Source: Barnesiella propionica | Lineage (GTDB): Bacteria > Bacteroidota > Bacteroidia > Bacteroidales > Barnesiellaceae | Length of the DNA stretch: 64,000 nucleotides | Assembly (NCBI RefSeq): GCF_025567045.1 | Contig: NZ_JAOQJK010000006.1 | Location: 62,001-126,000 of the forward strand | Reading direction: 5' to 3' | Shown here: piece after piece, positions 1 to 64,000 of the stretch | Numbering within the stretch: the stretch's first letter is position 1 | How the letters are laid out: each line of letters starts with the position of its first letter | Position numbers and translations under genes: made by a program | Notes under the pieces: generated by a model | What the model was told of the DNA's origin: nothing | Databases searched by the model: none | The model's input: only the letters and a program-made list of their open reading frames with translations

Positions 1-61
1 GCGGTTGAATATTTTTTAAATACGGACATACGTAATAGGGTTAACAGTCAAAATATTAAAT

Positions 62-106
62 TAAAAAAAGAGCCACATCGAAGTCATAAGGTTTCGGTGC
101 AGCTCT
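62..106 (-). terminator. Rho-independent terminator of the serine palmitoyltransferase gene
   Basis: On the minus strand a hairpin (outer arms at 69-73 and 102-106, inner arms around 75-81 and 91-97) is followed by a run of seven Ts. It sits 22 bases beyond the stop codon of the upstream gene. Confidence 0.75.
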
Positions 107-128
107 ATATCTTTCTTTTTCCCGAAAT

Positions 129-1313
129 TTAAATAATCTCGAGACGTTTAAAACATTTACGGATTTTATCAAATGCAACATCCACCTGTTCTTTGGTGTG
201 TGTCGCCATCAGGGAGAAACGTATTAACGTACTGTCTGGCGATACCGCAGGAGCAACTACCGGATTGACAAAAATTCCTTCGTCAAGCAGATCACGGGTC
301 ACCCGGAAAGTTTTCTCATTATCACGAATAAATAAAGGAATGATAGGAGTAGATGTATTTCCTATCTCGCAACCCATCGCACGAAATCCTTCCAATGCAT
401 AATTAGTGACATCCCATAAATGAGCGATACGTTCCGGCTCGCTTTCCATAATATCCAAGGCCGCACCTACCGCTGCTGTTGAAGCCGGAGTTATACTGGC
501 ACTGAATATATAGGAACGGGAATTATGACGCAGGTAATTAGCCGTAATTGCATCGGTAGCGATAAAACCGCCCAATGATGCAAACGATTTGCTGAATGTA
601 CCCATAATGAGATCTACATCATCGGTTACACCAAAATGGTCACAGGTACCGCGCCCCTGACGACCGAACACTCCTATACCGTGAGCTTCGTCTACCATGA
701 CAGCAGCATTATATTTTTTAGCCAACGCTACGATCCCGGGCAAATCGGCAACATCGCCCTCCATACTGAAAACACCGTCCGTTACAATAAGCTTCACTTT
801 ATCTTCTCCACAACGTTTCAAAGCATTTTCCAACGATGCCATATCGTTATGCTTATACTTTATAGGAGTGGAAAAAGACAGACGACGGCCTTCTATAATA
901 GAAGCATGGTCCAATTCATCCCACAAGATATAATCTTCACGACCGGTAAGGCATGATACCACACCCAGATTTACCTGAAAACCGGTAGAATAAATAATGG
1001 CCTCTTCTTTGCCGACAAAACGGGCAAGACGGTGTTCCAACTCTTCATGAATATCTAATGTTCCGTTAAGGAAACGTGAGCCCGCACATCCGGTACCATA
1101 TTTTTTGGTAGCCGCAATAGCTGCTTCTTTAATTTTAGGGTGATTCGTCAACCCGAGATAACTGTTCGAACCGAACATCAGGACTTTTTTCCCGTTAATA
1201 AGTACCTCGGTATCCTGATCGCTTTCGATTTTACGAAAATAAGGATAAACGCCTAATGCTTTTGCTTTTTGTGGAGCATCATACTTCACAAGTTTTGCCT
1301 GTAATAGCTTCAT
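129..1313 (-). CDS. spt: Serine palmitoyltransferase (alpha-oxoamine synthase family)
   Basis: PLP-dependent enzyme that condenses L-serine with an acyl-CoA to give 3-ketosphinganine, the first step of sphingolipid synthesis. The 394-residue length is normal for the family. Visible family features are the substrate-loop stretch GSNSYLGL near residue 48, the cofactor aspartate in VDEAHGIG near residue 207, and the Schiff-base lysine in GTFSKSFASLGG near residue 243. The related enzymes KBL (glycine C-acetyltransferase) and BioF share these motifs. The serine palmitoyltransferase reading is preferred because of the Bacteroidota context and the overall sequence feel, not because a discriminating residue was checked. 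It is monocistronic and faces away from the lipid A operon; a -7 box lies at 1420-1428, giving a leader of about 100 bases. Confidence 0.85.
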   Translation of the reverse strand: MKLLQAKLVKYDAPQKAKALGVYPYFRKIESDQDTEVLINGKKVLMFGSNSYLGLTNHPKIKEAAIAATKKYGTGCAGSRFLNGTLDIHEELEHRLARFVGKEEAIIYSTGFQVNLGVVSCLTGREDYILWDELDHASIIEGRRLSFSTPIKYKHNDMASLENALKRCGEDKVKLIVTDGVFSMEGDVADLPGIVALAKKYNAAVMVDEAHGIGVFGRQGRGTCDHFGVTDDVDLIMGTFSKSFASLGGFIATDAITANYLRHNSRSYIFSASITPASTAAVGAALDIMESEPERIAHLWDVTNYALEGFRAMGCEIGNTSTPIIPLFIRDNEKTFRVTRDLLDEGIFVNPVVAPAVSPDSTLIRFSLMATHTKEQVDVAFDKIRKCFKRLEII

Positions 1314-1765
1314 AGTTTATTTAAGAGTTTCACATTGTTTTTAATCATAAACTATCTGCTTAATCAATCTTATTTTGCGCGAGTTCTCCCGCGTTCCTTT
1401 GTTCTGAAAAAAGCAGGCTGCAAAAATAACGCTTATATTTGGATTAGCATACACTTTTTCAATAAAAATGTAACTTACCCATTCTTTTGTTAATAAAATA
1501 AATTACAAAACCACTTTTTTATCCATCTAATTTTCACAATACATGACAATTAGATAATATATCCCTTTATTTTTTAATCTTTTCATTTAAGACAAATAAA
1601 GCCCTATTATTAACACACTGATTACAAGCCATATAATTACAAGAATAGCGGACACGGAACGTAATAATATACAAAAAGTTAGAACCATACGCCTGATTAT
1701 AAAAAAAAAGTACGAAATTTGCTGCTTGTAACATATCGTTAACACAGACGAAATATATTAAGAAT
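1314..1765. promoter_or_regulatory. Divergent intergenic region with a minus-strand -7 box
   Basis: AT-rich spacer between the divergent sphingolipid and lipid A genes. A minus-strand box TATTTTTGC (1420-1428) fits the Bacteroides -7 consensus TAnnTTTGC for the serine palmitoyltransferase gene; no good -33 element is visible. On the plus strand GAAATTTGC near 1714-1722 is one base off the same consensus and may serve lpxD. Nothing else coding is visible. Confidence 0.45.
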
Positions 1766-2809
1766 ATGAAGTTTTCAGCTCAGCAAATTGCCGATTTCCT
1801 GCAGGGAGAAATTATAGGAGATCCGCAGGTTACGGTTGACAATTTGTCAAAGATAGAAGAAGGAACACCCGGAACTCTCAGCTTTCTGGCTAATCCAAAA
1901 TACACACACCATATATATAATACACAGGCCAGCATCGTACTCGTGCGCCGGGATTTCGTTGCAGAGGAAAAAATATCGGCCACTCTCATCAAAGTAGACG
2001 ACCCTTATAGCTGCCTCGCCCTGCTGTTGAACTTGGTAAGCCAGGCCATGCCGCAAAAAAAAGGCAAAGAATCTCCGATATACGTTGCAGCGTCTGCCCA
2101 GATTTCTGAATCTATATATATAGGAGCTTTTGCTTACATCGGCGAAAACACCAGAATAGGGGAAAATGTAAAGATCTATCCGCAGGTATTTATCGGTGAT
2201 GATGTTCTCATAGGAGACAACGTGATTCTCTATCCGGGTGTAAAAATATACCAGGGTTGCCGTATAGGAAATAATTGCATCCTGCATGCAGGTGCTGTAA
2301 TCGGTTCCGATGGTTTCGGTTTTGCCCCTCAAAACGGAGAATATGCAAAAATTCCGCAGATAGGCAATGTCATACTGGAAGAAAACGTAGAAATAGGAGC
2401 TAACACGACTATAGACCGTTCCACTATGGGATCCACAATTATTCGTAAAGGTGTGAAACTGGATAACCTGATACAGGTAGCCCATAATGTAGAAATAGGG
2501 GAACATACCGTTATGGCTGCACAAGCGGGTATTGCGGGTTCTTCTAAAGTCGGCAGCCATTCTATGATAGGCGGACAGGTAGGTATCGCGGGACATATTC
2601 AACTGGGCGACCGTGTAACAATAGGCGCTCAATCGGGAATACCCAATCATCTGCCCGACGGAGTAACTGTCATGGGATATCCGGCTGTACCGGCAAAAGA
2701 TTTTGCACGTACTACCGTATATATTAAACAATTGCCAAAATTGAACGATGAAGTACGCTCACTCAGGAAAGAACTGGAAGAACTAAAGAAATTATTAAAC
2801 AAAGACTGA
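1766..2809 (+). CDS. lpxD: UDP-3-O-(3-hydroxyacyl)glucosamine N-acyltransferase LpxD
   Basis: Third enzyme of lipid A synthesis: transfers a hydroxyacyl chain from acyl carrier protein to the 2-amino group of the UDP-glucosamine intermediate, in the cytosol. The 347-residue protein has the LpxD N-terminal uridine-binding domain (about 1-100), then a left-handed beta helix of hexapeptide repeats ([LIV]-G-x4 type, about 105-310) and a C-terminal helix rich in Lys and Glu. The catalytic histidine lies in QVAHNVEIG near residue 238. First gene of an lpxD-lpxC/fabZ-lpxA operon, with 37 bases to the next start. Confidence 0.96.
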
Positions 2810-2846
2810 ACACAGGGACATCGAGCCCGACAACATAGAATGAGTT

Positions 2847-4232
2847 ATGATCAAACAAAGGACTTTAAAAAATAGTTTTTCTCTTACCGGAAAAGGATTA
2901 CACACCGGACTGGATATTACCGCAACCTTTCTTCCCGCCCCCGAAAACCACGGTTATAAAATACAACGCATCGATCTTGAAGACCAACCCATTATTGAAG
3001 CTCTCGCTGAAAATGTAGTAGAAACACAGCGAGGTACCGTACTGGGAAAAGGAGATGTCGTCGTAAGTACCGTAGAACATGCTTTAGCAGCCCTTTACGG
3101 TGCAGAAATAGATAACTGCCTGATACAGGTGAACGCACCGGAACTTCCCATACTGGACGGTAGTGCCCGCTATTATTCCGAAGCCATCGAAAAAAGCGGA
3201 ATAGAAGAGCAGAACGCGCAAAGAGAATATTTTATTATCAAGTCCAAAATAGAAGTAAAGGACGAAGCTACCGGATCTTCCATTCTGGTACTGCCCGACA
3301 ACGATTTCAGCATCAACACGCTTATCTCTTTCGACTCTCCCGTATTGAACAATCAGTTTGCCAGTCTGGACAGTCTGGCCAATTTTGAAGAAGAAATTGC
3401 AGCCAGCCGTACATTCGTTTTCGTAAGGGAAATAGAACCTTTGGTAAAACATAATCTTATCAAAGGAGGAGACCTCGACAACGCCATCGTTATTTATGAT
3501 AAAAAAATCCCTCAAGAAGAACTGGACCGCCTGGCCGACCTGATGCATGTCCCGCACAAACATGTAGATGAACTGGGATATATCAACAATAAACCATTGG
3601 TTTTCGATAATGAGCCGGCACGTCATAAGTTATTGGATATACTGGGCGATATTGCCCTGGTAGGGAAACCTATTAAAGGACGTATCATCGCAACGCGTCC
3701 CGGACATAAAATCAACAATCAATTCGCCCGTATCATCCGTAAAGACATTAAAAGACAGGAAATACAATGTCCGATTTATAATCCCAATAAAGAACCTATC
3801 ATGGATATAAACCGGGTAAGAGAGTTACTTCCACACCGCTTTCCGTTCCTGATGGTAGATAAAATCATCGAACTGGGAACTAAACATATCGTAGGCGTAA
3901 AAAACATTACCGTTAACGAACCGTTCTTCCAGGGACATTTTCCCGGAGAGCCCGTCACTCCGGGAGTATTGTTGGTAGAAGCAATGGCACAAACAGGAGG
4001 TTTACTGGTGCTAAATACGGTGGAAAATCCCGAAAAATATTCCACTTATTTCATGAAGATCGACAATGTAAAATTCCGCCAGAAAGTAGTACCGGGCGAC
4101 ACTGTAATTTTCCACTTGTCACTTCTCACCGAAATACGACGTGGCTGCGCCTATATGAAAGGATACGCATTTGTAGGAGAAAAGATCGTGACGGAAGCTG
4201 AGTTCATGGCTCAAATCGTAAAAAATAAATAA
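2847..4232 (+). CDS. lpxC/fabZ: Bifunctional LpxC deacetylase / FabZ dehydratase fusion
   Basis: Two enzymes in one 461-residue chain, a fusion typical of Bacteroidota. Residues about 1-305 are LpxC, the zinc deacetylase that commits UDP-3-O-acyl-GlcNAc to lipid A; zinc-ligand motifs are STVEHALAAL near residue 75 and RHKLLDILGD near 260. Residues about 315-461 are FabZ, the 3-hydroxyacyl-ACP dehydratase of fatty acid elongation, with LLPHRFPFLMVD and GHFPGEPVTPGVLLVEAMAQ holding the catalytic His and Glu. Both halves use hydroxyacyl chains, so the fusion ties membrane phospholipid and lipid A supply. The upstream gap is 37 bases and the downstream gap to lpxA 51 bases. Confidence 0.97.
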   Translation: MIKQRTLKNSFSLTGKGLHTGLDITATFLPAPENHGYKIQRIDLEDQPIIEALAENVVETQRGTVLGKGDVVVSTVEHALAALYGAEIDNCLIQVNAPELPILDGSARYYSEAIEKSGIEEQNAQREYFIIKSKIEVKDEATGSSILVLPDNDFSINTLISFDSPVLNNQFASLDSLANFEEEIAASRTFVFVREIEPLVKHNLIKGGDLDNAIVIYDKKIPQEELDRLADLMHVPHKHVDELGYINNKPLVFDNEPARHKLLDILGDIALVGKPIKGRIIATRPGHKINNQFARIIRKDIKRQEIQCPIYNPNKEPIMDINRVRELLPHRFPFLMVDKIIELGTKHIVGVKNITVNEPFFQGHFPGEPVTPGVLLVEAMAQTGGLLVLNTVENPEKYSTYFMKIDNVKFRQKVVPGDTVIFHLSLLTEIRRGCAYMKGYAFVGEKIVTEAEFMAQIVKNK

Positions 4233-4283
4233 CCGGAACTTTCCAGGATGACAGGGAAGTTTATTAACAAGTAAAAGGACAAT

Positions 4284-5060
4284 ATGAAACAACCGTTAGC
4301 ATACGTACATCCCGATGCAAAGATTGCCAATAATGTTGTAATAGAACCATTTGTAACCATCGATAAGAATGTGGTTATAGAAGAAGGTACGCATATAGGT
4401 TCGAATGTAACGATACTGGAAGGAGCCCGGATAGGAAAAAACTGCAATATCTTTCCGGGGGCTGTTATTTCAGGTATACCTCAGGACCTGAAATTTCAGG
4501 GTGAAGAAACGACCGTTGAGATCGGAGATAATACGACCATACGTGAATGTGTCACGGTAAACCGAGGAACCTCAGCAAAAGGGAAAACCGTCATAGGAGA
4601 CAATTGTCTCATCATGGCTTACTCTCATATCGCTCACGATTGTGTCATAGGAAACAATATTATTATTGCAAATGCAAGCCAGATAGCCGGAGAAGTTATC
4701 GTAGATGATTATGCGATTATCGGCGGAGGTTCTCTCATACACCAATTTACCCGTATAGGGGCTCATGTCATGATTCAAGGCGGATCTCTGGTAAATAAAG
4801 ATATTCCTCCTTATGTTAAAGCGGCCCGATCTCCTATCGCTTATGCCGGGATCAATTCGATAGGATTACGCCGAAGGAATTTCTCTAACGAGACAATCCG
4901 GGACATACAGGAGATTTACCGGTATCTCTACTTATCGGGGCTGAATAATACCGATGCTGTTGAACGTATAGAGGCGGAACTGCCGGCTACAAAAGAACGC
5001 GACGAAATCATTCTATTCGTGCGCAACTCTAAGCGAGGTATCATAAAAGGATATATTTAG
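4284..5060 (+). CDS. lpxA: UDP-N-acetylglucosamine O-acyltransferase LpxA
   Basis: First enzyme of lipid A synthesis: moves a 3-hydroxyacyl chain from ACP to the 3-hydroxyl of UDP-GlcNAc. The 258-residue length matches the family. The N-terminal two thirds are hexapeptide repeats of the left-handed beta helix, including the catalytic histidine in SHIAHDCVIGN near residue 116-122 and GGSLIHQFTRIG near 150. The C-terminal part is helical (GLRRRNFSNETIRDIQEIYR). Last gene of the lipid A operon; a perfect 40-base palindrome just downstream ends the transcript. Confidence 0.96.
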   Translation: MKQPLAYVHPDAKIANNVVIEPFVTIDKNVVIEEGTHIGSNVTILEGARIGKNCNIFPGAVISGIPQDLKFQGEETTVEIGDNTTIRECVTVNRGTSAKGKTVIGDNCLIMAYSHIAHDCVIGNNIIIANASQIAGEVIVDDYAIIGGGSLIHQFTRIGAHVMIQGGSLVNKDIPPYVKAARSPIAYAGINSIGLRRRNFSNETIRDIQEIYRYLYLSGLNNTDAVERIEAELPATKERDEIILFVRNSKRGIIKGYI

Positions 5061-5079
5061 AAACAACATTAATCCCAAT

Positions 5080-5119
5080 AATAAGAAACGTCATTCGGTA
5101 CCGAATGACGTTTCTTATT
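5080..5119. terminator. Perfect 40-base palindromic bidirectional terminator
   Basis: The two arms pair over their full length with centre between 5099 and 5100; each arm ends in A/T runs, so it can terminate both lpxA (plus) and the convergent methyltransferase (minus). Confidence 0.8.
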
Positions 5120-5139
5120 TTATTCATTATTTTTCCACT

Positions 5140-5874
5140 TTATTTTTTCACTGCAGAAATCAGGAGCATCATAGGCCGTCTTAATTCATCTTTCATTCCG
5201 GGAACGGATGTAAGAAGTACATCATCCGGTTCCGGCTCTACAAGCCCGGTTACTTCAAATCCGGATTTTATCAGGTCATTCATATATGTGGTAAGCGTCT
5301 TATGATATTTCGTCACTTCTTCTCCCAGAAACACGGCTTTCCTATGCCCTTCAGTAAAATAATTATCTACAGGCCAGTGCAACGAATTTCCTTTTTCATC
5401 ATAATACCAGTCTTGATTACCGTAGGCTGTAAAGACCGGATGTTCTACCGAGAACACGAATGCTCCTCCTTCGCTAAGACATGTATAAACTTTCTCGCAG
5501 ATATTTTTAAAAGATTCGAGATAATGGAATACCAGCAAACTTATCACCACATCGTAGCATGAAGGTTTAAACTCGAAATCTTCTATAGCAACACATTTAT
5601 ACTGTATTAAAGGGGATGAATTCCTTTGTTTCGCACCTTTTATCATCTTCTCCGATATATCGATTCCCATGACTTCAACCGCCCCGTGTTCAACGGCATA
5701 CAGGCAATGCCAACCGAAACCGCAACCTAAATCCAACACTCTTTTGCCTTTGAAAGCAGGAAACATGCTACGTAAAGCATGCCATTCTCCGGCTCCTTTC
5801 AGTCCATTTACAGAACGAGACATCTGACTGTAACGATCAAAAAAAATCTCGTCATCATACTTGTTTTCTTTCAT
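5140..5874 (-). CDS. Class I SAM-dependent methyltransferase
   Basis: A 244-residue soluble Rossmann-fold methyltransferase. Motif I is VLDLGCGFGWHCLYA near residue 45, followed by motif II (VMGIDISEKMIKGAK) and the motif III/IV stretch CYDVVISLLVFHYLE near 107. The second half holds the substrate region (FSVEHPVFTAYG, VEPEPDDVL). This layout resembles UbiE/COQ5-like and Methyltransf_11/25 families that methylate small molecules, but the substrate cannot be named. It is a single gene; a minus-strand TACCTTTGC box at 6114-6122 would give an unusually long leader of about 235 bases, so a closer promoter may exist. Confidence 0.85.
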   Translation of the reverse strand: MKENKYDDEIFFDRYSQMSRSVNGLKGAGEWHALRSMFPAFKGKRVLDLGCGFGWHCLYAVEHGAVEVMGIDISEKMIKGAKQRNSSPLIQYKCVAIEDFEFKPSCYDVVISLLVFHYLESFKNICEKVYTCLSEGGAFVFSVEHPVFTAYGNQDWYYDEKGNSLHWPVDNYFTEGHRKAVFLGEEVTKYHKTLTTYMNDLIKSGFEVTGLVEPEPDDVLLTSVPGMKDELRRPMMLLISAVKK

Positions 5875-6113
5875 ATTTTTATTTACTATAAAATCATTTT
5901 CGGTTCCGCCGAACCGCCTAATTACTATGGAAAACGTCTCAACCGGTTAATAAGTCAATAAGCGGAAAATCTTTACATGAAACAAAAATTACCGCAGTCT
6001 CATAAACAATTACCGGATTTACAATATCACCGATTAAAGGATAAAATATTTCCGTAGAATTTGTAATACATCATATATAAATATATAATGACTTCTTACT
6101 GGTAATCGTTCGA

Positions 6114-6122
6114 GCAAAGGTA
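6114..6122 (-). promoter_or_regulatory. Minus-strand -7 box TACCTTTGC
   Basis: Exact match to TAnnTTTGC on the minus strand, 240 bases upstream of the methyltransferase start. No convincing -33 element seen. Confidence 0.4.
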
Positions 6123-6202
6123 TAGATTGTTCTTTCGATTAAATGTTTTCCCTAAAAAAATTTAACCGGAAAAAGAATAATCCTAATTATATTGTTTACC
6201 CC

Positions 6203-6239
6203 ATTGAGAAAAGAAAAAATAAGGCTTTCTTTTCTCAAT
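6203..6239 (+). repeat. 14-bp inverted repeat in the leader of the PRiA4b-like gene
   Basis: Arms at 6203-6216 and 6226-6239 pair perfectly around a nine-base loop, 67 bases before the start codon at 6306. No T-run follows on the plus strand, so it is a leader hairpin rather than a clear terminator. The rest of 5875-6305 is AT-rich with no coding signal. Confidence 0.5.
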
Positions 6240-6305
6240 AGTGATATTTTTATTATTTTTACGCAACAAATATACAGGGAACAATCATATCAAAAAAGTA
6301 ATATT

Positions 6306-6866
6306 ATGATATATAAATTTTTGCTCGTATCGGACGAAGTTGATGACTTCAAAAGAGAAATCAGTATTGATTCGGACGCAACTTTTCTAGACCTGAACGA
6401 CGCCATTCTGGAATCGGTTAATTTTACCAAAGACCAGATGACTTCTTTTTTCATCTGTGACGAAGACTGGGAAAAGAAAACGGAGATTACTCTCATGGAA
6501 ATGGATACTTCATCGGAAGAGGATACCTGGACAATGGCCGAAACTACCTTAAGTGAACTAATAGAAGACGAAGGCCAGCGTTTAATATATATATTTGATT
6601 ACATCACAGAACGTATGTTTTTCATGGAACTGAAAGAAGCTATCCCCGGAAAGAACCTTACGGCTCCTGTATGTACCAAGAAAGGGGGTAATCCTCCTAA
6701 ACAAATAATGGATTTCGAAGAATTCGATAAAAAGGCTCAAACCTCTTCCGCAGATCTGGACGCAGATTTCTACGGTGACGAAACATTCGATCCGTCCGAA
6801 CTGGATGGCGAAGGCTTCAATGATCTGGATATGAGTGAAGGAGGAGGCTACGACGACAGATACTGA
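6306..6866 (+). CDS. PRiA4b ORF-3-like protein (IS1096 TnpR-passenger family)
   Basis: A 186-residue acidic protein starting MIYKFLLVSDEVDDFKREI, which fits the PRiA4_ORF3 fold (an alpha-beta domain also described as IS1096 element passenger TnpR-like). The domain covers about residues 1-150; the tail is a low-complexity stretch of Asp, Glu, Gly and Ser (ELDGEGFNDLDMSEGG). An upstream in-frame ATG at 6192 would add 38 residues rich in Phe and Ile that do not fit the family, so 6306 is chosen. Despite the family name there is no transposase nearby. Function unknown; Bacteroidales carry it widely as a stand-alone gene. Confidence 0.75.
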   Translation: MIYKFLLVSDEVDDFKREISIDSDATFLDLNDAILESVNFTKDQMTSFFICDEDWEKKTEITLMEMDTSSEEDTWTMAETTLSELIEDEGQRLIYIFDYITERMFFMELKEAIPGKNLTAPVCTKKGGNPPKQIMDFEEFDKKAQTSSADLDADFYGDETFDPSELDGEGFNDLDMSEGGGYDDRY

Positions 6867-6885
6867 TCTTTTATATCGTATACTG

Positions 6886-6918
6886 AAAAGCTCCGGAAAA
6901 TTCATCCGGAGCTTTTTT
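6886..6918 (+). terminator. Rho-independent terminator
   Basis: Twelve-base arms (6886-6897 and 6905-6916) with a seven-base loop and a T-run, 20 bases beyond the stop codon of the PRiA4b-like gene; also usable on the other strand for the convergent yigZ-type gene. Confidence 0.85.
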
Positions 6919-6952
6919 TATATTTGTCAACCAACAGAACTAAAACAAGCAT

Positions 6953-7567
6953 TTAATTCTCCTCCCATTCTTTGCCCTTGATAACAAGTCCATCTATCTT
7001 TTCCAGCCTGCTGCGAAGTCTATCCATCTCACTCTGTCTGATACGCAATGTCATATTACAGTCCATATCGAAAGATTGCGATATTATCTGAGCGTGATCT
7101 TCTTTCACAATACGCATTACATCATTCATGAAAGGATATTCGAACCGAAAGCTCACTTCTGCTTCCACCAGACATTCGATAATCTCACCTGCTTTAATAG
7201 CTTCTGCCGCCGCTTCCCTGTATGCAACAATCAGCCCACTGGTACCTAACTTAATGCCCCCGAAATAACGAATAACGACAATAAGGACATTCGTGAGACC
7301 AAAAGAATTAATTTGTCCCAATATAGGCTTTCCTGCCGTACCGGAAGGTTCTCCGTTATCATTGGAACGGAAACAACTCCGGTCAGACCCTATCATATAA
7401 GCCCAACAAACATGACGGGCGTCATAATATTCTTTCTGGTATTTCTCAATATATTCCATAGCTTCTTTCACCGTCGAAACAGGTATCGCGAAAGAAAGAA
7501 ATTTACTCATCTTCTCTTTATAAAGACCTTCGGATATATCGGATAGGGTAAGATATGCATCGTCCAT
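6953..7567 (-). CDS. YigZ / IMPACT (UPF0029) family protein
   Basis: A 204-residue YigZ-family protein. The N-terminal UPF0029 domain (about 20-125) carries the signature HVCWAYMIG and NDNGEPSGTAGKPILGQI, followed by VVIRYFGGIKLGTSGLIVAY. The C-terminal ferredoxin-like domain (DUF1949 type, about 135-195) ends the chain. Homologues are related to the eukaryotic translational regulator IMPACT; the bacterial role is not settled. The start codon at 7567 follows directly after the T-run of the cytochrome bd terminator, and a -7 box TATTTTTG (7595-7602) lies inside that terminator's loop, so the leader is only about 20 bases. Confidence 0.9.
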   Translation of the reverse strand: MDDAYLTLSDISEGLYKEKMSKFLSFAIPVSTVKEAMEYIEKYQKEYYDARHVCWAYMIGSDRSCFRSNDNGEPSGTAGKPILGQINSFGLTNVLIVVIRYFGGIKLGTSGLIVAYREAAAEAIKAGEIIECLVEAEVSFRFEYPFMNDVMRIVKEDHAQIISQSFDMDCNMTLRIRQSEMDRLRSRLEKIDGLVIKGKEWEEN

Positions 7568-7615
7568 AAAAAAGGCTTACTCTTGTATTATTTACAAAAA
7601 TAAGCCCTTTTTTTT
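7568..7615 (-). terminator. Stem-loop beyond cydB with the yigZ promoter in its loop
   Basis: Arms around 7568-7579 and 7601-7613 pair (one bulged base), ending in a T-run on the minus strand. It lies 26 bases past the cydB stop codon. The loop holds TATTTTTG at 7595-7602, a -7 box for the next minus-strand gene. Confidence 0.55.
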
Positions 7616-7641
7616 AAAGAAGCAACTATATGTTTTTCATA

Positions 7642-8799
7642 TCAATACTTATGGTCGGAACCTTCCATTTCCGCCGGAGTTATGGACTTTGCATCCATTG
7701 CCCTCCACACATAGAATATATAAGCTAAAACAAAAGGAACCAAAAGCGATACGACGCTCATCGTCTGTAAAGTAAAGAAAGTGGAAGAGCTGTTATAAAT
7801 AGTCAGGGAGCTTTGTATATCGGATGCAGACGGATAATATGGTGTATTATTATATCCGGCCAGAAAAAACACGCTTAATACCACCAAAACCGTACCTGTT
7901 CCCGAAAACCATATCCCTTTGGTAAATTTATGGGCCAGTACCGAACGTATGAGCGCATACAATACAAGTACAACGCCTGTTACAAAAAGGACCGCTACCC
8001 AAGGCATCTCTATAAGATTGAAAAAATACTTGTACTTCCTCAGAAATATTTCTCCGTTAGCAGGATTCAGTTCATAACCTGTCGCTGTAAGCGTAACGCC
8101 GACAAAAGCAAGGAAGCAAACTACAAATATAATTCCGTTATACAAGACCTCTTTCCGGGCTTTGGCATATATACTCTCATCATCTATATTATTCATAAAA
8201 TACAAGGCTCCTTGTACGCGCGCGAGAAACAATATAGTAACTCCCAGTAAGATATTACGCCAGTTAGCAATAGCTTCGAGACCGTGCCAGGGATTTTCCC
8301 AAGTAGAAATAACGGGCATTGCCGGATCCAATATGTTTGTCTTATTCACATTAAAATCGGACCCGGTAAAAAAAGTCCCTACTGCCACGCCCAATAAAAA
8401 AGAACCAACCAGCCCATTAATAAACAGAAATGTATCGTAGGTTTTAGTTCCTAAAAAATTCCCTTTTTTCGACCGGTATTCATAAGACACGGCCTGGATA
8501 ATAAAGCTAAAAAGAATTGCCATCCATAACCAATATGCACCGCCGAAACTGGTAGAATAGAATAACGGGAACGAAGCGAAAAACGCACCGCCGAAAACCA
8601 CAAGGGTAGTAAATGTAAATTCCCATTTGCGTCCCAACGAATTGACAAGCATCGTCTTTTCCAGCGGAGTCTTTGCCATTCCGGCCAACATAGTCTGTCC
8701 TCCCTGAACAAAAAGCAGGAATACCAATAAAGCGCCCAAAAGGGAAATCAGAAACCACCAGTAATTCTGGTAAAATAATTCATTCAGTTCCATAATCAT
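7642..8799 (-). CDS. cydB: Cytochrome bd ubiquinol oxidase subunit II
   Basis: Integral membrane subunit of the bd-type quinol oxidase, which reduces oxygen to water at very low oxygen tension. The 385-residue protein has about nine membrane segments, starting YWWFLISLLGALLVFLLFVQGG, and the family stretch FASFPLFYSTSFGGAYWL. It binds no haem itself and stabilises CydA. The start directly abuts the cydA stop codon (8800), so the two are translationally coupled. In an obligate anaerobe of this group the enzyme serves oxygen scavenging and nanaerobic respiration. Confidence 0.96.
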   Translation of the reverse strand: MIMELNELFYQNYWWFLISLLGALLVFLLFVQGGQTMLAGMAKTPLEKTMLVNSLGRKWEFTFTTLVVFGGAFFASFPLFYSTSFGGAYWLWMAILFSFIIQAVSYEYRSKKGNFLGTKTYDTFLFINGLVGSFLLGVAVGTFFTGSDFNVNKTNILDPAMPVISTWENPWHGLEAIANWRNILLGVTILFLARVQGALYFMNNIDDESIYAKARKEVLYNGIIFVVCFLAFVGVTLTATGYELNPANGEIFLRKYKYFFNLIEMPWVAVLFVTGVVLVLYALIRSVLAHKFTKGIWFSGTGTVLVVLSVFFLAGYNNTPYYPSASDIQSSLTIYNSSSTFFTLQTMSVVSLLVPFVLAYIFYVWRAMDAKSITPAEMEGSDHKY

Positions 8800-10353
8800 T
8801 TATTTTTGTTCAGTTCCTTTTTTTATTTGTTTCAACATAATACCCACTTCGGCAATCAAAAGTATGGTAAAAAGCGCGGCGAACATCCAGAAAGTAGTCT
8901 GTACCGAACTTACCTCCAGTTTGGAAATAGCCGCATAGGTAGGCATAATATCCTGTATCACCCACGGCTGGCGTCCCATCTCGGCCACGATCCAACCCGA
9001 TTCGAGACAGATATATCCCAACGGGATCGTGAGAACGCATATCCACAGGAACCACGGCATTTGTGATATTTTTTTCTTATGTTCGAGTACTAATACCAAT
9101 ATGAAGAACAAGATAAAATATACACCGAGAATAATCATGATATGGAAGGAGTAAAATACGAACGGTACGGAAGGAATAAACTGCTCTACCGAGTCGAGAT
9201 ATCCATACCCGAAATTCTCATAATTGGCATTAATCACCTGATGAGCAGAATCCATGGCAGCTTTATCATTCTTCTGCTGTGCTTTTTTATAGGCATCCAA
9301 GGCTTTAATAGCCTCTTTTCCACTGGCCTGTCTTTCGGCAAAAGAAAGCGCTGTAATTTCTTCACCAGCCAGATTCTTGTCCTTGAATCCTCCCTCAATA
9401 ATATTATTGATACCGGGAACAAAACCATTCAACTCACGTGTAGCCAGAAAAGACAACAGCTTCGGGATAGGAATAGCGAAAAGGAATTCTTTCTCATCAT
9501 TATCATATTTCTTATCCGGGTTAAGAATACCGAACGCAATAAGCTCCTGCCCGTCTTTGCCATGATATACCCCTTCCATCGCCGCCAGTTTCATAGGTTG
9601 TTTTTCTGCGACCTGATAAGCCGAACCGTCACCAGTATAAGCTGTAATAAGAATTCCGGCAAGACCCACCCAGGCACCTACCTTTATACTTTGTAAAGCC
9701 AGCCAGTTCTCCCGTTTTTTTATCAGGTACCAGGCACTGATACCTACTACAAAAACACCGCCTAACACCCATCCGGCAGATACGGCATGAAAAAACTTAT
9801 TCAGAGCGACAGGCGAAGCAACGAGCGCCCAGAAATTATCCATCACGTTACTTACCCTGCCAGGATCGAATTTCATCCCTACCGGATATTGCATCCAGGC
9901 ATTAGCCACCAATATCCACAAAGCAGAAATAGAAGCGCCTGCTGCTGTAAGCCACGTAGCTGCCAGATGAAAACCCTTACTCACTTTATTCCATCCGAAA
10001 AACATGACAGCAATAAAAGTGGACTCCATAAAAAAAGCCATAATACCTTCGATAGCCAACGGTGCTCCGAATATGTCCCCGACAAACCAACTGTAATTGG
10101 ACCAGTTGGTTCCAAACTGGAATTCCAGAATAATACCGGTAGCAATACCTATAGCAAAATTTACACCGAAAAGTGTCATCCAGAATTTGGTAATCGTTTT
10201 CCACCGTTCGTCACCTGTCCGGTAATAAATAGTCTCCATTACTCCTACAATTACTGCCAGCCCTAAAGTCAGAGGCACAAACAGCCAGTGATAAATAGCG
10301 GTTAACGCAAATTGCGCACGCGACCAATCCACAAGAGAAACTAAGTCATTCAT
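8800..10353 (-). CDS. cydA: Cytochrome bd ubiquinol oxidase subunit I
   Basis: Haem-bearing catalytic subunit of cytochrome bd. The 517-residue chain starts with the conserved DWSRAQFALTAIYHWLFVPLTLG stretch in which the His ligand of a b-type haem lies. FQFGTNWSNYSWFVGDIFGAPLAIEG and the Q-loop quinol-binding region (about residues 240-330) follow, and near the end EMGRQPWV is the family GRQPW motif. Nine or so membrane helices are visible. Second gene of the DUF4492-cydA-cydB operon, 23 bases after the small upstream gene. Confidence 0.97.
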   Translation of the reverse strand: MNDLVSLVDWSRAQFALTAIYHWLFVPLTLGLAVIVGVMETIYYRTGDERWKTITKFWMTLFGVNFAIGIATGIILEFQFGTNWSNYSWFVGDIFGAPLAIEGIMAFFMESTFIAVMFFGWNKVSKGFHLAATWLTAAGASISALWILVANAWMQYPVGMKFDPGRVSNVMDNFWALVASPVALNKFFHAVSAGWVLGGVFVVGISAWYLIKKRENWLALQSIKVGAWVGLAGILITAYTGDGSAYQVAEKQPMKLAAMEGVYHGKDGQELIAFGILNPDKKYDNDEKEFLFAIPIPKLLSFLATRELNGFVPGINNIIEGGFKDKNLAGEEITALSFAERQASGKEAIKALDAYKKAQQKNDKAAMDSAHQVINANYENFGYGYLDSVEQFIPSVPFVFYSFHIMIILGVYFILFFILVLVLEHKKKISQMPWFLWICVLTIPLGYICLESGWIVAEMGRQPWVIQDIMPTYAAISKLEVSSVQTTFWMFAALFTILLIAEVGIMLKQIKKGTEQK

Positions 10354-10376
10354 AATTTTAGTTTTATTTTAAGATT

Positions 10377-10643
10377 TTATTCGTTCTGTGTTTCCGAAAC
10401 AGGCGCTGTTAATTGTTCCATCACATAAGATGCCTTAGCCTCATCCGAATCATATCGGGAATTCAGAAAATTCGGGAAAAAAAACAACCTGAGGATAAAA
10501 AACATAATAAACAATTTAATGAATATAATCGCCCACAATGTCTTTCCTAACGTCATATTCCTGAAGCCTTCGGCATAAAAACGGTATATACGTACAAATA
10601 TATTTTCAGAAGGAACAGTCATCATTTTAACTTCTTTATTCAT
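10377..10643 (-). CDS. DUF4492 small membrane protein upstream of cydA
   Basis: An 88-residue protein with one membrane helix (about residues 33-54, LWAIIFIKLFIMFFILRLFFF), family DUF4492, which in Bacteroidota sits next to cydA and is probably an assembly or accessory subunit of cytochrome bd; that role is inferred from position. The -7 box TACATTTG (10652-10659) puts the transcript start only a few bases from the ATG at 10643, so translation may begin at the internal Met codons at 10625 or 10622 (MMTVPSENIFVR), giving a more usual leader. A chain starting there would have 82 or 81 residues. Confidence 0.8.
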   Translation of the reverse strand: MNKEVKMMTVPSENIFVRIYRFYAEGFRNMTLGKTLWAIIFIKLFIMFFILRLFFFPNFLNSRYDSDEAKASYVMEQLTAPVSETQNE

Positions 10644-10651
10644 GGTTTTTA

Positions 10652-10659
10652 CAAATGTA
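10652..10659 (-). promoter_or_regulatory. -7 box of the cytochrome bd operon
   Basis: TACATTTG on the minus strand matches TAnnTTTG. It lies nine bases from the first ATG of the operon, implying a nearly leaderless transcript or an internal start. Confidence 0.5.
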
Positions 10660-10709
10660 TCTTTTTTTTTAATATCCGGTGCATTTTTATTTCATTTTTT
10701 GTAAAGATT

Positions 10710-11468
10710 TCAGAACCGGAATAAAATCACATATAAAGCCGATACAATTAACAGGCCCAACAATATTTTCCTAATCAAAGCAGGAGACCAGGAAGATACG
10801 AACCTGACTCCCAGCCATCCTCCCAGAATACCTCCTAATCCCATTACACCACCGTACAGCCAGTCTATCTGATGATAATACCAAAAGATGACCATCGTAA
10901 AAGGTGTAATAATCATATTTAAAAACATTTTCACAGCATCGCTCGAAATCATATCATTACCTGCTCTCAACACGAGCAAAGCCATCACAAGCCATGTAAA
11001 GCCCGCCTGAATGAATCCTCCGTAAAAACCGGCCAGTAAAAAAAGGATCCAGTTCACCGTACCTAACCTCATATCGTTTTTCAACTTTTTCGTACGTAAC
11101 CATGCATCAGGTTTCCACCACATCACTCCTATCATAAACAGTATAATGATAAGCAGTACAATGTTCATCAAAAGTTCGGTAAGGCATACCGCCGCAACCA
11201 GTGAACCTACTATCGCCCCCAGAACCACCGGAGCAATAAGTTTGCTGCCCTCTCTTACAGGCATTTCTTTCCTTTTCCTGAAAGATACCATAGCCGTCAC
11301 ATCCTGCAAAAATATAGAAAGACGGTTCGTACCGTTAGCCGTACCTGCCGGCAAGCCCATCGCCAGCAATACAGGAAGAGCGAACAGAGAACCGCCCCCT
11401 CCTACCACATTCACGATACCGCATATAGCGCCTCCGGCAACCAGTAATATAAGAGAGAATATATCCAT
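10710..11468 (-). CDS. TauE/SafE family membrane permease
   Basis: A 252-residue membrane protein with seven or eight helices, of the TauE/SafE (sulfite exporter) family. The glycine-rich opening GGAICGIVNVVGGGGSLFALPVLL is the first family repeat and GFYGGFIQAGFTWLVMALLVL the second. Members move organosulfonates, sulfite or other anions; the substrate here is unknown. It is transcribed toward the cytochrome bd genes but separated from them by 66 bases that hold their own promoter. Confidence 0.88.
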   Translation of the reverse strand: MDIFSLILLVAGGAICGIVNVVGGGGSLFALPVLLAMGLPAGTANGTNRLSIFLQDVTAMVSFRKRKEMPVREGSKLIAPVVLGAIVGSLVAAVCLTELLMNIVLLIIILFMIGVMWWKPDAWLRTKKLKNDMRLGTVNWILFLLAGFYGGFIQAGFTWLVMALLVLRAGNDMISSDAVKMFLNMIITPFTMVIFWYYHQIDWLYGGVMGLGGILGGWLGVRFVSSWSPALIRKILLGLLIVSALYVILFRF

Positions 11469-11578
11469 ATTTCTTTAAATTTATTAGGAATAAAACGTCT
11501 ACTGTAAAAAGAATGTTCGTATAACATCGGATAAAAGAACATCAAAACAAGGTTATTTAAAAAATATTTTTTAAATAT

Positions 11579-11609
11579 TTTGTATATACATATTATTTAG
11601 TATATTTGC
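11579..11609 (+). promoter_or_regulatory. Strong Bacteroides-type promoter far upstream of the secreted-protein pair
   Basis: TTTG at 11579-11582, 18 bases, then TATATTTGC at 11601-11609: both elements fit the -33/-7 consensus. The first long gene starts at 12074, so the leader would be about 460 bases. Confidence 0.65.
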
Positions 11610-12073
11610 ATCTATATATGCTGTTATTATTTAAATAGTGCTGATATAAAAACAAATTCATCCTTATTTCTTATTTTATTTTTTATTAAAAAGTATCCAC
11701 CAAAATAAAAACAAACAATCGACACTAATTAAGAATTCAGGTGATATTAGCAGATTGAAATACATCAACCGATACGATACTTATTTTATACAAAAGGTAG
11801 CCGGATAAACAAAAGCTAACCTTTTACTTTACTACTTTAAACATGTAGAAACTAAACAAAAATCAAGAAACACTCAAGCATACCCCCCAAAAAGTACAAG
11901 CTTAATATTTATATTAAGCAAAAACAGACTTTATCAAATTACAAGCAGCAGACACAATTCCAAATATAACCTTATTCTATTATTACAAATGCCTTTTCAA
12001 TATACCAGAAATAAAACAAACAACTGATAAATAACCAATTAACTAACATTATAAACCTTTAAATGCTATCATT
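11610..12073 (+). other. Long AT-rich leader with two hairpins
   Basis: The stretch between the promoter and the gene at 12074 has no long reading frame. It holds a hairpin with arms near 11792-11801 and 11815-11825 followed by a T-rich stretch, which could stop transcription early, and an A/T dyad at 11900-11919. A six-codon mini-frame starts at 11619. Whether this is a regulatory leader or an independent small RNA is not decidable here. Confidence 0.35.
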
Positions 12074-12985
12074 ATGAAACGTAAATCCTTATTTTTCGCC
12101 TTATTACTTTGCAGCAGTCTTTCTTATGGGCAATCCGGTGCCTCTTATGTCAATATATATGACACACGTGATGAGATAAATACACCTGCTACCTTCTCCC
12201 AACAGCTTCACCTCGATTTTAAATCTCCTTTTAAAGATACTCCGGTAAATATATTCTCAACAACTATCACAATAGCACCCTGGCATGATGGTAGTGCCGA
12301 AGTCAACCAACTTAATGTTAGTAAAAAAGGAATATTTTATAGAGAAAGTAATCCCGGTTATACGGGCTGGGAAGCCTGGAAAAAAATTGCCATGTTCGAT
12401 GCAAGCGGAAATCTGCATATTGGAGATGAGAGCGGAATAGGAGAATACGGAAAAAAATTATACTTCGGAAGCAACACTTGTAATCTTGATGACGTATATA
12501 TGGCACGATATAATGTAGCCAAAGATGTTACGGAACTAAGAATCTCCATTGGGGATGACGAGGTGGATAAATTTGTAGTAGGGAATAAACACTGGAATAA
12601 ACCGGCAGAGTTCAATCCTTACTTCGTAGTAACGATGGACGGAAAAGTAGGTATCAACAGTCCTAACCCCACTTACGAACTGGAAGTTAACGGCAAAATC
12701 AAAACCCGGGAAATTCTGGTTACCGATACTGAATGGGCGGACTTCGTGTTCAAAAAAGACTATAAGTTGCGTTCATTGGACGAGGTAAAATCCCATATTG
12801 AAAAACATGCCTGCCTGCCCGAAATACCGACGGAAAGCGAAGTGAATGCCAACGGAGTGGATCTGGCTAAAATGAACGTGAAACTGTTACAAAAAGTAGA
12901 AGAGCTTACCCTATATATTATTCAGCAAGAGGAAAAAATGCGGGAACAGGAACAAAGGATTACGAAACTCGAAAATCAGAAATAG
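12074..12985 (+). CDS. Secreted tail-fibre-like protein with C-terminal coiled coil
   Basis: A 303-residue secreted protein with signal peptide (about 1-20, MKRKSLFFALLLCSSLSYGQ). The middle resembles the beta-rich shaft of phage tail-fibre-like proteins. A block ending VGINSPNPTYELEVNGKIK is followed by the conserved Bacteroidota segment WADFVFKKDYKLRSLDEV and LPEIPTESEV, then a coiled coil (about 270-303, EEKMREQEQRITKLENQ). Such proteins are common on Bacteroidota genomes and are not phage remnants here, as no phage gene is near. One base separates it from the next start, so the two are coupled. Confidence 0.65.
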   Translation: MKRKSLFFALLLCSSLSYGQSGASYVNIYDTRDEINTPATFSQQLHLDFKSPFKDTPVNIFSTTITIAPWHDGSAEVNQLNVSKKGIFYRESNPGYTGWEAWKKIAMFDASGNLHIGDESGIGEYGKKLYFGSNTCNLDDVYMARYNVAKDVTELRISIGDDEVDKFVVGNKHWNKPAEFNPYFVVTMDGKVGINSPNPTYELEVNGKIKTREILVTDTEWADFVFKKDYKLRSLDEVKSHIEKHACLPEIPTESEVNANGVDLAKMNVKLLQKVEELTLYIIQQEEKMREQEQRITKLENQK

Positions 12986-12986
12986 C

Positions 12987-14252
12987 ATGAAAAAATATAT
13001 AATATTTTTGATTTTACAATCATTTTTTTTCATTGGATATTCCTGGAACGCAATAAGTATGACAGGAGAGTATCAAATTTGCCCTGACCAAAACCATCAG
13101 ATGATTAATCCATATACCGGGATCCTAGGAGCAGTAAACAGTTATGACCGAATAGAATGGGAAATTACAAACGGTTATTTTGATTATTATTTAGGACCAA
13201 CAAAACGAACTGTATATGTAAAAGATGGAGCGATTGCTCTACATGCAGATATTGTTTGGGAAGATATTGCTAAAATGGGAAAAGTATCTTTTAAGAATCT
13301 AAGCAATCCCTATGTCTGTTATGGTTTTGCTGATGTTGAAATATTAAGTGTAAAAAATACAGCTGTCGATGAAATTAAGATAGATGGAACTGTAATAAAA
13401 TCCGGAACGATAACTATTCCCAAAGGGGAAAAAGGGACGCTACAAGTAGCTACCTATTTAATATATCCGGCATGTAAAGGAAATAGTGGCAAACGTGTTG
13501 AAGAATTCCGCTGGAGTACTCCGGCTTCCTGGGGAGGTAAAACATTTGAAACATATGGTGGTCAAATATCTATAAACTATAACGAAACTTCGGGGGATGG
13601 AGAAAAAATCACAGTTACCCCTAAAGGATGTAACGGAACATACGGAAAAGCTACCAGTATTACCATAAAACGCACGGGAGAATATCCAAAACCGGAGCCA
13701 GAGCCTGAACCGGAACCTGATCCGGAACCCTCAGGGCCTAGAGTCATACAAAATGTAGAAATTCCGGATAAAAAAGGTGGGAAATTTAGCGGAGACAGCC
13801 TTATTTTAAAAGAAGTATATGCATACCCTGGAGGTGGCACTACTTTTCACGGGAATTATTGGATACGAATATTACCAACTCTCTATGCGTTCAAAGGAAG
13901 TGAACTGCACTTTACAACAGGTAATAAGACAAAAAACCTGATAAAAGCCAACACTAAAGAAATTTTCACAGAAGCAGCACAAGAGCATATTTCAGGATTT
14001 TCACAGAATTACCCGAATCCCTGCTGGGGAAGTACAAAAATCGATTATTATCTGCCCGAAAATATCCGCAATGCGGTTCTTTATGTCGTATCTTCTACGG
14101 GGGAAACTGTCAGGAACTTATCTCTATATGAACGGGATAGCGGAACGCTGAACCTTGACATTTCCGGCCTGTCACCAGGTTTTTATCTGTATTATATCGT
14201 GGCGGACGGACAGATGATAGGAAGTAAACGCATGATCGTAACAAACCGATAA
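12987..14252 (+). CDS. Secreted protein with T9SS type A sorting domain
   Basis: A 421-residue protein with signal peptide (MKKYIIFLILQSFFFIGYSW) and no recognised enzyme domain. The first 230 residues are beta-rich with an Ig-like feel (DRIEWEITNGYF, WSTPASWGGKTF). A linker of Pro-Glu repeats (about 232-250) follows. The last 80 residues are a T9SS type A sorting domain: YPNPCWGSTKIDYYLP opens it, LSPGFYLYYIVADG is the typical turn and SKRMIVTNR the end. It should be exported by the type IX system to the surface. Translationally coupled to the preceding gene; a strong terminator follows. Confidence 0.7.
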   Translation: MKKYIIFLILQSFFFIGYSWNAISMTGEYQICPDQNHQMINPYTGILGAVNSYDRIEWEITNGYFDYYLGPTKRTVYVKDGAIALHADIVWEDIAKMGKVSFKNLSNPYVCYGFADVEILSVKNTAVDEIKIDGTVIKSGTITIPKGEKGTLQVATYLIYPACKGNSGKRVEEFRWSTPASWGGKTFETYGGQISINYNETSGDGEKITVTPKGCNGTYGKATSITIKRTGEYPKPEPEPEPEPDPEPSGPRVIQNVEIPDKKGGKFSGDSLILKEVYAYPGGGTTFHGNYWIRILPTLYAFKGSELHFTTGNKTKNLIKANTKEIFTEAAQEHISGFSQNYPNPCWGSTKIDYYLPENIRNAVLYVVSSTGETVRNLSLYERDSGTLNLDISGLSPGFYLYYIVADGQMIGSKRMIVTNR

Positions 14253-14280
14253 ATGGATTTTCATTTCTTATAATATAAAG

Positions 14281-14312
14281 AAGAAGCCGTACTTTTATAC
14301 GGCTTCTTCTTT
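14281..14312 (+). terminator. Rho-independent terminator
   Basis: Eleven-base arms (14281-14291 and 14298-14308) followed by T-rich sequence, 28 bases beyond the stop codon of the T9SS-sorted protein. Confidence 0.8.
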
Positions 14313-14334
14313 TAAAACTAATACGAACTAAATC

Positions 14335-14439
14335 TCAGGCGAACTTCATTTTTTTCCACAAACGCTCGCACTGCATCTCAATATTATACCCCACCATAGC
14401 TCCTAAAATAAAATCTTCCTCAAGGGTAAATTTATGCAT
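14335..14439 (-). pseudogene. Small minus-strand frame, probable gene remnant
   Basis: A 34-codon frame with an ATG start (MHKFTLEEDFILGAM, ending LWKKMKFA). It is followed upstream on the same strand (14447-14660) by short frames broken by stops, including one reading MGTTDALPRLIAKETD. The codon pattern looks protein-like but is interrupted, so this is best read as decayed coding sequence of unknown origin. The rest of 14440-14800 shows nothing else. Confidence 0.3.
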
Positions 14440-14804
14440 AAGCCTGTCAATTAATCATACCAATCATCCTGTAATTCCCCGCTTCACCAAGTAGAGGAAC
14501 CCAAAATAGAACATCAAATCCGCCAACCTGCAACGCGTTTATTCCGGCGGCATCATCTAATCGGCTGCAAGAACGTCCGTTTCTTTTGCAATCAATCTTG
14601 GCAACGCATCTGTAGTTCCCATAGAACACCTGTAAAACACACCTTTTTTCTTTTCCACAACATTCGATCTTTTTTAGAGTAAAAATAAAAAAAGGAACCT
14701 TGCTCCGAAATGCCTGAAATTAGGGAATTATACACCGCCCTCTCATTAAAATAAAGTATAAATAAGCTTGTATGAATCGATTAACGAAATATTTCTGTAT
14801 TTAA

Positions 14805-14837
14805 TTTGTTTACTTTAAGAGAAATAAATATCTTTGC
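14805..14837 (+). promoter_or_regulatory. Promoter of the first cobalamin-riboswitch operon
   Basis: TTTG at 14805-14808, 20 bases, TATCTTTGC at 14829-14837; both match the Bacteroides consensus, and the riboswitch begins immediately after. Confidence 0.75.
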
Positions 14838-14838
14838 A

Positions 14839-15100
14839 GCGCATTGGTTTCAGATACCTGTACAGGTATGGAATTAAAAGGGAATCCCGTGAAAATCGGG
14901 AACAGTCCCGCTGCTGTAAGCTCTGCAAATGAAAACGGCAATCACTCTTATGCCACTGATATGACAATCGGGAAGGCGCCGTTGACAGGAGTAAGTCAGA
15001 AGACCTGCCATGCGAATTATAAAAACATCGGCTTTCGGGGGTTAAAGCTTGAAGATAGATACTTGCCACGCAATGCGTCTGTTCCATAAAGCCTTTTTTA
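14839..15100 (+). ncRNA. Cobalamin riboswitch 1 with expression platform
   Basis: AdoCbl-type aptamer. The core has AAAAGGGAA, CAGTCCCGCTGCTGTAAG, TGCCACTGAT, ATCGGGAAGG and the B12 box AGTCAGAAGACCTGCC ending at 15009. P1 can form between 14840-14848 and 15007-15014. A hairpin with arms GCTTT/AAAGC (15031-15049) follows and is conserved in all three riboswitches here. Downstream, AAAGCC at 15088-15093 plus six Ts could pair with the GGCTTT of that hairpin to form a terminator, and 15071-15078 can compete for the P1 strand. It precedes the receptor gene, so high cobalamin should repress uptake. Confidence 0.92.
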
Positions 15101-15137
15101 TGTATTGCTGCCGGATGCTGAAAGTAAAAAGGTTTTC

Positions 15138-17168
15138 ATGCGACGAACAAGATCACATATCCTATTGCTACTGACAGGAATCTTTTCGGGTTCCGGACTA
15201 TTTTCGTTATATGCTGCCCGTCCCGCCTCCCGGCTCGACTCTATACAACACATCAAAGAAGTTGTCGTAACCGGAAAACCGACCGTAAACGAGATCATAC
15301 CCTCTCAAAAACTCGAAGGGAAAGCACTGGAAAAGCTGAACAGTTTTTCCGTTGCAGATGCCCTCCGTTATTTTTCAGGGATACAGATCAAAGATTACGG
15401 TGGAATAGGCGGACTGAAAACAGTCAATATCCGTAGCATGGGAACCAACCATATGGGGGTGTTTTATGACGGCATACAGTTGGGAAATGCACAGAACGGA
15501 CAAATAGACCTGGGAAAATTCTCATTGGATAATATGGAAGAAATTTCCCTTTATAACGGACAGAAAAGTGAAATTTTCCAGCCGGCCAAGGACTATGGCT
15601 CCTCCGGTTCCATTTATCTGAAAACCCGAAAACCCCGCTTTAATAAAGATGAAAAATATCACATCAGGGCGGCATTCAAAACCGGTTCGTTCGGTTTGGT
15701 CAATCCGTCCGTATTGTGGGAACAAAAAATATCCCGGAATGTAAGTTCGTCCCTGAATGCAGAGTTCATTAATGCGAACGGACGGTATAAATTCCGTTAT
15801 AAACGAAAACAACTGAACGGAGACATCGCTTACGATACGACTGCTATCCGGCATAACGGCGATGTATGCGCATTCAGGGCCGAGGGAGGATTCAACGGAA
15901 TAATGAACCGGGGGAACTGGAACGTCAAAGCTTATTTCTATGACTCCGAACGAGGTATTCCGGGGGCTATAGTCAACAATGTATTCAGGCATGGCGAGCG
16001 TCAATGGGACCGGAATTTCTTTGCTCAGGGATCCTTCCAATACGACATTTGTTCTTTTTACAAATTGCAGATAAACACCAAATTTGCCGATGACTTTACT
16101 CATTACCTCAGAGATGACGAGAAAGAGCTTTATGTCAACAACAAATACTGGCAACAAGAATACTATCTGTCCGTTGCGAATCTGTTCAACCTGTTTTCCT
16201 GGTGGGATGTTTCCGTTTCGGCCGATTATCAGTGGAATAAACTGGATGCCAATCTGAAAGATTTTGCTTATCCCAAAAGACATACCGGGCTTGTCGCTGT
16301 CGCCACTGCCTTCCAGTGGGAACATTTCAAGACGCAGGCAAGCGTTCTGGGAACTTTCATTCACGAGAATGTCATAAAGAAAAAAGAATCTGCCGCCTCA
16401 CCCGACAAGCAAGAATTCACTCCCGCCGTTTTTGCCTCTTATAAACCTTTTAAATCGAAAAACCTCTATTTAAGAGCCTTTTACAAAAGGATATTCAGAA
16501 TGCCGACTTTCAATGACTTGTATTATACCGACATCGGAAATAAATACCTGAAACCCGAATTTACTGAACAATACAACGTGGGGGCCGTATATAATAAAAT
16601 GTTCAACCATAACTTCTTTAAATATTTCAACATACAAGCCGACGGTTACTATAACAAAGTTACCAACAAGATCATCGCCTATCCTACGGGACAACAATTC
16701 CGCTGGACCATGTTGAACCTCGGCGAAGTAAGGATTATAGGCGTAGATGTCGCCGCCCAGTTGTCGTGCCAATTAAATAACGTGGGTATCCATGCCAGAC
16801 TGAATTATACCTGGCAAAAGGCTCAGGATTATACCGACCCGACAGACTACTATTACAAACATCAGATTCCTTATATACCCTGGCACAGCGGTTCTGCCAT
16901 CGTATCGCTCGAATATGGAAAATGGAATCTGAACTATAGCTTTATCTATACCGGAGAACGTTACCGTCAACAGATGAACAGTGTAGATAATTACGAACAG
17001 CCCTGGTACACAAGCGACCTCGCATTATCCCGGGATATTCCCGTATACAAGGTAAATATGAATGTAACGGCGGAAGTAAACAATATCTTTAACCAGTATT
17101 ATGACGTAGTCGCCAACTTTCCCATGCCGGGTATTAATTATAAATTAATCTTGCGTATAACGATATGA
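15138..17168 (+). CDS. btuB: TonB-dependent cobalamin receptor, BtuB-like
   Basis: Outer-membrane TonB-dependent transporter of 676 residues from the ATG at 15138. A TTG at 15105 would extend it into the riboswitch's expression platform and is less likely. After a signal peptide come a TonB-box-like stretch (IKEVVVTGKP) and the plug domain (about residues 45-165, with SVADALRYFSGIQIKDYGG and NIRSMGTNHMGVFYDG). The 22-strand barrel follows and ends in a terminal aromatic/hydrophobic strand (NYKLILRITI). Substrate assignment as cobalamin rests on the riboswitch directly upstream and the BtuG-like gene that overlaps it by four bases. Confidence 0.9.
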   Translation: MRRTRSHILLLLTGIFSGSGLFSLYAARPASRLDSIQHIKEVVVTGKPTVNEIIPSQKLEGKALEKLNSFSVADALRYFSGIQIKDYGGIGGLKTVNIRSMGTNHMGVFYDGIQLGNAQNGQIDLGKFSLDNMEEISLYNGQKSEIFQPAKDYGSSGSIYLKTRKPRFNKDEKYHIRAAFKTGSFGLVNPSVLWEQKISRNVSSSLNAEFINANGRYKFRYKRKQLNGDIAYDTTAIRHNGDVCAFRAEGGFNGIMNRGNWNVKAYFYDSERGIPGAIVNNVFRHGERQWDRNFFAQGSFQYDICSFYKLQINTKFADDFTHYLRDDEKELYVNNKYWQQEYYLSVANLFNLFSWWDVSVSADYQWNKLDANLKDFAYPKRHTGLVAVATAFQWEHFKTQASVLGTFIHENVIKKKESAASPDKQEFTPAVFASYKPFKSKNLYLRAFYKRIFRMPTFNDLYYTDIGNKYLKPEFTEQYNVGAVYNKMFNHNFFKYFNIQADGYYNKVTNKIIAYPTGQQFRWTMLNLGEVRIIGVDVAAQLSCQLNNVGIHARLNYTWQKAQDYTDPTDYYYKHQIPYIPWHSGSAIVSLEYGKWNLNYSFIYTGERYRQQMNSVDNYEQPWYTSDLALSRDIPVYKVNMNVTAEVNNIFNQYYDVVANFPMPGINYKLILRITI

Positions 17169-18319
17169 GCAAAAACTATTACATATTATATTTCGTAGGA
17201 ATATTAAGTGTCCTCTTTACATCGTGCCGGGAGGACGACGTACTGGTATATTCGGAATCACACAAAATAAGCATTCCGCAATTTACAGACATAGACGGTT
17301 TTTATTTATTGAATGAAGGCAATATGGGATCGAACAAATCCACACTGGATTATTTCGATGAAAAGACTGGAATCTACCACAAAAATATATATGCAGAAAC
17401 AAATCCTACTGTGGTAAAAGAACTGGGAGATGTAGGTAACGACCTGAAAATTTACGGAAGCAAACTCTATGCGGTCATTAACTGTTCCCACAAAGTGGAA
17501 GTAATGGAAGCCGCAACGGCCAAAAGAATAAAACAGATAGAAATACCGAACTGCCGTTATATCGTTTTCGACAAGGAATACGCCTATGTCAGTTCCTATG
17601 TAAGTCCCGTACAAATAGATCCGAACGCACCGTTAGGCGCCGTTTTTAAAGTAGATACGACTACACTGGAAGTTGTGGACGAGGTCACGGTAGGTTACCA
17701 GCCGGAAGAAATGGAAATCAGATTCGGAAAATTATATGTGGCAAATTCCGGAGGATACAGGGTTCCCAATTATGATAACACGATATCTGTCATCGACCTG
17801 GAAACTTTCACGGAGATCAAAAAAATAGAAGTGGCCATTAATCTGCACCGGATAAAAGGAGATAAATACGGTATGCTATACACCAGTTCCAGAGGCGACT
17901 ACTATCATAAATCATCCAAACTCTACATCATAGATTGTTATAAAGACCAACTGGTCGATTCGCTGGATATAGCGGTAAGCAACATGTGCATAGACGGCGA
18001 TTCCGCCTATGTGTACAGTACCGAATGGAATTACACGGCAGGAGATAATACCGTTACTTACGGTATCATAGACCTGAAAAAAAGAGAGGTCGTCAGCCGT
18101 AATTTCATAAAGGACGGTACTGATAAAAAAATCAAGATACCTTACGGAATCGCTATCCACCCTATTACAAAGGATATTTATGTAACGGATGCAAAAAACT
18201 ATGTCTCTCCGGGAACATTATATTGTTTCAGTAAAGAAGGTATATTGAAATGGAAAACAATGACCGGTGACATACCGGCCCACTTCGCATTCAAAGGAAA
18301 ATTAAAAAATGAAAATTAG
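17165..18319 (+). CDS. btuG: Surface cobalamin-binding lipoprotein, BtuG-like beta propeller
   Basis: A 384-residue lipoprotein: signal peptide ending in FTSC followed by acidic residues (REDDVL), a Bacteroidota lipoprotein export type signal. The rest is a YncE/DUF5074-like seven-bladed propeller (DGFYLLNEGNMGSNKSTLDYF, VGNDLKIYGSKLYAVINCSHKVEV, VGYQPEEMEIRFGKLYVANSGGY). In Bacteroides thetaiotaomicron the equivalent BtuG caps BtuB and binds cobalamin extremely tightly; the same role is inferred here from the fold and from the ATGA overlap with the btuB-like gene. Confidence 0.85.
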   Translation: MSKNYYILYFVGILSVLFTSCREDDVLVYSESHKISIPQFTDIDGFYLLNEGNMGSNKSTLDYFDEKTGIYHKNIYAETNPTVVKELGDVGNDLKIYGSKLYAVINCSHKVEVMEAATAKRIKQIEIPNCRYIVFDKEYAYVSSYVSPVQIDPNAPLGAVFKVDTTTLEVVDEVTVGYQPEEMEIRFGKLYVANSGGYRVPNYDNTISVIDLETFTEIKKIEVAINLHRIKGDKYGMLYTSSRGDYYHKSSKLYIIDCYKDQLVDSLDIAVSNMCIDGDSAYVYSTEWNYTAGDNTVTYGIIDLKKREVVSRNFIKDGTDKKIKIPYGIAIHPITKDIYVTDAKNYVSPGTLYCFSKEGILKWKTMTGDIPAHFAFKGKLKNEN

Positions 18320-19520
18320 ATATATAATGAAAAAAATTTTACCCCTATTCATCGTATTAGCTGGTATATCCGCCTATACATGCGAAACAAGAGCGGAAAT
18401 ACGCTCTCCTTATATGACCAAGGTTCTTGAATTCCGGCCCGCTCCCGGACAGTTTATCAACGAGCTTCCGGAATATGAAGAAGGAGATACGGAAGAAACC
18501 ATGCGCCAAAAAGCAGAAGATTATCTGGCTTATGATGCACGTGGAATGGTTTCCCTGGGAGGCTTCGGAGGATATATCGTAGTGGGATTCGATCATACCA
18601 TCGTAAACGTAGCCGGACAAACGGATTTCAAAATATTGGGTAATGCTTTTTATGCCGATGCAAACCCTAATCCAGGTTTCTCATCCGGAGGTAGCAGCGA
18701 ACCGGGTATCGTAATGGTCGCTTACGATGCCAATAAAAATGGAAAGCCGGACAATGACGAGTGGTACGAACTGGCAGGCAGCGAATATTACAAGCCGGAG
18801 ACAACTAAAAACTACGAAATCACATATTACCGCCCCGATGAAAACAAGATACCGACTCCAAGCCAGACAAACCCTAATTTAACCGATACGACTTATCTTT
18901 ACTGGAAAGATAATCAGGGTAAAGACGGTTATCTGTCCAAACTGGCATTTCACAGGCAAAGCTATTATCCGCAATGGATAGAGGAGCCTACTTTAACTTT
19001 TAAAGGAACCAGACTGGCCGATAACGGAGTCGATGAAAGCGGAAACGATTCTTATTACGTATTATACGCTTACGACTGGGGATATGCCGACAATCATCCC
19101 AACAGCAGCGATAAATCGAATTTCGATATAGACTGGGCGGTGGATAAAAACGGGAATAAAGTCTCCCTCCCGGGTATAGATTTCGTTAAGATCTACACCG
19201 GAGTCAACCAGTTTAACGGATGGATAGGAGAATGTTCTACCGAAGTAATGGGAGTAGAGGACTTACATGTGGATGCCGAAATGGGCAGTATGGAAGAAAA
19301 TATTGCCATGCAAATCAAATCATATCCTAATCCGTGTACCGACTATCTGTATCTGTCCGTGTCTAAAACATGCCTGATAGAACTCACAGATATCACCGGA
19401 CATCGCCTGATAGGAAAAGAATACGAAAGTGGCAACTATTCTATCGATATGCAAACTTATCCGGCAGGAATATATATCCTGAAAGCAGGAAATACTATCC
19501 AAAAGATAATAAAAAATTAA
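18309..19520 (+). CDS. Cobalamin-locus secreted protein with T9SS sorting domain
   Basis: A 403-residue secreted protein, start overlapping the btuG-like gene by 11 bases (an internal ATG at 18327 is an alternative and gives a cleaner signal peptide). It belongs to a family of surface proteins recurring next to btuB/btuG in Bacteroidota, marked by FRPAPGQFINELP, GGFGGYIVVGFDHTI and ILGNAFY followed by GYDANKNGKPDNDEWYELAG-like acidic repeats. The C-terminal 65 residues are a T9SS sorting domain (SYPNPCTDYLYLSV ... YPAGIYILKAGNTI). Probable role is surface capture or docking of corrinoids, inferred only from position. Third gene of the riboswitch-1 operon. Confidence 0.75.
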   Translation: MKIRYIMKKILPLFIVLAGISAYTCETRAEIRSPYMTKVLEFRPAPGQFINELPEYEEGDTEETMRQKAEDYLAYDARGMVSLGGFGGYIVVGFDHTIVNVAGQTDFKILGNAFYADANPNPGFSSGGSSEPGIVMVAYDANKNGKPDNDEWYELAGSEYYKPETTKNYEITYYRPDENKIPTPSQTNPNLTDTTYLYWKDNQGKDGYLSKLAFHRQSYYPQWIEEPTLTFKGTRLADNGVDESGNDSYYVLYAYDWGYADNHPNSSDKSNFDIDWAVDKNGNKVSLPGIDFVKIYTGVNQFNGWIGECSTEVMGVEDLHVDAEMGSMEENIAMQIKSYPNPCTDYLYLSVSKTCLIELTDITGHRLIGKEYESGNYSIDMQTYPAGIYILKAGNTIQKIIKN

Positions 19521-19549
19521 TTTGTCCCGAATATAATAACACATAACTA

Positions 19550-19745
19550 TAGCGTACAGGTTCGGCCGTAACAAAGCCGATTAAAAGGGAACCGGGTGAA
19601 AATCCCGGACAGTCCCGCTGCTGTAAGTTCCTTACATAAAATTATGACATCATGTCACTGGTCATCCCGGGAAGGCGTCATAATCCGGAACAAGTCAGAA
19701 GACCTGCCGTACGTTCGCCATAAAAGCTTACGAGGTATGAGCTTA
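19550..19745 (+). ncRNA. Cobalamin riboswitch 2
   Basis: Second cobalamin aptamer. Conserved pieces are AAAAGGGAACCGGGTGAAAA, CAGTCCCGCTGCTGTAAG, TCACTGGTC, CCGGGAAGG and the B12 box AAGTCAGAAGACCTGCC (19692-19708). P1 pairs 19552-19557 with 19709-19714. The conserved post-box hairpin is at 19725-19745. No strong promoter is visible between the previous stop codon and the aptamer; TTTG at 19521-19524 with TAACTATA at 19544-19551 is weak, so it may sit inside a longer transcript. It precedes the leucine-rich-repeat gene by about 140 bases; the remainder of 19746-19887 shows no clear terminator. Confidence 0.92.
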
Positions 19746-19887
19746 GGCCCCGTTACTAATCCTTCCGATTATAACCGGACTCCTTTTCAAAGCGGTGATA
19801 AAAAAGCGCCGTTACCCTCCGTAAGTTTTAAATGGTATACATAATTTTTTTGTAAACTATATATGTTACACATTTAAAACCCAGAAA

Positions 19888-22800
19888 ATGAAAAAAATTT
19901 ATTCATTGTTTTTATTGCTGTTCATTGCATTGTCCTCAGTCGCACAAATAACCGTGCAAGGGCGTCCGCATAAAGCGGCAAAAGTATTGAACACCGCCGG
20001 GATAGCGATTCCCATGGACGAATTCACCATGGACATGATCGAGAATTGGAGCGGTGAAGGAGAGAACCGGGCGGCACTTGTCGTACAATGGAATGCCGAC
20101 AACGAAACTTATGCCATGGTATGGGGTTACCGCTGGCCGGCAAGCGAGAAAGCGACGGGAGAATCCATGATACGCGCTATCGCCGCATCGGACAGATATT
20201 TCTTCGCCATGGCCGAAGGCGGAACCAGTTACGGAAGTACTATAGCCGGTATGGGATACGACACCAACAGGAACGGGTATTTTGCAATACAAAAGGACGG
20301 AACAATCGTAACTCCTAATGAAGAAGGTATGATGATAGCCGGCAGTTATAGTTACGATGGCTGGACTTGCGTAGACCCGGAAGATTACTGGCAATCGGGA
20401 TGGTATGCCGGTTATTGGTCTTACTGGGTGAAAGAAGAGGGAGGAAGTTTCGGATACAGCGGGCTGGGAGCAACCAACCGTGTCTTAAAGAACAATAGCT
20501 GGGACGGATGGAACTTTGCCATAAACATGTTGTCACAGCCCTGGAAACCCTTCGTTCCCGCTCCCAAAAACGGACTGACGAAACCGGCGATCAAAGAGCA
20601 GCCTGAAAATCTGGTCGTTTCAGCAGGCGAGACTGCCGAATTTTCATTCACGGCAAAAGGAGACAGCCTTACCTACCAATGGTATAAAGATTATACTCCT
20701 ATACAAGATGCCGATACATCGATATATGTCATTTCTTCTGCCACCGCCGGAGATGCCGGAGAATATTACTGTGTTTTCGGGAACAGGCTCGGAAATATGT
20801 CGACAGATACCGTTACCTTAACCGTAGGAGATAAAGAACTCTATTATAACAAAACTTCTTCATCTGCTCCTTATGAGGCGGAAGTCATTTATAATACAAA
20901 GTATCTTACCTATTCAGGTAAATTGAATATACCTTCGACAGTAACTATCGATGGTCAGACATATAATGTAACGGCGATTGCAGCAAACGCCTTCGAAAAT
21001 TGCCCAAAAATATTATCCGTTACGATTCCCGAAAGCGTGACTTCTATCGGGAAACAATCCTTTAACGGATGTACCGGATTGACCGAAATAATTATACCCG
21101 GCCAGGTATCCAGTATAGGAAGCGGTGCGTTCCTGAATTGTACGAATTTAAGTTCCGTAACGATGGGACAGAGTGTTTCTTCCATCGGAGAATCTGCATT
21201 TCAGGCGACAGGCCTGGTTAACGTCAGCATGCCGGCCCATGTATCAGTTATCGGTAAAAAAGCATTTATGAATTGTTCCTTACTGGAAAATATATCTTTA
21301 AACGAACAACTTGCTATTATCGAGGATTCCGCCTTTTTCAGTTGCGTAAAACTCAATGCTATCGAAATTCCCAACCAAGTAACTAAATTAGGGAAATACG
21401 CATTATACGGATGTTCTGAACTGAAAACCATTGCTTTAGGCACTCAACTGGCGGCCATAGAAGAATACACTTTTAAAGATTGCGGGGAATTAACGGCGGT
21501 GACTATTCCCGATAATATTCTTAGCATCGGGAATTATGCGTTTGACAACTGTACCGGATTGAAAACAACTGCTATAGGCAACGGCGTTACGCATATAGGA
21601 AATTACGCATTCAGCGAATGTGATAAACTCGCATCTGTTACCTTGGGAAATAAAGTATCTTCTATAGGTTCTTATGCGTTCAACCGTTGCAGCCTGGTGA
21701 CCGGAATCAACTTTCCCAACAGCCTCAGAAGTATAGGCGAACGCGCGTTCTTTTACTGCTCCAGCCTGGCAGATGCTCCGCTTAACGAAGGTCTTGCAAC
21801 CATAGAACCGTATGCTTTTTATAATTGCGCATTTACCGCAATATCCATACCGAATAGCGTAACCGCACTGGGAAGTTATACGTTCTCCAATTGCACCAAG
21901 CTATTAACAGTAAAAATTGGCACCGGAATAACCGAACTGGCAGATTATCTGTTCAACTCCTGTACTACTTTAAAAGAGATCATTATTCCTCAGAATATTG
22001 TATCTTTGGGATCAAGCGCCCTGGGATACTGTAAAGGGCTAAAATCCGTCAACATCCCCAACAGTGTGATCTCTATCGGTGACCGCATATTCCAGAGATG
22101 CGATTCTTTGGAATCCATCATTTTATCCGGCAATGTCTCTAAATTGGGAACCTATGCTTTCGATAATTGCAAAAATCTGGTCTCGGCAACCATCAACGCC
22201 GAAATATCTGCACTGCCCAACTACACATTCAATAATTGCGCGAAACTGACGGAAGTAAAACTGTCCCCGACTATAACGGCGTTAGGAACTTACGTATTCC
22301 AAAACTGTACATCATTAGCCAGGTTGCCTCTAACGGATAACATTGTTTCTATCGGTAATTATGCATTTGCCGGCTGTAACGCCCTTACTTCGGTAATAAT
22401 TCCCGATCATATACAAACCGCAGGAACTTACCTGTTCAATAGTTGTAAAGGTCTTACATCGGTAAGCATAGGAAAAGGCATGACAAAACTGTCCGACTAT
22501 ATGTTCCAGAACTGCAGTGCACTGGACGATGTTACCATTCCCGAGAATATAACCACGATGGGAAGCAACGTATTCAAATATTGTACATCTTTAGAAAAGA
22601 TATCATTACCGGAGAAGATAGAAACACTGGGAACCTATACTTTCTACGGCTGTACGAAACTCAAATCTGTAGTATTACCGGATAGCCTTACCTCTATCGG
22701 GAATTACTCTTTTCAGGATTGTAAAGCCCTTGCCCAAATAAATATCCCTGAAAACGTATCTTCACTGGGAACCTATACATTCCGCAATTGTACCGCCTTA

Positions 22801-24159
22801 ACGTCACTGGTTATCGGCGATAAAGTTACATCCGTCGGGACCTATATGTTATATGGCTGTACCGGATTGAAATCGGTAAAAATAGGAAAATCGGTAACTT
22901 CTATAGGAACTTACGTTTTTAACGGATGTACCGGACTTGAAAAGATATACAGTTATAATGTTACGCCGCCAACTTGTCAAAGCTCGACTTTCACAAAAGT
23001 CCCTACTACCTGTAAAATATATGTACCCGAAGAAGCGATAGAAAATTATAAAGCCCTAATTTACTGGAAAGATTTCAGTATTTCCGCCATTCTGCCCGAT
23101 CTCGCAATCATATCTACGACTCCGGTTATGGACTTCGGAAGCGGTGTAACCAGCTACGTAAATGCCGATAATAAAGTATTTACCGTTACTTTCAACCGCA
23201 ACATCGTTTCCGAAGATGCCGTTTCCGTTATATTGAAAGCCCATGGTGTCATAGCCGAAGGACAAACGCTTTCTACTTCTGTAGAAAATAATGTACTGAC
23301 CGTGAACCGTGAAGGGGAAAATCTTGCAGCAGGTAAGTACTCAATCATTATATCTACGGATAAAGGCGACATGAATATTCTTTTCACTGTTTTGGAAGAG
23401 CTCAAGATCACAGCGACAACACCGGATATGGATTTCGGAAGCGGGGTAACCTCCTATGTAAATGCCGATAATAAAGTATTTACCGTTACTTTCAACCGGA
23501 ACATCGTTTCCGAAGATGCTGTTATTGTTGCTTTGAAAGTTAACGGTGCCGTAGCCGAAGGACAAACGCTTTCTACTTCTGTAGAAAATAATGTACTGAC
23601 TGTGAACAGAGAGGGTGAGAATCTTGCAGCAGGTGAGTACTCGCTCATTATATCTACGGATAAAGGCAATATGAATATTCTTTTCACCGTTCTGGAAGAC
23701 CTTAAAATCACGGCAACTATGCCGGATATGGATTTCGGAAGCGGAGATATTCCTGAAATTAAATCAGAAACAGCAACTTTCACTGTGACTTTCAATCGCA
23801 ATATCAGAGAAGAAGATGCAATCTCCGTATCGCTGATATCCGGAGAAACAGCAGTAGAAGGTCAGACTATCGAAACATCTTATGATAATAACGTATTGAC
23901 TATTCACAGGAAAGGAGATCATCTTTCAAAAGGAATTTATGCATTTGTCATAACCGCTAACAAGAAGATATTTAACGTCAATTTCAAAGTATCCGATACA
24001 ATGGGTACAGAAAAAAACGACGGAGAAAAAACAATACTTTTCCAATCTTACTTTACAACCGGCGGGGTACGCTTAGTGAAACCTATACAAGGTATCAATA
24101 TCGTAAAAACTCTCTATGAAGACGGTTCGGTGGAAATTGAAAAAATTTACATAAAATAA
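19888..24159 (+). CDS. Giant secreted BspA-like leucine-rich-repeat protein in the cobalamin regulon
   Basis: A 1423-residue secreted protein. After the signal peptide (about 1-20) comes a roughly 200-residue domain with NWSGEGENRAALVVQW and MVWGYRW, shared with the product of the gene at 24255. An Ig-like domain follows (about 235-320, ending AGEYYCVFGNRLGNMS), then about 30 LRR_5 repeats of 23 residues (about 345-1060, pattern SIGxxAFxxCxxLxxVxIPxxV). Three tandem Ig-like domains of 100 residues (about 1072-1370, 300-base period) come next. The end, INIVKTLYEDGSVEIEKIYIK, resembles the last strands of a T9SS sorting domain. Position right after riboswitch 2 implies cobalamin control; a capture or adhesion role is inference. 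Confidence 0.85.
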   Translation: MKKIYSLFLLLFIALSSVAQITVQGRPHKAAKVLNTAGIAIPMDEFTMDMIENWSGEGENRAALVVQWNADNETYAMVWGYRWPASEKATGESMIRAIAASDRYFFAMAEGGTSYGSTIAGMGYDTNRNGYFAIQKDGTIVTPNEEGMMIAGSYSYDGWTCVDPEDYWQSGWYAGYWSYWVKEEGGSFGYSGLGATNRVLKNNSWDGWNFAINMLSQPWKPFVPAPKNGLTKPAIKEQPENLVVSAGETAEFSFTAKGDSLTYQWYKDYTPIQDADTSIYVISSATAGDAGEYYCVFGNRLGNMSTDTVTLTVGDKELYYNKTSSSAPYEAEVIYNTKYLTYSGKLNIPSTVTIDGQTYNVTAIAANAFENCPKILSVTIPESVTSIGKQSFNGCTGLTEIIIPGQVSSIGSGAFLNCTNLSSVTMGQSVSSIGESAFQATGLVNVSMPAHVSVIGKKAFMNCSLLENISLNEQLAIIEDSAFFSCVKLNAIEIPNQVTKLGKYALYGCSELKTIALGTQLAAIEEYTFKDCGELTAVTIPDNILSIGNYAFDNCTGLKTTAIGNGVTHIGNYAFSECDKLASVTLGNKVSSIGSYAFNRCSLVTGINFPNSLRSIGERAFFYCSSLADAPLNEGLATIEPYAFYNCAFTAISIPNSVTALGSYTFSNCTKLLTVKIGTGITELADYLFNSCTTLKEIIIPQNIVSLGSSALGYCKGLKSVNIPNSVISIGDRIFQRCDSLESIILSGNVSKLGTYAFDNCKNLVSATINAEISALPNYTFNNCAKLTEVKLSPTITALGTYVFQNCTSLARLPLTDNIVSIGNYAFAGCNALTSVIIPDHIQTAGTYLFNSCKGLTSVSIGKGMTKLSDYMFQNCSALDDVTIPENITTMGSNVFKYCTSLEKISLPEKIETLGTYTFYGCTKLKSVVLPDSLTSIGNYSFQDCKALAQINIPENVSSLGTYTFRNCTALTSLVIGDKVTSVGTYMLYGCTGLKSVKIGKSVTSIGTYVFNGCTGLEKIYSYNVTPPTCQSSTFTKVPTTCKIYVPEEAIENYKALIYWKDFSISAILPDLAIISTTPVMDFGSGVTSYVNADNKVFTVTFNRNIVSEDAVSVILKAHGVIAEGQTLSTSVENNVLTVNREGENLAAGKYSIIISTDKGDMNILFTVLEELKITATTPDMDFGSGVTSYVNADNKVFTVTFNRNIVSEDAVIVALKVNGAVAEGQTLSTSVENNVLTVNREGENLAAGEYSLIISTDKGNMNILFTVLEDLKITATMPDMDFGSGDIPEIKSETATFTVTFNRNIREEDAISVSLISGETAVEGQTIETSYDNNVLTIHRKGDHLSKGIYAFVITANKKIFNVNFKVSDTMGTEKNDGEKTILFQSYFTTGGVRLVKPIQGINIVKTLYEDGSVEIEKIYIK
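23101..24000 (+). repeat. Three tandem 300-base repeats encoding Ig-like domains
   Basis: Units start at 23101, 23401 and 23701. The first two are almost identical over most of their length (for example the shared block from 23454 and from 23154 onwards), indicating a recent duplication; the third is diverged but keeps MDFGSG and FTVTFNRNI. Confidence 0.85.
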
Positions 24160-24188
24160 TATGCCAATATGACTCTCTAATAATAATT

Positions 24189-24236
24189 AAGGAGAAATTC
24201 CAAAAGGGGGAATACCCTTTTGGAATAATTCTCCTT
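24189..24236 (+). terminator. Intercistronic hairpin between the repeat protein and the propeller gene
   Basis: A long inverted repeat (arms 24189-24209 and 24215-24236 with small bulges) lies between two genes that are 95 bases apart. It has no T-run after it on the plus strand, so it may be a partial terminator or an RNA-stability element. Confidence 0.45.
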
Positions 24237-24254
24237 TAATAAATTACTATTCAC

Positions 24255-26450
24255 ATGAAAAGACATATATTCTTTTTATTTACTATTATTACCGGCAGTT
24301 TATACAATTATTTGCCGGCAATCTCTCCCTCCGATATAGGCTACTGGATAGGCGAAGGAGGAAACGAGTCGATAGTCTCGATCAGTTGGAATGACGGGAA
24401 AAAGCCTGAAACTCTGGCATGGGGATATCGCACTGGCCGGGAAACTACCATTATCGACATGCTGAACGATTTAGTAAAAAATGATCCCCGGCTCTTTTCC
24501 CTGATGCGCCAACAAGGTATTTACAAAGTAGATGGCCTGGGATTTGACCTGAACGGAGAGCATACGATCTCTATGACCGTAGGAGGAAATACGGCTTATC
24601 CCAAATACAGCAAAACAGGACAATTTACTGCGACTCCGGGGAACTATAACACATGGAGATGCAGTGATGATGAAGACCATTGGAACTCCCCTTCAAAAAC
24701 AGAAGCGGGAGAATGGCACTGTTGTGTTATAACAGACGATGGAACTAAAACGATTTTAGACGCAGAAAGTGTAAACTCCCAAACCGTACATAACGGTTAC
24801 AATTACATCTGGTATTACGAAATACCCGGAAAAGATCTTCCTCCATATGAACAAGCTATTGCAGTAGATCCTTACATAACCGAGGATGTGGATTATACTC
24901 ACGGTATATTTTTCATAAATGAAGATTGGTTCGGCTGGGACAACGGCAGTTTAAATTTCCTGGATAAAAACGGCAAAATGATTTACCGGGCATTTCGGCG
25001 TGAAAACGATAATACCGAAACCCTGGGGGTAACCACCCAGTTCGGATGTATTTACGGAGATAACTTCTATTTTATATCCAAGCAAGCAAAAACATCTCCG
25101 GAAGCTAAATCCGGAGGAAAATTAGTCATTGCCGATGCCAGGACATTAAAAAAGAAAATTGCTTTTGATGAAATAGGCGGAGGAGACGGACGTTCATTTC
25201 TCGGAGTAAATGAAAAGACCGGATACATAGGGACTACCAACGGGATTTTCGTTTTCGATATGGAAAATTTCAAGTTGGGCGATATCATTGAAGGTACTGG
25301 CAAAGGTAGTACATATGAAGGACAAATAGGAATAATGATTCGTACAGGAGAATACGTATTCGCAGCAAAACAGAATACAGGAGTATTAGTCATCGATCCG
25401 GATAAAAATGAAATCAAAACAACGATAAATTTGCCTCAGATATCTACTATTACAATGAGTAAAGACGGATATATCTGGGCGGGAGCCGAAACAAATTATT
25501 TATTGAAAATAAATCCTTATACCCTGGAAACCTCCAGAACCGGACTTCCGGACGTCATGCAAATAAATTCATCATGGGGCGCCTGGAATGCCGGAAGTTT
25601 ATGTGCCAGTACCCAACATAACATTCTATATTTTACTCATTCGTCACATATAATCCGTTATGATATAGATAATGACACATTCGATACCGAATTCTTTGAG
25701 CTTCCCGGCCAAGAAAGCGAATATAAACAAATATTCTACGGTTCGTGCCTGCGGGTAGACCCGGTTACCGACAACCTGATAATTACAGCTACCGAATCGG
25801 GATACCTGACCCATTTCATGCAAAACTGGATTCATGTAGTAGACGGCACAAGCGGAGCCCTCATCAATACGATACGCCCCGAAACTTACTACTGGTTTCC
25901 GGCATTACCCGTATTCCCGGATAATTATCCCCCTTTGATCTCAGGATTCGAAAATATCTCTATGGTAACGAATGTTTACAAAATATATTTAGGAGATAAA
26001 GTATCCGACGCCGACAATATGGCATGTGCCATTCTTAAGACAGCAACGACAGAAGATACTTCCGTTGCCACAGTTTCAGTAGAAGCGGATACACTGGTAA
26101 TTACCGGGCATAAAAAAGGAAAAACAACCCTCACTTTAAAAGTAAATTCCAACGGAAAAACAGCGGTACAGACTGTTTCTCTCGAAATCGGTAAAATCAG
26201 TTCTTCAAACAAGACGAACCTGTCCCTTGTTTCTGTCTCACCCAACCCGGCAAAAGATATCCTCACCATTAAAGAAAGGAAAGGCCATGAAGTATCACTG
26301 GTGAACAAGTACGGGCAAATAATACTCCGTCACAGAATTACCAGTGACAGTGAAAAAATAAATATCGCCTCTCTACCCGGCGGACTATATATCTTGCAAA
26401 TCTCATCGAAAGGAGAACCGAGCGATACAGTCAAAGTTTTAAAATTATAA
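24255..26450 (+). CDS. Secreted DUF5074-like propeller protein with T9SS sorting domain
   Basis: A 731-residue secreted protein. Signal peptide (about 1-22); N-terminal domain (about 25-205) with GYWIGEGGNESIVSISW, ETLAWGYRTG and NTWRCSDDEDHW, matching the start of the preceding repeat protein; a beta-propeller region (about 210-575) of DUF5074/BtuG type with YTHGIFFINEDWFGWDNGS and GYIWAGAETNYLLKINP; an Ig-like domain (about 580-655); and a T9SS type A sorting domain (VSPNPAKDILTIKE to KVLKL). It looks like a surface protein that combines a BtuG-type propeller with another domain. Cobalamin binding is inferred from the fold and riboswitch context. Confidence 0.8.
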   Translation: MKRHIFFLFTIITGSLYNYLPAISPSDIGYWIGEGGNESIVSISWNDGKKPETLAWGYRTGRETTIIDMLNDLVKNDPRLFSLMRQQGIYKVDGLGFDLNGEHTISMTVGGNTAYPKYSKTGQFTATPGNYNTWRCSDDEDHWNSPSKTEAGEWHCCVITDDGTKTILDAESVNSQTVHNGYNYIWYYEIPGKDLPPYEQAIAVDPYITEDVDYTHGIFFINEDWFGWDNGSLNFLDKNGKMIYRAFRRENDNTETLGVTTQFGCIYGDNFYFISKQAKTSPEAKSGGKLVIADARTLKKKIAFDEIGGGDGRSFLGVNEKTGYIGTTNGIFVFDMENFKLGDIIEGTGKGSTYEGQIGIMIRTGEYVFAAKQNTGVLVIDPDKNEIKTTINLPQISTITMSKDGYIWAGAETNYLLKINPYTLETSRTGLPDVMQINSSWGAWNAGSLCASTQHNILYFTHSSHIIRYDIDNDTFDTEFFELPGQESEYKQIFYGSCLRVDPVTDNLIITATESGYLTHFMQNWIHVVDGTSGALINTIRPETYYWFPALPVFPDNYPPLISGFENISMVTNVYKIYLGDKVSDADNMACAILKTATTEDTSVATVSVEADTLVITGHKKGKTTLTLKVNSNGKTAVQTVSLEIGKISSSNKTNLSLVSVSPNPAKDILTIKERKGHEVSLVNKYGQIILRHRITSDSEKINIASLPGGLYILQISSKGEPSDTVKVLKL

Positions 26451-26461
26451 AAGCGACTATC

Positions 26462-26638
26462 ATGAATTCACTTATTAAAGTAACGGTCCGAAACGATATC
26501 ATCTACATTACTGACGCGGGACATAATAAAACGTAACCGTATATGATTTCAACGGAGACACCGAAATATCCTCTTTAAAATCACCCGCTATTTAATACGG
26601 TCGATATAGAAAGAAAACGTTACAAAGTAGCTTTATAA
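26462..26638 (+). pseudogene. Decayed T9SS-type sorting-domain fragment
   Basis: A short frame starting MNSLIKVTVRNDIIYITDAG stops at 26536. Restoring one base near 26534 lets it continue as KTVTVYDFNGDTEISSLKSP, the standard middle of a T9SS sorting domain. A second shift continues as FNTVDIERKRYKVAL to 26638. This is therefore the end of a former secreted protein of the same region, broken by at least two frameshifts. Confidence 0.55.
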
Positions 26639-26710
26639 GGATTCTTAGCTATTCATAAAACATCTCTGCCGAAAATAACAATTTAAGCAGAGATGTTTTT
26701 TCACTTAAAC

Positions 26711-26741
26711 TTGATATTCCATCACAGAATTTATATCTTTG
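26711..26741 (+). promoter_or_regulatory. Promoter of the third cobalamin-riboswitch transcript
   Basis: TTG at 26711-26713, 20 bases, TATCTTTG at 26734-26741, immediately before the third aptamer. Confidence 0.7.
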
Positions 26742-26743
26742 TC

Positions 26744-26960
26744 AAACATTGGTTTCAAGTACCTTTTTCAGGTACAGAATTAAAAGGGAATCCCGTGAGA
26801 ATCGGGAACAGTCCCGCTGCTGTAAGCTCCGTCCAATGTCTGCGACAAATACTTATGCCACTGATTAAAGAGAGAAATCGGGAAGGTGCCGCCGACAGGA
26901 GCAAGTCAGAAGACCTGCCTATGTATTACCAAATCGACAGCTTTCGTGGGTTAGAGCTTG
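26744..26960 (+). ncRNA. Cobalamin riboswitch 3
   Basis: Third cobalamin aptamer, closest in sequence to the first. It has AATTAAAAGGGAATCCCGTG, CAGTCCCGCTGCTGTAAG, TGCCACTGAT, ATCGGGAAGG and the B12 box AAGTCAGAAGACCTGCC ending at 26919. P1 can form between 26745-26748 and 26922-26925. The conserved post-box hairpin (GCTTT...AGAGC) is at 26940-26957. A strong terminator stands 170 bases further on, and the next gene begins at 27235. Confidence 0.92.
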
Positions 26961-27131
26961 AGAACAAAAATAAGAAGGTTAAAATATCCTTGCATATTCT
27001 TTGTTTTTATTTTCACCTGACAAAGGTCTATTATTCGAAACTGTCTTTGAACGAATGCAATTTTCCTGTTTGTGATAAACAGGCTGTTTTCATATAATAA
27101 TATAATTTAAGTATCCCTACTGCCATAGGGG

Positions 27132-27174
27132 AAACCGCCCTTGACCGGAATGACGGATCAGGGGCGGTTTTATT
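27132..27174 (+). terminator. Strong Rho-independent terminator after riboswitch 3
   Basis: Nine-base outer arms (27132-27140 and 27162-27170), additional inner pairing, and a T-run. It lies between riboswitch 3 and the ATP-grasp-like gene, so it either ends a short leader RNA or is the switch's expression platform. A smaller hairpin lies at 27066-27084. Confidence 0.85.
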
Positions 27175-27234
27175 ACAAAAATAACAAAGCGTGTCAGGAA
27201 TAAAACGTAACTTCGCGGAGGAGAATACATAATA

Positions 27235-28434
27235 ATGGAAGATAAACACGATCTTTATTTATTCAATCCTGAAAATGATCAGGCAATGGGCGTCAACGTC
27301 GAGAACTATACGCCTCCGCCGCGTGCGCGGGCAATCGCTTACGACCTCGCTATGTTACCCATATGGTATGCCGGCACAGGAAGTTGTATACTGGTTCCGG
27401 ACGGATATTCCTCTGAATGGCAGAAAAATGTCCTTGAAAAACTCGGCATCTCCTCGCGTATTATTCAGTTATCTTCTTTTTTATGTGGGAACGAAGCCGA
27501 ACATATTTCCCGTATCCGGCCATGGGGATGGAGTGCAGCAGTCGTAAAAAAATTTATTCAATCAGGATTTTCCAGCAAACAATTACCGACAAAAGAAGAG
27601 ATAGAAAAGATCAGAGAAATATCACACCGCCGCATGACAATAAAGGTATTAAAGGAACTGGCATCAAAGGTTCCCTTCGTCCTTCCTGCTTTTCCCACAG
27701 AATTGAAATGCGGTGATGCAGTAAAAGAATTCATAGAAACTCATCCTTTATGCATGCTCAAAGCGCCCTGGTCGGGAAGCGGAAAAGGTATATACAACGG
27801 AAGAGGCATATACGACACGCCTATAGAAAGGTGGAGCCGGGGCATTCTCAAAAAACAGGGAAGCCTGCTGGGAGAAATATTCTTTCATAAAGAACAGGAC
27901 TTTGCTATGGAATTCTACAGCGACGGAAACAATATAAAATTTGCCGGTTATTCTCTGTTCGGCACTGACGAACACGGCAGCTACACCGGAAATTTCCTGA
28001 AACCCGATATTGAAATAGAAAACGAGCTTTGCCGGAAAATCCCGAAAGAATACCTCGATAAAACAAAAGAAGGACTGGAAACAATCCTTACCCTTCTCAT
28101 TGCGCCTTACTATACCGGATATATGGGAATAGATATGATGCTATACCGTACTGCTGGCGGAGAAACTGCGTTGCATCCTTGTATAGAAATAAATCTGCGG
28201 ATGAATATGGGGATGGTGGCCCGGCATATCACCGATACCTTTCTGGCTCCCGGAGTAAAAGGAAATTTTACAGTTCATTATATACCTTCACCAGGAAAAT
28301 TGCAGGAACAATATCTTTTAAAATCCAAAGAAAAACCGTTGATTATCAAAGACGGAAAAATAACAGATGGGTATCTTTCCCTCACACCTGTCACATACGA
28401 CACCCAATATATGGCCACCATAGAAGTAGGATAA
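27235..28434 (+). CDS. ATP-grasp-like protein downstream of a cobalamin riboswitch
   Basis: A 399-residue soluble protein without a signal peptide. It opens DLYLFNPENDQAMGVNVENYTPPPRA, a signature of an uncharacterised Bacteroidales family. The second half has ATP-grasp-like features: LKAPWSGSGKGIYNGRG (a possible nucleotide-binding glycine loop, near residue 182), a middle domain, and a late acidic/Asn motif HPCIEINLRMNMGMVARH near 311-330, as in the metal-binding end of ATP-grasp ligases. The substrate is unknown; amide or peptide-bond formation is the usual chemistry of the fold. Its place after riboswitch 3 suggests a link to corrinoid metabolism, but the intervening terminator weakens that. 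Confidence 0.6.
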   Translation: MEDKHDLYLFNPENDQAMGVNVENYTPPPRARAIAYDLAMLPIWYAGTGSCILVPDGYSSEWQKNVLEKLGISSRIIQLSSFLCGNEAEHISRIRPWGWSAAVVKKFIQSGFSSKQLPTKEEIEKIREISHRRMTIKVLKELASKVPFVLPAFPTELKCGDAVKEFIETHPLCMLKAPWSGSGKGIYNGRGIYDTPIERWSRGILKKQGSLLGEIFFHKEQDFAMEFYSDGNNIKFAGYSLFGTDEHGSYTGNFLKPDIEIENELCRKIPKEYLDKTKEGLETILTLLIAPYYTGYMGIDMMLYRTAGGETALHPCIEINLRMNMGMVARHITDTFLAPGVKGNFTVHYIPSPGKLQEQYLLKSKEKPLIIKDGKITDGYLSLTPVTYDTQYMATIEVG

Positions 28435-28507
28435 TGGTCATTGTGAAAATAATAAACCGGAACAACCGGATAATATTTTTAAGGAATAAAAGTTACCAGA
28501 CAGCCAA

Positions 28508-28594
28508 ATACGACAATATAAAGGGTTCCCGGGAAATTCGGACGATTATCTATATTCGACTAATTTTTTTCAGTTTTTTATAAATCCGTTATAC
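28508..28594. repeat. Left copy of an imperfect direct repeat matching the maf 3' end
   Basis: Two blocks match the region at 29422-29504: 28508-28519 (12 of 12 bases) and 28559-28594 (nearly identical over 36, with 19 of 20 across 28571-28590). The second block repeats the last codons of maf without any maf gene attached. The two copies flank the SGNH gene. Confidence 0.65.
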
Positions 28595-28629
28595 CACCCG
28601 TCCGATGATACGGTATTTTGAACACCTTT

Positions 28630-29365
28630 CTATCGTGTCTTTTGTTCATATACATATTCTGTAATAGCATCACGCCAAATCTGATATGATTCTTTTTTTA
28701 AATGTATTCCATCAAATGTATATTTCATCGGCAGATTTTCATTCTCCTCATATAGCGAAAATAAATCTATATATATAAGATTCCTCTGTTTTGCTATATC
28801 TCTAATTATTTTATTTGCCATCTGCACCTTTTCAAAATCAGCACATAAATCATACACTGATTTATTAACAGGTAAAATACTTTGAACATAAAGTTTTAAA
28901 TCACCTATAGATAAAATACTGTCAACTAATTCAGTATAAGAAGATCTGAAATCTGATAAGCTGCTATCTTTTAAGCCATTTATACCGGCCATTAAAAAAA
29001 CCTTTTTAGGTTTCGCAAATCGTATCATGTCCATACGCCCAAGCATACCGTTTGGAGTATCCTCGCAAAAACCTAAATTACATACAGACAAATCACTAAA
29101 TAATTCGTCAAAATCGCCAAAATAGGTCATACTATCACCAAAAAAAGCAACATCAGTTCTTAAATGCAATTGTTTAATCGTATTCGTCCAACACTTTACG
29201 GCCCAAACCTGATTAACTTTTGTTTTTTCAACCCACCCGAACTTTTCAGCATAACGCCTGAAATAATTTGTCCTTATACCAATATAACAAACCGCAAAGG
29301 TTTCAAAAAGAATAAAAATAATAAGGAGTATTCTACCCCCCCCCCCGTTTAATATTTGTTAACAT
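28630..29365 (-). CDS. SGNH hydrolase with membrane anchor, frame broken at a G tract (probable phase-variable gene)
   Basis: The intact part (28630-29169, reading from a TTG) encodes an SGNH/GDSL-type hydrolase: block I FFGDSMTYFGDF, block III MAGINGLKD and block V DGIHL with the catalytic His. The same frame runs upstream with no stop or start codon to an 11-base G tract (29336-29346 on the plus strand as Cs). A consensus promoter and ATG (29365) lie just beyond it but one base out of frame. With 10 or 13 Gs the product would be 244 or 245 residues: MLTNIKR, glycines, one membrane helix (RILLIIFILFETFAVCY), a linker (RRYAEKFGWVEK), then the hydrolase. Low GC compared with neighbours suggests transfer. 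Likely substrate is an acylated surface polysaccharide, by inference. Confidence 0.7.
29336..29346 (-). repeat. Eleven-base homopolymeric G tract in the SGNH coding start
   Basis: Eleven Cs on the plus strand, seven codons after the ATG at 29365. The tract length sets the frame: 11 leads to a stop codon directly after the tract, 12 leads to a stop 20 codons later, 10 or 13 joins the start to the hydrolase. Confidence 0.8.
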
Positions 29366-29385
29366 ATTCAATTGTGTTTATACTA

Positions 29386-29393
29386 CAAATATA
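29386..29393 (-). promoter_or_regulatory. -7 box of the SGNH gene
   Basis: TATATTTG on the minus strand, 21 bases before the ATG at 29365. The -33 region is weak. Confidence 0.6.
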
Positions 29394-29421
29394 ACATAAT
29401 TAAATTACTTCCGATAATTAT

Positions 29422-29504
29422 ATACGACAATATGAATGGGTTTCAAACAATTCTATATATTTCTTATACTAAAATTTTTTCAGTTCTTTATAAATCCGTT
29501 GTAC
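29422..29504. repeat. Right copy of the direct repeat (maf 3' end and downstream bases)
   Basis: Holds the last 12 codons of maf and about 47 bases beyond; partner of the copy at 28508-28594. Confidence 0.65.
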
Positions 29505-30050
29505 GGGCAATCCCATAACATTAAAATAGGAACCTTCGATACTTTCCACTCCGATATATCCGATCCATTCCTGAATTCCATAAGCACCTGCTTTATCCAA
29601 AGGCAAATATTTTTCCACATAATAATCTATTTCCTTTTCTTCCAATACAGCAAAGGATACGCGGGTAGAAACGGCGAACGATACTTTTCTTTTCCGGGTA
29701 CATAGAGTAACCCCAGTTATCACCGTATGAGACCGGCCGGACAATTCTCTCAGCATTTCTTTTGCCTCTTCCTTATCCCGGGGTTTTCCAAATACCTTTC
29801 CTCCGAACCATACGATCGTATCGGCAGTTATCAATAACGTATTGTCTTTCATACTGTTCCGGTAAGCCATTGCCTTTTCCCGGGATATATACAATGGAAT
29901 TTCTTCTCCTTCCAGAATATCGGGATAAGATTCATCTACGTCCGGCAGGGCGGTAACGGCATATTCTATATCCAAACCTGCCAGTAGCTCACGCCTGCGG
30001 GGTGAATTACTGGCCAGTAATATATCGTATTTCTTCAAGTGTTCCAGCAT
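29469..30050 (-). CDS. maf: Maf family nucleotide pyrophosphatase
   Basis: A 193-residue house-cleaning NTP pyrophosphatase that hydrolyses non-canonical or modified nucleotides (dTTP/UTP/pseudo-UTP type), once described as a septum-formation inhibitor. The family signature ILLASNSPRRRELL is near residue 9 and the catalytic aspartate is in LLITADTIVWFGGKVFGKPR near residue 75; YGIQEWIGYIGVESIEGSYFNVMGLP closes the fold. Last gene of a four-gene operon with a 15-base gap from the KdsC-like gene. Its 3' end is duplicated on the far side of the SGNH cassette. Confidence 0.94.
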   Translation of the reverse strand: MLEHLKKYDILLASNSPRRRELLAGLDIEYAVTALPDVDESYPDILEGEEIPLYISREKAMAYRNSMKDNTLLITADTIVWFGGKVFGKPRDKEEAKEMLRELSGRSHTVITGVTLCTRKRKVSFAVSTRVSFAVLEEKEIDYYVEKYLPLDKAGAYGIQEWIGYIGVESIEGSYFNVMGLPVQRIYKELKKF

Positions 30051-30065
30051 AATATTCCGTATTTA

Positions 30066-30590
30066 TTACCAGCCAAACGCTTTTTCATTTTTCATCCAAT
30101 GGCCTTGTGCTCTCAATATTTGTTCTATGATATCCCGGCCACATCCCATTCCCCCGCAATAAGGAGATATATACAAGGAACAAGACTTAATTTCCGGAGC
30201 AGCATCGGCAGGACAAACCGGCAAACCGACTTTTTGCATGACTTCGTAATCGGGTATATCATCTCCCATATACATGACCTCTTCGTCTTTCAGGTTACAT
30301 GCCGTGATCCACTCTTCGTAAGTGCGTATCTTAACTGCAACTCCCATATAGACGTTCTGTATACCCAACCCTTCAAAACGTTTTCGTACAGCTTCAGTTT
30401 TTCCTCCGGTTATTATAGCCACCTGATAACCTAATTTCACAGCCAACTGTAGAGCATAGCCGTCTTTTATATTGACCACTCTCATAGGTTCCCCCGACGG
30501 ATGCAAAGGTACGGAATCGGCGGATAAGACACCATCCACGTCAAACGCGAATGCTTTAATTTTTTCCAGATCGTAATTGATACGGCTCAT
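30066..30590 (-). CDS. kdsC: KdsC-like HAD phosphatase (Kdo-8-phosphate phosphatase)
   Basis: A 174-residue HAD-superfamily enzyme of the capless C0 type. The nucleophile and acid are in [10 protein letters not shown] (near residue 15-20), motif II is AIITGGKT and motif III/IV is [11 protein letters not shown]. The fit is to 3-deoxy-manno-octulosonate-8-phosphate phosphatase, which supplies Kdo for lipid A core; related members act on sialic-acid-type 9-phosphates. The neighbourhood does not contain other Kdo genes, so the substrate remains likely rather than proven. Gap of 5 bases from the upstream gene. Confidence 0.85.
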
Positions 30591-30595
30591 AATCC

Positions 30596-31366
30596 TTATT
30601 TTTTTAACCGGGCATTGTGAATACTCCGGCTCAGTAACTCGTATATCTGTTTCATTTGTTCATCAGGAAGCATAGCCGACTGGCGTTCCATAACATTACG
30701 GTCATACCGTACGGCAGGCCCCGTTTGCGCATCATGAGGAGCCAGCAGATGTACCTTCGCCGCCGTTTCATCTATAAGGGGCAACATGACATCGAAAGGT
30801 ATATCCTGTTCTTCCAGCAAACGATAACACAGGTCATACATGTGATTTGTAAAATTACAGGCAAATACGGCCGCAAGATGAAGATACTTTCTCCGTTCGG
30901 AACCTGCTTCATATATACGGCCCGATATCTTTCCGGCATATTCGCGCAATACGGCGGTATCTTCGGGAGTACGAGCTTCTACAAATACCGGTATCCCGGA
31001 AAAATCGACTTCCCGTTCTTTGCTGAAAGTCTGCATCGGGTAAAATACGCCATACCGTTCTACATGTCCTGCGAAAACTGCCGCAGGCATACTCCCTGCC
31101 GTATGTACCCACAAAGCTCCGTTAGGCTTCACTTTCCGGATAACCTCCTCAAGCACCTCGTCCTTCACCGAAAATATATACAAATCGGCATCGGGAACAA
31201 TAGCCGACAAATCGCATGTATACGGAACACCGCCCAGTTTACTGCCAAGCATATGTGCCGACTCTTCGGTACGACTGTATACCTGCAAAATTTGCACACC
31301 CGCCTGCTGAAACGCCAGGGCGGCACGGCTGGCAAGATTCCCGGCTCCGATAAATACAACTTTCAT
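30596..31366 (-). CDS. Rossmann-like / DUF2520 NAD(P)-binding protein
   Basis: A 256-residue protein taken from the ATG at 31366 ([19 protein letters not shown]), which starts with the dinucleotide-binding glycine motif. The frame upstream to 31411 adds only basic, non-family residues. Layout is an N-terminal Rossmann domain (about 1-115, with [17 protein letters not shown]) and a C-terminal all-helical DUF2520 domain (about 120-250, with [24 protein letters not shown]), as in ketopantoate or pyrroline carboxylate reductase relatives. Reaction unknown. Fourteen bases after the nitroreductase gene, five before kdsC. Confidence 0.82.
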
Positions 31367-31380
31367 GTTCTTTCTTTTTC

Positions 31381-31908
31381 TTACCAACGGTCGGCATGTA
31401 CTTTTTCCCACATCATCTTTTCCGGATCGAACGGTTTTCGTTCCTCTGCTTTATACCCGAAAGTAACAATACACAATACTCTCAATGTTTCCGGTATGTC
31501 CAACAGCTCTCTTACATATTCTTCCGCCGGTTTCAGTTCTGCGCCGAAACGGTCCCGTATCTGTATCCAGCAACTGCCCAGTCCCAGATCTTCCGCCTGC
31601 AACTGCATAAGCAAAGCGGCACATGAGGAGTCTTCTACCCAGGCATCGCTTTTTTCGGGATCGGCAGCGACTACTACCGCCAGAGAAGCTCCTGCAATAG
31701 GCTTCGCCCCCATATCCTTACAAAAGGAAAGTTCTTCCAAGGTTGCTTTATCTTCTACCAGAACAAACTCCCACGGCATGGAACGTTTCGAAGATGGTGC
31801 CATAAGAGCCGCTTCAAGTATCTGTTTTACATCTTCCGGAGGAATGGGTTCGCCGGTATATTTACGGATACTGTGCCGATGTAACAACAGTTCATGCATA
31901 TTTTCCAT
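31381..31908 (-). CDS. Nitroreductase family FMN enzyme
   Basis: A 175-residue small nitroreductase. FMN-contact residues of the family sit in RHSIRKYTGEPIP near residue 11 and AALMAPSSKRSMPWEFVLVED near 35; the C-terminal part has LGSCWIQIRDRFG and CIVTFGYKAEERKPFD. Members reduce nitro compounds, quinones or flavins with NAD(P)H. First gene of the nitroreductase, Rossmann, kdsC, maf operon; a -7 box TATCTTTGC lies at 31931-31939 on its strand. Confidence 0.9.
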   Translation of the reverse strand: MENMHELLLHRHSIRKYTGEPIPPEDVKQILEAALMAPSSKRSMPWEFVLVEDKATLEELSFCKDMGAKPIAGASLAVVVAADPEKSDAWVEDSSCAALLMQLQAEDLGLGSCWIQIRDRFGAELKPAEEYVRELLDIPETLRVLCIVTFGYKAEERKPFDPEKMMWEKVHADRW

Positions 31909-31930
31909 AACAAAAGGGATTAGTGTTTCT

Positions 31931-31970
31931 GCAAAGATAACAATATAGGAGGAAAAATAGGTATCTTTGC
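31931..31970. promoter_or_regulatory. Divergent pair of -7 boxes
   Basis: TATCTTTGC on the minus strand (31931-31939, for the nitroreductase operon) and on the plus strand (31962-31970, for the TonB-dependent receptor). Neither has a clear -33 element. Confidence 0.55.
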
Positions 31971-32073
31971 ATAGTTTTGAAAAGCAAATATACGTTATCG
32001 TATTTTTCTACGTTATATGTTTGGTGTCTTTTTTCCAGCAATAAAAATAACACCGGTATATAAACCACGACAC

Positions 32074-34482
32074 ATGAGACTAAGAATATATATTTTATTT
32101 CTTCTGGCATCACTTACTTTATCGTTACAGGCTCAAAAAAGAGTCAAGCTCACGGGAAAGGTCATAGACGGAGACAGCGAACCTATCGAACTGGCGACGG
32201 TGCGGGTTGCGGGTACGACCATGGGAACCATGACCGACCTGAAAGGCGAATATGAACTTCTGGTGCCAGCCTCCGATTCCATAACCGTAATTTATTCTTG
32301 TCTGGGTTATAAAGAAGAACAACGAACCTTGATCAACCTGGAAAAAGACGTATCTCTCCTGATACGCCTGAATAAGAAAACCCGTCAATTACAGGAAGTG
32401 GTAGTATCGGAATATCGCAAACAGACCAATACCCTGCAAATGATAGATGCCAAAGACCTGAAATTGTTACCTGACGCTTCGGGAGGCAGTATCGAAGCTA
32501 TGCTTACCACTTTTGCCGGTGTAAATTCCAGTAACGAGTTAAGCTCCCAATATTCGGTCCGCGGAGGTAATTTCGACGAAAATATAGTATATATCAACGG
32601 CATCGAAGTTTACCGTCCTCTTCTTGTCCGTTCCGGACAGCAGGAAGGGTTGAGTATCATCAACCCCGATATGGTAAGCGGTATAGGTTTCTCTTCCGGA
32701 GGATTCTCTGCAGAATACGGGGATAAAATGTCATCTGTACTGGATATAGCCTATAAACAACCCGAAGCTTTCGAAGGGTCGGTATCGGCCAGTTTCCTGG
32801 GAGCGACAGCTTCTATCGGGCAAAGTACAAAGAAATTTTCACAATTGCACGGGATAAGATATAAAACAAATTCTACCTTGTTAAGCTCACTGGATACGAA
32901 AGGGGAATATAAACCGTCATTTTTCGATTACCAGACTTACCTGACCTATAAATTCAATCCTAAATGGGAAGCTTCGTTACTGGGAAACATCTCGGCCAAT
33001 ACATATAATTTCATACCTCAGGAACGTAACACGTCTTTTGGCACGGCTACGGATGCCAAACAGTTTAAAGTATATTTCGACGGACAGGAAAAAGATAAGT
33101 TCGAGACCTATTTCGGGGCTTTATCCTTAAACTATCATCCTTCGAAATATACACAATGGGCCCTCCAGACTTCGGCATTCGTCACGAACGAACTGGTCAC
33201 TTACGACATCGCCGGAGAATATTGGCTGGACGAATTGTCCGAAGAAACCGAGAACAGCGGTAATACGGGAGCTTTGGGTATAGGAAAATATCATGAGCAT
33301 GCCCGTAACCGGTTAAAAGCCTCAGTCATATCCACGTCGCTCAAAGGAGCTACAAAAATCAAACAGCACGAGCTGAAATGGGGATTTACCTACCAGTTCG
33401 AAAAAATACACGACCGGGTACGGGAATGGGAAATGCGGGACTCTGCGGGTTATTCTCTGCCAAATACGGGAGAGTCTCTGGAAATGATCTATAACTTGTT
33501 TTCCAAACACGATATCAGCAGCAACCGTATATCGGCCTACCTGCAGGATTCTTACCGGTTACGTACCCGGCTGGGACGTTTTACCTTCACCGCGGGTCTG
33601 CGTGCCTCTTTCTGGGATTTTAATAAAGAAACTATAGTGAGCCCCCGCGTATCGGTAGGATTGATCCCTACATTCTCGGAACAACTAACATTCCGTTTTG
33701 CAACGGGACTTTACTATCAGGCTCCGTTCTATAAAGAATTCAGAGATACGATACCGGACGAAAACAATAATTATATTGTACAGCTCAATAAAAATATAAA
33801 ATCACAGCGTTCTATTCATTTCGTATTAGGTTCGGACTACTCGTTCCGTGCGATTAACCGTCCTTTCAAGTTTACCGCCGAACTTTATTATAAAAAACTG
33901 GATAATCTTATTCCTTATGAAGTAGACAACGTAAGGGTATGGTACAGCGGACACAACAGCAGTAAAGGTTATGCGATGGGACTCGACATGAAACTGTTCG
34001 GGCAATTTGTTCCCGGTACCGATTCATGGATAAGTTTTTCCCTGATGAAAACACAGGAGAACCTGAGCGGAATAAAAGTGCCCCGTCCTACCGACCAACG
34101 ATACAGCTTTGCTCTTTTCTTCCAGGATTACGTACCTAAATTTCCTAAATATAAAATCAGCCTGAAAGCGATTTTCGCAGACGGTTTGCCTACCAGTTCA
34201 CCCCGTCACGGCAGGGAATCGGGCTATTTTCGTGCGCCTTCTTACAAACGTGTAGATATAGGTGCTTCCCGTATATTAGTGGGTGGAGAAGACAAATTGA
34301 TGCAAAGAGGTGTGTTCCGTTACTTGAAAAGCGTATGGATAGGAATCGACGTATTCAACCTGTTCGATATCAGTAATGTGAATTCTTATTACTGGGTTAC
34401 GGACATTCACAATGCCCAGTACGCAGTACCTAACTACCTGACCCGAAGACAGTTTAATGTACGCCTTTCGATAGAGTTCTGA
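32074..34482 (+). CDS. TonB-dependent receptor with carboxypeptidase-regulatory-like domain
   Basis: An 802-residue outer-membrane protein taken from the ATG at 32074, which gives a clean signal peptide (MRLRIYILFLLASLTLSLQA); the frame upstream to 32017 is not signal-like. Next come a carboxypeptidase-regulatory-like beta domain (about 24-105, KVIDGDSEPIELATVRVAGT), the plug (about 115-240, with QYSVRGGNFDENIVYINGIEVY) and the beta barrel, ending RRQFNVRLSIEF with the terminal Phe of outer-membrane proteins. There is no adjacent SusD-type gene, and the ligand is unknown. Confidence 0.88.
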   Translation: MRLRIYILFLLASLTLSLQAQKRVKLTGKVIDGDSEPIELATVRVAGTTMGTMTDLKGEYELLVPASDSITVIYSCLGYKEEQRTLINLEKDVSLLIRLNKKTRQLQEVVVSEYRKQTNTLQMIDAKDLKLLPDASGGSIEAMLTTFAGVNSSNELSSQYSVRGGNFDENIVYINGIEVYRPLLVRSGQQEGLSIINPDMVSGIGFSSGGFSAEYGDKMSSVLDIAYKQPEAFEGSVSASFLGATASIGQSTKKFSQLHGIRYKTNSTLLSSLDTKGEYKPSFFDYQTYLTYKFNPKWEASLLGNISANTYNFIPQERNTSFGTATDAKQFKVYFDGQEKDKFETYFGALSLNYHPSKYTQWALQTSAFVTNELVTYDIAGEYWLDELSEETENSGNTGALGIGKYHEHARNRLKASVISTSLKGATKIKQHELKWGFTYQFEKIHDRVREWEMRDSAGYSLPNTGESLEMIYNLFSKHDISSNRISAYLQDSYRLRTRLGRFTFTAGLRASFWDFNKETIVSPRVSVGLIPTFSEQLTFRFATGLYYQAPFYKEFRDTIPDENNNYIVQLNKNIKSQRSIHFVLGSDYSFRAINRPFKFTAELYYKKLDNLIPYEVDNVRVWYSGHNSSKGYAMGLDMKLFGQFVPGTDSWISFSLMKTQENLSGIKVPRPTDQRYSFALFFQDYVPKFPKYKISLKAIFADGLPTSSPRHGRESGYFRAPSYKRVDIGASRILVGGEDKLMQRGVFRYLKSVWIGIDVFNLFDISNVNSYYWVTDIHNAQYAVPNYLTRRQFNVRLSIEF

Positions 34483-34488
34483 CCGGAA

Positions 34489-35019
34489 CTATTTAAATTT
34501 GATATAATTAATCAAATCTACCAGACCGTAAAAGATAGTCGCACTGCCGAAAACAAGCATCAGTACTTTTTCGGTGGCAGAGAACGGATTGAACAGAATA
34601 AGTAATCCGGTGACCAAAACCAGAACCGGAAATATATAAAAAATAAAAGGAACGGAACGCCTTTGATGTATCATAAGCAGGTTAAGTAATTGGAACACTC
34701 CCACTACTACCAGTAAAATACCTAACAAATAAATAAGAAAAGCACTGAATACTTGCGGGATAAGGATAAGACAAAGACCGAACAGCAAGGCTCCGATGCT
34801 CTCGATCGGAAACATCCGTCCCGAAGATTTTCCACGGCCGGAATTTTTTCCGGGATTCTGAGCCAGATACATTACCAAAGAGAATGCGGCGGGAACAACA
34901 AAAGCCACTCCCAGAATAAGTATGATATAATCCAATGCCAAATGAGGCCAGAATACCAGCAGACAACCAGTCAATATGGCTAAAACACTACGGAAAACGG
35001 GATTTTGTAATTTATTCAT
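34489..35019 (-). CDS. HdeD-like DUF308 membrane protein
   Basis: A 176-residue protein with about six membrane helices arranged as three pairs (for example VLAILTGCLLVFWPHLALDY and SIGALLFGLCLILIPQVFSA), the DUF308/HdeD pattern. HdeD helps acid resistance in Escherichia coli; that is not established for this group. The ATG at 35019 is preferred to the start at 35058 because the extra residues (MFMICCIQEIRN) are upstream of the family start. A -7 box TAATTTTG lies at 35069-35076. Confidence 0.8.
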   Translation of the reverse strand: MNKLQNPVFRSVLAILTGCLLVFWPHLALDYIILILGVAFVVPAAFSLVMYLAQNPGKNSGRGKSSGRMFPIESIGALLFGLCLILIPQVFSAFLIYLLGILLVVVGVFQLLNLLMIHQRRSVPFIFYIFPVLVLVTGLLILFNPFSATEKVLMLVFGSATIFYGLVDLINYIKFK

Positions 35020-35068
35020 AACATTACGTATTTCTTGTATACAACAAATCATAAACAATATGGTACAA

Positions 35069-35076
35069 CAAAATTA
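35069..35076 (-). promoter_or_regulatory. -7 box for the HdeD-like gene
   Basis: TAATTTTG on the minus strand, fitting TAnnTTTG, 50 bases from the start codon. Confidence 0.4.
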
Positions 35077-35155
35077 ATCACTTTTCCCGATAAATAGTCC
35101 TCCTATACACAAATATCTGCAGGGATATTTTAGAGCATTATAATTAAAAAGAAAC

Positions 35156-35186
35156 TTTGAAGGTCGCTTTTTTTTTCTAACTTTGC
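35156..35186 (+). promoter_or_regulatory. Promoter of the lipid kinase gene
   Basis: TTTG at 35156-35159, 18 bases, TAACTTTGC at 35178-35186, with the start codon at 35213. Confidence 0.65.
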
Positions 35187-35212
35187 CTTCCGTTTGAAGG
35201 AAACGAACTATT

Positions 35213-36181
35213 ATGGATATAAGGAAACGTCTGATAGCTATCATCAATCCGATATCGGGTACTCGTCATAAAGAAGATTTGCCAACCGTAATCCGGGAAG
35301 AACTGGATAGCAACGCATTCTCTACAGAAATAATAATGACCCAATATGCCGGACATGCTGAAGAACTCACTCGCAAAGCCGTGGATGACGGTATCGATTA
35401 TGTATTGGCCGTAGGCGGCGACGGAACATGCAACGAAGTATCCAGAGGTCTTATCAACTCCTCGACAGCACTGGGAATCATTCCGGTGGGTTCGGGAAAC
35501 GGACTGGCCCGTCATCTGGGCATTCCTCTCAACGTGCGCAAAGCCCTGCAAATCGTAAACGATAACCGGGTGATAGAACTGGATTATTGTACGGCGAACG
35601 ATAAACCTTTCTTCTGTACTTGCGGCATGGGATTCGATGCACTTATCAGCCTGAAATTTGCAGAGGGAAAGCGCAGGGGCGGCTCCACTTATGTGGTAAA
35701 GGCTTTAACGGAATATCTGAAATACCGTCCGGAAACTTATTGTATAGAAACTCCCGACGGAATTATAAAAGAAAAAGCGTTTCTCATAGCTTGCGGAAAT
35801 GCTTCCCAATACGGAAACAATGCATATATAGCCCCCCATGCCAGTATGCAGGACGGAAAAATAGACGTTACCATCATACGGCCGTTCACTCCTTTCGACA
35901 CAGCGTTACTGGGATTACAGCTTTTCACGAAACAAATAGACCATAATACCAATATCAGAAGTTTTACTACCGATTATTTGTCTATCGTGCGGGAAAAACC
36001 GGGTGTCATGCATATAGACGGAGAACCTATCGAAATGGCTGAACGCGTAGACATCCACTGCATTCATGCCGGACTACGCGCCATAGCTCCTCTCGAAGAA
36101 CGTAAACCATCGCTCATAGAACCTTTTGAATCAGTTTTCTGGGAATTGGTAGATACCGTAAAGAACGAACTGAATATTTAA
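35213..36181 (+). CDS. Diacylglycerol/sphingosine kinase family lipid kinase
   Basis: A 322-residue cytosolic lipid kinase. The catalytic DAGK domain (about 1-130) shows IAIINPISGTRHKEDLP, the ATP-binding VLAVGGDGTCNEVSRGL and PVGSGNGLARHLGIP. The C-terminal domain has CGMGFDALISLKFAEG and the acidic HIDGEPIEMAERVDI near the end. Members (YegS/BmrU/DgkB) phosphorylate diacylglycerol, and some Bacteroidota ones may use sphingoid bases; the substrate here is open. Monocistronic with its own promoter and a bidirectional terminator. Confidence 0.9.
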   Translation: MDIRKRLIAIINPISGTRHKEDLPTVIREELDSNAFSTEIIMTQYAGHAEELTRKAVDDGIDYVLAVGGDGTCNEVSRGLINSSTALGIIPVGSGNGLARHLGIPLNVRKALQIVNDNRVIELDYCTANDKPFFCTCGMGFDALISLKFAEGKRRGGSTYVVKALTEYLKYRPETYCIETPDGIIKEKAFLIACGNASQYGNNAYIAPHASMQDGKIDVTIIRPFTPFDTALLGLQLFTKQIDHNTNIRSFTTDYLSIVREKPGVMHIDGEPIEMAERVDIHCIHAGLRAIAPLEERKPSLIEPFESVFWELVDTVKNELNI

Positions 36182-36194
36182 AAACAGATACCGA

Positions 36195-36230
36195 AGTAAA
36201 AAGCCGGAATAATCATTCCGGCTTTTTACT
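36195..36230. terminator. Bidirectional terminator
   Basis: Sixteen-base perfect arms (36195-36210 and 36215-36230) with a four-base loop between the convergent lipid kinase and phosphoesterase genes. Confidence 0.85.
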
Positions 36231-36232
36231 TT

Positions 36233-36727
36233 TTATTTATCATTCAACTCTATTACTTCCAGGTCTTTGAACTCACCTTTGTCTATTGTAAAGCGTACCA
36301 ACGTACGTTGCTTATGAAATCCATATTTCCCGGCAGCTCCCGGATTGATATGCAGACAACGGAGCGTTTTGTCATACAAGACCTTAAGTATATGCGAATG
36401 TCCTGTTATAAATAAGGTAGGCGGATGATGGTAAATCTCAGGTATAACTTCCTGCGCATATCGTCCTGGATATCCCCCTATATGCGTCATCCATACATCG
36501 GCTCCTTCTATCGTAAAACGCAAATGCTTGGGATAACGGATCCGGATTTCTTGCCCGTCTATATTCCCATATACCGCACGCAACGGTTTTATAACGTCCA
36601 ATCTTTCAGCTATATCCAGAGAACCTATATCTCCGGCATGCCATATTTCATCACAACCGGCAAAATATTTTTCATAACGGTCGTCCCACCAGGCATGAGT
36701 ATCGGAAAGTAATCCTATTCTTACCAT
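36233..36727 (-). CDS. YfcE/MJ0936-type metallophosphoesterase
   Basis: A 164-residue calcineurin-like phosphodiesterase. Metal ligands are in RIGLLSDTHAWWD (Asp and His near residue 8-10), WHAGDIGSLD (near 30), AVYGNIDGQE (near 53), and the late histidines in MTHIGGYPG and FITGHSHILK. Members of this small family hydrolyse phosphodiesters with two metal ions; the cellular substrate is unknown. A -7 box TAATTTTGC lies at 36767-36775. Confidence 0.9.
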   Translation of the reverse strand: MVRIGLLSDTHAWWDDRYEKYFAGCDEIWHAGDIGSLDIAERLDVIKPLRAVYGNIDGQEIRIRYPKHLRFTIEGADVWMTHIGGYPGRYAQEVIPEIYHHPPTLFITGHSHILKVLYDKTLRCLHINPGAAGKYGFHKQRTLVRFTIDKGEFKDLEVIELNDK

Positions 36728-36766
36728 AATGTCATTTTAAATGAGATAAAGCTCTTTTAGGTATAA

Positions 36767-36775
36767 GCAAAATTA
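36767..36775 (-). promoter_or_regulatory. -7 box for the metallophosphoesterase gene
   Basis: TAATTTTGC on the minus strand, 40 bases from the start codon. Confidence 0.45.
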
Positions 36776-36784
36776 GCATAATTA

Positions 36785-36815
36785 TTTGGACTTTCAGAAA
36801 AAAAAGCTACCTTTG
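36785..36815 (+). promoter_or_regulatory. Promoter of tRNA-Gly
   Basis: TTTG at 36785-36788, 19 bases, TACCTTTG at 36808-36815, 20 bases before the tRNA 5' end. Confidence 0.75.
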
Positions 36816-36835
36816 TTTCGCTTTATAAAACATTT

Positions 36836-36908
36836 GCGGTAGTAGCTCAGTTGGTAGAGCATCAGCTTCCCAAGCTGAGGGTCACGAGTTCGAGTCTCGC
36901 TTACCGCT
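36836..36908 (+). tRNA. tRNA-Gly (anticodon CCC)
   Basis: A 73-base cloverleaf: acceptor GCGGTAG with TTACCGC, D arm GCTCAGTTGGTAGAGC, anticodon stem TCAGC/GCTGA with loop TTCCCAA (anticodon CCC, glycine codon GGG), and T arm around the conserved TTCGAGT. No CCA is encoded. Confidence 0.93.
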
Positions 36909-36962
36909 CTGATTCCGGTCTCTTGTAATTACAAGAGGCTTTAATTTTAAAACCTTAATTCT

Positions 36963-37466
36963 ATGAGTTGTTTAGGCGTATTATTTTCTTTATCGGAAAA
37001 AGAAATAGCAAAATTGAAATCATTTAAAGATGACGAAGACCGGCTTGATTACCTGGAAACAGAAATAGAAGAAACTTATTTAGGCAAATTCCGGGATAAG
37101 GCAGCAGAACTTGATAAGTCATGGGATGCATTACACAGAGCCCTGACCGATGGAAAACTGGAATGGGATAACGGCAGTTACCCCCTGAATCATGTCATAT
37201 TAGGCGGCGAGTTATTATATTCTGAAGATGACTATATCATGTCATTAAAGGCTCCCAAAGACGTTAAATTAATTTCTGAAGCCATACAACCAATTGACAA
37301 AGAAAAGTTTAGAGAAATGTATTTCAAAATTAACGAAGATGACTACGGTTTCTCCGTCAATGAAGAAGACTTTGAATATACATGGTCTTGGTTCGAATCC
37401 ACAAAAGAATTCTGGAAAAATGCAGCTTTAGAAAAAAGATATGTTCTTTTCACGGTAGATCAATAA
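36963..37466 (+). CDS. DUF1877 (YfbM-like) protein
   Basis: A 167-residue soluble protein of the DUF1877/YfbM family, about the usual length. Family marks are the opening MSCLGVLFSLSEKEIAKL, DKSWDALHRALTDGKL near residue 57 and the aromatic end FEYTWSWFESTKEFWKNAALE. YfbM of Escherichia coli has a known structure but no settled function. It directly follows the tRNA gene by 54 bases and could share its promoter. Confidence 0.85.
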   Translation: MSCLGVLFSLSEKEIAKLKSFKDDEDRLDYLETEIEETYLGKFRDKAAELDKSWDALHRALTDGKLEWDNGSYPLNHVILGGELLYSEDDYIMSLKAPKDVKLISEAIQPIDKEKFREMYFKINEDDYGFSVNEEDFEYTWSWFESTKEFWKNAALEKRYVLFTVDQ

Positions 37467-37544
37467 AAACTCCAGATTCGCATTCATCGGTAATAAAGAA
37501 ACATGGAATTAAATAAAGAGATTGCTTTTCTGTATCTCACTTTA

Positions 37545-38627
37545 TTAATTCCATTTTTTTTTGCGTATATACCACCAGACAGCTAATGTAATTATTATGA
37601 ACGAAGCCCATGCCATAAGATAACCGTATTGCCATTCGAGCTCAGGCATTATTTTAAAATTCATTCCCCATACTCCTACCATAAATGTCAATGGAATAAA
37701 AATAGTGGTAACTACGGTCAGTCGTTTCATTATTTCATTCATCCTTAAATCGTTATTGGACAAGTACCATTCCATAACAGCAGCACATGACTCATGAAAA
37801 GAGTCGGCCGTTTGTAAAATAAATGTGAGGCGATCCTGCAAATCATTCAGATAGATAATATTCTCCGGCCTGATTAATTGATTCTCATTTATAATAAGAG
37901 TCTTAAAATCATCTTTCAACGGGAATAATGATTTTTTTAACAGTATGCACCAATGGCGATTTTCCTGCAGACGTTTTACAAAATTATCAGCAGGGCTGCC
38001 TTCGGATAACTCATCTTCCAGTTCACTTACACGGTCTTCCAAATAAGCCAGTGTTTCTATGTTTGCATTCAATATACTATTGATGAGTGTTATAAACAGG
38101 TAATCATTACCTTTATTACGGATCATAGCCGTATTCAACTTGACAGCCTGCTTAATATTCTCAAACAAAGGGCTCTCGGATTCCTGAAAAGAAGCGACGA
38201 AATTATTTCCTAATACCAGGCCTATATGCTCTTGTTGTAATTCGTTATTTCCCGAAACCGAATAAGAATTCACCAGGAACACTACCCTGTCTGCATACAC
38301 TTCAATCTTGGCAATGTGTTGTGTCAAAAGAATATCCTGGATATCCAACTGGTGTATTCGAAGCGATACCCCCAAACGGGCAATATATTCCGCATCGGAA
38401 ATCCCTACGATATTCAGCCAATTTACCTGATTTTCATTTAACAGGGAATGCAGCGTCTCAGGAGAATCAATATTCTTGATATTCATTTTGTCCGGATTAT
38501 ATTGAACGAGCGTAGCTGTGGTTCGCCCTTTTCGTTCTCCGGTATAGACCAGCTCGTTCAACAACAAATTATTTTTACGCCGTTTACGCTTTTTATATAA
38601 AAGTGACGCTTGTTTATGCATACTCAT
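37545..38627 (-). CDS. corA: CorA-type magnesium/cobalt channel
   Basis: A 360-residue CorA-family ion channel, forming a pentamer in the inner membrane. The long cytosolic N-terminal part (about 1-295) ends in a helix that continues into the first membrane segment, and the signature GMNF occurs in VGVWGMNFKIMPELEW (about residue 325), followed by the second membrane helix and the basic tail RKKKWN. It moves Mg2+ and can carry Co2+ or Ni2+. A -7 box TATATTTG at 38642-38649 gives a leader of about ten bases, and the second Met (MHKQ, 38621) is an alternative start. Confidence 0.93.
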   Translation of the reverse strand: MSMHKQASLLYKKRKRRKNNLLLNELVYTGERKGRTTATLVQYNPDKMNIKNIDSPETLHSLLNENQVNWLNIVGISDAEYIARLGVSLRIHQLDIQDILLTQHIAKIEVYADRVVFLVNSYSVSGNNELQQEHIGLVLGNNFVASFQESESPLFENIKQAVKLNTAMIRNKGNDYLFITLINSILNANIETLAYLEDRVSELEDELSEGSPADNFVKRLQENRHWCILLKKSLFPLKDDFKTLIINENQLIRPENIIYLNDLQDRLTFILQTADSFHESCAAVMEWYLSNNDLRMNEIMKRLTVVTTIFIPLTFMVGVWGMNFKIMPELEWQYGYLMAWASFIIITLAVWWYIRKKKWN

Positions 38628-38641
38628 ATTCGATAATATTA

Positions 38642-38649
38642 CAAATATA
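38642..38649 (-). promoter_or_regulatory. -7 box of corA
   Basis: TATATTTG on the minus strand, 15 bases from the corA start codon. Confidence 0.5.
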
Positions 38650-38914
38650 CACTTTTCATTCTTCGACGAATTATCTATTTCTGTAATTATTTATAAACAA
38701 TTAAAGATCCTTTTTAGATTATAGAACTATAAAATAAATTTAAAACAAAATATCATTTATTTATATACATTATATACTTTAAATCCTATAACGCCTAAGC
38801 ATTCTCTTTCTTTGTTTATGAAAAGTACTCAATACCCTTCCTCAGGTATGCAGAACAGTATTTTTTCCATAAATTAAAAAATCAACTATATTAAATTATT
38901 TTCTATAAAATGAC

Positions 38915-38944
38915 TTGTTTATAGCAAAATTCTTTTTACATTTA
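38915..38944 (+). promoter_or_regulatory. Possible promoter of the structured RNA candidate
   Basis: TTG at 38915-38917, 19 bases, TACATTTA at 38937-38944, one base off the -7 consensus. It lies about 55 bases before the first strong stem. Confidence 0.35.
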
Positions 38945-38999
38945 CGACAAACAAAATTATTTCCATATACTTTTTAATTACTATTACATGTGCTAAGAA

Positions 39000-39105
39000 G
39001 TACGTGAGGATAATAACGCCTCCGTCTCAAGAGAAAATCGCCATGTATAGTAATTACGTGGAAATAATTTTGTTAAAACCATCTCTTGGGCGGAGGCTTT
39101 TATAA
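39000..39105 (+). ncRNA. Candidate structured RNA (long stem with inner hairpin and T-run)
   Basis: Outer stem: 39018-39034 pairs with 39082-39097 over 16 pairs with one bulged base and one wobble. Inner hairpin: 39041-39047 pairs with 39055-39061 around a seven-base loop. A short T-run follows. It lies in a 500-base AT-rich spacer (38628-39128) and upstream of the small gene at 39129, so it may be an independent small RNA or a leader element. No known RNA family was recognised. Confidence 0.4.
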
Positions 39106-39128
39106 TACATGAATAAACCTTAAAAGCT

Positions 39129-39548
39129 ATGGGTCCTAAATTAAAACCAAATTTACTATACCATTTCTTTACTGCTATAAAGCAACAAATCATCTCATTA
39201 TCAGGAATTAAAAATCTGATTTCTTATATTCATAGAACGGATAAATATTCACAAAAGTTTGTTAAAGATAAAACTTTTAAGTCATTTTATCTACACTTAA
39301 TATACATTTTCCTGCACGATAGAAATTACGGTACTCTATTGGCACATCCTTCTATATATAACAACAGTTCTATCATAATTTACCTGTTGACTCTGGAAGA
39401 AAGAAATCAGAAAATATTTATGATGTTCATACAAGGTTATAAATACAATGAAATTTCAGATGAAACCGGATTACCGAAAAACGAAATTAAAGCAAAGATT
39501 TATGAATTCCTACGCGAATTCAAAATGCAAAGAAATTATTTTTTTTAA
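39129..39548 (+). CDS. Small sigma-factor-region-4-like protein
   Basis: A 139-residue AT-rich gene. The C-terminal half (LTLEERNQKIFMMFIQGYKYNEISDETGLPKNEIKAKIYEFLREF) reads like the region-4 helix-turn-helix of an ECF sigma factor. The first half (LLYHFFTAIKQQIISLSGIKN) does not show a normal region 2, and there is no anti-sigma gene nearby. It may be a degenerate sigma factor or a small DNA-binding protein. It follows the structured RNA candidate by about 25 bases. Confidence 0.5.
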   Translation: MGPKLKPNLLYHFFTAIKQQIISLSGIKNLISYIHRTDKYSQKFVKDKTFKSFYLHLIYIFLHDRNYGTLLAHPSIYNNSSIIIYLLTLEERNQKIFMMFIQGYKYNEISDETGLPKNEIKAKIYEFLREFKMQRNYFF

Positions 39549-39580
39549 TAATCAGGATAGTTAATTTCTTATCTTAGCCA

Positions 39581-39589
39581 TATATTTGC
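39581..39589 (+). promoter_or_regulatory. -7 box of the TPR gene
   Basis: TATATTTGC, an exact match, 19 bases before the start codon at 39608. Confidence 0.55.
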
Positions 39590-39607
39590 AAAAATAACAA
39601 GCAGGAT

Positions 39608-39880
39608 ATGGAATCGATACAACAAATAAAAAAATATATAAATGATAACGAGCTGGAAAAAGCGACCGGCCTGTTAAAAGAACGTGTTTTAGTTAATCCT
39701 AAGGACGACGAGGCTTTTTTTCTTCTGGGTAATATATATCGTAAACAAAGTAACTGGAAACCCGCTATCGAATGTTATCTGACAGCCCTCGATATAAATC
39801 CGAACAGTCCCGCCCGACAGGCACATGAAATGGTTATGGAAATCCTTAGTTTCAATAACCCTGACCTTTATAATCCTTAA
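39608..39880 (+). CDS. Small tetratricopeptide-repeat protein
   Basis: A 90-residue protein made of about two TPR units (ELEKATGLLKERVLVNPKDDEAFFLLGNI and WKPAIECYLTALDINPNSPA), a protein-binding scaffold. No signal peptide or membrane segment. Function unknown; own -7 box upstream. The following 267 bases (39881-40147) show no gene or clear promoter. Confidence 0.7.
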   Translation: MESIQQIKKYINDNELEKATGLLKERVLVNPKDDEAFFLLGNIYRKQSNWKPAIECYLTALDINPNSPARQAHEMVMEILSFNNPDLYNP

Positions 39881-40147
39881 TTCTACAATTACGCCGGCCG
39901 TATAACTATTATTTATTATTCTTAGATTCATACTGTAACGGAAGTGTTATTTACTTTCCGCTGCAAATATCGTTATGCTTTTTAGATTCCTCTTACTCGT
40001 TTCTTTTTCCTTCCTCACTCTCCGGCAATAAATTATAAACACCTATATAGTAGTTTTAGCATTCTCCTAAAAACAAACAAACAGAAAGAACTGTTTTAGA
40101 TACGGCAGGATCAAAGACCGGTTATTAATTACCAAAATTTATATACA

Positions 40148-41845
40148 ATGGATATTATACTGAATTTCTTTCGCACGTATCCCGAAATGGCTATTTTTCT
40201 GACTATTGGTGTCGGTTTTTGGGTGGGAACTCTCAAATATAAAACATTCAGCCTGGGTACGGTGACTTCCGTGCTTCTCGTCGGAGTCCTGGTAGGACAA
40301 ATGGATATCTCCATCCCAGGTCCTATCAAATCCGTTTTCTTTCTCTTGTTCCTTTTCGCAATTGGCTACAGTGTAGGTCCCCAGTTTTTTCAGTCATTAA
40401 GAAGCGACGGGATACATCAGGTCATATTTGCCTGTATTCTGTGTTTCCTATGTATCGGAACCACCTTCCTTATCGCTAAGTTAATGGGATATTCCCCGGG
40501 GGAAGCTATCGGCCTTTTTGCCGGAGCACAAACTATCTCGGCAGTCATCGGTGTAGGAGGAGACACTATTTCTACCCTGAATGCATCCCAGGCAGACAAA
40601 ACAGCCTGGATCAACATCATTCCGGTATGTTATGCCGTAACTTATATTTACGGGACCATCGGCTCGGCATATATATTGGGAACTTTAGGTCCCCGACTGT
40701 TAGGTGGTATAGAGAAAGTAAAGAATGCAACTAAAGAGTTAGAAGCCGAACTCCGCAAAAATACCGAAAGCGACGACCCCGCCTTTATCGATGCCAACCG
40801 TCCCATCGTTTTCCGCGCTTATAAAATAGACACTGACTGGTTCAATACTCCTAAAACGGTAGAGGAAATTGAAAATTATCTGCAACAAAATGGTAAACGG
40901 ATTTTTGTGGAACGAGCCCGCATTGATAATAAGTTAACGGAAATAACTCCTACTCTATCTCTCAAGAAAGGAGATGAGCTGGTATTAAGCGGAAGAAGGG
41001 AAACTATTATCGAAGACGAAAGCTGGATAGGCGAAGAAGTTTACGATCCCGAATTGCTGACATTCCCGGTAGAAGATATATTCGTTCTGCTTACAGACAA
41101 AAGCATACACGGAAAAACAATCGGCTACCTGCGTCAACAGAAATGTATGCATGGAATCCTTATTAAAGAAATAAAACGAAGCGGAACGCCTATACCCATA
41201 TATCCGGGGACTAAAATCTATAAAGGCGATACGATGGAGCTTGTCGGCCTGGAAAGAGAAATAAAAGAAGCAGCCCCCAGCCTGGGTTATATAGACCGTC
41301 CAACCAACAAAACAGACCTGATATTCGTAGGTCTCGGTGTTCTTATAGGAGGAATCGTAGGCGCACTGACCATTCATGCGGGGGGAGTGCCCATCAGCCT
41401 CAGCACCAGCGGAGGTGCGCTTCTGGCCGGTTTGTTCTTCGGATGGTTACGAACCAAACATCCGACTTTCGGCCGCGTTCCCGAACCAGCAGTCTGGCTG
41501 CTCAACAATCTCGGATTGAACATGTTCATTGCAGTTATCGGTATTACTTCGGGACCCACTTTCATGACAGGGATCAAAGAAGTAGGTTTCATGCTGTTCC
41601 TCGCCGGTGTCGCTGCAACGACCATACCTTTGCTTCTCGGCTTATGGATGGGGGACAAAATATTCAAATTTCATCCGGCCATTAACCTGGGGTGCTGTGC
41701 AGGAGCCCGTACGACAACCGCCGCCCTGGGAGCCATACAAGAGTCTATAGACAGTACTTTACCGGCCATGGGATATACTGTAACCTATGCCGTAGGGAAC
41801 ACTTTATTGATCCTGGGCAGCGTCGCCCTGGTATTACTAATGTAA
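40148..41845 (+). CDS. aspT: Aspartate:alanine antiporter (AspT/YbjL family)
   Basis: A 565-residue inner-membrane antiporter of the AAE family. Two membrane halves of about five helices, both opening with family repeats ([19 protein letters not shown] near residue 83; [16 protein letters not shown] near 465), flank a central cytosolic part (about 205-380) with two RCK_C/TrkA-C-type modules. Exchanges L-aspartate for L-alanine, and with the next enzyme yields a proton gradient because decarboxylation consumes a proton inside. The decarboxylase starts 41 bases downstream; this pairing gives the substrate assignment. Confidence 0.92.
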
Positions 41846-41886
41846 ACCGGATATAAGACATTATTAACTATCAAAATTATAAATGT

Positions 41887-43560
41887 ATGAACAGCAAAGA
41901 GAAAAAGCCCTTCATGATGAAGGATTACGGGAAGAAGATGGAAAAAGGGCTGGAACAAATGAGCCCTTTCGAAATCAAGAACGAACTTATCAAATATGCT
42001 AAAGAATGCGACCAGCGTGCCGTATGCCAGTTCCTGAACGCCGGACGCGGGAATCCAAACTGGATCAATACTGTAGCCCGTGAAGCATTCCTGCTGGTAA
42101 GTGCTTTCGGCATTGAAGAATGTAAACGCACTTTCTTCATGAAAGAAGAGGATATAGCCGGCATCCCCGACAAAGAAGGAATTTCCAAACGTTTCGAAGA
42201 ATTCCTGGAACGGAATATCGTTAATAATAAGGCAGCCGCTTTACTGAAAGAAAGCTATCATTACCTGGTACATGAAAAAGGTGCAGATGCCGACGCTCTT
42301 GTACATGAATGGGCCGAAGGCACGGCAGGGGACCAATATCCGGATCCCGACCGTATACTGAAGTACACCGAGCAAATCATCGAAGAGTATCTTATTCAGG
42401 AAATGTGTGACCGGCAAACACCACCGGATTATTACGAACTATTCGCAACCGAGGGAGGAACTGCAGCGATGTGTTACCTCTTTAATTCACTGAAAGCAAA
42501 TAAAATTGTGAACCGGGGTGATCGCATCGCCCTGATGGTTCCCATATTCACTCCTTATATAGAGATCCCAGCCCTGGACGAGTTCCATTTCGATGTCGTA
42601 AATATCAATGCGTCCAAACGGACAGAAGAAGGTTATCATACATGGCAATACCCCAAAGAAGAGCTGGATAAACTGAGAGATCCCTCTATTAAGGTTTTAT
42701 GTCTGGTAAACCCGAGCAATCCGCCTTCTTATGCATTAGATAAAGAAGCCTATCAGCAACTTATAGATATTGTCAAAAAAGACAATCCCAAGCTGATGAT
42801 CATAACTGACGATGTTTACGGGACATTCGTACCTCATTTCCGCTCCCTGATGTATGAACTGCCTTACAACACGGCATGCGTCTATTCATTCTCGAAATAC
42901 TTCGGAGCTACCGGCTGGCGGCTGGCCGTTATAGCAATAGCCCGTAACAATATTTTCGATACGCTTATCAGCGAACTGCCCGAAAGCAAAAAACATGAAC
43001 TTCACCGCCGGTATGAAAGCATATCCATGACCCCCGACAAACTGAAGTTCATAGACCGTCTGGTGGCCGACAGCCGTTTAGTGGCACTCAACCATACGGC
43101 GGGACTATCTACTCCGCAACAGATACAGATGAGCCTGTTCGCCCTGTATGCGTTGATGGATAAGAAAGACCGATATAAGAACAAATTGCAAAAGGTGATA
43201 AAAGGAAGACTGGAAGCCATGTGGGAAAACAGCGGATTCAAATTATTGCCCGACCCCCTGCGGGCAGGATATTATTCCGAAATAGACATCATGGTATGGG
43301 CTAAAAAGATATACGGAGAAGAATTCGCTAAATTCCTGGAAAAGAACTACGAACCTCTGGACTTTGTTCTCAGACTGGCCAAAGAGACCGGCGTAGTACT
43401 ATTAAACGGCGACGGATTCGACGGACCGAACTGGTCGGTACGCGCATCTTTAGCTAACCTCGATGAGAAAGCTTATAAACAAATTGGTACTATTTTAGGA
43501 AAAATGCTGGAAGAATATGCGGCAGCATGGAAAGTAAAAGAAAAGGCAGAAGTCCATTAA
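41887..43560 (+). CDS. aspD: Aspartate 4-decarboxylase (bifunctional aspartate aminotransferase)
   Basis: PLP enzyme of 557 residues that removes the beta-carboxyl of L-aspartate to make L-alanine and CO2. Shows a fold-type I aminotransferase core with ATEGGTAAMCYLFNSLKANK near residue 180, CLVNPSNPPSYALD near 275, ITDDVYGTFVPHF near 305 and the Schiff-base lysine in YSFSKYFGATGWRLAV near 335. The N-terminal 170 residues are the extra domain of aspartate 4-decarboxylases. Second gene of the aspT operon; the pair gives electrogenic aspartate-alanine exchange. Confidence 0.94.
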   Translation: MNSKEKKPFMMKDYGKKMEKGLEQMSPFEIKNELIKYAKECDQRAVCQFLNAGRGNPNWINTVAREAFLLVSAFGIEECKRTFFMKEEDIAGIPDKEGISKRFEEFLERNIVNNKAAALLKESYHYLVHEKGADADALVHEWAEGTAGDQYPDPDRILKYTEQIIEEYLIQEMCDRQTPPDYYELFATEGGTAAMCYLFNSLKANKIVNRGDRIALMVPIFTPYIEIPALDEFHFDVVNINASKRTEEGYHTWQYPKEELDKLRDPSIKVLCLVNPSNPPSYALDKEAYQQLIDIVKKDNPKLMIITDDVYGTFVPHFRSLMYELPYNTACVYSFSKYFGATGWRLAVIAIARNNIFDTLISELPESKKHELHRRYESISMTPDKLKFIDRLVADSRLVALNHTAGLSTPQQIQMSLFALYALMDKKDRYKNKLQKVIKGRLEAMWENSGFKLLPDPLRAGYYSEIDIMVWAKKIYGEEFAKFLEKNYEPLDFVLRLAKETGVVLLNGDGFDGPNWSVRASLANLDEKAYKQIGTILGKMLEEYAAAWKVKEKAEVH

Positions 43561-43579
43561 GGATTTGTAATATATAAAG

Positions 43580-43616
43580 AAAACGAGTGAAGAAAAAAAT
43601 TTTTCACTCGTTTTTT
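43580..43616. terminator. Bidirectional terminator
   Basis: Eleven-base arms (43581-43591 and 43603-43613) with flanking A and T runs, between the convergent decarboxylase and hypothetical genes. Confidence 0.8.
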
Positions 43617-43980
43617 ACATTCTATGGAACCAGGATTGAATCGTCCAGATTATTCGTTTATAAAACGGAAATGATTCCTCTTTGATATGTACGCTTATAC
43701 CGTTGTTTTCACGATTAAGGAATAATATACTGGAAGACATGACCAGTGCGATATGTTTTTCCAGAATTTCAATTCCACAAATATTTTTTAAACGCACCCT
43801 ATAAAACGGATTCTCGCAGTTAAGGCATGCCAATGTCATAATATCGCCGGAAAAAGAAATCTTATATAAATCAACGTATGGCAAAAAAATAATTTCAGCA
43901 CCCAGCTCTTGATAATTTCCGGGAGGCTTTCTATATCGCTTGTATAAACTATTGATTAAACGTTTCGTTAGTTGCTGCAT
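43615..43980 (-). CDS. Hypothetical protein, 121 residues
   Basis: Not recognised. Start taken as the ATG at 43980 (MQQLTKRLINSLYKRYRK), because the -7 box TAAATTTGC at 44029-44037 puts transcription at about 44024, which leaves the TTG at 44025 at or before the first base of the message. The chain is beta-rich in the middle (IIFLPYVDLYKISFSGD), has a basic N-terminus and a C-terminal aromatic-basic helix (FPFYKRIIWTIQSWF). No signal peptide or metal motif is visible. Single gene with a strong terminator. Confidence 0.55.
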   Translation of the reverse strand: MQQLTKRLINSLYKRYRKPPGNYQELGAEIIFLPYVDLYKISFSGDIMTLACLNCENPFYRVRLKNICGIEILEKHIALVMSSSILFLNRENNGISVHIKEESFPFYKRIIWTIQSWFHRM

Positions 43981-44028
43981 AGTAGTGATGCTATAAAAAT
44001 CAACACTCAATGGTTTTATATCCAATAT

Positions 44029-44037
44029 GCAAATTTA
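44029..44037 (-). promoter_or_regulatory. -7 box of the hypothetical gene
   Basis: TAAATTTGC on the minus strand; used to choose the start codon at 43980. The other bases of 43981-44287 are AT-rich and hold nothing else but the palindrome at 44240. Confidence 0.55.
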
Positions 44038-44239
44038 CGCATATTATTCCATTTCGGCATAAATAAATAGTTTTTAACTCACTATCACTTATAATAATCT
44101 CCACCTTTCATTGATTATTATTTTAGGAAAATAAAAATAGTGAATCATATATATTATAACGTACAAGTATATAAAATAATTCTACCTATCTCCCAAAAAA
44201 TTTCACCCACAAACTTAATCACCTGATATCAAAGCCAAT

Positions 44240-44271
44240 AAGAAAGTGTTCCTGTACAGGAACACTTTCTT
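44240..44271. terminator. Perfect 32-base palindrome at the end of the decarboxylase operon
   Basis: Arms pair fully around 44255/44256; it lies 17 bases past the oadB-type stop codon on the minus strand. T-content after the stem is modest. Confidence 0.65.
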
Positions 44272-44287
44272 GATATATGTACAAATA

Positions 44288-45445
44288 CTATGCAAGGAAT
44301 CCCAGCAAGACACCTGCCGCTACGGCAGAACCTATCACACCGGCAACATTCGGCCCCATAGCATGCATCATCAGATAATTGGTCGAGTCATATTCAAGAC
44401 CTATATTATTAGAGATACGTGCTGACATGGGTACCGCCGAAACACCGGCATTACCGATAAGCGGATTGATTTTTTTATGTTTGGGCAATACCAGATTGAA
44501 TATTTTCACAAACAGTACACCCGAAGTCGTAGCGATGATAAAAGCCATAAAACCCAGTGCGAAAATCAAAATCGTATTTCCTGTAAGGAATTCCGATGCC
44601 TGTGTAGACGCGCCTACAGTCATACCCAGCAAAATGGTAACGATATCGCACATGGAACCGCTCGCGGTTTTTGCCAAACGGGTAGTTACTCCGCTTTCAC
44701 GCAGCAAATTCCCGAAGAATAACATTCCCAACAAAGGAAGTCCCGTAGGAACTACAAAACAGGTAAGCAATAATCCTACGATCGGGAAAAGTATTTTCTC
44801 ATTCTGGGAAACTATACGAGCCGGTTTCATACGTATAAGACGTTCTTTCTTGGTCGTGAACAGCCTCATAATAGGCGGCTGGATCAAAGGCACGAGAGCC
44901 ATATATGAATAGGCCGATACGGCAATCGCTCCCATCAAGTTAGGAGCCAGTTTCGAAGAAAGGAAAATGGCAGTAGGACCATCGGCACCGCCGATTATGG
45001 CAATAGCACCTGCCTGGTCGGGCTCAAAACCGAGAGCCAAAGCTACCATATAAGCCCCGAAAATACCGAACTGCGCAGCAGCTCCCACCAACATAAGTTT
45101 AGGATTGGCTATAAGTGAAGAGAAATCGGTCATGGCTCCGATGCCCAAGAATATTAGCGGAGGATACCATCCCGCACTAACGCCTTGATAAAGAATGTTA
45201 AGGACCGAACCTTCTTCATAAATACCCACTTCAAGACCTGCCCCCATATTGAACGGTATATTTCCGATAAGCATACCGAACCCAATGGGTACCAACAACA
45301 TAGGCTCAAAATTCTTCTTAATCGCCAAATAGATAAAGAAAAGCCCTATACCTAACATGATAAAATGCTGGGGAGTAGCATTGGCAAATCCCGTATACTC
45401 CCAGAAACGCATTAAATTATCTCCAATAAATTGTGTAAAGCTCAT
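44288..45445 (-). CDS. mmdB: Sodium-pumping decarboxylase beta subunit (MmdB/OadB)
   Basis: A 385-residue membrane subunit with about ten helices that decarboxylates carboxybiotin and couples this to Na+ export. Family features are LLVPIGFGMLIGNIPF near residue 52, IIGGADGPTAIFLSSKLAPNLMGAIAVSAYSYMALVPLIQPP (with the functional Asp of GGADGPT) and the C-terminal NAGVSAVPMSARISN. Last gene of the methylmalonyl-CoA decarboxylase operon, 4 bases after the biotin carrier. In this group it serves succinate-to-propionate fermentation. Confidence 0.95.
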   Translation of the reverse strand: MSFTQFIGDNLMRFWEYTGFANATPQHFIMLGIGLFFIYLAIKKNFEPMLLVPIGFGMLIGNIPFNMGAGLEVGIYEEGSVLNILYQGVSAGWYPPLIFLGIGAMTDFSSLIANPKLMLVGAAAQFGIFGAYMVALALGFEPDQAGAIAIIGGADGPTAIFLSSKLAPNLMGAIAVSAYSYMALVPLIQPPIMRLFTTKKERLIRMKPARIVSQNEKILFPIVGLLLTCFVVPTGLPLLGMLFFGNLLRESGVTTRLAKTASGSMCDIVTILLGMTVGASTQASEFLTGNTILIFALGFMAFIIATTSGVLFVKIFNLVLPKHKKINPLIGNAGVSAVPMSARISNNIGLEYDSTNYLMMHAMGPNVAGVIGSAVAAGVLLGFLA

Positions 45446-45449
45446 AGTT

Positions 45450-45887
45450 TTATTCTATTACGATAAGATCAGTACCTTCGAGCACCGAGTCTCCTTTATT
45501 GATTTTTATTTCGGTCACTTTTCCTGCTTTCGTAGCATTGATGTTATTCTCCATCTTCATAGCTTCCAGAATGAGGATCGTCTGTCCTACTTTAACATCA
45601 TCGCCTACTTTTACAAGAATGTCATTGATAACGCCCGGCAGAGGAGATTTCACGGCAGCTACACCCGATGATGAAGCGACTTTTGCTACAACAGGAGCAC
45701 CTGTTTCGGTACGGGGAGCCGATGCCGGACGGGTAGATACCTTAGGAACGATGGCCTTAGGAGCTTCATTTTCAAGTTCAACTTTATATGTTGTTCCGTT
45801 CACTTCAACCTGAGCAATATTGTTCTCAATATCACCAACGGCAACCTTATATACATTACCGTTTATCTTATATTTATATTCTTTCAT
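45450..45887 (-). CDS. mmdC: Biotin carrier protein of the sodium-pumping decarboxylase
   Basis: A 145-residue carrier: N-terminal beta strands (about 1-35), a Pro/Ala/Thr-rich flexible linker (about 45-75) and a C-terminal biotinyl domain (about 75-145). The biotinylated lysine is in the motif ILEAMKMENN near residue 111. It shuttles the carboxyl group from the carboxyltransferase to the membrane beta subunit. Gap of 23 bases from the OadG-type gene. Confidence 0.95.
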   Translation of the reverse strand: MKEYKYKINGNVYKVAVGDIENNIAQVEVNGTTYKVELENEAPKAIVPKVSTRPASAPRTETGAPVVAKVASSSGVAAVKSPLPGVINDILVKVGDDVKVGQTILILEAMKMENNINATKAGKVTEIKINKGDSVLEGTDLIVIE

Positions 45888-45910
45888 TTAAATTTAATTT
45901 TAAGGAGTAT

Positions 45911-46828
45911 TTATTTTTTATGCGGCGTTTCACGCAATGTATATATCTTGGAATTCCAAGGAGAATATGCACGGCGCACTTTATTTATCGTAAGTACCGT
46001 ATCCTCTATATCATGGGCATTTAAATGTTGTTCCAATGCCATAGCGATAGCTGCATACACTTCACCGGCTTCACGGCCCAGTTGTTTTTCCTTGGCCTCG
46101 GCCCTATCGGTAATTCCATGTGCGACCATGGCTCGACGCTTGCTTATCAGCACAGATATACGTCCGATCAGACGGAACGAAATAAATAATAAAAGTAACG
46201 CACTAAAGACCACTCCCATAGCTATGACAGCCATACCTACACCGGCAGCGTCATGTTTCTTAAACATTTCGATCTTTTCATTACTATCCAGAGTGATGTT
46301 ATTCGTACTGGGAGTAACATAATTATGAGGATCGTTCCCGCCTTTAAGTACCCAGCCGTCTTCCCCGTCTACTCTGCGTGCCCAGGAATGATCGGCTGCA
46401 ATATTAGCCGGAACGGTGACAGAATCGATCAATGTGATTCCATTAGAATCATACAGACCAATCCAGTTCTCTTTTGTAGGATCGAGGGTAAAGTTCACAT
46501 GAAACGTTCCCCGGTTCGGTTGTCCGTCCGCCCAAAACAAAAGATGTTGCCGGGGAGGCATCTCAGTAAGCACATCTCCCTTGGGTATAGGATATTTTTT
46601 AGGATTGTTCTTGTCATTTGTCAGGTAACAGCTTCTAACGTCCACACTGGAAAAATTGGTATTGAACAATTCTATCCAAGCGCTTTGCATACCATAGTCA
46701 TCCTGATAATTGGCTTCATTATTCACCAGCACTTCGTTAATACGAATACCCTTGCGTCCTTGTGCAAAAGAGGCACAGGCCAGAGCCACAAAAACAAGAA
46801 ATATCCCTAAGCTTTTTTTATTCATCAT
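45911..46828 (-). CDS. OadG-type decarboxylase subunit with lamin-tail domain
   Basis: A 305-residue protein: signal peptide (about 1-23), a lamin-tail-like beta domain outside the membrane (about 25-170, IRINEVLVNNEANYQDDYG and SAWIELFNTNFSSVDVRSCYL), one membrane helix (about 195-220, GMAVIAMGVVFSALLLLFIS) and a cytosolic tail. The helix plus tail is the OadG/MmdD fold, which holds the decarboxylase complex together. The extra lamin-tail domain on OadG is a Bacteroidota feature; its role is not known. Gap of 16 bases from the carboxyltransferase gene. Confidence 0.85.
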   Translation of the reverse strand: MMNKKSLGIFLVFVALACASFAQGRKGIRINEVLVNNEANYQDDYGMQSAWIELFNTNFSSVDVRSCYLTNDKNNPKKYPIPKGDVLTEMPPRQHLLFWADGQPNRGTFHVNFTLDPTKENWIGLYDSNGITLIDSVTVPANIAADHSWARRVDGEDGWVLKGGNDPHNYVTPSTNNITLDSNEKIEMFKKHDAAGVGMAVIAMGVVFSALLLLFISFRLIGRISVLISKRRAMVAHGITDRAEAKEKQLGREAGEVYAAIAMALEQHLNAHDIEDTVLTINKVRRAYSPWNSKIYTLRETPHKK

Positions 46829-46844
46829 AATATGTATTTAATGA

Positions 46845-48398
46845 TTACAAAGGAATATTACCATGCTTCTTAGCAGGATTCGTTAATTTCTTAGTCTGCA
46901 GTTGCTGTAATGCACGGATAATGCGGAAACGGGTATTTCTCGGCTCGATAACATCGTCGATATAACCATATTTAGCGGCATTATAAGGGTTAGCAAACAA
47001 TTTGGTGTATTCTGCTTCTTTTTCGGCAATGAAAGCAACAGGATCTTCTGCGTTTTTTGCTTCTTTTGCATAAAGAACGGCAACCGCACCGGCAGCACCC
47101 ATTACAGCGATTTCGGCAGTAGGCCATGCATAGTTCATATCACCGCGAAGTTGTTTACAGCTCATTACGATGTGAGAACCTCCGTAAGACTTACGCAATG
47201 TTATCGTTACTTTAGGAACGGTAGCTTCGCCATAAGCATACAATAACTTAGCACCATGCAAGATAACGCCATTGTATTCCTGTCCCGTACCCGGCAAGAA
47301 TCCCGGTACATCAACCAATGTAACCAATGGTATATTGAACGCATCGCAGAAACGAACGAAACGGGCAGCTTTACGTGAAGCATTGCTGTCTAACACTCCG
47401 GCAAGGTTCTTAGGCTGATTGGCGACAATACCGACAGACTGACCGTTAAAACGTGCAAATCCGATAATGATGTTTTTGGCATAATCACGTTGTATTTCCA
47501 GGAACTCCCCGTTATCTACGATTGCACCTATGACTTCGTACATATCGTACGCCTTATTAGGATTATCGGGAATAATTTCATTCAGCGAATCTTCCAGACG
47601 GTCGATAGGATCGCTGCATGGAACCAATGGGGGTTCTTCCAGATTATTCTGGGGAATATAACTGAATAATTTACGGATAATAGCCAAACCTTCTTCTCCG
47701 TCTTCGGCAGCAAAATGTGCTACACCTGAACGGGTAGAATGTACTTCGGCGCCTCCCAGGGCTTCTTCCGTCACATCTTCATGAGTAACGGTTTTTACCA
47801 CTTTAGGCCCGGTAAGGAACATATAAGAAATTCCTTTCGTCATAATGGTAAAGTCGGTAAGGGCGGGTGAATATACAGCACCACCTGCACAAGGACCGAA
47901 GATACCGGATATCTGGGGAATTACACCCGAGGCCATGATATTACGCTGGAAAATTTCGGAATAACCAGCCAAAGCATTGATTCCTTCCTGAATACGGGCA
48001 CCTCCCGAGTCGTTCAAACCGATAACCGGAGCACCCATTTTCATAGCCATATCCATGACTTTACATATCTTCATAGCCATAGTCTCGGACAAAGATCCTC
48101 CGAATACCGTAAAGTCTTGTGCGAAAACATAAACAAGACGGCCTTCAATTGTTCCGTAACCGGTTACAACGCCGTCTCCCAAAAATGATTTTTTCTCTTG
48201 CCCGAAATTGGTACATCTGTGTTTCACAAACATATCCATTTCTTCGAAACTACCTTCGTCAAGTAATTGCGATATACGCTCACGTGCGGTATATTTTCCT
48301 TTATCGTGTTGTTTCTGGATAGCTTTTTCACCACCACCTAAACGAGCCTCGGCGCGCAAGGCGATCAGTTCTTTTACTTTTTCAAGTTGATTGCTCAT
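46845..48398 (-). CDS. mmdA: Methylmalonyl-CoA decarboxylase carboxyltransferase subunit
   Basis: A 517-residue biotin-dependent carboxyltransferase of the propionyl/methylmalonyl-CoA type. It has the two crotonase-like halves: the first shows [20 protein letters not shown] and [23 protein letters not shown], the second [20 protein letters not shown] and [15 protein letters not shown]. It takes the carboxyl from methylmalonyl-CoA to biotin on the carrier, releasing propionyl-CoA. Gap of 5 bases from the epimerase gene. Confidence 0.95.
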
Positions 48399-48403
48399 AT
48401 TTA

Positions 48404-48817
48404 TTATTTTTTATTTGGATCTTCACAAAGTTCGGTTAATACGCTGCAAGTGGACTTCGGATGCAAAAATGCGATATTAAGACCTTCGGCACCTTTACGA
48501 GGTTCTTTGTCTATCAGCTTAACTCCTTTAGCTTCCACTTCGGCCAATGCGTCAGCCACACCGTCCACTGCAAATGCAAGATGATGGATTCCTTCTCCGC
48601 GTTTCTCGATATATTTAGCGATCGTACTGTCTTCGCTGGTAGGTTCCAGTAATTCTATCTTTGTTTGTCCTACTTTAAAAAAAGCAGTTTTTACTTTTTG
48701 GTCAGCGACTTCTTCTACAGAATAGCACTTAAGTCCCAATACTTGTTCATAATAGGGAATGGCTTCTTCCAGGCTCTTTACTGCGATACCCAGATGTTCA
48801 ATGTGAGAAATGTTCAT
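48404..48817 (-). CDS. mce: Methylmalonyl-CoA epimerase
   Basis: A 137-residue vicinal-oxygen-chelate metalloenzyme that interconverts (R)- and (S)-methylmalonyl-CoA. The metal-ligand His is in [11 protein letters not shown] near residue 7 and a second in [11 protein letters not shown] near 75; the late Glu in the last strand completes the site. First gene of the operon, feeding its product to the decarboxylase. A -7 box TATTTTTGC at 48905-48913 is the likely promoter. Confidence 0.94.
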
Positions 48818-48904
48818 AATAATATAATTTAAATTATATGGTTAATTAATTAGTTCATTAATTGGTTCGCAAAATATCCTTTTACAGCGGATAAAAGTAT
48901 CTCG

Positions 48905-48913
48905 GCAAAAATA
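48905..48913 (-). promoter_or_regulatory. -7 box of the methylmalonyl-CoA decarboxylase operon
   Basis: TATTTTTGC on the minus strand, 88 bases upstream of the epimerase start; no clear -33 element. Confidence 0.5.
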
Positions 48914-49133
48914 GTTCTTTTCGTTCTAATAAAGAAATTTTTCCGTAAAAAAGCGTTTACGGAAATACTCCTTTCTAATGTCTTACCCATACATTTTATA
49001 AGGGAAAAATGCAAGGAGAAACCGGACTGCAGGAGCAACGTTCATTCTGCCAAATCGACAGAAAATATGACAAAAGAGAATAGCAACCGCAAAACAAAAC
49101 TGACAAAAAACATGTTTTATCAGGTAAAAATAA

Positions 49134-49150
49134 TTGGCACAGGATTTGAT
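49134..49150 (+). promoter_or_regulatory. Sigma-54-like element upstream of dnaK
   Basis: TTGGCAC at 49134-49140, then five bases, then TTGAT at 49146-49150, one base off the sigma-54 consensus TGGCAC-N5-TTGC(A/T). It lies 96 bases upstream of the dnaK start. No good TAnnTTTG box is present nearby. Confidence 0.4.
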
Positions 49151-49245
49151 ACTTTGTTTGTGTCCGAAATAGGAAAAGGATCTTACGACCTCTCCCCTTT
49201 ACGGCATAAAACAACGAATTAATAACAAATTAAAAATATACGACA

Positions 49246-51156
49246 ATGGGAAAAATTATTGGTATTGACTTAGGAACAACCAACTCTTGCGTAGCTGTTA
49301 TGGAAGGCACGGAACCGGTTGTGATAGCAAACAGCGAAGGTCGTCGAACGACTCCTTCGATCGTAGCATTTGTTGACGGTGGCGAACGTAAGGTCGGCGA
49401 CCCTGCAAAACGTCAAGCCATCACGAATCCTACCCGCACAATTTTTTCTATCAAACGTTTCATGGGCGAAAATTTCGACCAAGTTGCGAAAGAGATAGAC
49501 AGGGTTCCTTATAAAGTAGTACGTAGCGAAAACAATACTCCGCGTGTGGACATAGACGGCCGTCTGTATTCTCCGCAGGAAATTTCCGCTATGATCCTGC
49601 AAAAAATGAAAAAAACCGCAGAAGATTATCTGGGACAGGAAGTTACCGATGCGGTTATTACAGTACCTGCATACTTCAATGACTCTCAACGTCAGGCAAC
49701 AAAAGAAGCCGGAGAAATCGCAGGTCTTAATGTAAGACGTATTGTAAACGAACCTACGGCTGCCGCGTTGGCCTACGGTCTTGACAAGACCAATAAAGAT
49801 ATGAAAATCGCCGTATTCGACTTGGGTGGAGGAACATTCGATATTTCTATCCTGGAATTGGGCGACGGTGTATTTGAAGTTAAATCGACCAACGGTGATA
49901 CTCACCTGGGTGGTGATGATTTCGACCACGTTATTATAGACTGGCTGGCCGACGAATTCAAAAAAGAAGAGGGCGTAGACCTTCGTCAGGACCCGATGGC
50001 TCTGCAACGTTTGAAAGAGGCAGCAGAAAAAGCAAAAATAGAATTGTCCAGTGCAACTTCTACCGAAATAAACCTGCCTTACATTATGCCTGTAAACGGT
50101 ATACCCAAGCACCTGGTTAAAACATTGACTCGTGCCAAATTCGAACAATTAGCCGACCGTCTTATCCAGGCAACGATAGAACCCTGCCGCCAGGCATTGA
50201 AAGATGCAGGATTAAGCACTTCGGATATCAGCGAAGTAATTCTGGTAGGAGGTTCAACACGTATTCCGGCTATCCAGCAGGTCGTTGAAAAATTCTTCGG
50301 TAAAGCTCCTTCCAAAGGTGTTAACCCGGATGAAGTCGTTGCAGTAGGTGCTGCTATACAAGGCGCCGTTCTGAGCGGAGATGTAAAAGACGTATTGTTA
50401 CTTGACGTTACGCCACTGTCACTGGGTATAGAAACACTGGGAGGTGTGATGACCAAATTGATCGATGCCAACACGACTATCCCTACCCGTAAATCGGAAA
50501 CTTTCTCTACAGCTGTAGATAACCAGCCGTCGGTAGAAATCCATGTATTACAGGGCGAACGTCCTATGGCTAAAGATAACAAAACTATCGGTAAATTCCA
50601 CCTGGATGGTATTCCTGCCGCTATGCGTGGAGTTCCCCAGATTGAAGTAACCTTTGACATCGACGCTAACGGTATATTGAATGTATCTGCTAAAGACAAA
50701 GGAACGGGTAAAGAACAAAGCATCCGTATCGAAGCTTCCAGCGGTTTGACAGAAGATGAAATCAAACGAATGAAAGAAGAAGCTGCCGCTAACGCTGAAA
50801 GCGACGCTAAAGAAAAAGAGCGGATAGATAAACTGAACCATGCTGATGCTCTGATCTTCCAAACCGAGAAACAACTGAAAGATACGGGAGATAAACTTCC
50901 TGCAGACAAAAAGAGCACTATCGAAACGGCCCTGGCTAAACTGAAAGAAACTCATAAAGCCCAGGATATAGCTGGTATCGATGCCGCAACAACGGAACTG
51001 AACAATGCATTGCAAGCTGCAGCACAAGACTTGTACAATGCTCAGGCTAATGCTCAAGGTGGAGCACAAGAACAACCTCATGCTGCACAAGAACAGGCTC
51101 CGAATGATAATCAGGAAGGACATGTAACAGATGTGGATTTTGAGGAAGTCAAGTGA
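49246..51156 (+). CDS. dnaK: Molecular chaperone DnaK (Hsp70)
   Basis: A 636-residue Hsp70. The nucleotide-binding domain (about 1-380) has [53 protein letters not shown] phosphate loop and [14 protein letters not shown]. The linker is [19 protein letters not shown] (about 385). The substrate domain and helical lid follow, then a Gln/Ala-rich tail ending DVDFEEVK. Folds and protects cytosolic proteins with DnaJ and GrpE, which are not in the window. Monocistronic; a terminator follows. Confidence 0.97.
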
Positions 51157-51189
51157 TTCCGATAAGGAAAACAGATAATAAACAATAAG

Positions 51190-51228
51190 AAAAAGCTTGC
51201 AGCTCAATGAACTGCAAGCTTTTTGCGT
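51190..51228 (+). terminator. Rho-independent terminator of dnaK
   Basis: Twelve to thirteen-base arms (51190-51202 and 51212-51224) followed by T-rich sequence. The rest of 51226-51465 shows no gene and no terminator for the convergent helicase gene. Confidence 0.85.
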
Positions 51229-51465
51229 TTATGGGGTTCATGGTTGATATGTGTTTTCTATGGGCTTTTTTATCTCTTATCAGCGACAAATAAAAGATAG
51301 GCAATGTAGAACAAAATTCTATTTATCCATACCAATACATATTTTAAAGTAGATAATATATCAACAATCGGATTTGAAATCAAAAGGAAGTGTAAAGTAT
51401 GCAGCAAGGTATTTGCAGCAAAACGCTCTATTTATTGTAATAAAAAGACTTTCATGTATTTTGAA

Positions 51466-54400
51466 TTATAAGGAAAGGACTAAATCAGCCAGCAGGACAG
51501 CTGTTTCCGGTGCATCTTTCGGTGCGTCTTTGGGCTTCCACGCCACAACGAACCGAACGGATGCATACTTCACCTTATAGCCTCGTTCCTTCCACTCCGA
51601 CAACGTCTCCTGCATGCTTAACGACAACTTTGCTACCGGTTTATTTGTCAAGGTTTCATATAAAATAGAATCATTGTAATTCAAAGAATCTCCCCCCCTT
51701 AATGACAAAACCTCTCGCTTGAGTTCTTTGAAGAATCCAAGATAAACATCTTTATGGGAGAGTTGTAGAACAATTTCTTCGGGTATCGCATACTCACTTT
51801 GGTCGATAAAATACTGATCGGCACTTAAACGATTAAAGCAATCGCCATTCGTATGCACAAACAGCCGATTTTTTGCACGGGTCATTCCTACATAGTACCG
51901 ACGCATCAGATGGGCATCTTTCGAATAATTGTCAGATATGAGCATGTACACATTATCAAACTCTCTGCCCTTGGATTTATGAATGGTCGATACCACAACA
52001 TCGGCTCCCGAAACATCACAGAAATCTTCCACCGATGACTCAAATACAAACTCTTTGAAATCACTAAAGTATTTTACTTTATTGGTTTGTTCAAACAATT
52101 CCACACAACGCTTCACATATATCAAGCTTTGACTTCTATCATAAGCGGAAATAGTAGCATGTTTTGCATCTTCCCATAATTCTTCCGAGATCAGAGGCGT
52201 CTTCACCCGTTTGTCTATGTACCTCAGGAAATACCTCATTTCAGCCATGTTCCAAAAAAGAAAACCGTCCATAGACTGTACCAGCTTGCTGTTTATGCCA
52301 TATCTCCGCAAAAGAGCCATCACGATAACAGCCTCTTCGTTCGTTTGAGTAAGTACACACGAGGAGCCTCCATCTTTATGATGAAGAATCAAATCCTCGA
52401 CGAGTGGCTGATACATATACTTTGATCGATGGCGTACCACTCCGACCCAGCCATTCTCTTTTCTCATCGAAATAATTGGCGTACTTTTCATCCTTTTATC
52501 GATACCCTTCAGAAATCCGTTGGCGAAATTCACCACATGGTGCGCACTGCGATAATTTTCAGTCATCTCGATAAATTTACTTCCGGATTCCTGTGCCAAC
52601 TGATACATATACCCGGAATCAGATCCCCGGAATTCATAGATGTTTTGGTCATCGTCGCCTACTGCTATCACACGCATTTCCTCGTTGCCAGTCATTAGAG
52701 CCTTTACAAGCGCATGTTCTTCAACGCCCATGTCCTGAGCTTCGTCTATGACCAGAACCGCCTTACCGATTTTGTTTGGTTCCACTTCCCCCTGGTTAAT
52801 CATCTCGGCCGCCTTTGCAACTACATTCTTGGCATCTTCGAGATTACCTATCCGCCCCATAAGATCAAAGCAATAAGAGTGAAATGTTTTTATTTCAACA
52901 AAATGAGCAGCGTTACCGATCAACTCCATAAGTCTCTGTTTGAACTCTGTAGCGGCAGCTCTTGAAAAAGTTAACATCAGAAGTTGCTCATGTTTTACAT
53001 CTTCGAGTAATAAAAGTGATGCGAGTTTGTGAACCAGCACACGTGTTTTTCCACTGCCAGGACCTGCTGCGACAACGATGCAACGTGAATCCTTGTCGGA
53101 AATAATCTCCATCTGACATTTGGACAACTGACCAAACAATTGCTTATATTTCTTTGGTGTCAAGTTGCGCTGTATCTCGCTTACTCTTTCCCCTTTGAAG
53201 TATTTTGTGACAAACTTCTTGTAGTCCATTTGGAAATAGTCTTGGACATATTGTAATGCTGCGTTATAATCCTTTACCATCAAATTGGCATATTCGCCTA
53301 CAATATGAACTTGCTGAATCTTCTGCTTGTAAAATTCATTAAGCATCCGGTAGTCATCTTGCTTATATCTCGATTTGTTATCCTTTATTCTTTGTATATC
53401 CATAGCGTTATAAAGGATAAGAAAGCCACCTTCAAGTTTTAGTGCACCTATTTTCGACAGATACAGAAGAGCTTCCTCCACGTCTTCCAACTGCAAATTT
53501 TCAAGTCCACTGAAAAGGGACCGGGGACTTGACTTTATTTGATTTAGAAGTTCTATCACGGAGAATTGAATAGTCTTGTTTTGTGAGACTCCCTTTCCCG
53601 TATCAGCGACTAACTTGTATAGCCATTCCACAGCAAAACGGCTTATTTCCAATCGCTTTTCAAAACGCCTGATGGTTGATTCTAAGTCTGCCTGACGACT
53701 GATTTTCATATTGCGAACCGCATCCTCTTTCTTGCGAGTATATCCTTTGACGGTAAGAAAGTAAAGTAGTGTCCGAATATCTTTTTCTTTAGATGTATTG
53801 ATTCCATCGTTTATAGCATTATCATTCAGCTGTTTACATGATATCCACAAAGATTCGTCAGGAATATGGCTGAGGATGTATTGTTCGAGTTTCGCAAAAC
53901 GTTCAAGAAGCTTCCTTGATTTTCGTTCCGAATCATCAGTATCCAGTAAATAGGCAGATATATCTTTACTATCTGCCAATATGCCTTCCTGTCGCATTCG
54001 CTCTACAACAGATACGACTTCGCTCTTGCCTATGCCCAATATATCTGCCAGATAATCAATTCGCGACTCAGCCTCTGAATCTTGAGCTTTGCCCACATGT
54101 TTTTGGGAAATCAGTGATTTGATGATTCTGACAGACTTCTCTATTTCATCACTACCAAATAGTAGAGATTCTGATATCCGCTTTTTTGCCTCATCTATAT
54201 TCTTCACCGTGATTCCTGTGGCATACACATGAGGCACATTGTTTCCTCTTACCAGGTATCCGCTTTGTTCCAAAGCGACCAAAGCTGTCCGCACACGGGT
54301 TTCAATATCAAATACCGAATCGTCCCACCCTGCCTGCCGCGCAATTTCCAACGCAGAGCAGCAAACTCTCATACGTTGCCTGGTAAGGTCTTTTACAGCT

Positions 54401-56343
54401 TTCCAAACTTGTTGTATTTCGCTAATACTTAGCTTTGTCTGGTTCAGCAGTATAAAATGCTTGTCCAAATCGTTATCGCTATAAAGCACATAGCAACGTG
54501 CACTGAGGTCGGGATCCCGGCCGGCTCTGCCTGCTTCCTGAACATAATTCTCCAACGAATCGGAAATGTCGTAATGCACTACAAGACCGACGTCTTTCTT
54601 GTCCACTCCCATACCAAAAGCAGACGTTGCCACAATGATGCGTACCTGGTCATTCATGAATGCATCTTGGTTTGCAATCTTTTCATCAGATTCCATCTTG
54701 CCATTGAAAGGCAATGCCTTATAACCGTCGCGAGTCAATTTGGCAGCCAGTTCTTTTGTACGTTTGGTACGTGATACGTAAACAATTGCCGGACAATCGG
54801 ATTCAGCCACAAGTCCCCTCAGTTTTAAATATTTATCATCGTCACTTTCGGCATGTATTACGGAATAATGCAGATTTGTCCTTGAAGCCGTTGAAGCAAA
54901 TAACTCTAAATCTAAATTCAATGTCAGCTTGAAATAGTCACAGATGTCTTGCACTACTTTCTGTTTTGCCGTAGCAGTAAAGCAGGATACAGGAATCGAA
55001 TTCCTGCATCCTTTTTTTTGCCGGTATTTCTGAATGAATTTCCCTATATAGAGATAATCAACCCTAAAATCCTGTCCCCATGAAGAAAAGCAATGTGCTT
55101 CATCTATCACAAATCTCACGACATGACGTGCCATCAAAATTTTCTCGATGGTTTTTGAGCGAAGCATTTCAGGAGATATATATAAAAGCGAAGCTTCTCC
55201 GTTTTGCACTCTTTGTATTGAGAGTGCCCTTGTGATTGGGTCTAACAGACCATTAATGGTTACAGCAGCAGTAATACCTCTATCTGCAAGATTATCTACT
55301 TGGTCTTTCATCAGCGACTGCAATGGTGAAATAACAACCGTAAGTCCATGCACAGAACGGCCTGCTATGAGTGCAGGCAATTGAAAGGTAAGCGATTTTC
55401 CACCGCCGGTAGGAAATATTGCCAGTAGCGACTTGCCTTTCACTGCTGCTTGGGCGGCCCGCTCCTGAAGTGGTTCTCCTTCATATGTGCGGAATTGTTC
55501 ATATCCAAAGAATGCCTTTAAGTTATAGAGCACATTCAGCTGGGTATTACAGTAAACACAGCCTTCGTTACAACTGTTGTGGCATAAAAGCTTCACAACA
55601 AATTCTACTTCGGGATAATTGTAAAGTACCCATCCGGGAGTAATGGAGCAATAGTCGGTAGTATCTATTAGAGCTAATGCATATGCCAATTCGCACGGAT
55701 ATTGCTTGATCAGCATATCAAGATCAGCATGTTGGCAGATTTTTCCCTCGTAAAGGTTCCTTATTAGTTCAGACACCCCTTCATCTATATGCTCCGCACC
55801 CACCATGCTGAGAAATCCCTCAAACTCTTTCTTGCCCTTTAGCAACGAGGCAAAAAGACTGCGCTTTTCGTTCGTCAACGAATTCCAGCGTGCTATTTCG
55901 TCCATTAGCAAATCTCTTGCTTTTTCACAATCATTCACCGGATTATTCATCTGGTCGATTATCAGTTTATCGTCTTTCACAAGCCTATGGTAAGGGCGCT
56001 CCGGAAACAATAAAGGCGAAATATAAAGTGTATCGACCAAAAGCCAGCGACATGTTTTATCTATGAACAGATACTTGGCATCATGATGAATGATATTGTG
56101 TCCGCAGATATAGTCTGTATCCTTAATAAATTCAAATAATTCCTCTTTCGAAGTTTTATGATATATTGCACCATCATGGCGGAGTGCCCCAATATCATGG
56201 ATTTTATGATCCTTCAAACTAATCTCAACATCTACTATGGCATATCGCGAAGCATCATATGGTACAGATGTAGTTTTATTACCGATGACATTATTTGTAT
56301 CTTCAGCACTCCTAATCCCTATGAGTCTACTCCATATTGACAT
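51466..56343 (-). CDS. Exonuclease-RecQ-UvrD fusion helicase
   Basis: A 1625-residue protein with three activities. Residues about 30-130 resemble a DEDD exonuclease (YAIVDVEISLKDHKIHDIG, then GHNIIHHDAKYL). A cysteine cluster (CHNSCNEGCVYC, near 255-268) could bind zinc. Residues about 300-640 are a RecQ helicase: PTGGGKSLTFQLPALI near 315, DEAHCFSSWGQDFR near 412, and SAFGMGVDKKDVGLVVHYD with QEAGRAGRD. A long middle part (about 640-1080) with RQC/winged-helix-like segments follows. Residues about 1090-1580 form a UvrD/Rep-type helicase: AAGPGSGKTRVL, DEAQDMG, DDDQNIYEFRG, STIHKSKGREFDNVYM, VGMTRAKNRLFVH. Such fusions occur in Bacteroidota; a repair or defence role is inference. Confidence 0.85.
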   Translation of the reverse strand: MSIWSRLIGIRSAEDTNNVIGNKTTSVPYDASRYAIVDVEISLKDHKIHDIGALRHDGAIYHKTSKEELFEFIKDTDYICGHNIIHHDAKYLFIDKTCRWLLVDTLYISPLLFPERPYHRLVKDDKLIIDQMNNPVNDCEKARDLLMDEIARWNSLTNEKRSLFASLLKGKKEFEGFLSMVGAEHIDEGVSELIRNLYEGKICQHADLDMLIKQYPCELAYALALIDTTDYCSITPGWVLYNYPEVEFVVKLLCHNSCNEGCVYCNTQLNVLYNLKAFFGYEQFRTYEGEPLQERAAQAAVKGKSLLAIFPTGGGKSLTFQLPALIAGRSVHGLTVVISPLQSLMKDQVDNLADRGITAAVTINGLLDPITRALSIQRVQNGEASLLYISPEMLRSKTIEKILMARHVVRFVIDEAHCFSSWGQDFRVDYLYIGKFIQKYRQKKGCRNSIPVSCFTATAKQKVVQDICDYFKLTLNLDLELFASTASRTNLHYSVIHAESDDDKYLKLRGLVAESDCPAIVYVSRTKRTKELAAKLTRDGYKALPFNGKMESDEKIANQDAFMNDQVRIIVATSAFGMGVDKKDVGLVVHYDISDSLENYVQEAGRAGRDPDLSARCYVLYSDNDLDKHFILLNQTKLSISEIQQVWKAVKDLTRQRMRVCCSALEIARQAGWDDSVFDIETRVRTALVALEQSGYLVRGNNVPHVYATGITVKNIDEAKKRISESLLFGSDEIEKSVRIIKSLISQKHVGKAQDSEAESRIDYLADILGIGKSEVVSVVERMRQEGILADSKDISAYLLDTDDSERKSRKLLERFAKLEQYILSHIPDESLWISCKQLNDNAINDGINTSKEKDIRTLLYFLTVKGYTRKKEDAVRNMKISRQADLESTIRRFEKRLEISRFAVEWLYKLVADTGKGVSQNKTIQFSVIELLNQIKSSPRSLFSGLENLQLEDVEEALLYLSKIGALKLEGGFLILYNAMDIQRIKDNKSRYKQDDYRMLNEFYKQKIQQVHIVGEYANLMVKDYNAALQYVQDYFQMDYKKFVTKYFKGERVSEIQRNLTPKKYKQLFGQLSKCQMEIISDKDSRCIVVAAGPGSGKTRVLVHKLASLLLLEDVKHEQLLMLTFSRAAATEFKQRLMELIGNAAHFVEIKTFHSYCFDLMGRIGNLEDAKNVVAKAAEMINQGEVEPNKIGKAVLVIDEAQDMGVEEHALVKALMTGNEEMRVIAVGDDDQNIYEFRGSDSGYMYQLAQESGSKFIEMTENYRSAHHVVNFANGFLKGIDKRMKSTPIISMRKENGWVGVVRHRSKYMYQPLVEDLILHHKDGGSSCVLTQTNEEAVIVMALLRRYGINSKLVQSMDGFLFWNMAEMRYFLRYIDKRVKTPLISEELWEDAKHATISAYDRSQSLIYVKRCVELFEQTNKVKYFSDFKEFVFESSVEDFCDVSGADVVVSTIHKSKGREFDNVYMLISDNYSKDAHLMRRYYVGMTRAKNRLFVHTNGDCFNRLSADQYFIDQSEYAIPEEIVLQLSHKDVYLGFFKELKREVLSLRGGDSLNYNDSILYETLTNKPVAKLSLSMQETLSEWKERGYKVKYASVRFVVAWKPKDAPKDAPETAVLLADLVLSL

Positions 56344-56440
56344 ATGTTCAATTATAATAATTAGCTGTTATATAATTTGGATTTATTATGTGTTCGCATG
56401 GTTCTCTTATTTTTGTTTGGGTATAATAACCCATCACATA

Positions 56441-56448
56441 CAAAGGTA
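56441..56448 (-). promoter_or_regulatory. -7 box of the fusion helicase gene
   Basis: TACCTTTG on the minus strand, about 98 bases upstream of the start codon. The remaining bases to 56758 hold an 18-base palindrome and a terminator but no gene. Confidence 0.5.
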
Positions 56449-56532
56449 AATATAAAACCGCAAAATCTGTTAAAATTACCGTTTTCTTATGATATTTATG
56501 TGTTTACATCTGTTGGCTTATTGAAAAAAGTT

Positions 56533-56550
56533 ACTCTTGTCGACAAGAGT
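56533..56550. repeat. Perfect 18-base palindrome upstream of the fusion helicase
   Basis: Arms ACTCTTGTC/GACAAGAGT, about 85 bases upstream of the -7 box on the minus strand. Without a T-run it is not a terminator; an operator is possible. Confidence 0.4.
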
Positions 56551-56678
56551 TGATTTACTCATAGATAATTATTTTCTGGTTTACGTTATATTTATGATAT
56601 GTTCACGCAAGTCGCCGATAGAGATATTATATTGATTTTAATAAAGTTAAGCAAAAAACATTCTTATATCATCAATAA

Positions 56679-56713
56679 AAAACCGGTCGTGCATATTATC
56701 ACGGCCGGTTTTT
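56679..56713 (-). terminator. Rho-independent terminator of the amidase operon
   Basis: Inverted repeat with arms around 56679-56692 and 56700-56713 and a T-rich flank on the minus strand, 45 bases beyond the amidase stop codon. Confidence 0.75.
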
Positions 56714-56758
56714 ATTTTACTAATTTCCTTTTCTATTCAGAAAAGATAACTCACAGTT

Positions 56759-59700
56759 TTATTTCTTAATTACTTTGACAGCATTGCCGTTATTAACTTT
56801 CACAAAGTAAATGCCTCTTACAAGGTCATTCAGGTCTATGGTAGTGGACATAGCGTTCACATTTGCTTTCTTAGCAACCAAAGCACCCGCCAGGTTATAT
56901 ACATCTACCGTATTGATAATTTCTGCAGCCTCCACTTTCAATATATCAGTAACAGGGTTAGGATACATGCGTGCAGCAGGAACTTCAGAAGCTTCCACTC
57001 CACTTGTTCCGCTCATAGTCATAGTTTTGGGAGCAGGAGTGGTACAAACATTATTCTCAGTAGGCATTGCCCATACAGATAGTGCTTTACCGGATTTGGA
57101 TATTGCATATAAGTTTCCGGCATAGTCAAATTCGAAGTCATCGTAACCGGCACTCGGACCTTCAAGAACAGTATGGAACTTCTTCGTTACAACCGGCATA
57201 CCTTCAGCATTCATCTTATAAGTGAATACAGAAAGCCCATTATTATCACTGACTGCTACTAACGATTCTTTTTCATTTACAGCCAAACCTCCGTTCTGAG
57301 AAGATTCTATCAGGTTTGTTTCTGCGGAATTAAATACAGCATCGGAATATCTGTCACTGTAATAGAACATGGAAGGCGTTCCCGAGTTGTTACCAGAACC
57401 TGCGCCACGATACTGAGCCGCCCAGAAACCGGTCGATACCGGAACTATACTTGCATTGTCGTTTCCTACATAGCTGCTGGCAGCTTTGGAAGAAGTAGGA
57501 GCTGCTGTCCATTTAGAAGAAGTTCCGATATTATAAGTGTTGGTAAATTTCTTCCAAGCAGACGATCCCGGAGCATTTTTGTCAATTGCGTATAACTGGG
57601 TATTTTCACCGGATCCTCTTACTCCTATGGCAACAGTCTGACCGCCGACATATGTACCGCCGATTGAAAGAACTCCTGCTTCATTAGTTGCTCCTTCAAA
57701 GAGAGGAGACATGGTAAAGTCTTCCGGATTCATCACATAAATACCGGCATTGGAAGCGCTTGCATCACACAAGAACACACGTCCGTCCTCAGCGACAGCA
57801 ACTTTACGAGGACCTTCACCCGAAACTCCGGTCCAGGATATGCCACCATTATGAACTGACGATACTTCACTCTGGTTGGGTTCCAGAACATAAAGACCTG
57901 TTGTCGTAGCGCCTGTAGTATTTGTTACATATACGCGACCGAAATATTTACTTTCCGGTGATTTGTCGATAGCTACTCCATTAGGAGCGTCATATTTGTA
58001 AATGGCTTTATCGTCCGACAACTTGGTAAGACGGGTCACATTTCCGGCAGTAGCGCGAATACTCCAGTTGCAAGTCGCATTGGCAGGAATATCCGATGAT
58101 GCTACCGTAACATCGTTAAGACCTTTGGATTTTGCTCCCAGATTTATAGTTTTTACAACTTCTCCGGAAGCAGCGCCAGTCAAGATCAAATCAACAGATG
58201 TAGCATCTTCATTCAACTCGAAAGTAACATTGTAATTGTTACCGTTCATTTCAGATTTTAAATTATAAGCAAAGATACGAGCCGGAGAGGGATCTTGTTC
58301 CACGCCTTTTGTCGTATATTTTACAAATTGTCCGCCGGCCAGTAAATACATATTGATATCGGCATTATCAACAACACCAGCGCCGGTCATATAAGAAGGA
58401 GAAGCTACTCCGGTTATCACAGCATCTGTTACACCAATGTTTTCTGCCTTGTCAAGACCACCGGTCACGTCAAACAAATATGATTTATAGGAATAAGTTT
58501 CCCCTTGTTTTTCGCATACAGGTGCACTCATATATATCTTGTCGGCATAACGGAAATAATTGGAACCGTAAGATTCCACTGGTATATCACCCGAAAAGCT
58601 TCCGTATTCTACAGCATCGTTCGTTTCCCAAGATATTCCGAATTCTTTCGGTGCGATGGCTGATCCGTCTACTATGATACGGTCTATAGCCAACGGAGAC
58701 AATGTCATTTGTGCATCTTCACCGAATTGATTTTCCTCATATATCGTAGCATTATGCTGGGTAGCCGAAACTTTTCCGTCTTTTACGATCCAACATACAT
58801 ATTTGACACCGTAATCGGTATTCCAAGCATCTCCGGCATGAGAGTCAAAATAGAATTTAAACTCTTTGCTGGTACCGCTAATAGCGATAGTATTGGCGAT
58901 AAAATTGGAATAGTTATTTCCTGCTGCGGCCAGGCTCTCAGAAGTATTGGTCGGCAATGTCAGCAATACTTCAGGAGTAGCGTCTTCTAATGCTCCGCCT
59001 TCGGCAGCTTGCCATTTATACATGTAGAAGTCACCCGTCTGATAGCCGTTGTTTTCTCTACCGATTACCGTTGAATTGGTTCCCAGTAAAACACCGTCCA
59101 TGGTGAAAGCGATATCCGACAGAACATAAGGATATTTCTTTCCGTTAAATCCTTCGGTCTTGATACCTGCAGTACTCATTTCTTTGACAAGAGACCCGGT
59201 AACAGGATCGATAACGAGAAGTTTAGGAGCTTTTTCAGCGTCTACGGCCAATACATAATATTTACCGTCACGAAGAATAGCCCGGCGAATTTTCAGATCC
59301 TTCAAAGCTTCAATCGATTCCAGATTGCTTTCTTTCATGAATTTATAAGAGCTTGCAGCGGCAATATCACCATCTTGTACGGGATGGGGATAGTCCTCAA
59401 CTTCGGGTATAATTTCTTCTTCCGACGGTTTCTCATGAGAAGTATCGGTCAATCTCTTATTAGTGAAAGCCGTTTCGTTAGCCACAACTTCTATTTCTTC
59501 TGTTTCGGGCCAGAAACCTGGTATGTCATACACGAGTTTATAGGTACCCGGAGTCAGATCGGAAAATACGAACAAACCGTTATATTCCTTATCCGTCGTA
59601 TATTCTCCGACTTTATTCCCGTCTTTATCCTGCAGCACGACCGTTACGTTATTCAAAGGATTATATGCATCGACCGTATTCGGTTTGTAATTATACAAAT

Positions 59701-60589
59701 TATGTTCCAGCGTATTATTTTTATCTTTTACGGTACCCATGATATAACCTTTGGTTTCGCTGTTATCACCGAACCAGGCGCGGATGGCACGTGAATATCT
59801 TACGCCTTCCTGACGACAGTAATCTTTGTTCAGCAAACGCTGACGCTCGGGCTGATAGGTGTGAAAACAGCCTTCGCTCAGAAAACCGTCGCACCCGTGT
59901 TTCAATACACCCAGATAACCGGTATACCCCAATCCATTGGTCGAAGAACTTCCGTAAAACGTAATATCCCCACGGCTGTTATTGGATGTAGCGGCAGTAT
60001 AAGCGGAATGGTAAGTCACACCATTCTTAGCCACATACTTCCAGGCGTCCTGTGCCATAGCTTTTGCATTAACAAGACCGTTACCTGAGGCATCATCGGT
60101 TCCCCGGTATAATAACAGAGGATAATTGGTAACCGAACCTTCACTGGCTGCATTACTATGGATAGAAATAAAATAGTCCATATTATTCGACTCCACATCC
60201 TGGCAGATAACCGACAGTGTTACCACTTGCTGGTTTCCGTCATTACTCGGAGCTGTCTCTATCTGATCGTTTGGAGTTTTATTCTTATCCCCTTCCGATA
60301 CATAACCGTTCTTCGTACGGGACATTTTTATAAAACCGACTCCGGCTTTCTGCAATACATTCCGCAAAGTCAAACCTTTCGTAAGGTCGGTATTCGTTTC
60401 GAAAAAGCCCATTGTATCCATCTGGGCGTAGTTTATTGTTGCCATCGGACGGTCATTTGCAGTCCATCCGCCATGACCGGGATTTATATATACGCGTGCC
60501 TGGGAAAATTCAGGAACATTACCTGCCGCACTGGCTGCAAATGCCATCGACATTCCTACGCAGGCTATCAGTAGTTTTCTTAGTTTCAT
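56759..60589 (-). CDS. Secreted N-acetylmuramoyl-L-alanine amidase with propeller region and T9SS sorting domain
   Basis: A 1276-residue secreted protein. After the signal peptide (about 1-22) comes an amidase_3 domain (about 28-250): RVYINPGHGGWTAND (zinc His), FFETNTDLTKGL (zinc Glu), FISIHSNAASEG (zinc His), and an acidic active-site region near 230. Then a carboxypeptidase-like beta domain (about 300-375, YNGLFVFSDLTPGTYKLVYD), a propeller-like region (about 400-800), an Ig-type domain and a second propeller (about 890-1180), and a T9SS type A sorting domain (RMYPNPVTDILKVE to VIKK). It should cut the peptide from the glycan of peptidoglycan at or beyond the cell surface. Nine bases separate it from the upstream gene. 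Confidence 0.88.
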   Translation of the reverse strand: MKLRKLLIACVGMSMAFAASAAGNVPEFSQARVYINPGHGGWTANDRPMATINYAQMDTMGFFETNTDLTKGLTLRNVLQKAGVGFIKMSRTKNGYVSEGDKNKTPNDQIETAPSNDGNQQVVTLSVICQDVESNNMDYFISIHSNAASEGSVTNYPLLLYRGTDDASGNGLVNAKAMAQDAWKYVAKNGVTYHSAYTAATSNNSRGDITFYGSSSTNGLGYTGYLGVLKHGCDGFLSEGCFHTYQPERQRLLNKDYCRQEGVRYSRAIRAWFGDNSETKGYIMGTVKDKNNTLEHNLYNYKPNTVDAYNPLNNVTVVLQDKDGNKVGEYTTDKEYNGLFVFSDLTPGTYKLVYDIPGFWPETEEIEVVANETAFTNKRLTDTSHEKPSEEEIIPEVEDYPHPVQDGDIAAASSYKFMKESNLESIEALKDLKIRRAILRDGKYYVLAVDAEKAPKLLVIDPVTGSLVKEMSTAGIKTEGFNGKKYPYVLSDIAFTMDGVLLGTNSTVIGRENNGYQTGDFYMYKWQAAEGGALEDATPEVLLTLPTNTSESLAAAGNNYSNFIANTIAISGTSKEFKFYFDSHAGDAWNTDYGVKYVCWIVKDGKVSATQHNATIYEENQFGEDAQMTLSPLAIDRIIVDGSAIAPKEFGISWETNDAVEYGSFSGDIPVESYGSNYFRYADKIYMSAPVCEKQGETYSYKSYLFDVTGGLDKAENIGVTDAVITGVASPSYMTGAGVVDNADINMYLLAGGQFVKYTTKGVEQDPSPARIFAYNLKSEMNGNNYNVTFELNEDATSVDLILTGAASGEVVKTINLGAKSKGLNDVTVASSDIPANATCNWSIRATAGNVTRLTKLSDDKAIYKYDAPNGVAIDKSPESKYFGRVYVTNTTGATTTGLYVLEPNQSEVSSVHNGGISWTGVSGEGPRKVAVAEDGRVFLCDASASNAGIYVMNPEDFTMSPLFEGATNEAGVLSIGGTYVGGQTVAIGVRGSGENTQLYAIDKNAPGSSAWKKFTNTYNIGTSSKWTAAPTSSKAASSYVGNDNASIVPVSTGFWAAQYRGAGSGNNSGTPSMFYYSDRYSDAVFNSAETNLIESSQNGGLAVNEKESLVAVSDNNGLSVFTYKMNAEGMPVVTKKFHTVLEGPSAGYDDFEFDYAGNLYAISKSGKALSVWAMPTENNVCTTPAPKTMTMSGTSGVEASEVPAARMYPNPVTDILKVEAAEIINTVDVYNLAGALVAKKANVNAMSTTIDLNDLVRGIYFVKVNNGNAVKVIKK

Positions 60590-60598
60590 AGTCGTCGA

Positions 60599-61513
60599 TT
60601 ATTTTGTGGTTTTTACTTGCATCAGGAACACTTTACCGTCGGCCGTATTATATACGATTTTCGAAGCATCGGCCGATGCACAGGGATACATAGATATGGA
60701 TGATTCATCGGTCAAATCGGTACGAACTTTGCCATTCGCACTTACGGCAACGATCTTGGAAGATGTAACAATTTCACCGTTATCATAATCGACCATACCT
60801 ACCGTCCAGTCATTACCCATCCACTTCGGTGCACGCATTACACCTAATGAAACGGGATTACTACCATCCAGATTGCTTACATAAGCTTTGCCGTAATCCA
60901 TAACATAATAAAGTAATTTTTTTCCGTCGGGAGAAACCGAAGGCCAAAGGTAACTTACCTCGGTTCCGGCAGGGGATACCTGACGGGTAGTACCGTCTAC
61001 GGTTACATAGAGTTGCCCGTCTTTAATACTGGCAACTGCCGGTATACGGGACAACTTGCTACCGGACATTTTTTTAGACAGAAGTTTTCCGTCGTTAACA
61101 GCTAATACAGTACCTTCTTTTACTGCAACGCCCTGAAGATCACGGGTAGCTTTTACCAGTTCACTTTTCTTTCCGGTATTTACATTCACACTTTTCAGTG
61201 TCGTGTAACGAAGCTTTCCTTTATACTCGCGGTTCCGGTAAACAACAGTACTTCCGTCGGAAGAAATCTCAACTCCGAATCCGGAACCTTTGTCCGTCGT
61301 CAAAGTCGTCATTTTCTTCGTAGCCAAATCATACTTTTGAAGGCCATTCATGTCACTATTCGTCAAAACCAGGAAATCTCCGGCAGGACTCAATACCGGA
61401 AGATAATTGCTCCCGGAAGGAATAGGAAGCTGTTCATTGCTGACAACCGATATTCCCTGAGAAAAAGCCAGCTGACTCGCGAATACGAGCAACGCTAAGA
61501 TAGGTTTTTTCAT
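60599..61513 (-). CDS. Secreted TolB-like/PD40 beta-propeller protein
   Basis: A 304-residue secreted protein with signal peptide (about 1-19, ending LAFSQ) and a beta propeller of WD40/PD40 type. Repeats are visible as NYLPVLSPAGDFLVLTNSD, GFGVEISSDGSTVVYRN, LWPSVSPDGKKLLYYVMD and SMYPCASADASKIVYNT. No enzyme motif. It is the first gene of a two-gene unit with the amidase, so it likely works with it, by inference. Confidence 0.75.
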   Translation of the reverse strand: MKKPILALLVFASQLAFSQGISVVSNEQLPIPSGSNYLPVLSPAGDFLVLTNSDMNGLQKYDLATKKMTTLTTDKGSGFGVEISSDGSTVVYRNREYKGKLRYTTLKSVNVNTGKKSELVKATRDLQGVAVKEGTVLAVNDGKLLSKKMSGSKLSRIPAVASIKDGQLYVTVDGTTRQVSPAGTEVSYLWPSVSPDGKKLLYYVMDYGKAYVSNLDGSNPVSLGVMRAPKWMGNDWTVGMVDYDNGEIVTSSKIVAVSANGKVRTDLTDESSISMYPCASADASKIVYNTADGKVFLMQVKTTK

Positions 61514-61928
61514 AATTGGATAATTTAAAGGTTAATAATAAAGATTGATTTTATTTTATAATATATTCTATAAAGCAAGTTTTTCATAGCCACACTATCT
61601 ATCAACTCTTGTGTTTTTCCATCTCCCAACTGATAATTCCGGCTTTTTTACTTTTCACTCAATCAGCTCACTGTCCTTTTTCGCAAAAAAGAACTTCATC
61701 GTGCTCTCAGATTTCAAGGATAAACGTACAAGATTTTATTGACAGATACAAATTTTCAGATTGTTTTTTATCTTTTTTTCATTTCTTCTAAAAAAGAAAA
61801 AAACAAGATAAAAAAACTCCGAAATAAAAATAAGATATTAAAACCAAACAGAAAAAACGATAAGAAATATTATTCAAAAAAAAGACGAGCCTAAAAAGGT
61901 TCGTCTTTATATACTATCTCTACTTATA
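61514..61928. other. AT-rich spacer with a long dyad
   Basis: No gene was seen. A near-perfect dyad with arms near 61763-61774 and 61805-61817, mostly A and T, lies in the middle; the prs terminator is at its right end. No clear promoter for the gene ending at 60599 was found. Confidence 0.3.
61881..61908 (-). terminator. Rho-independent terminator of prs
   Basis: Twelve-base arms (61881-61892, 61897-61908) with a four-base loop; T-run on the minus strand, 20 bases beyond the prs stop codon. Confidence 0.8.
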
Positions 61929-62867
61929 TTAAAGAATATATTGAGAACTGATAGATTGGTTCTCGTAAACGCGGCGAATTGTATCGGCAAACATATCGGC
62001 AATCGTAATTACATGCACTTTATCGCACTCTTTACAATAAGGAATACTATCGGTAAATATCATTTCTTCCATAGAAGATTCCGTTACGCGTTCGGTAGCC
62101 GGGCAACTCATAACCGCATGACTGGCTATAGCCCTCACAGAAAGGGCTCCTTTATTTTTCATCAGATCTGCGGCTTTGGTTATAGTTCCGGCCGTATCTA
62201 CCATATCATCAATGAGTATTACATTTTTACCCTCTACATCTCCTATCACAGTCATACTTTCCACCACATTTGCCTTAGCACGTTGTTTATGGCACAACAC
62301 AAGAGGAACACCGAAATGCTTCGCATACGTGCTGGCACGTTTAGATCCTCCCACATCGGGAGTAGCGATAACCATATTCTCCAGATTTAAAGATCTGATA
62401 TAAGGGATAAATACAGAAGAAGCATACAAATGGTCCACAGGGACATTGAAAAATCCCTGAATCTGATCGGCATGCAAATCCATAGTAATAAGCCGGCTGA
62501 TACCAGCAACACTTAACAGGTCGGCAATCAACTTGGCTCCGATGGAAACACGAGGTTTGTCTTTACGATCCTGACGTGCCCATCCGAAATACGGAATTAC
62601 GGCAATAATCGATTTCGCAGAAGCACGTTTAGCCGCATCCACCATCAGTAACAATTCCATAAGGTTATCGGAATTCGGGAAAGTAGACTGCACCAGATAA
62701 ACCTGGCAACCTCTTATTGATTCTTCAAACGAAACGGAGAACTCGCCGTCGGCAAAATGCTGGATATTCATATTACCCAGTTCACAACCTAAGCTCTTAC
62801 ATATTTTTTCCGCCAAATACCGTGAATTAGTACCGGAAAAGACCTTAAAGGGAGGTGTTTGACTCAT
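61929..62867 (-). CDS. prs: Ribose-phosphate pyrophosphokinase
   Basis: A 312-residue cytosolic enzyme making PRPP from ribose 5-phosphate and ATP, the precursor of nucleotides, His and Trp. Family motifs are LGCELGNMNIQHFADGEFSV near residue 28, IPYFGWARQDRKDKPR near 94 (with the catalytic-loop residues), TMDLHADQIQGFF near 127 and the PRPP-binding NVILIDDMVDTAGTI near 215. Monocistronic. A -7 box TAACTTTGC at 62907-62915 gives a leader of about 33 bases. Confidence 0.96.
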   Translation of the reverse strand: MSQTPPFKVFSGTNSRYLAEKICKSLGCELGNMNIQHFADGEFSVSFEESIRGCQVYLVQSTFPNSDNLMELLLMVDAAKRASAKSIIAVIPYFGWARQDRKDKPRVSIGAKLIADLLSVAGISRLITMDLHADQIQGFFNVPVDHLYASSVFIPYIRSLNLENMVIATPDVGGSKRASTYAKHFGVPLVLCHKQRAKANVVESMTVIGDVEGKNVILIDDMVDTAGTITKAADLMKNKGALSVRAIASHAVMSCPATERVTESSMEEMIFTDSIPYCKECDKVHVITIADMFADTIRRVYENQSISSQYIL

Positions 62868-62906
62868 GAGGTTTTTGATATAAAACGAAGTTTGTATAAT
62901 TTTTCT

Positions 62907-62915
62907 GCAAAGTTA
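62907..62915 (-). promoter_or_regulatory. -7 box of prs
   Basis: TAACTTTGC on the minus strand, 40 bases from the start codon. Confidence 0.6.
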
Positions 62916-62947
62916 CTATTTCTATTCTTAAATAATCCCTGAACCTA

Positions 62948-64000
62948 TTATTTTTTTATCTCTACTCCTATATTTTTTTGAACGGCTTTCCATACGACAG
63001 CTCCGTATGCGTCAACTCTCGTTTCAAAAGGCATATCGGGATATATTTTTTTAGTATCTTCATCCCCCGACAATAATTCTTCACATTTGAATATTCCTTC
63101 CTGTAAAGCCATGACCGAAAAGGCATGAGCCGGTATATTCACTTTTACCGAGACAGGACGGGAAGAAAAATTAACCACGATTACCAGCAACGTTTTTTTC
63201 CCTCTACGTAAAAATGCGAATTGACGGTGTGCATTAAAATCAGGATTATCATAATTGACGTACATAAGATCGAAAAAGGAACCTTCCGATATCGCATCTT
63301 CTTTATTGCACAAAAGAAGAACTTTCTGATACAGCTTTCTCAGTTTTTTTTCTCCGGCCGTCAGCTTAGCCGAATTGAATTTTCCTTTATTATTCCATCG
63401 GGCTATCGTAGGTACGGTCCAATAATCGAATATGGTAGTACGGCCGTCTTCACCACTGAATCCTTCAGCATCCATCCCGCGCTCTCCCAGTTCTTGTCCG
63501 AAATACATCATGAACGGGCATACGCTTATCATCGCAGACACAACCAAAGCCGGAAGAACTTTTCCTGCATCGCCCGCAAAAAAAGGAGATGCAAAGCGTT
63601 GTTCATCGTGATTTTCAAGAAAATTCAGCATGCTATGGTTTATTCCGTCCACCGATTGCCAGCATTGTGTCAACAAAGAAGCCGAGGCATTGTGACAAAG
63701 TACGGCTTTAAGTGTATCGTACAGCCCTACTTTATCGTATAAATAATCGAATTTTCCATTATGTATATAATTCCTGTATTCTCCTTGATTATATATCTCT
63801 GCAATAAACAGGATACCGGGATATTGCTTTTTAACTTTCGGGATCGCCCATCCCCAAAACTGAACGGGAACCATCTCTGCCATATCACAACGAAAAGCAT
63901 CTACTCCTTTTCCTGACCAGAATAGAAGAATATCCAACATTTTTATCCATGTATCGGGTATCGGGTCAAAAACACGGTGACGCCCATGCATATAATCCAC
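62948..64000 (-). CDS. GH13 alpha-amylase family protein (partial, cut by the window edge)
   Basis: The C-terminal 350 residues of a GH13 glycosidase; its N-terminal part lies beyond base 64000. The nucleophile Asp is in GVDAFRCDMAEMVP, the acid/base Glu in ILFIAEIYNQGEY, and the third acidic residue in NFLENHDEQRFA. The last about 90 residues form the beta-sandwich C domain (QFAFLRRGKKTLLVIVVNFSS). Specificity among amylase, maltase and branching-type members cannot be settled from this part, and no signal peptide can be judged. Confidence 0.85.
   Translation of the reverse strand: MDYMHGRHRVFDPIPDTWIKMLDILLFWSGKGVDAFRCDMAEMVPVQFWGWAIPKVKKQYPGILFIAEIYNQGEYRNYIHNGKFDYLYDKVGLYDTLKAVLCHNASASLLTQCWQSVDGINHSMLNFLENHDEQRFASPFFAGDAGKVLPALVVSAMISVCPFMMYFGQELGERGMDAEGFSGEDGRTTIFDYWTVPTIARWNNKGKFNSAKLTAGEKKLRKLYQKVLLLCNKEDAISEGSFFDLMYVNYDNPDFNAHRQFAFLRRGKKTLLVIVVNFSSRPVSVKVNIPAHAFSVMALQEGIFKCEELLSGDEDTKKIYPDMPFETRVDAYGAVVWKAVQKNIGVEIKK

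What the first reader, a model, noticed from the sequence alone, without database searches (positions are those of the whole stretch)
28630..29365. Probable phase-variable membrane-anchored SGNH hydrolase switched by an 11-base G tract
The hydrolase frame extends upstream with no stop and no ATG, GTG or TTG codon until a tract of 11 Gs. Beyond the tract, a consensus -7 box (29386-29393) and an ATG (29365) lie 21 bases apart, but the ATG is one base out of frame. With 10 or 13 Gs the start joins a membrane helix, a linker and the intact SGNH domain; with 11 translation stops directly after the tract. This is the classic design of slipped-strand switching, placed inside the coding start of a surface enzyme that could remove acyl groups from polysaccharide.
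Basis: partly seen in the sequence, partly recalled or inferred. Interest (0 to 1): 0.75.

Follow-up and report, generated by a model that had tools for sequence, protein, structure and literature searches.

The report
Poly-G switch on a membrane esterase
A gut-type bacterium carries a gene for a membrane-anchored enzyme of a family that cuts acetyl groups off sugars; a run of 11 Gs near its start puts it out of frame, and relatives in which the same gene is in frame suggest that the run is a genetic on/off switch.

Summary
ATG 29365, G11 (29346-29336) and a TAG directly after it lie on the minus strand; the SGNH frame (28630-29334) is open through the tract, with no ATG/GTG/TTG until a TTG 166 nt on. 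Slipped-strand phase variation is the best reading. Four other divergent homologues have G7, G8, G8 or G9 at the same place. Sixteen of 120 listed homologous proteins have GG/GGG directly before the membrane helix (by eye). Two near-identical relatives are in frame: P0001 against the window (2 differences in 234 residues) and P0120 against L020 (1 in 235). The fold matches Phocaeicola vulgatus sialate O-acetylesterase. In three relatives the gene, once broken, lies in a polysaccharide locus upstream of a hexapeptide acyltransferase gene. Of 56 G(9+)TARAA tracts in 295 Bacteroidales genomes, 13 lead into an open frame of 100 aa or more; 5 of the 13 belong to acyltransferase families typical of surface sugars, against at least 3 of 129 neighbouring frames. 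Switching, substrate and location were not shown. The window copy looks horizontally acquired.

The parts
29386..29393 (-). Possible -7 box TATATTTG
   Evidence: Sequence; 80 TAnnTTTG sites on both strands of the window, so weak
29363..29365 (-). Probable start codon ATG; the near-identical protein P0001 begins MLTNIK, as the window does here
29336..29346 (-). G11 tract; the present length leaves the ATG one base out of frame with the SGNH domain
29333..29335 (-). TAG stop read directly after the tract in the present (OFF) frame
28630..29334 (-). Post-tract open frame of the SGNH protein (234 codons plus stop)
29272..29331 (-). Predicted N-terminal helix, read as a membrane helix (residues 2-21 of the post-tract frame)
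   Evidence: AlphaFold model, mean pLDDT 93.5; hydrophobic by eye
28678..29145 (-). SGNH/GDSL hydrolase domain (Pfam PF13472, residues 64-219); S68, G88, N119, D208, H211 present
29167..29169 (-). Only alternative start (TTG) before the catalytic motif; would remove helix and linker
29422..29504 (-). 3' end of maf and the stretch after it, copy 1 of an imperfect direct repeat
28508..28594 (-). Copy 2 of that repeat, downstream of the SGNH gene
   Evidence: 79 of 112 alignment columns identical, which runs a little further; 91% over 33 nt

Best explanation
The gene encodes a membrane-anchored SGNH carbohydrate O-acetylesterase, probably in the inner membrane with the enzyme in the periplasm. 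The ATG, a short leader with Gly codons, one membrane helix and the SGNH domain form one frame only at certain lengths of a poly-G tract. Slippage during replication adds or removes Gs and so switches the protein on and off; the copy in this window is OFF and stops directly after the tract. The enzyme most likely removes acetyl groups from the cell's own capsule or O-antigen sugars, so that the switch varies surface acetylation. Shown: tract, frames, shared tract position, near-identical in-frame relatives, fold, polysaccharide-locus company in three relatives. Inferred: slippage as the cause, location, substrate.
For: Tract at the same place in five loci with an open post-tract SGNH frame (window, L001, L003, L020, L024), all out of frame from the ATG; three stop at once, two within 14-20 nt. 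Near-identical in-frame relatives: P0001 vs window 2 of 234, P0120 vs L020 1 of 235 differences after the tract. GG/GGG directly before the helix in 16 of 120 listed homologues (by eye). Proteins annotated from a late start are 14 of 33 in the clades that hold these, against 7 of 85 elsewhere (Fisher p 5e-5; clades chosen after seeing the tree); 8 of the 14 and 1 of the 7 have a contig over 10 kb, so they are not all contig-end fragments. GGG is 11% of Gly codons in the window's long frames, so pure-G stretches in several divergent copies are not expected from Gly-Gly alone. Fold: 7pzg, E 2.3e-14. Context: flippase upstream and hexapeptide acyltransferase directly downstream in L135, L136, L138.
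Against: No reads were available, so a mixed population was not seen. All five of those tracts are OFF, which random frames would give about 1 time in 8 and which decay would also give. A sixth copy (L135) has only G6 at the place, is in frame into the helix and is broken further on, so copies do decay. Most genome relatives have no tract: 29 of 34 loci checked had no run of 6 or more near the start. P0001 differs from the window in the leader too (no Arg codon), so it is not simply a length variant. Assembly error in a homopolymer cannot be excluded for any one record. The window copy is not in a polysaccharide locus as far as its scanned neighbours show. The closest solved relative acts on sialic acid, so a host-glycan substrate remains possible.
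Confidence: 0.78

Rival explanations
1. The window copy is a decaying, horizontally acquired gene; the tract is an incidental frameshift in a pseudogene.
For: GC 0.30-0.34 against 0.39-0.49 in the windows on either side; flanked by a duplicated maf 3' end; five of five tract alleles with an open SGNH frame are OFF; a clearly broken copy exists in L135.
Against: 234 codons intact with the catalytic residues; near-identical in-frame relative; same tract position in divergent homologues.
Confidence: 0.12
2. The tract length is a sequencing or assembly error and the gene is constantly in frame.
For: Long homopolymers are error-prone; no reads were available.
Against: Separate assemblies of different organisms show tracts of differing length at the same place.
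Confidence: 0.05
3. Programmed slippage of RNA polymerase or ribosome on the G tract yields the full protein from the off-frame gene.
For: All five tract alleles are out of frame from the ATG.
Against: The required shift is not constant: offset 1 in window, L001 and L020, offset 2 in L003 and L024; in-frame relatives exist.
Confidence: 0.05
4. The SGNH protein works as an O-acetyltransferase partner, as PatB or the SGNH part of AT3-SGNH fusions does, rather than as an esterase; the switch is the same.
For: The SGNH domain is needed for transfer in AT3-SGNH proteins (PMC9558356, passages); an Acyl_transf_3 protein and hexapeptide proteins lie in the L135 locus.
Against: Closest in sequence and fold among solved structures is an esterase, PvSAE; no acyltransferase family among the three neighbouring window genes scanned.
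Confidence: 0.25

Closest known systems
Phocaeicola vulgatus sialic acid acetylesterase PvSAE (PDB 7pzg, 7pzh; also 6njc)
   Same: SGNH fold and the Ser, Gly, Asn, His, Asp residues; about 30% identity over some 190 columns
   Different: PvSAE has a predicted cleaved signal peptide (PMC9063846, passages); the window protein has a helix that looks uncleaved and a poly-G leader
Poly-G phase-variable surface-glycan genes of Campylobacter jejuni (cgtB, 8 or 9 Gs)
   Same: G tract within the coding sequence, length change truncates the product, surface-sugar gene (PMC6437147, passages)
   Different: Bacteroidales-type gene for an esterase-like enzyme; switching not measured here
Phase-variable K1 capsule O-acetylation of E. 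coli (gene name NeuO recalled)
   Same: Slippage changes capsule acetylation (PMC3090145, passage)
   Different: Heteropolymeric repeat and an acetyltransferase there
Inversion-based phase variation of Bacteroides
   Same: Switches surface polysaccharide genes in the same order of bacteria (PMC11868660, passages)
   Different: Site-specific inversion, not repeat slippage
Repeat-mediated phase variation of a sialidase (NanH3) in Gardnerella
   Same: A sialic-acid-related hydrolase switched by slipped-strand mispairing (PMC11868660, one passage and its reference list)
   Different: Different enzyme and phylum

Membership tests
Homopolymer contingency locus (slipped-strand phase variation) | Long pure repeat in the coding start or promoter | tested here: met
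   G11 between ATG and domain
Homopolymer contingency locus (slipped-strand phase variation) | Length decides between full frame and early stop | tested here: met
   Frame analysis
Homopolymer contingency locus (slipped-strand phase variation) | Length varies among close relatives | tested here: inconclusive
   In-frame near-identical proteins P0001 and P0120, but their DNA could not be read and P0001 also differs in the leader
Homopolymer contingency locus (slipped-strand phase variation) | High-rate reversible switching in one population | not testable with these tools
   No reads or strains
SGNH/GDSL hydrolase | Conserved blocks with Ser, Gly, Asn and Asp/His | tested here: met
   S68, G88, N119, D208, H211; PF13472 E 3.4e-14
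Sialate O-acetylesterase (PvSAE type) | Sequence and fold match | tested here: met
   phmmer E 3.9e-23, Foldseek E 2.3e-14
Sialate O-acetylesterase (PvSAE type) | Acts on O-acetylated sialic acid | not testable with these tools
   Needs an enzyme assay
Acetylxylan esterase AxeA1 (NF042968) | Curated score cut-off of the family model | tested here: not met
   22.1 bits against a cut-off of 700

The most novel reading that the evidence does not exclude
Bacteroidales possess, beside their invertible DNA switches, a second phase-variation system built on poly-G tracts, often followed by TARAA, that preferentially switches enzymes adding or removing acyl groups on surface polysaccharides; the window gene is a member that has moved out of the polysaccharide locus.
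Probability: 0.5. Interest if true: 0.72.

Novelty: new member of a known kind. Interest (0 to 1): 0.6.

Why it matters
Phase variation in gut Bacteroidales is mostly described as DNA inversion. A repeat-slippage switch on capsule acetylation would be missed by inversion-finding methods and is easily lost in annotation as a truncated gene, yet acetyl groups can decide how antibodies and phages see the cell (general knowledge). The survey gives a short list of loci on which the idea can be tested.

Tried and rejected
Own-genome search: none is held. A single-protein scan of genome contigs confirmed no relative; the alignment scan did. The window species was not identified: DNA of maf and its neighbours gave 63-68% identity over the long matches. 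Viral contigs, phages and plasmids gave only distant relatives, so no mobile carrier was found. Flanking direct repeats like those of the window were looked for in four other loci (L001, L003, L020, L024) and not found, apart from one 12-nt match in L001 with E 0.087. An automatic GG label on the tree was too loose, since it also caught GG inside or after the helix, and 15 of 120 proteins were left out of that tree because its motif was not found; the count of 16 is by eye. P0066, one of the 16, was left out of the tree and so counted among the 85. Programmed frameshifting was rejected because the needed shift differs among loci. The G(9+)TARAA motif alone does not mark a switch: 43 of 56 are not followed by an open frame of 100 aa within the fetched stretch, some of which end early at a contig end. 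Literature: no report of poly-G switching of such genes in Bacteroidales showed in the listings (most listed papers were not opened); the nearest passage is a B. fragilis acetyltransferase-related frameshift in a run of four Cs (PMC3090145). Most subscription journals are not in that library.

Full report
On the minus strand the ATG at 29365 is followed by a short leader and a G11 run (29346-29336), then TAG; the SGNH frame is open from before the tract to the stop at 28630. No ATG, GTG or TTG occurs in that frame after the tract until a TTG 166 nt on. It is the only G or C run of 8 or more in the window; 0.014 runs of 11 or more are expected under a first-order model. The -7 box is there, but such boxes are common in the window (80 on both strands), so it adds little.

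The protein belongs to the SGNH enzymes. Pfam PF13472 matches residues 64-219 of the post-tract frame. S68, G88, N119, D208 and H211 are invariant in an alignment of 54 sequences, the window included. The AlphaFold model (mean pLDDT 93.5) matches Phocaeicola vulgatus sialate O-acetylesterase best among solved structures (7pzg, E 2.3e-14, 30% identity; phmmer E 3.9e-23). That enzyme has a Ser-His-Asp triad, Gly and Asn in the oxyanion hole, and a GNS in block I (PMC9063846, passages). The model begins with a helix at residues 2-21, which I read as a single uncleaved membrane helix.

The tract recurs at the same place. Of the 80 best genome loci of 413 relatives I checked 34 for G runs of 6 or more near the match start. 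Four have one of 7-9 Gs directly before the membrane helix (L001 G8, L003 G8, L020 G9, L024 G7); L030 has a G6 elsewhere; the other 29 have none. With the window that makes five, all out of frame from the ATG: three meet a stop at the first codon after the tract, two within 14-20 nt. A sixth copy, in L135, has G6 there, is in frame into the helix and is broken further on. Among the 120 homologous proteins listed, of 148 found, 16 carry GG or GGG directly before the helix (P0001, 4, 5, 6, 10, 15, 16, 17, 19, 40, 51, 66, 69, 70, 76, 120; by eye). For these proteins only residues are known, not that the codons form a G run.

Near-identical relatives are in frame. P0001 begins MLTNIKGGGR and differs from the window at 2 of 234 residues after the tract; P0120 has NICGGGKIL and differs at 1 of 235 from L020, whose DNA (G9) is out of frame. 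P0021, 99.5% identical to the G8 locus L003 over 212 residues, is annotated from a start past the helix, as expected for an OFF allele. P0001 lacks the Arg codon of the window's leader, so it differs by more than tract length. Proteins with a late start are concentrated in the clades that hold GG leaders: 14 of 33 against 7 of 85 (p 5e-5; two of 120 had no motif and were dropped; the clades were chosen after seeing the tree). Eight of the 14 and one of the 7 have a contig over 10 kb.

Context. In G002 (L138), G001 (L136) and G716 (L135) the gene, or in L135 its broken copy, lies downstream of a Polysacc_synt flippase gene (next to it in L135 and L138; one gene between in L136) and directly upstream of a hexapeptide acyltransferase gene; a Wzy_C match is near in L138 and, below the curated cut-off, in L135. 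In G003 (L137) it stands alone between a Queuosine_synth and an HPPK gene. In the window it stands alone after maf, in a stretch of 0.30-0.34 GC against 0.39-0.49 on either side, with an imperfect copy of the maf 3' end on its far side. This points to horizontal acquisition. The family is rare at strict cut-offs: 4 of 393, 4 of 301 and 4 of 301 genomes in three overlapping draws. These make 8 distinct genomes, of which 2 (G001, G003) have a tract of 7 or more Gs at the start of this gene.

Wider pattern. G(9)TARAA occurs at 56 places in 36 of 295 Bacteroidales genomes; the pattern read backwards occurs at 16 places in 12 genomes (the control total was read off its table and summed). Thirteen of the 56 are followed by an open frame of 100 aa or more. 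Twelve of these were scanned against Pfam (two, ten); L213, which resembles SSB by eye, was not. Five of the 13 match acyltransferase families typical of surface sugars: hexapeptide (two in L135, one in L206), Acyl_transf_3 (L224) and AlgX (L240), from four genomes. As background I took 129 other stop-to-stop frames of 130 aa or more from L201-L253: 3 matched Hexapep, while Acyl_transf_3 and AlgX were not among the 25 of 192 families shown, so a few single hits could be hidden. Fisher p is 1.4e-4 with 3 background hits and 2.5e-3 if 8 are allowed. Two of the three background hits lie beside tract genes. The grouping was made after seeing the hits. From nearby ATGs the tract genes are out of frame in L135 (both) and L224; an in-frame ATG exists in L206 and L240. 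The Acyl_transf_3 gene in L135 also has a G10, without TARAA.

Mechanism. Slipped-strand switching explains the varied lengths, the immediate stops, the in-frame relatives and the late-start annotations. A programmed frameshift would need a constant shift, but the offset is 1 in three loci and 2 in two. A plain pseudogene does not explain the shared tract position. Which glycan is deacetylated is not known: the acyltransferase neighbours favour the cell's own polysaccharide, the closest solved relative favours sialic acid.

Compared with what is known, this is a homopolymer contingency locus of the type described for Campylobacter surface-glycan genes (PMC6437147, passages), in an order where the phase variation named in the review passages I saw rests on inversion (PMC11868660). 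I file it as a new member of a known kind, with a possible wider poly-G system in Bacteroidales as the bolder reading.

Noticed in passing
L135 (G716:C4:157000-169000), 2505-8452: A polysaccharide locus with three G tracts (G10 in an acyltransferase-3 gene, G12 and G9 at the start of two hexapeptide acyltransferase genes) and a broken SGNH copy.
   Followed up: partly
L135 and L201-L253: TTAAC occurs within 45 nt upstream of 16 of 54 G(9+)TARAA tracts against 4.3% of random 45-mers from the same loci; many of these tracts look intergenic, so a separate AT-rich plus poly-G element may exist.
   Followed up: no
L139, 2330-2337 (minus): A G8TAAAAT tract in G001 lies inside a frame that by eye resembles a type I restriction specificity subunit; not scanned.
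   Followed up: no
window 28508-28594 and 29422-29504: The 3' end of maf is repeated on the far side of the SGNH gene, a hint to how the segment was inserted.
   Followed up: partly
P0045 against P0076: Two 87.5% identical proteins, one with GG before the helix and one with MW there, as if the tract had been lost in one lineage.
   Followed up: no
L240, 222-1493 (minus): An AlgX-type SGNH acetyltransferase gene with a G9 tract and an in-frame ATG 16 nt upstream of it.
   Followed up: partly
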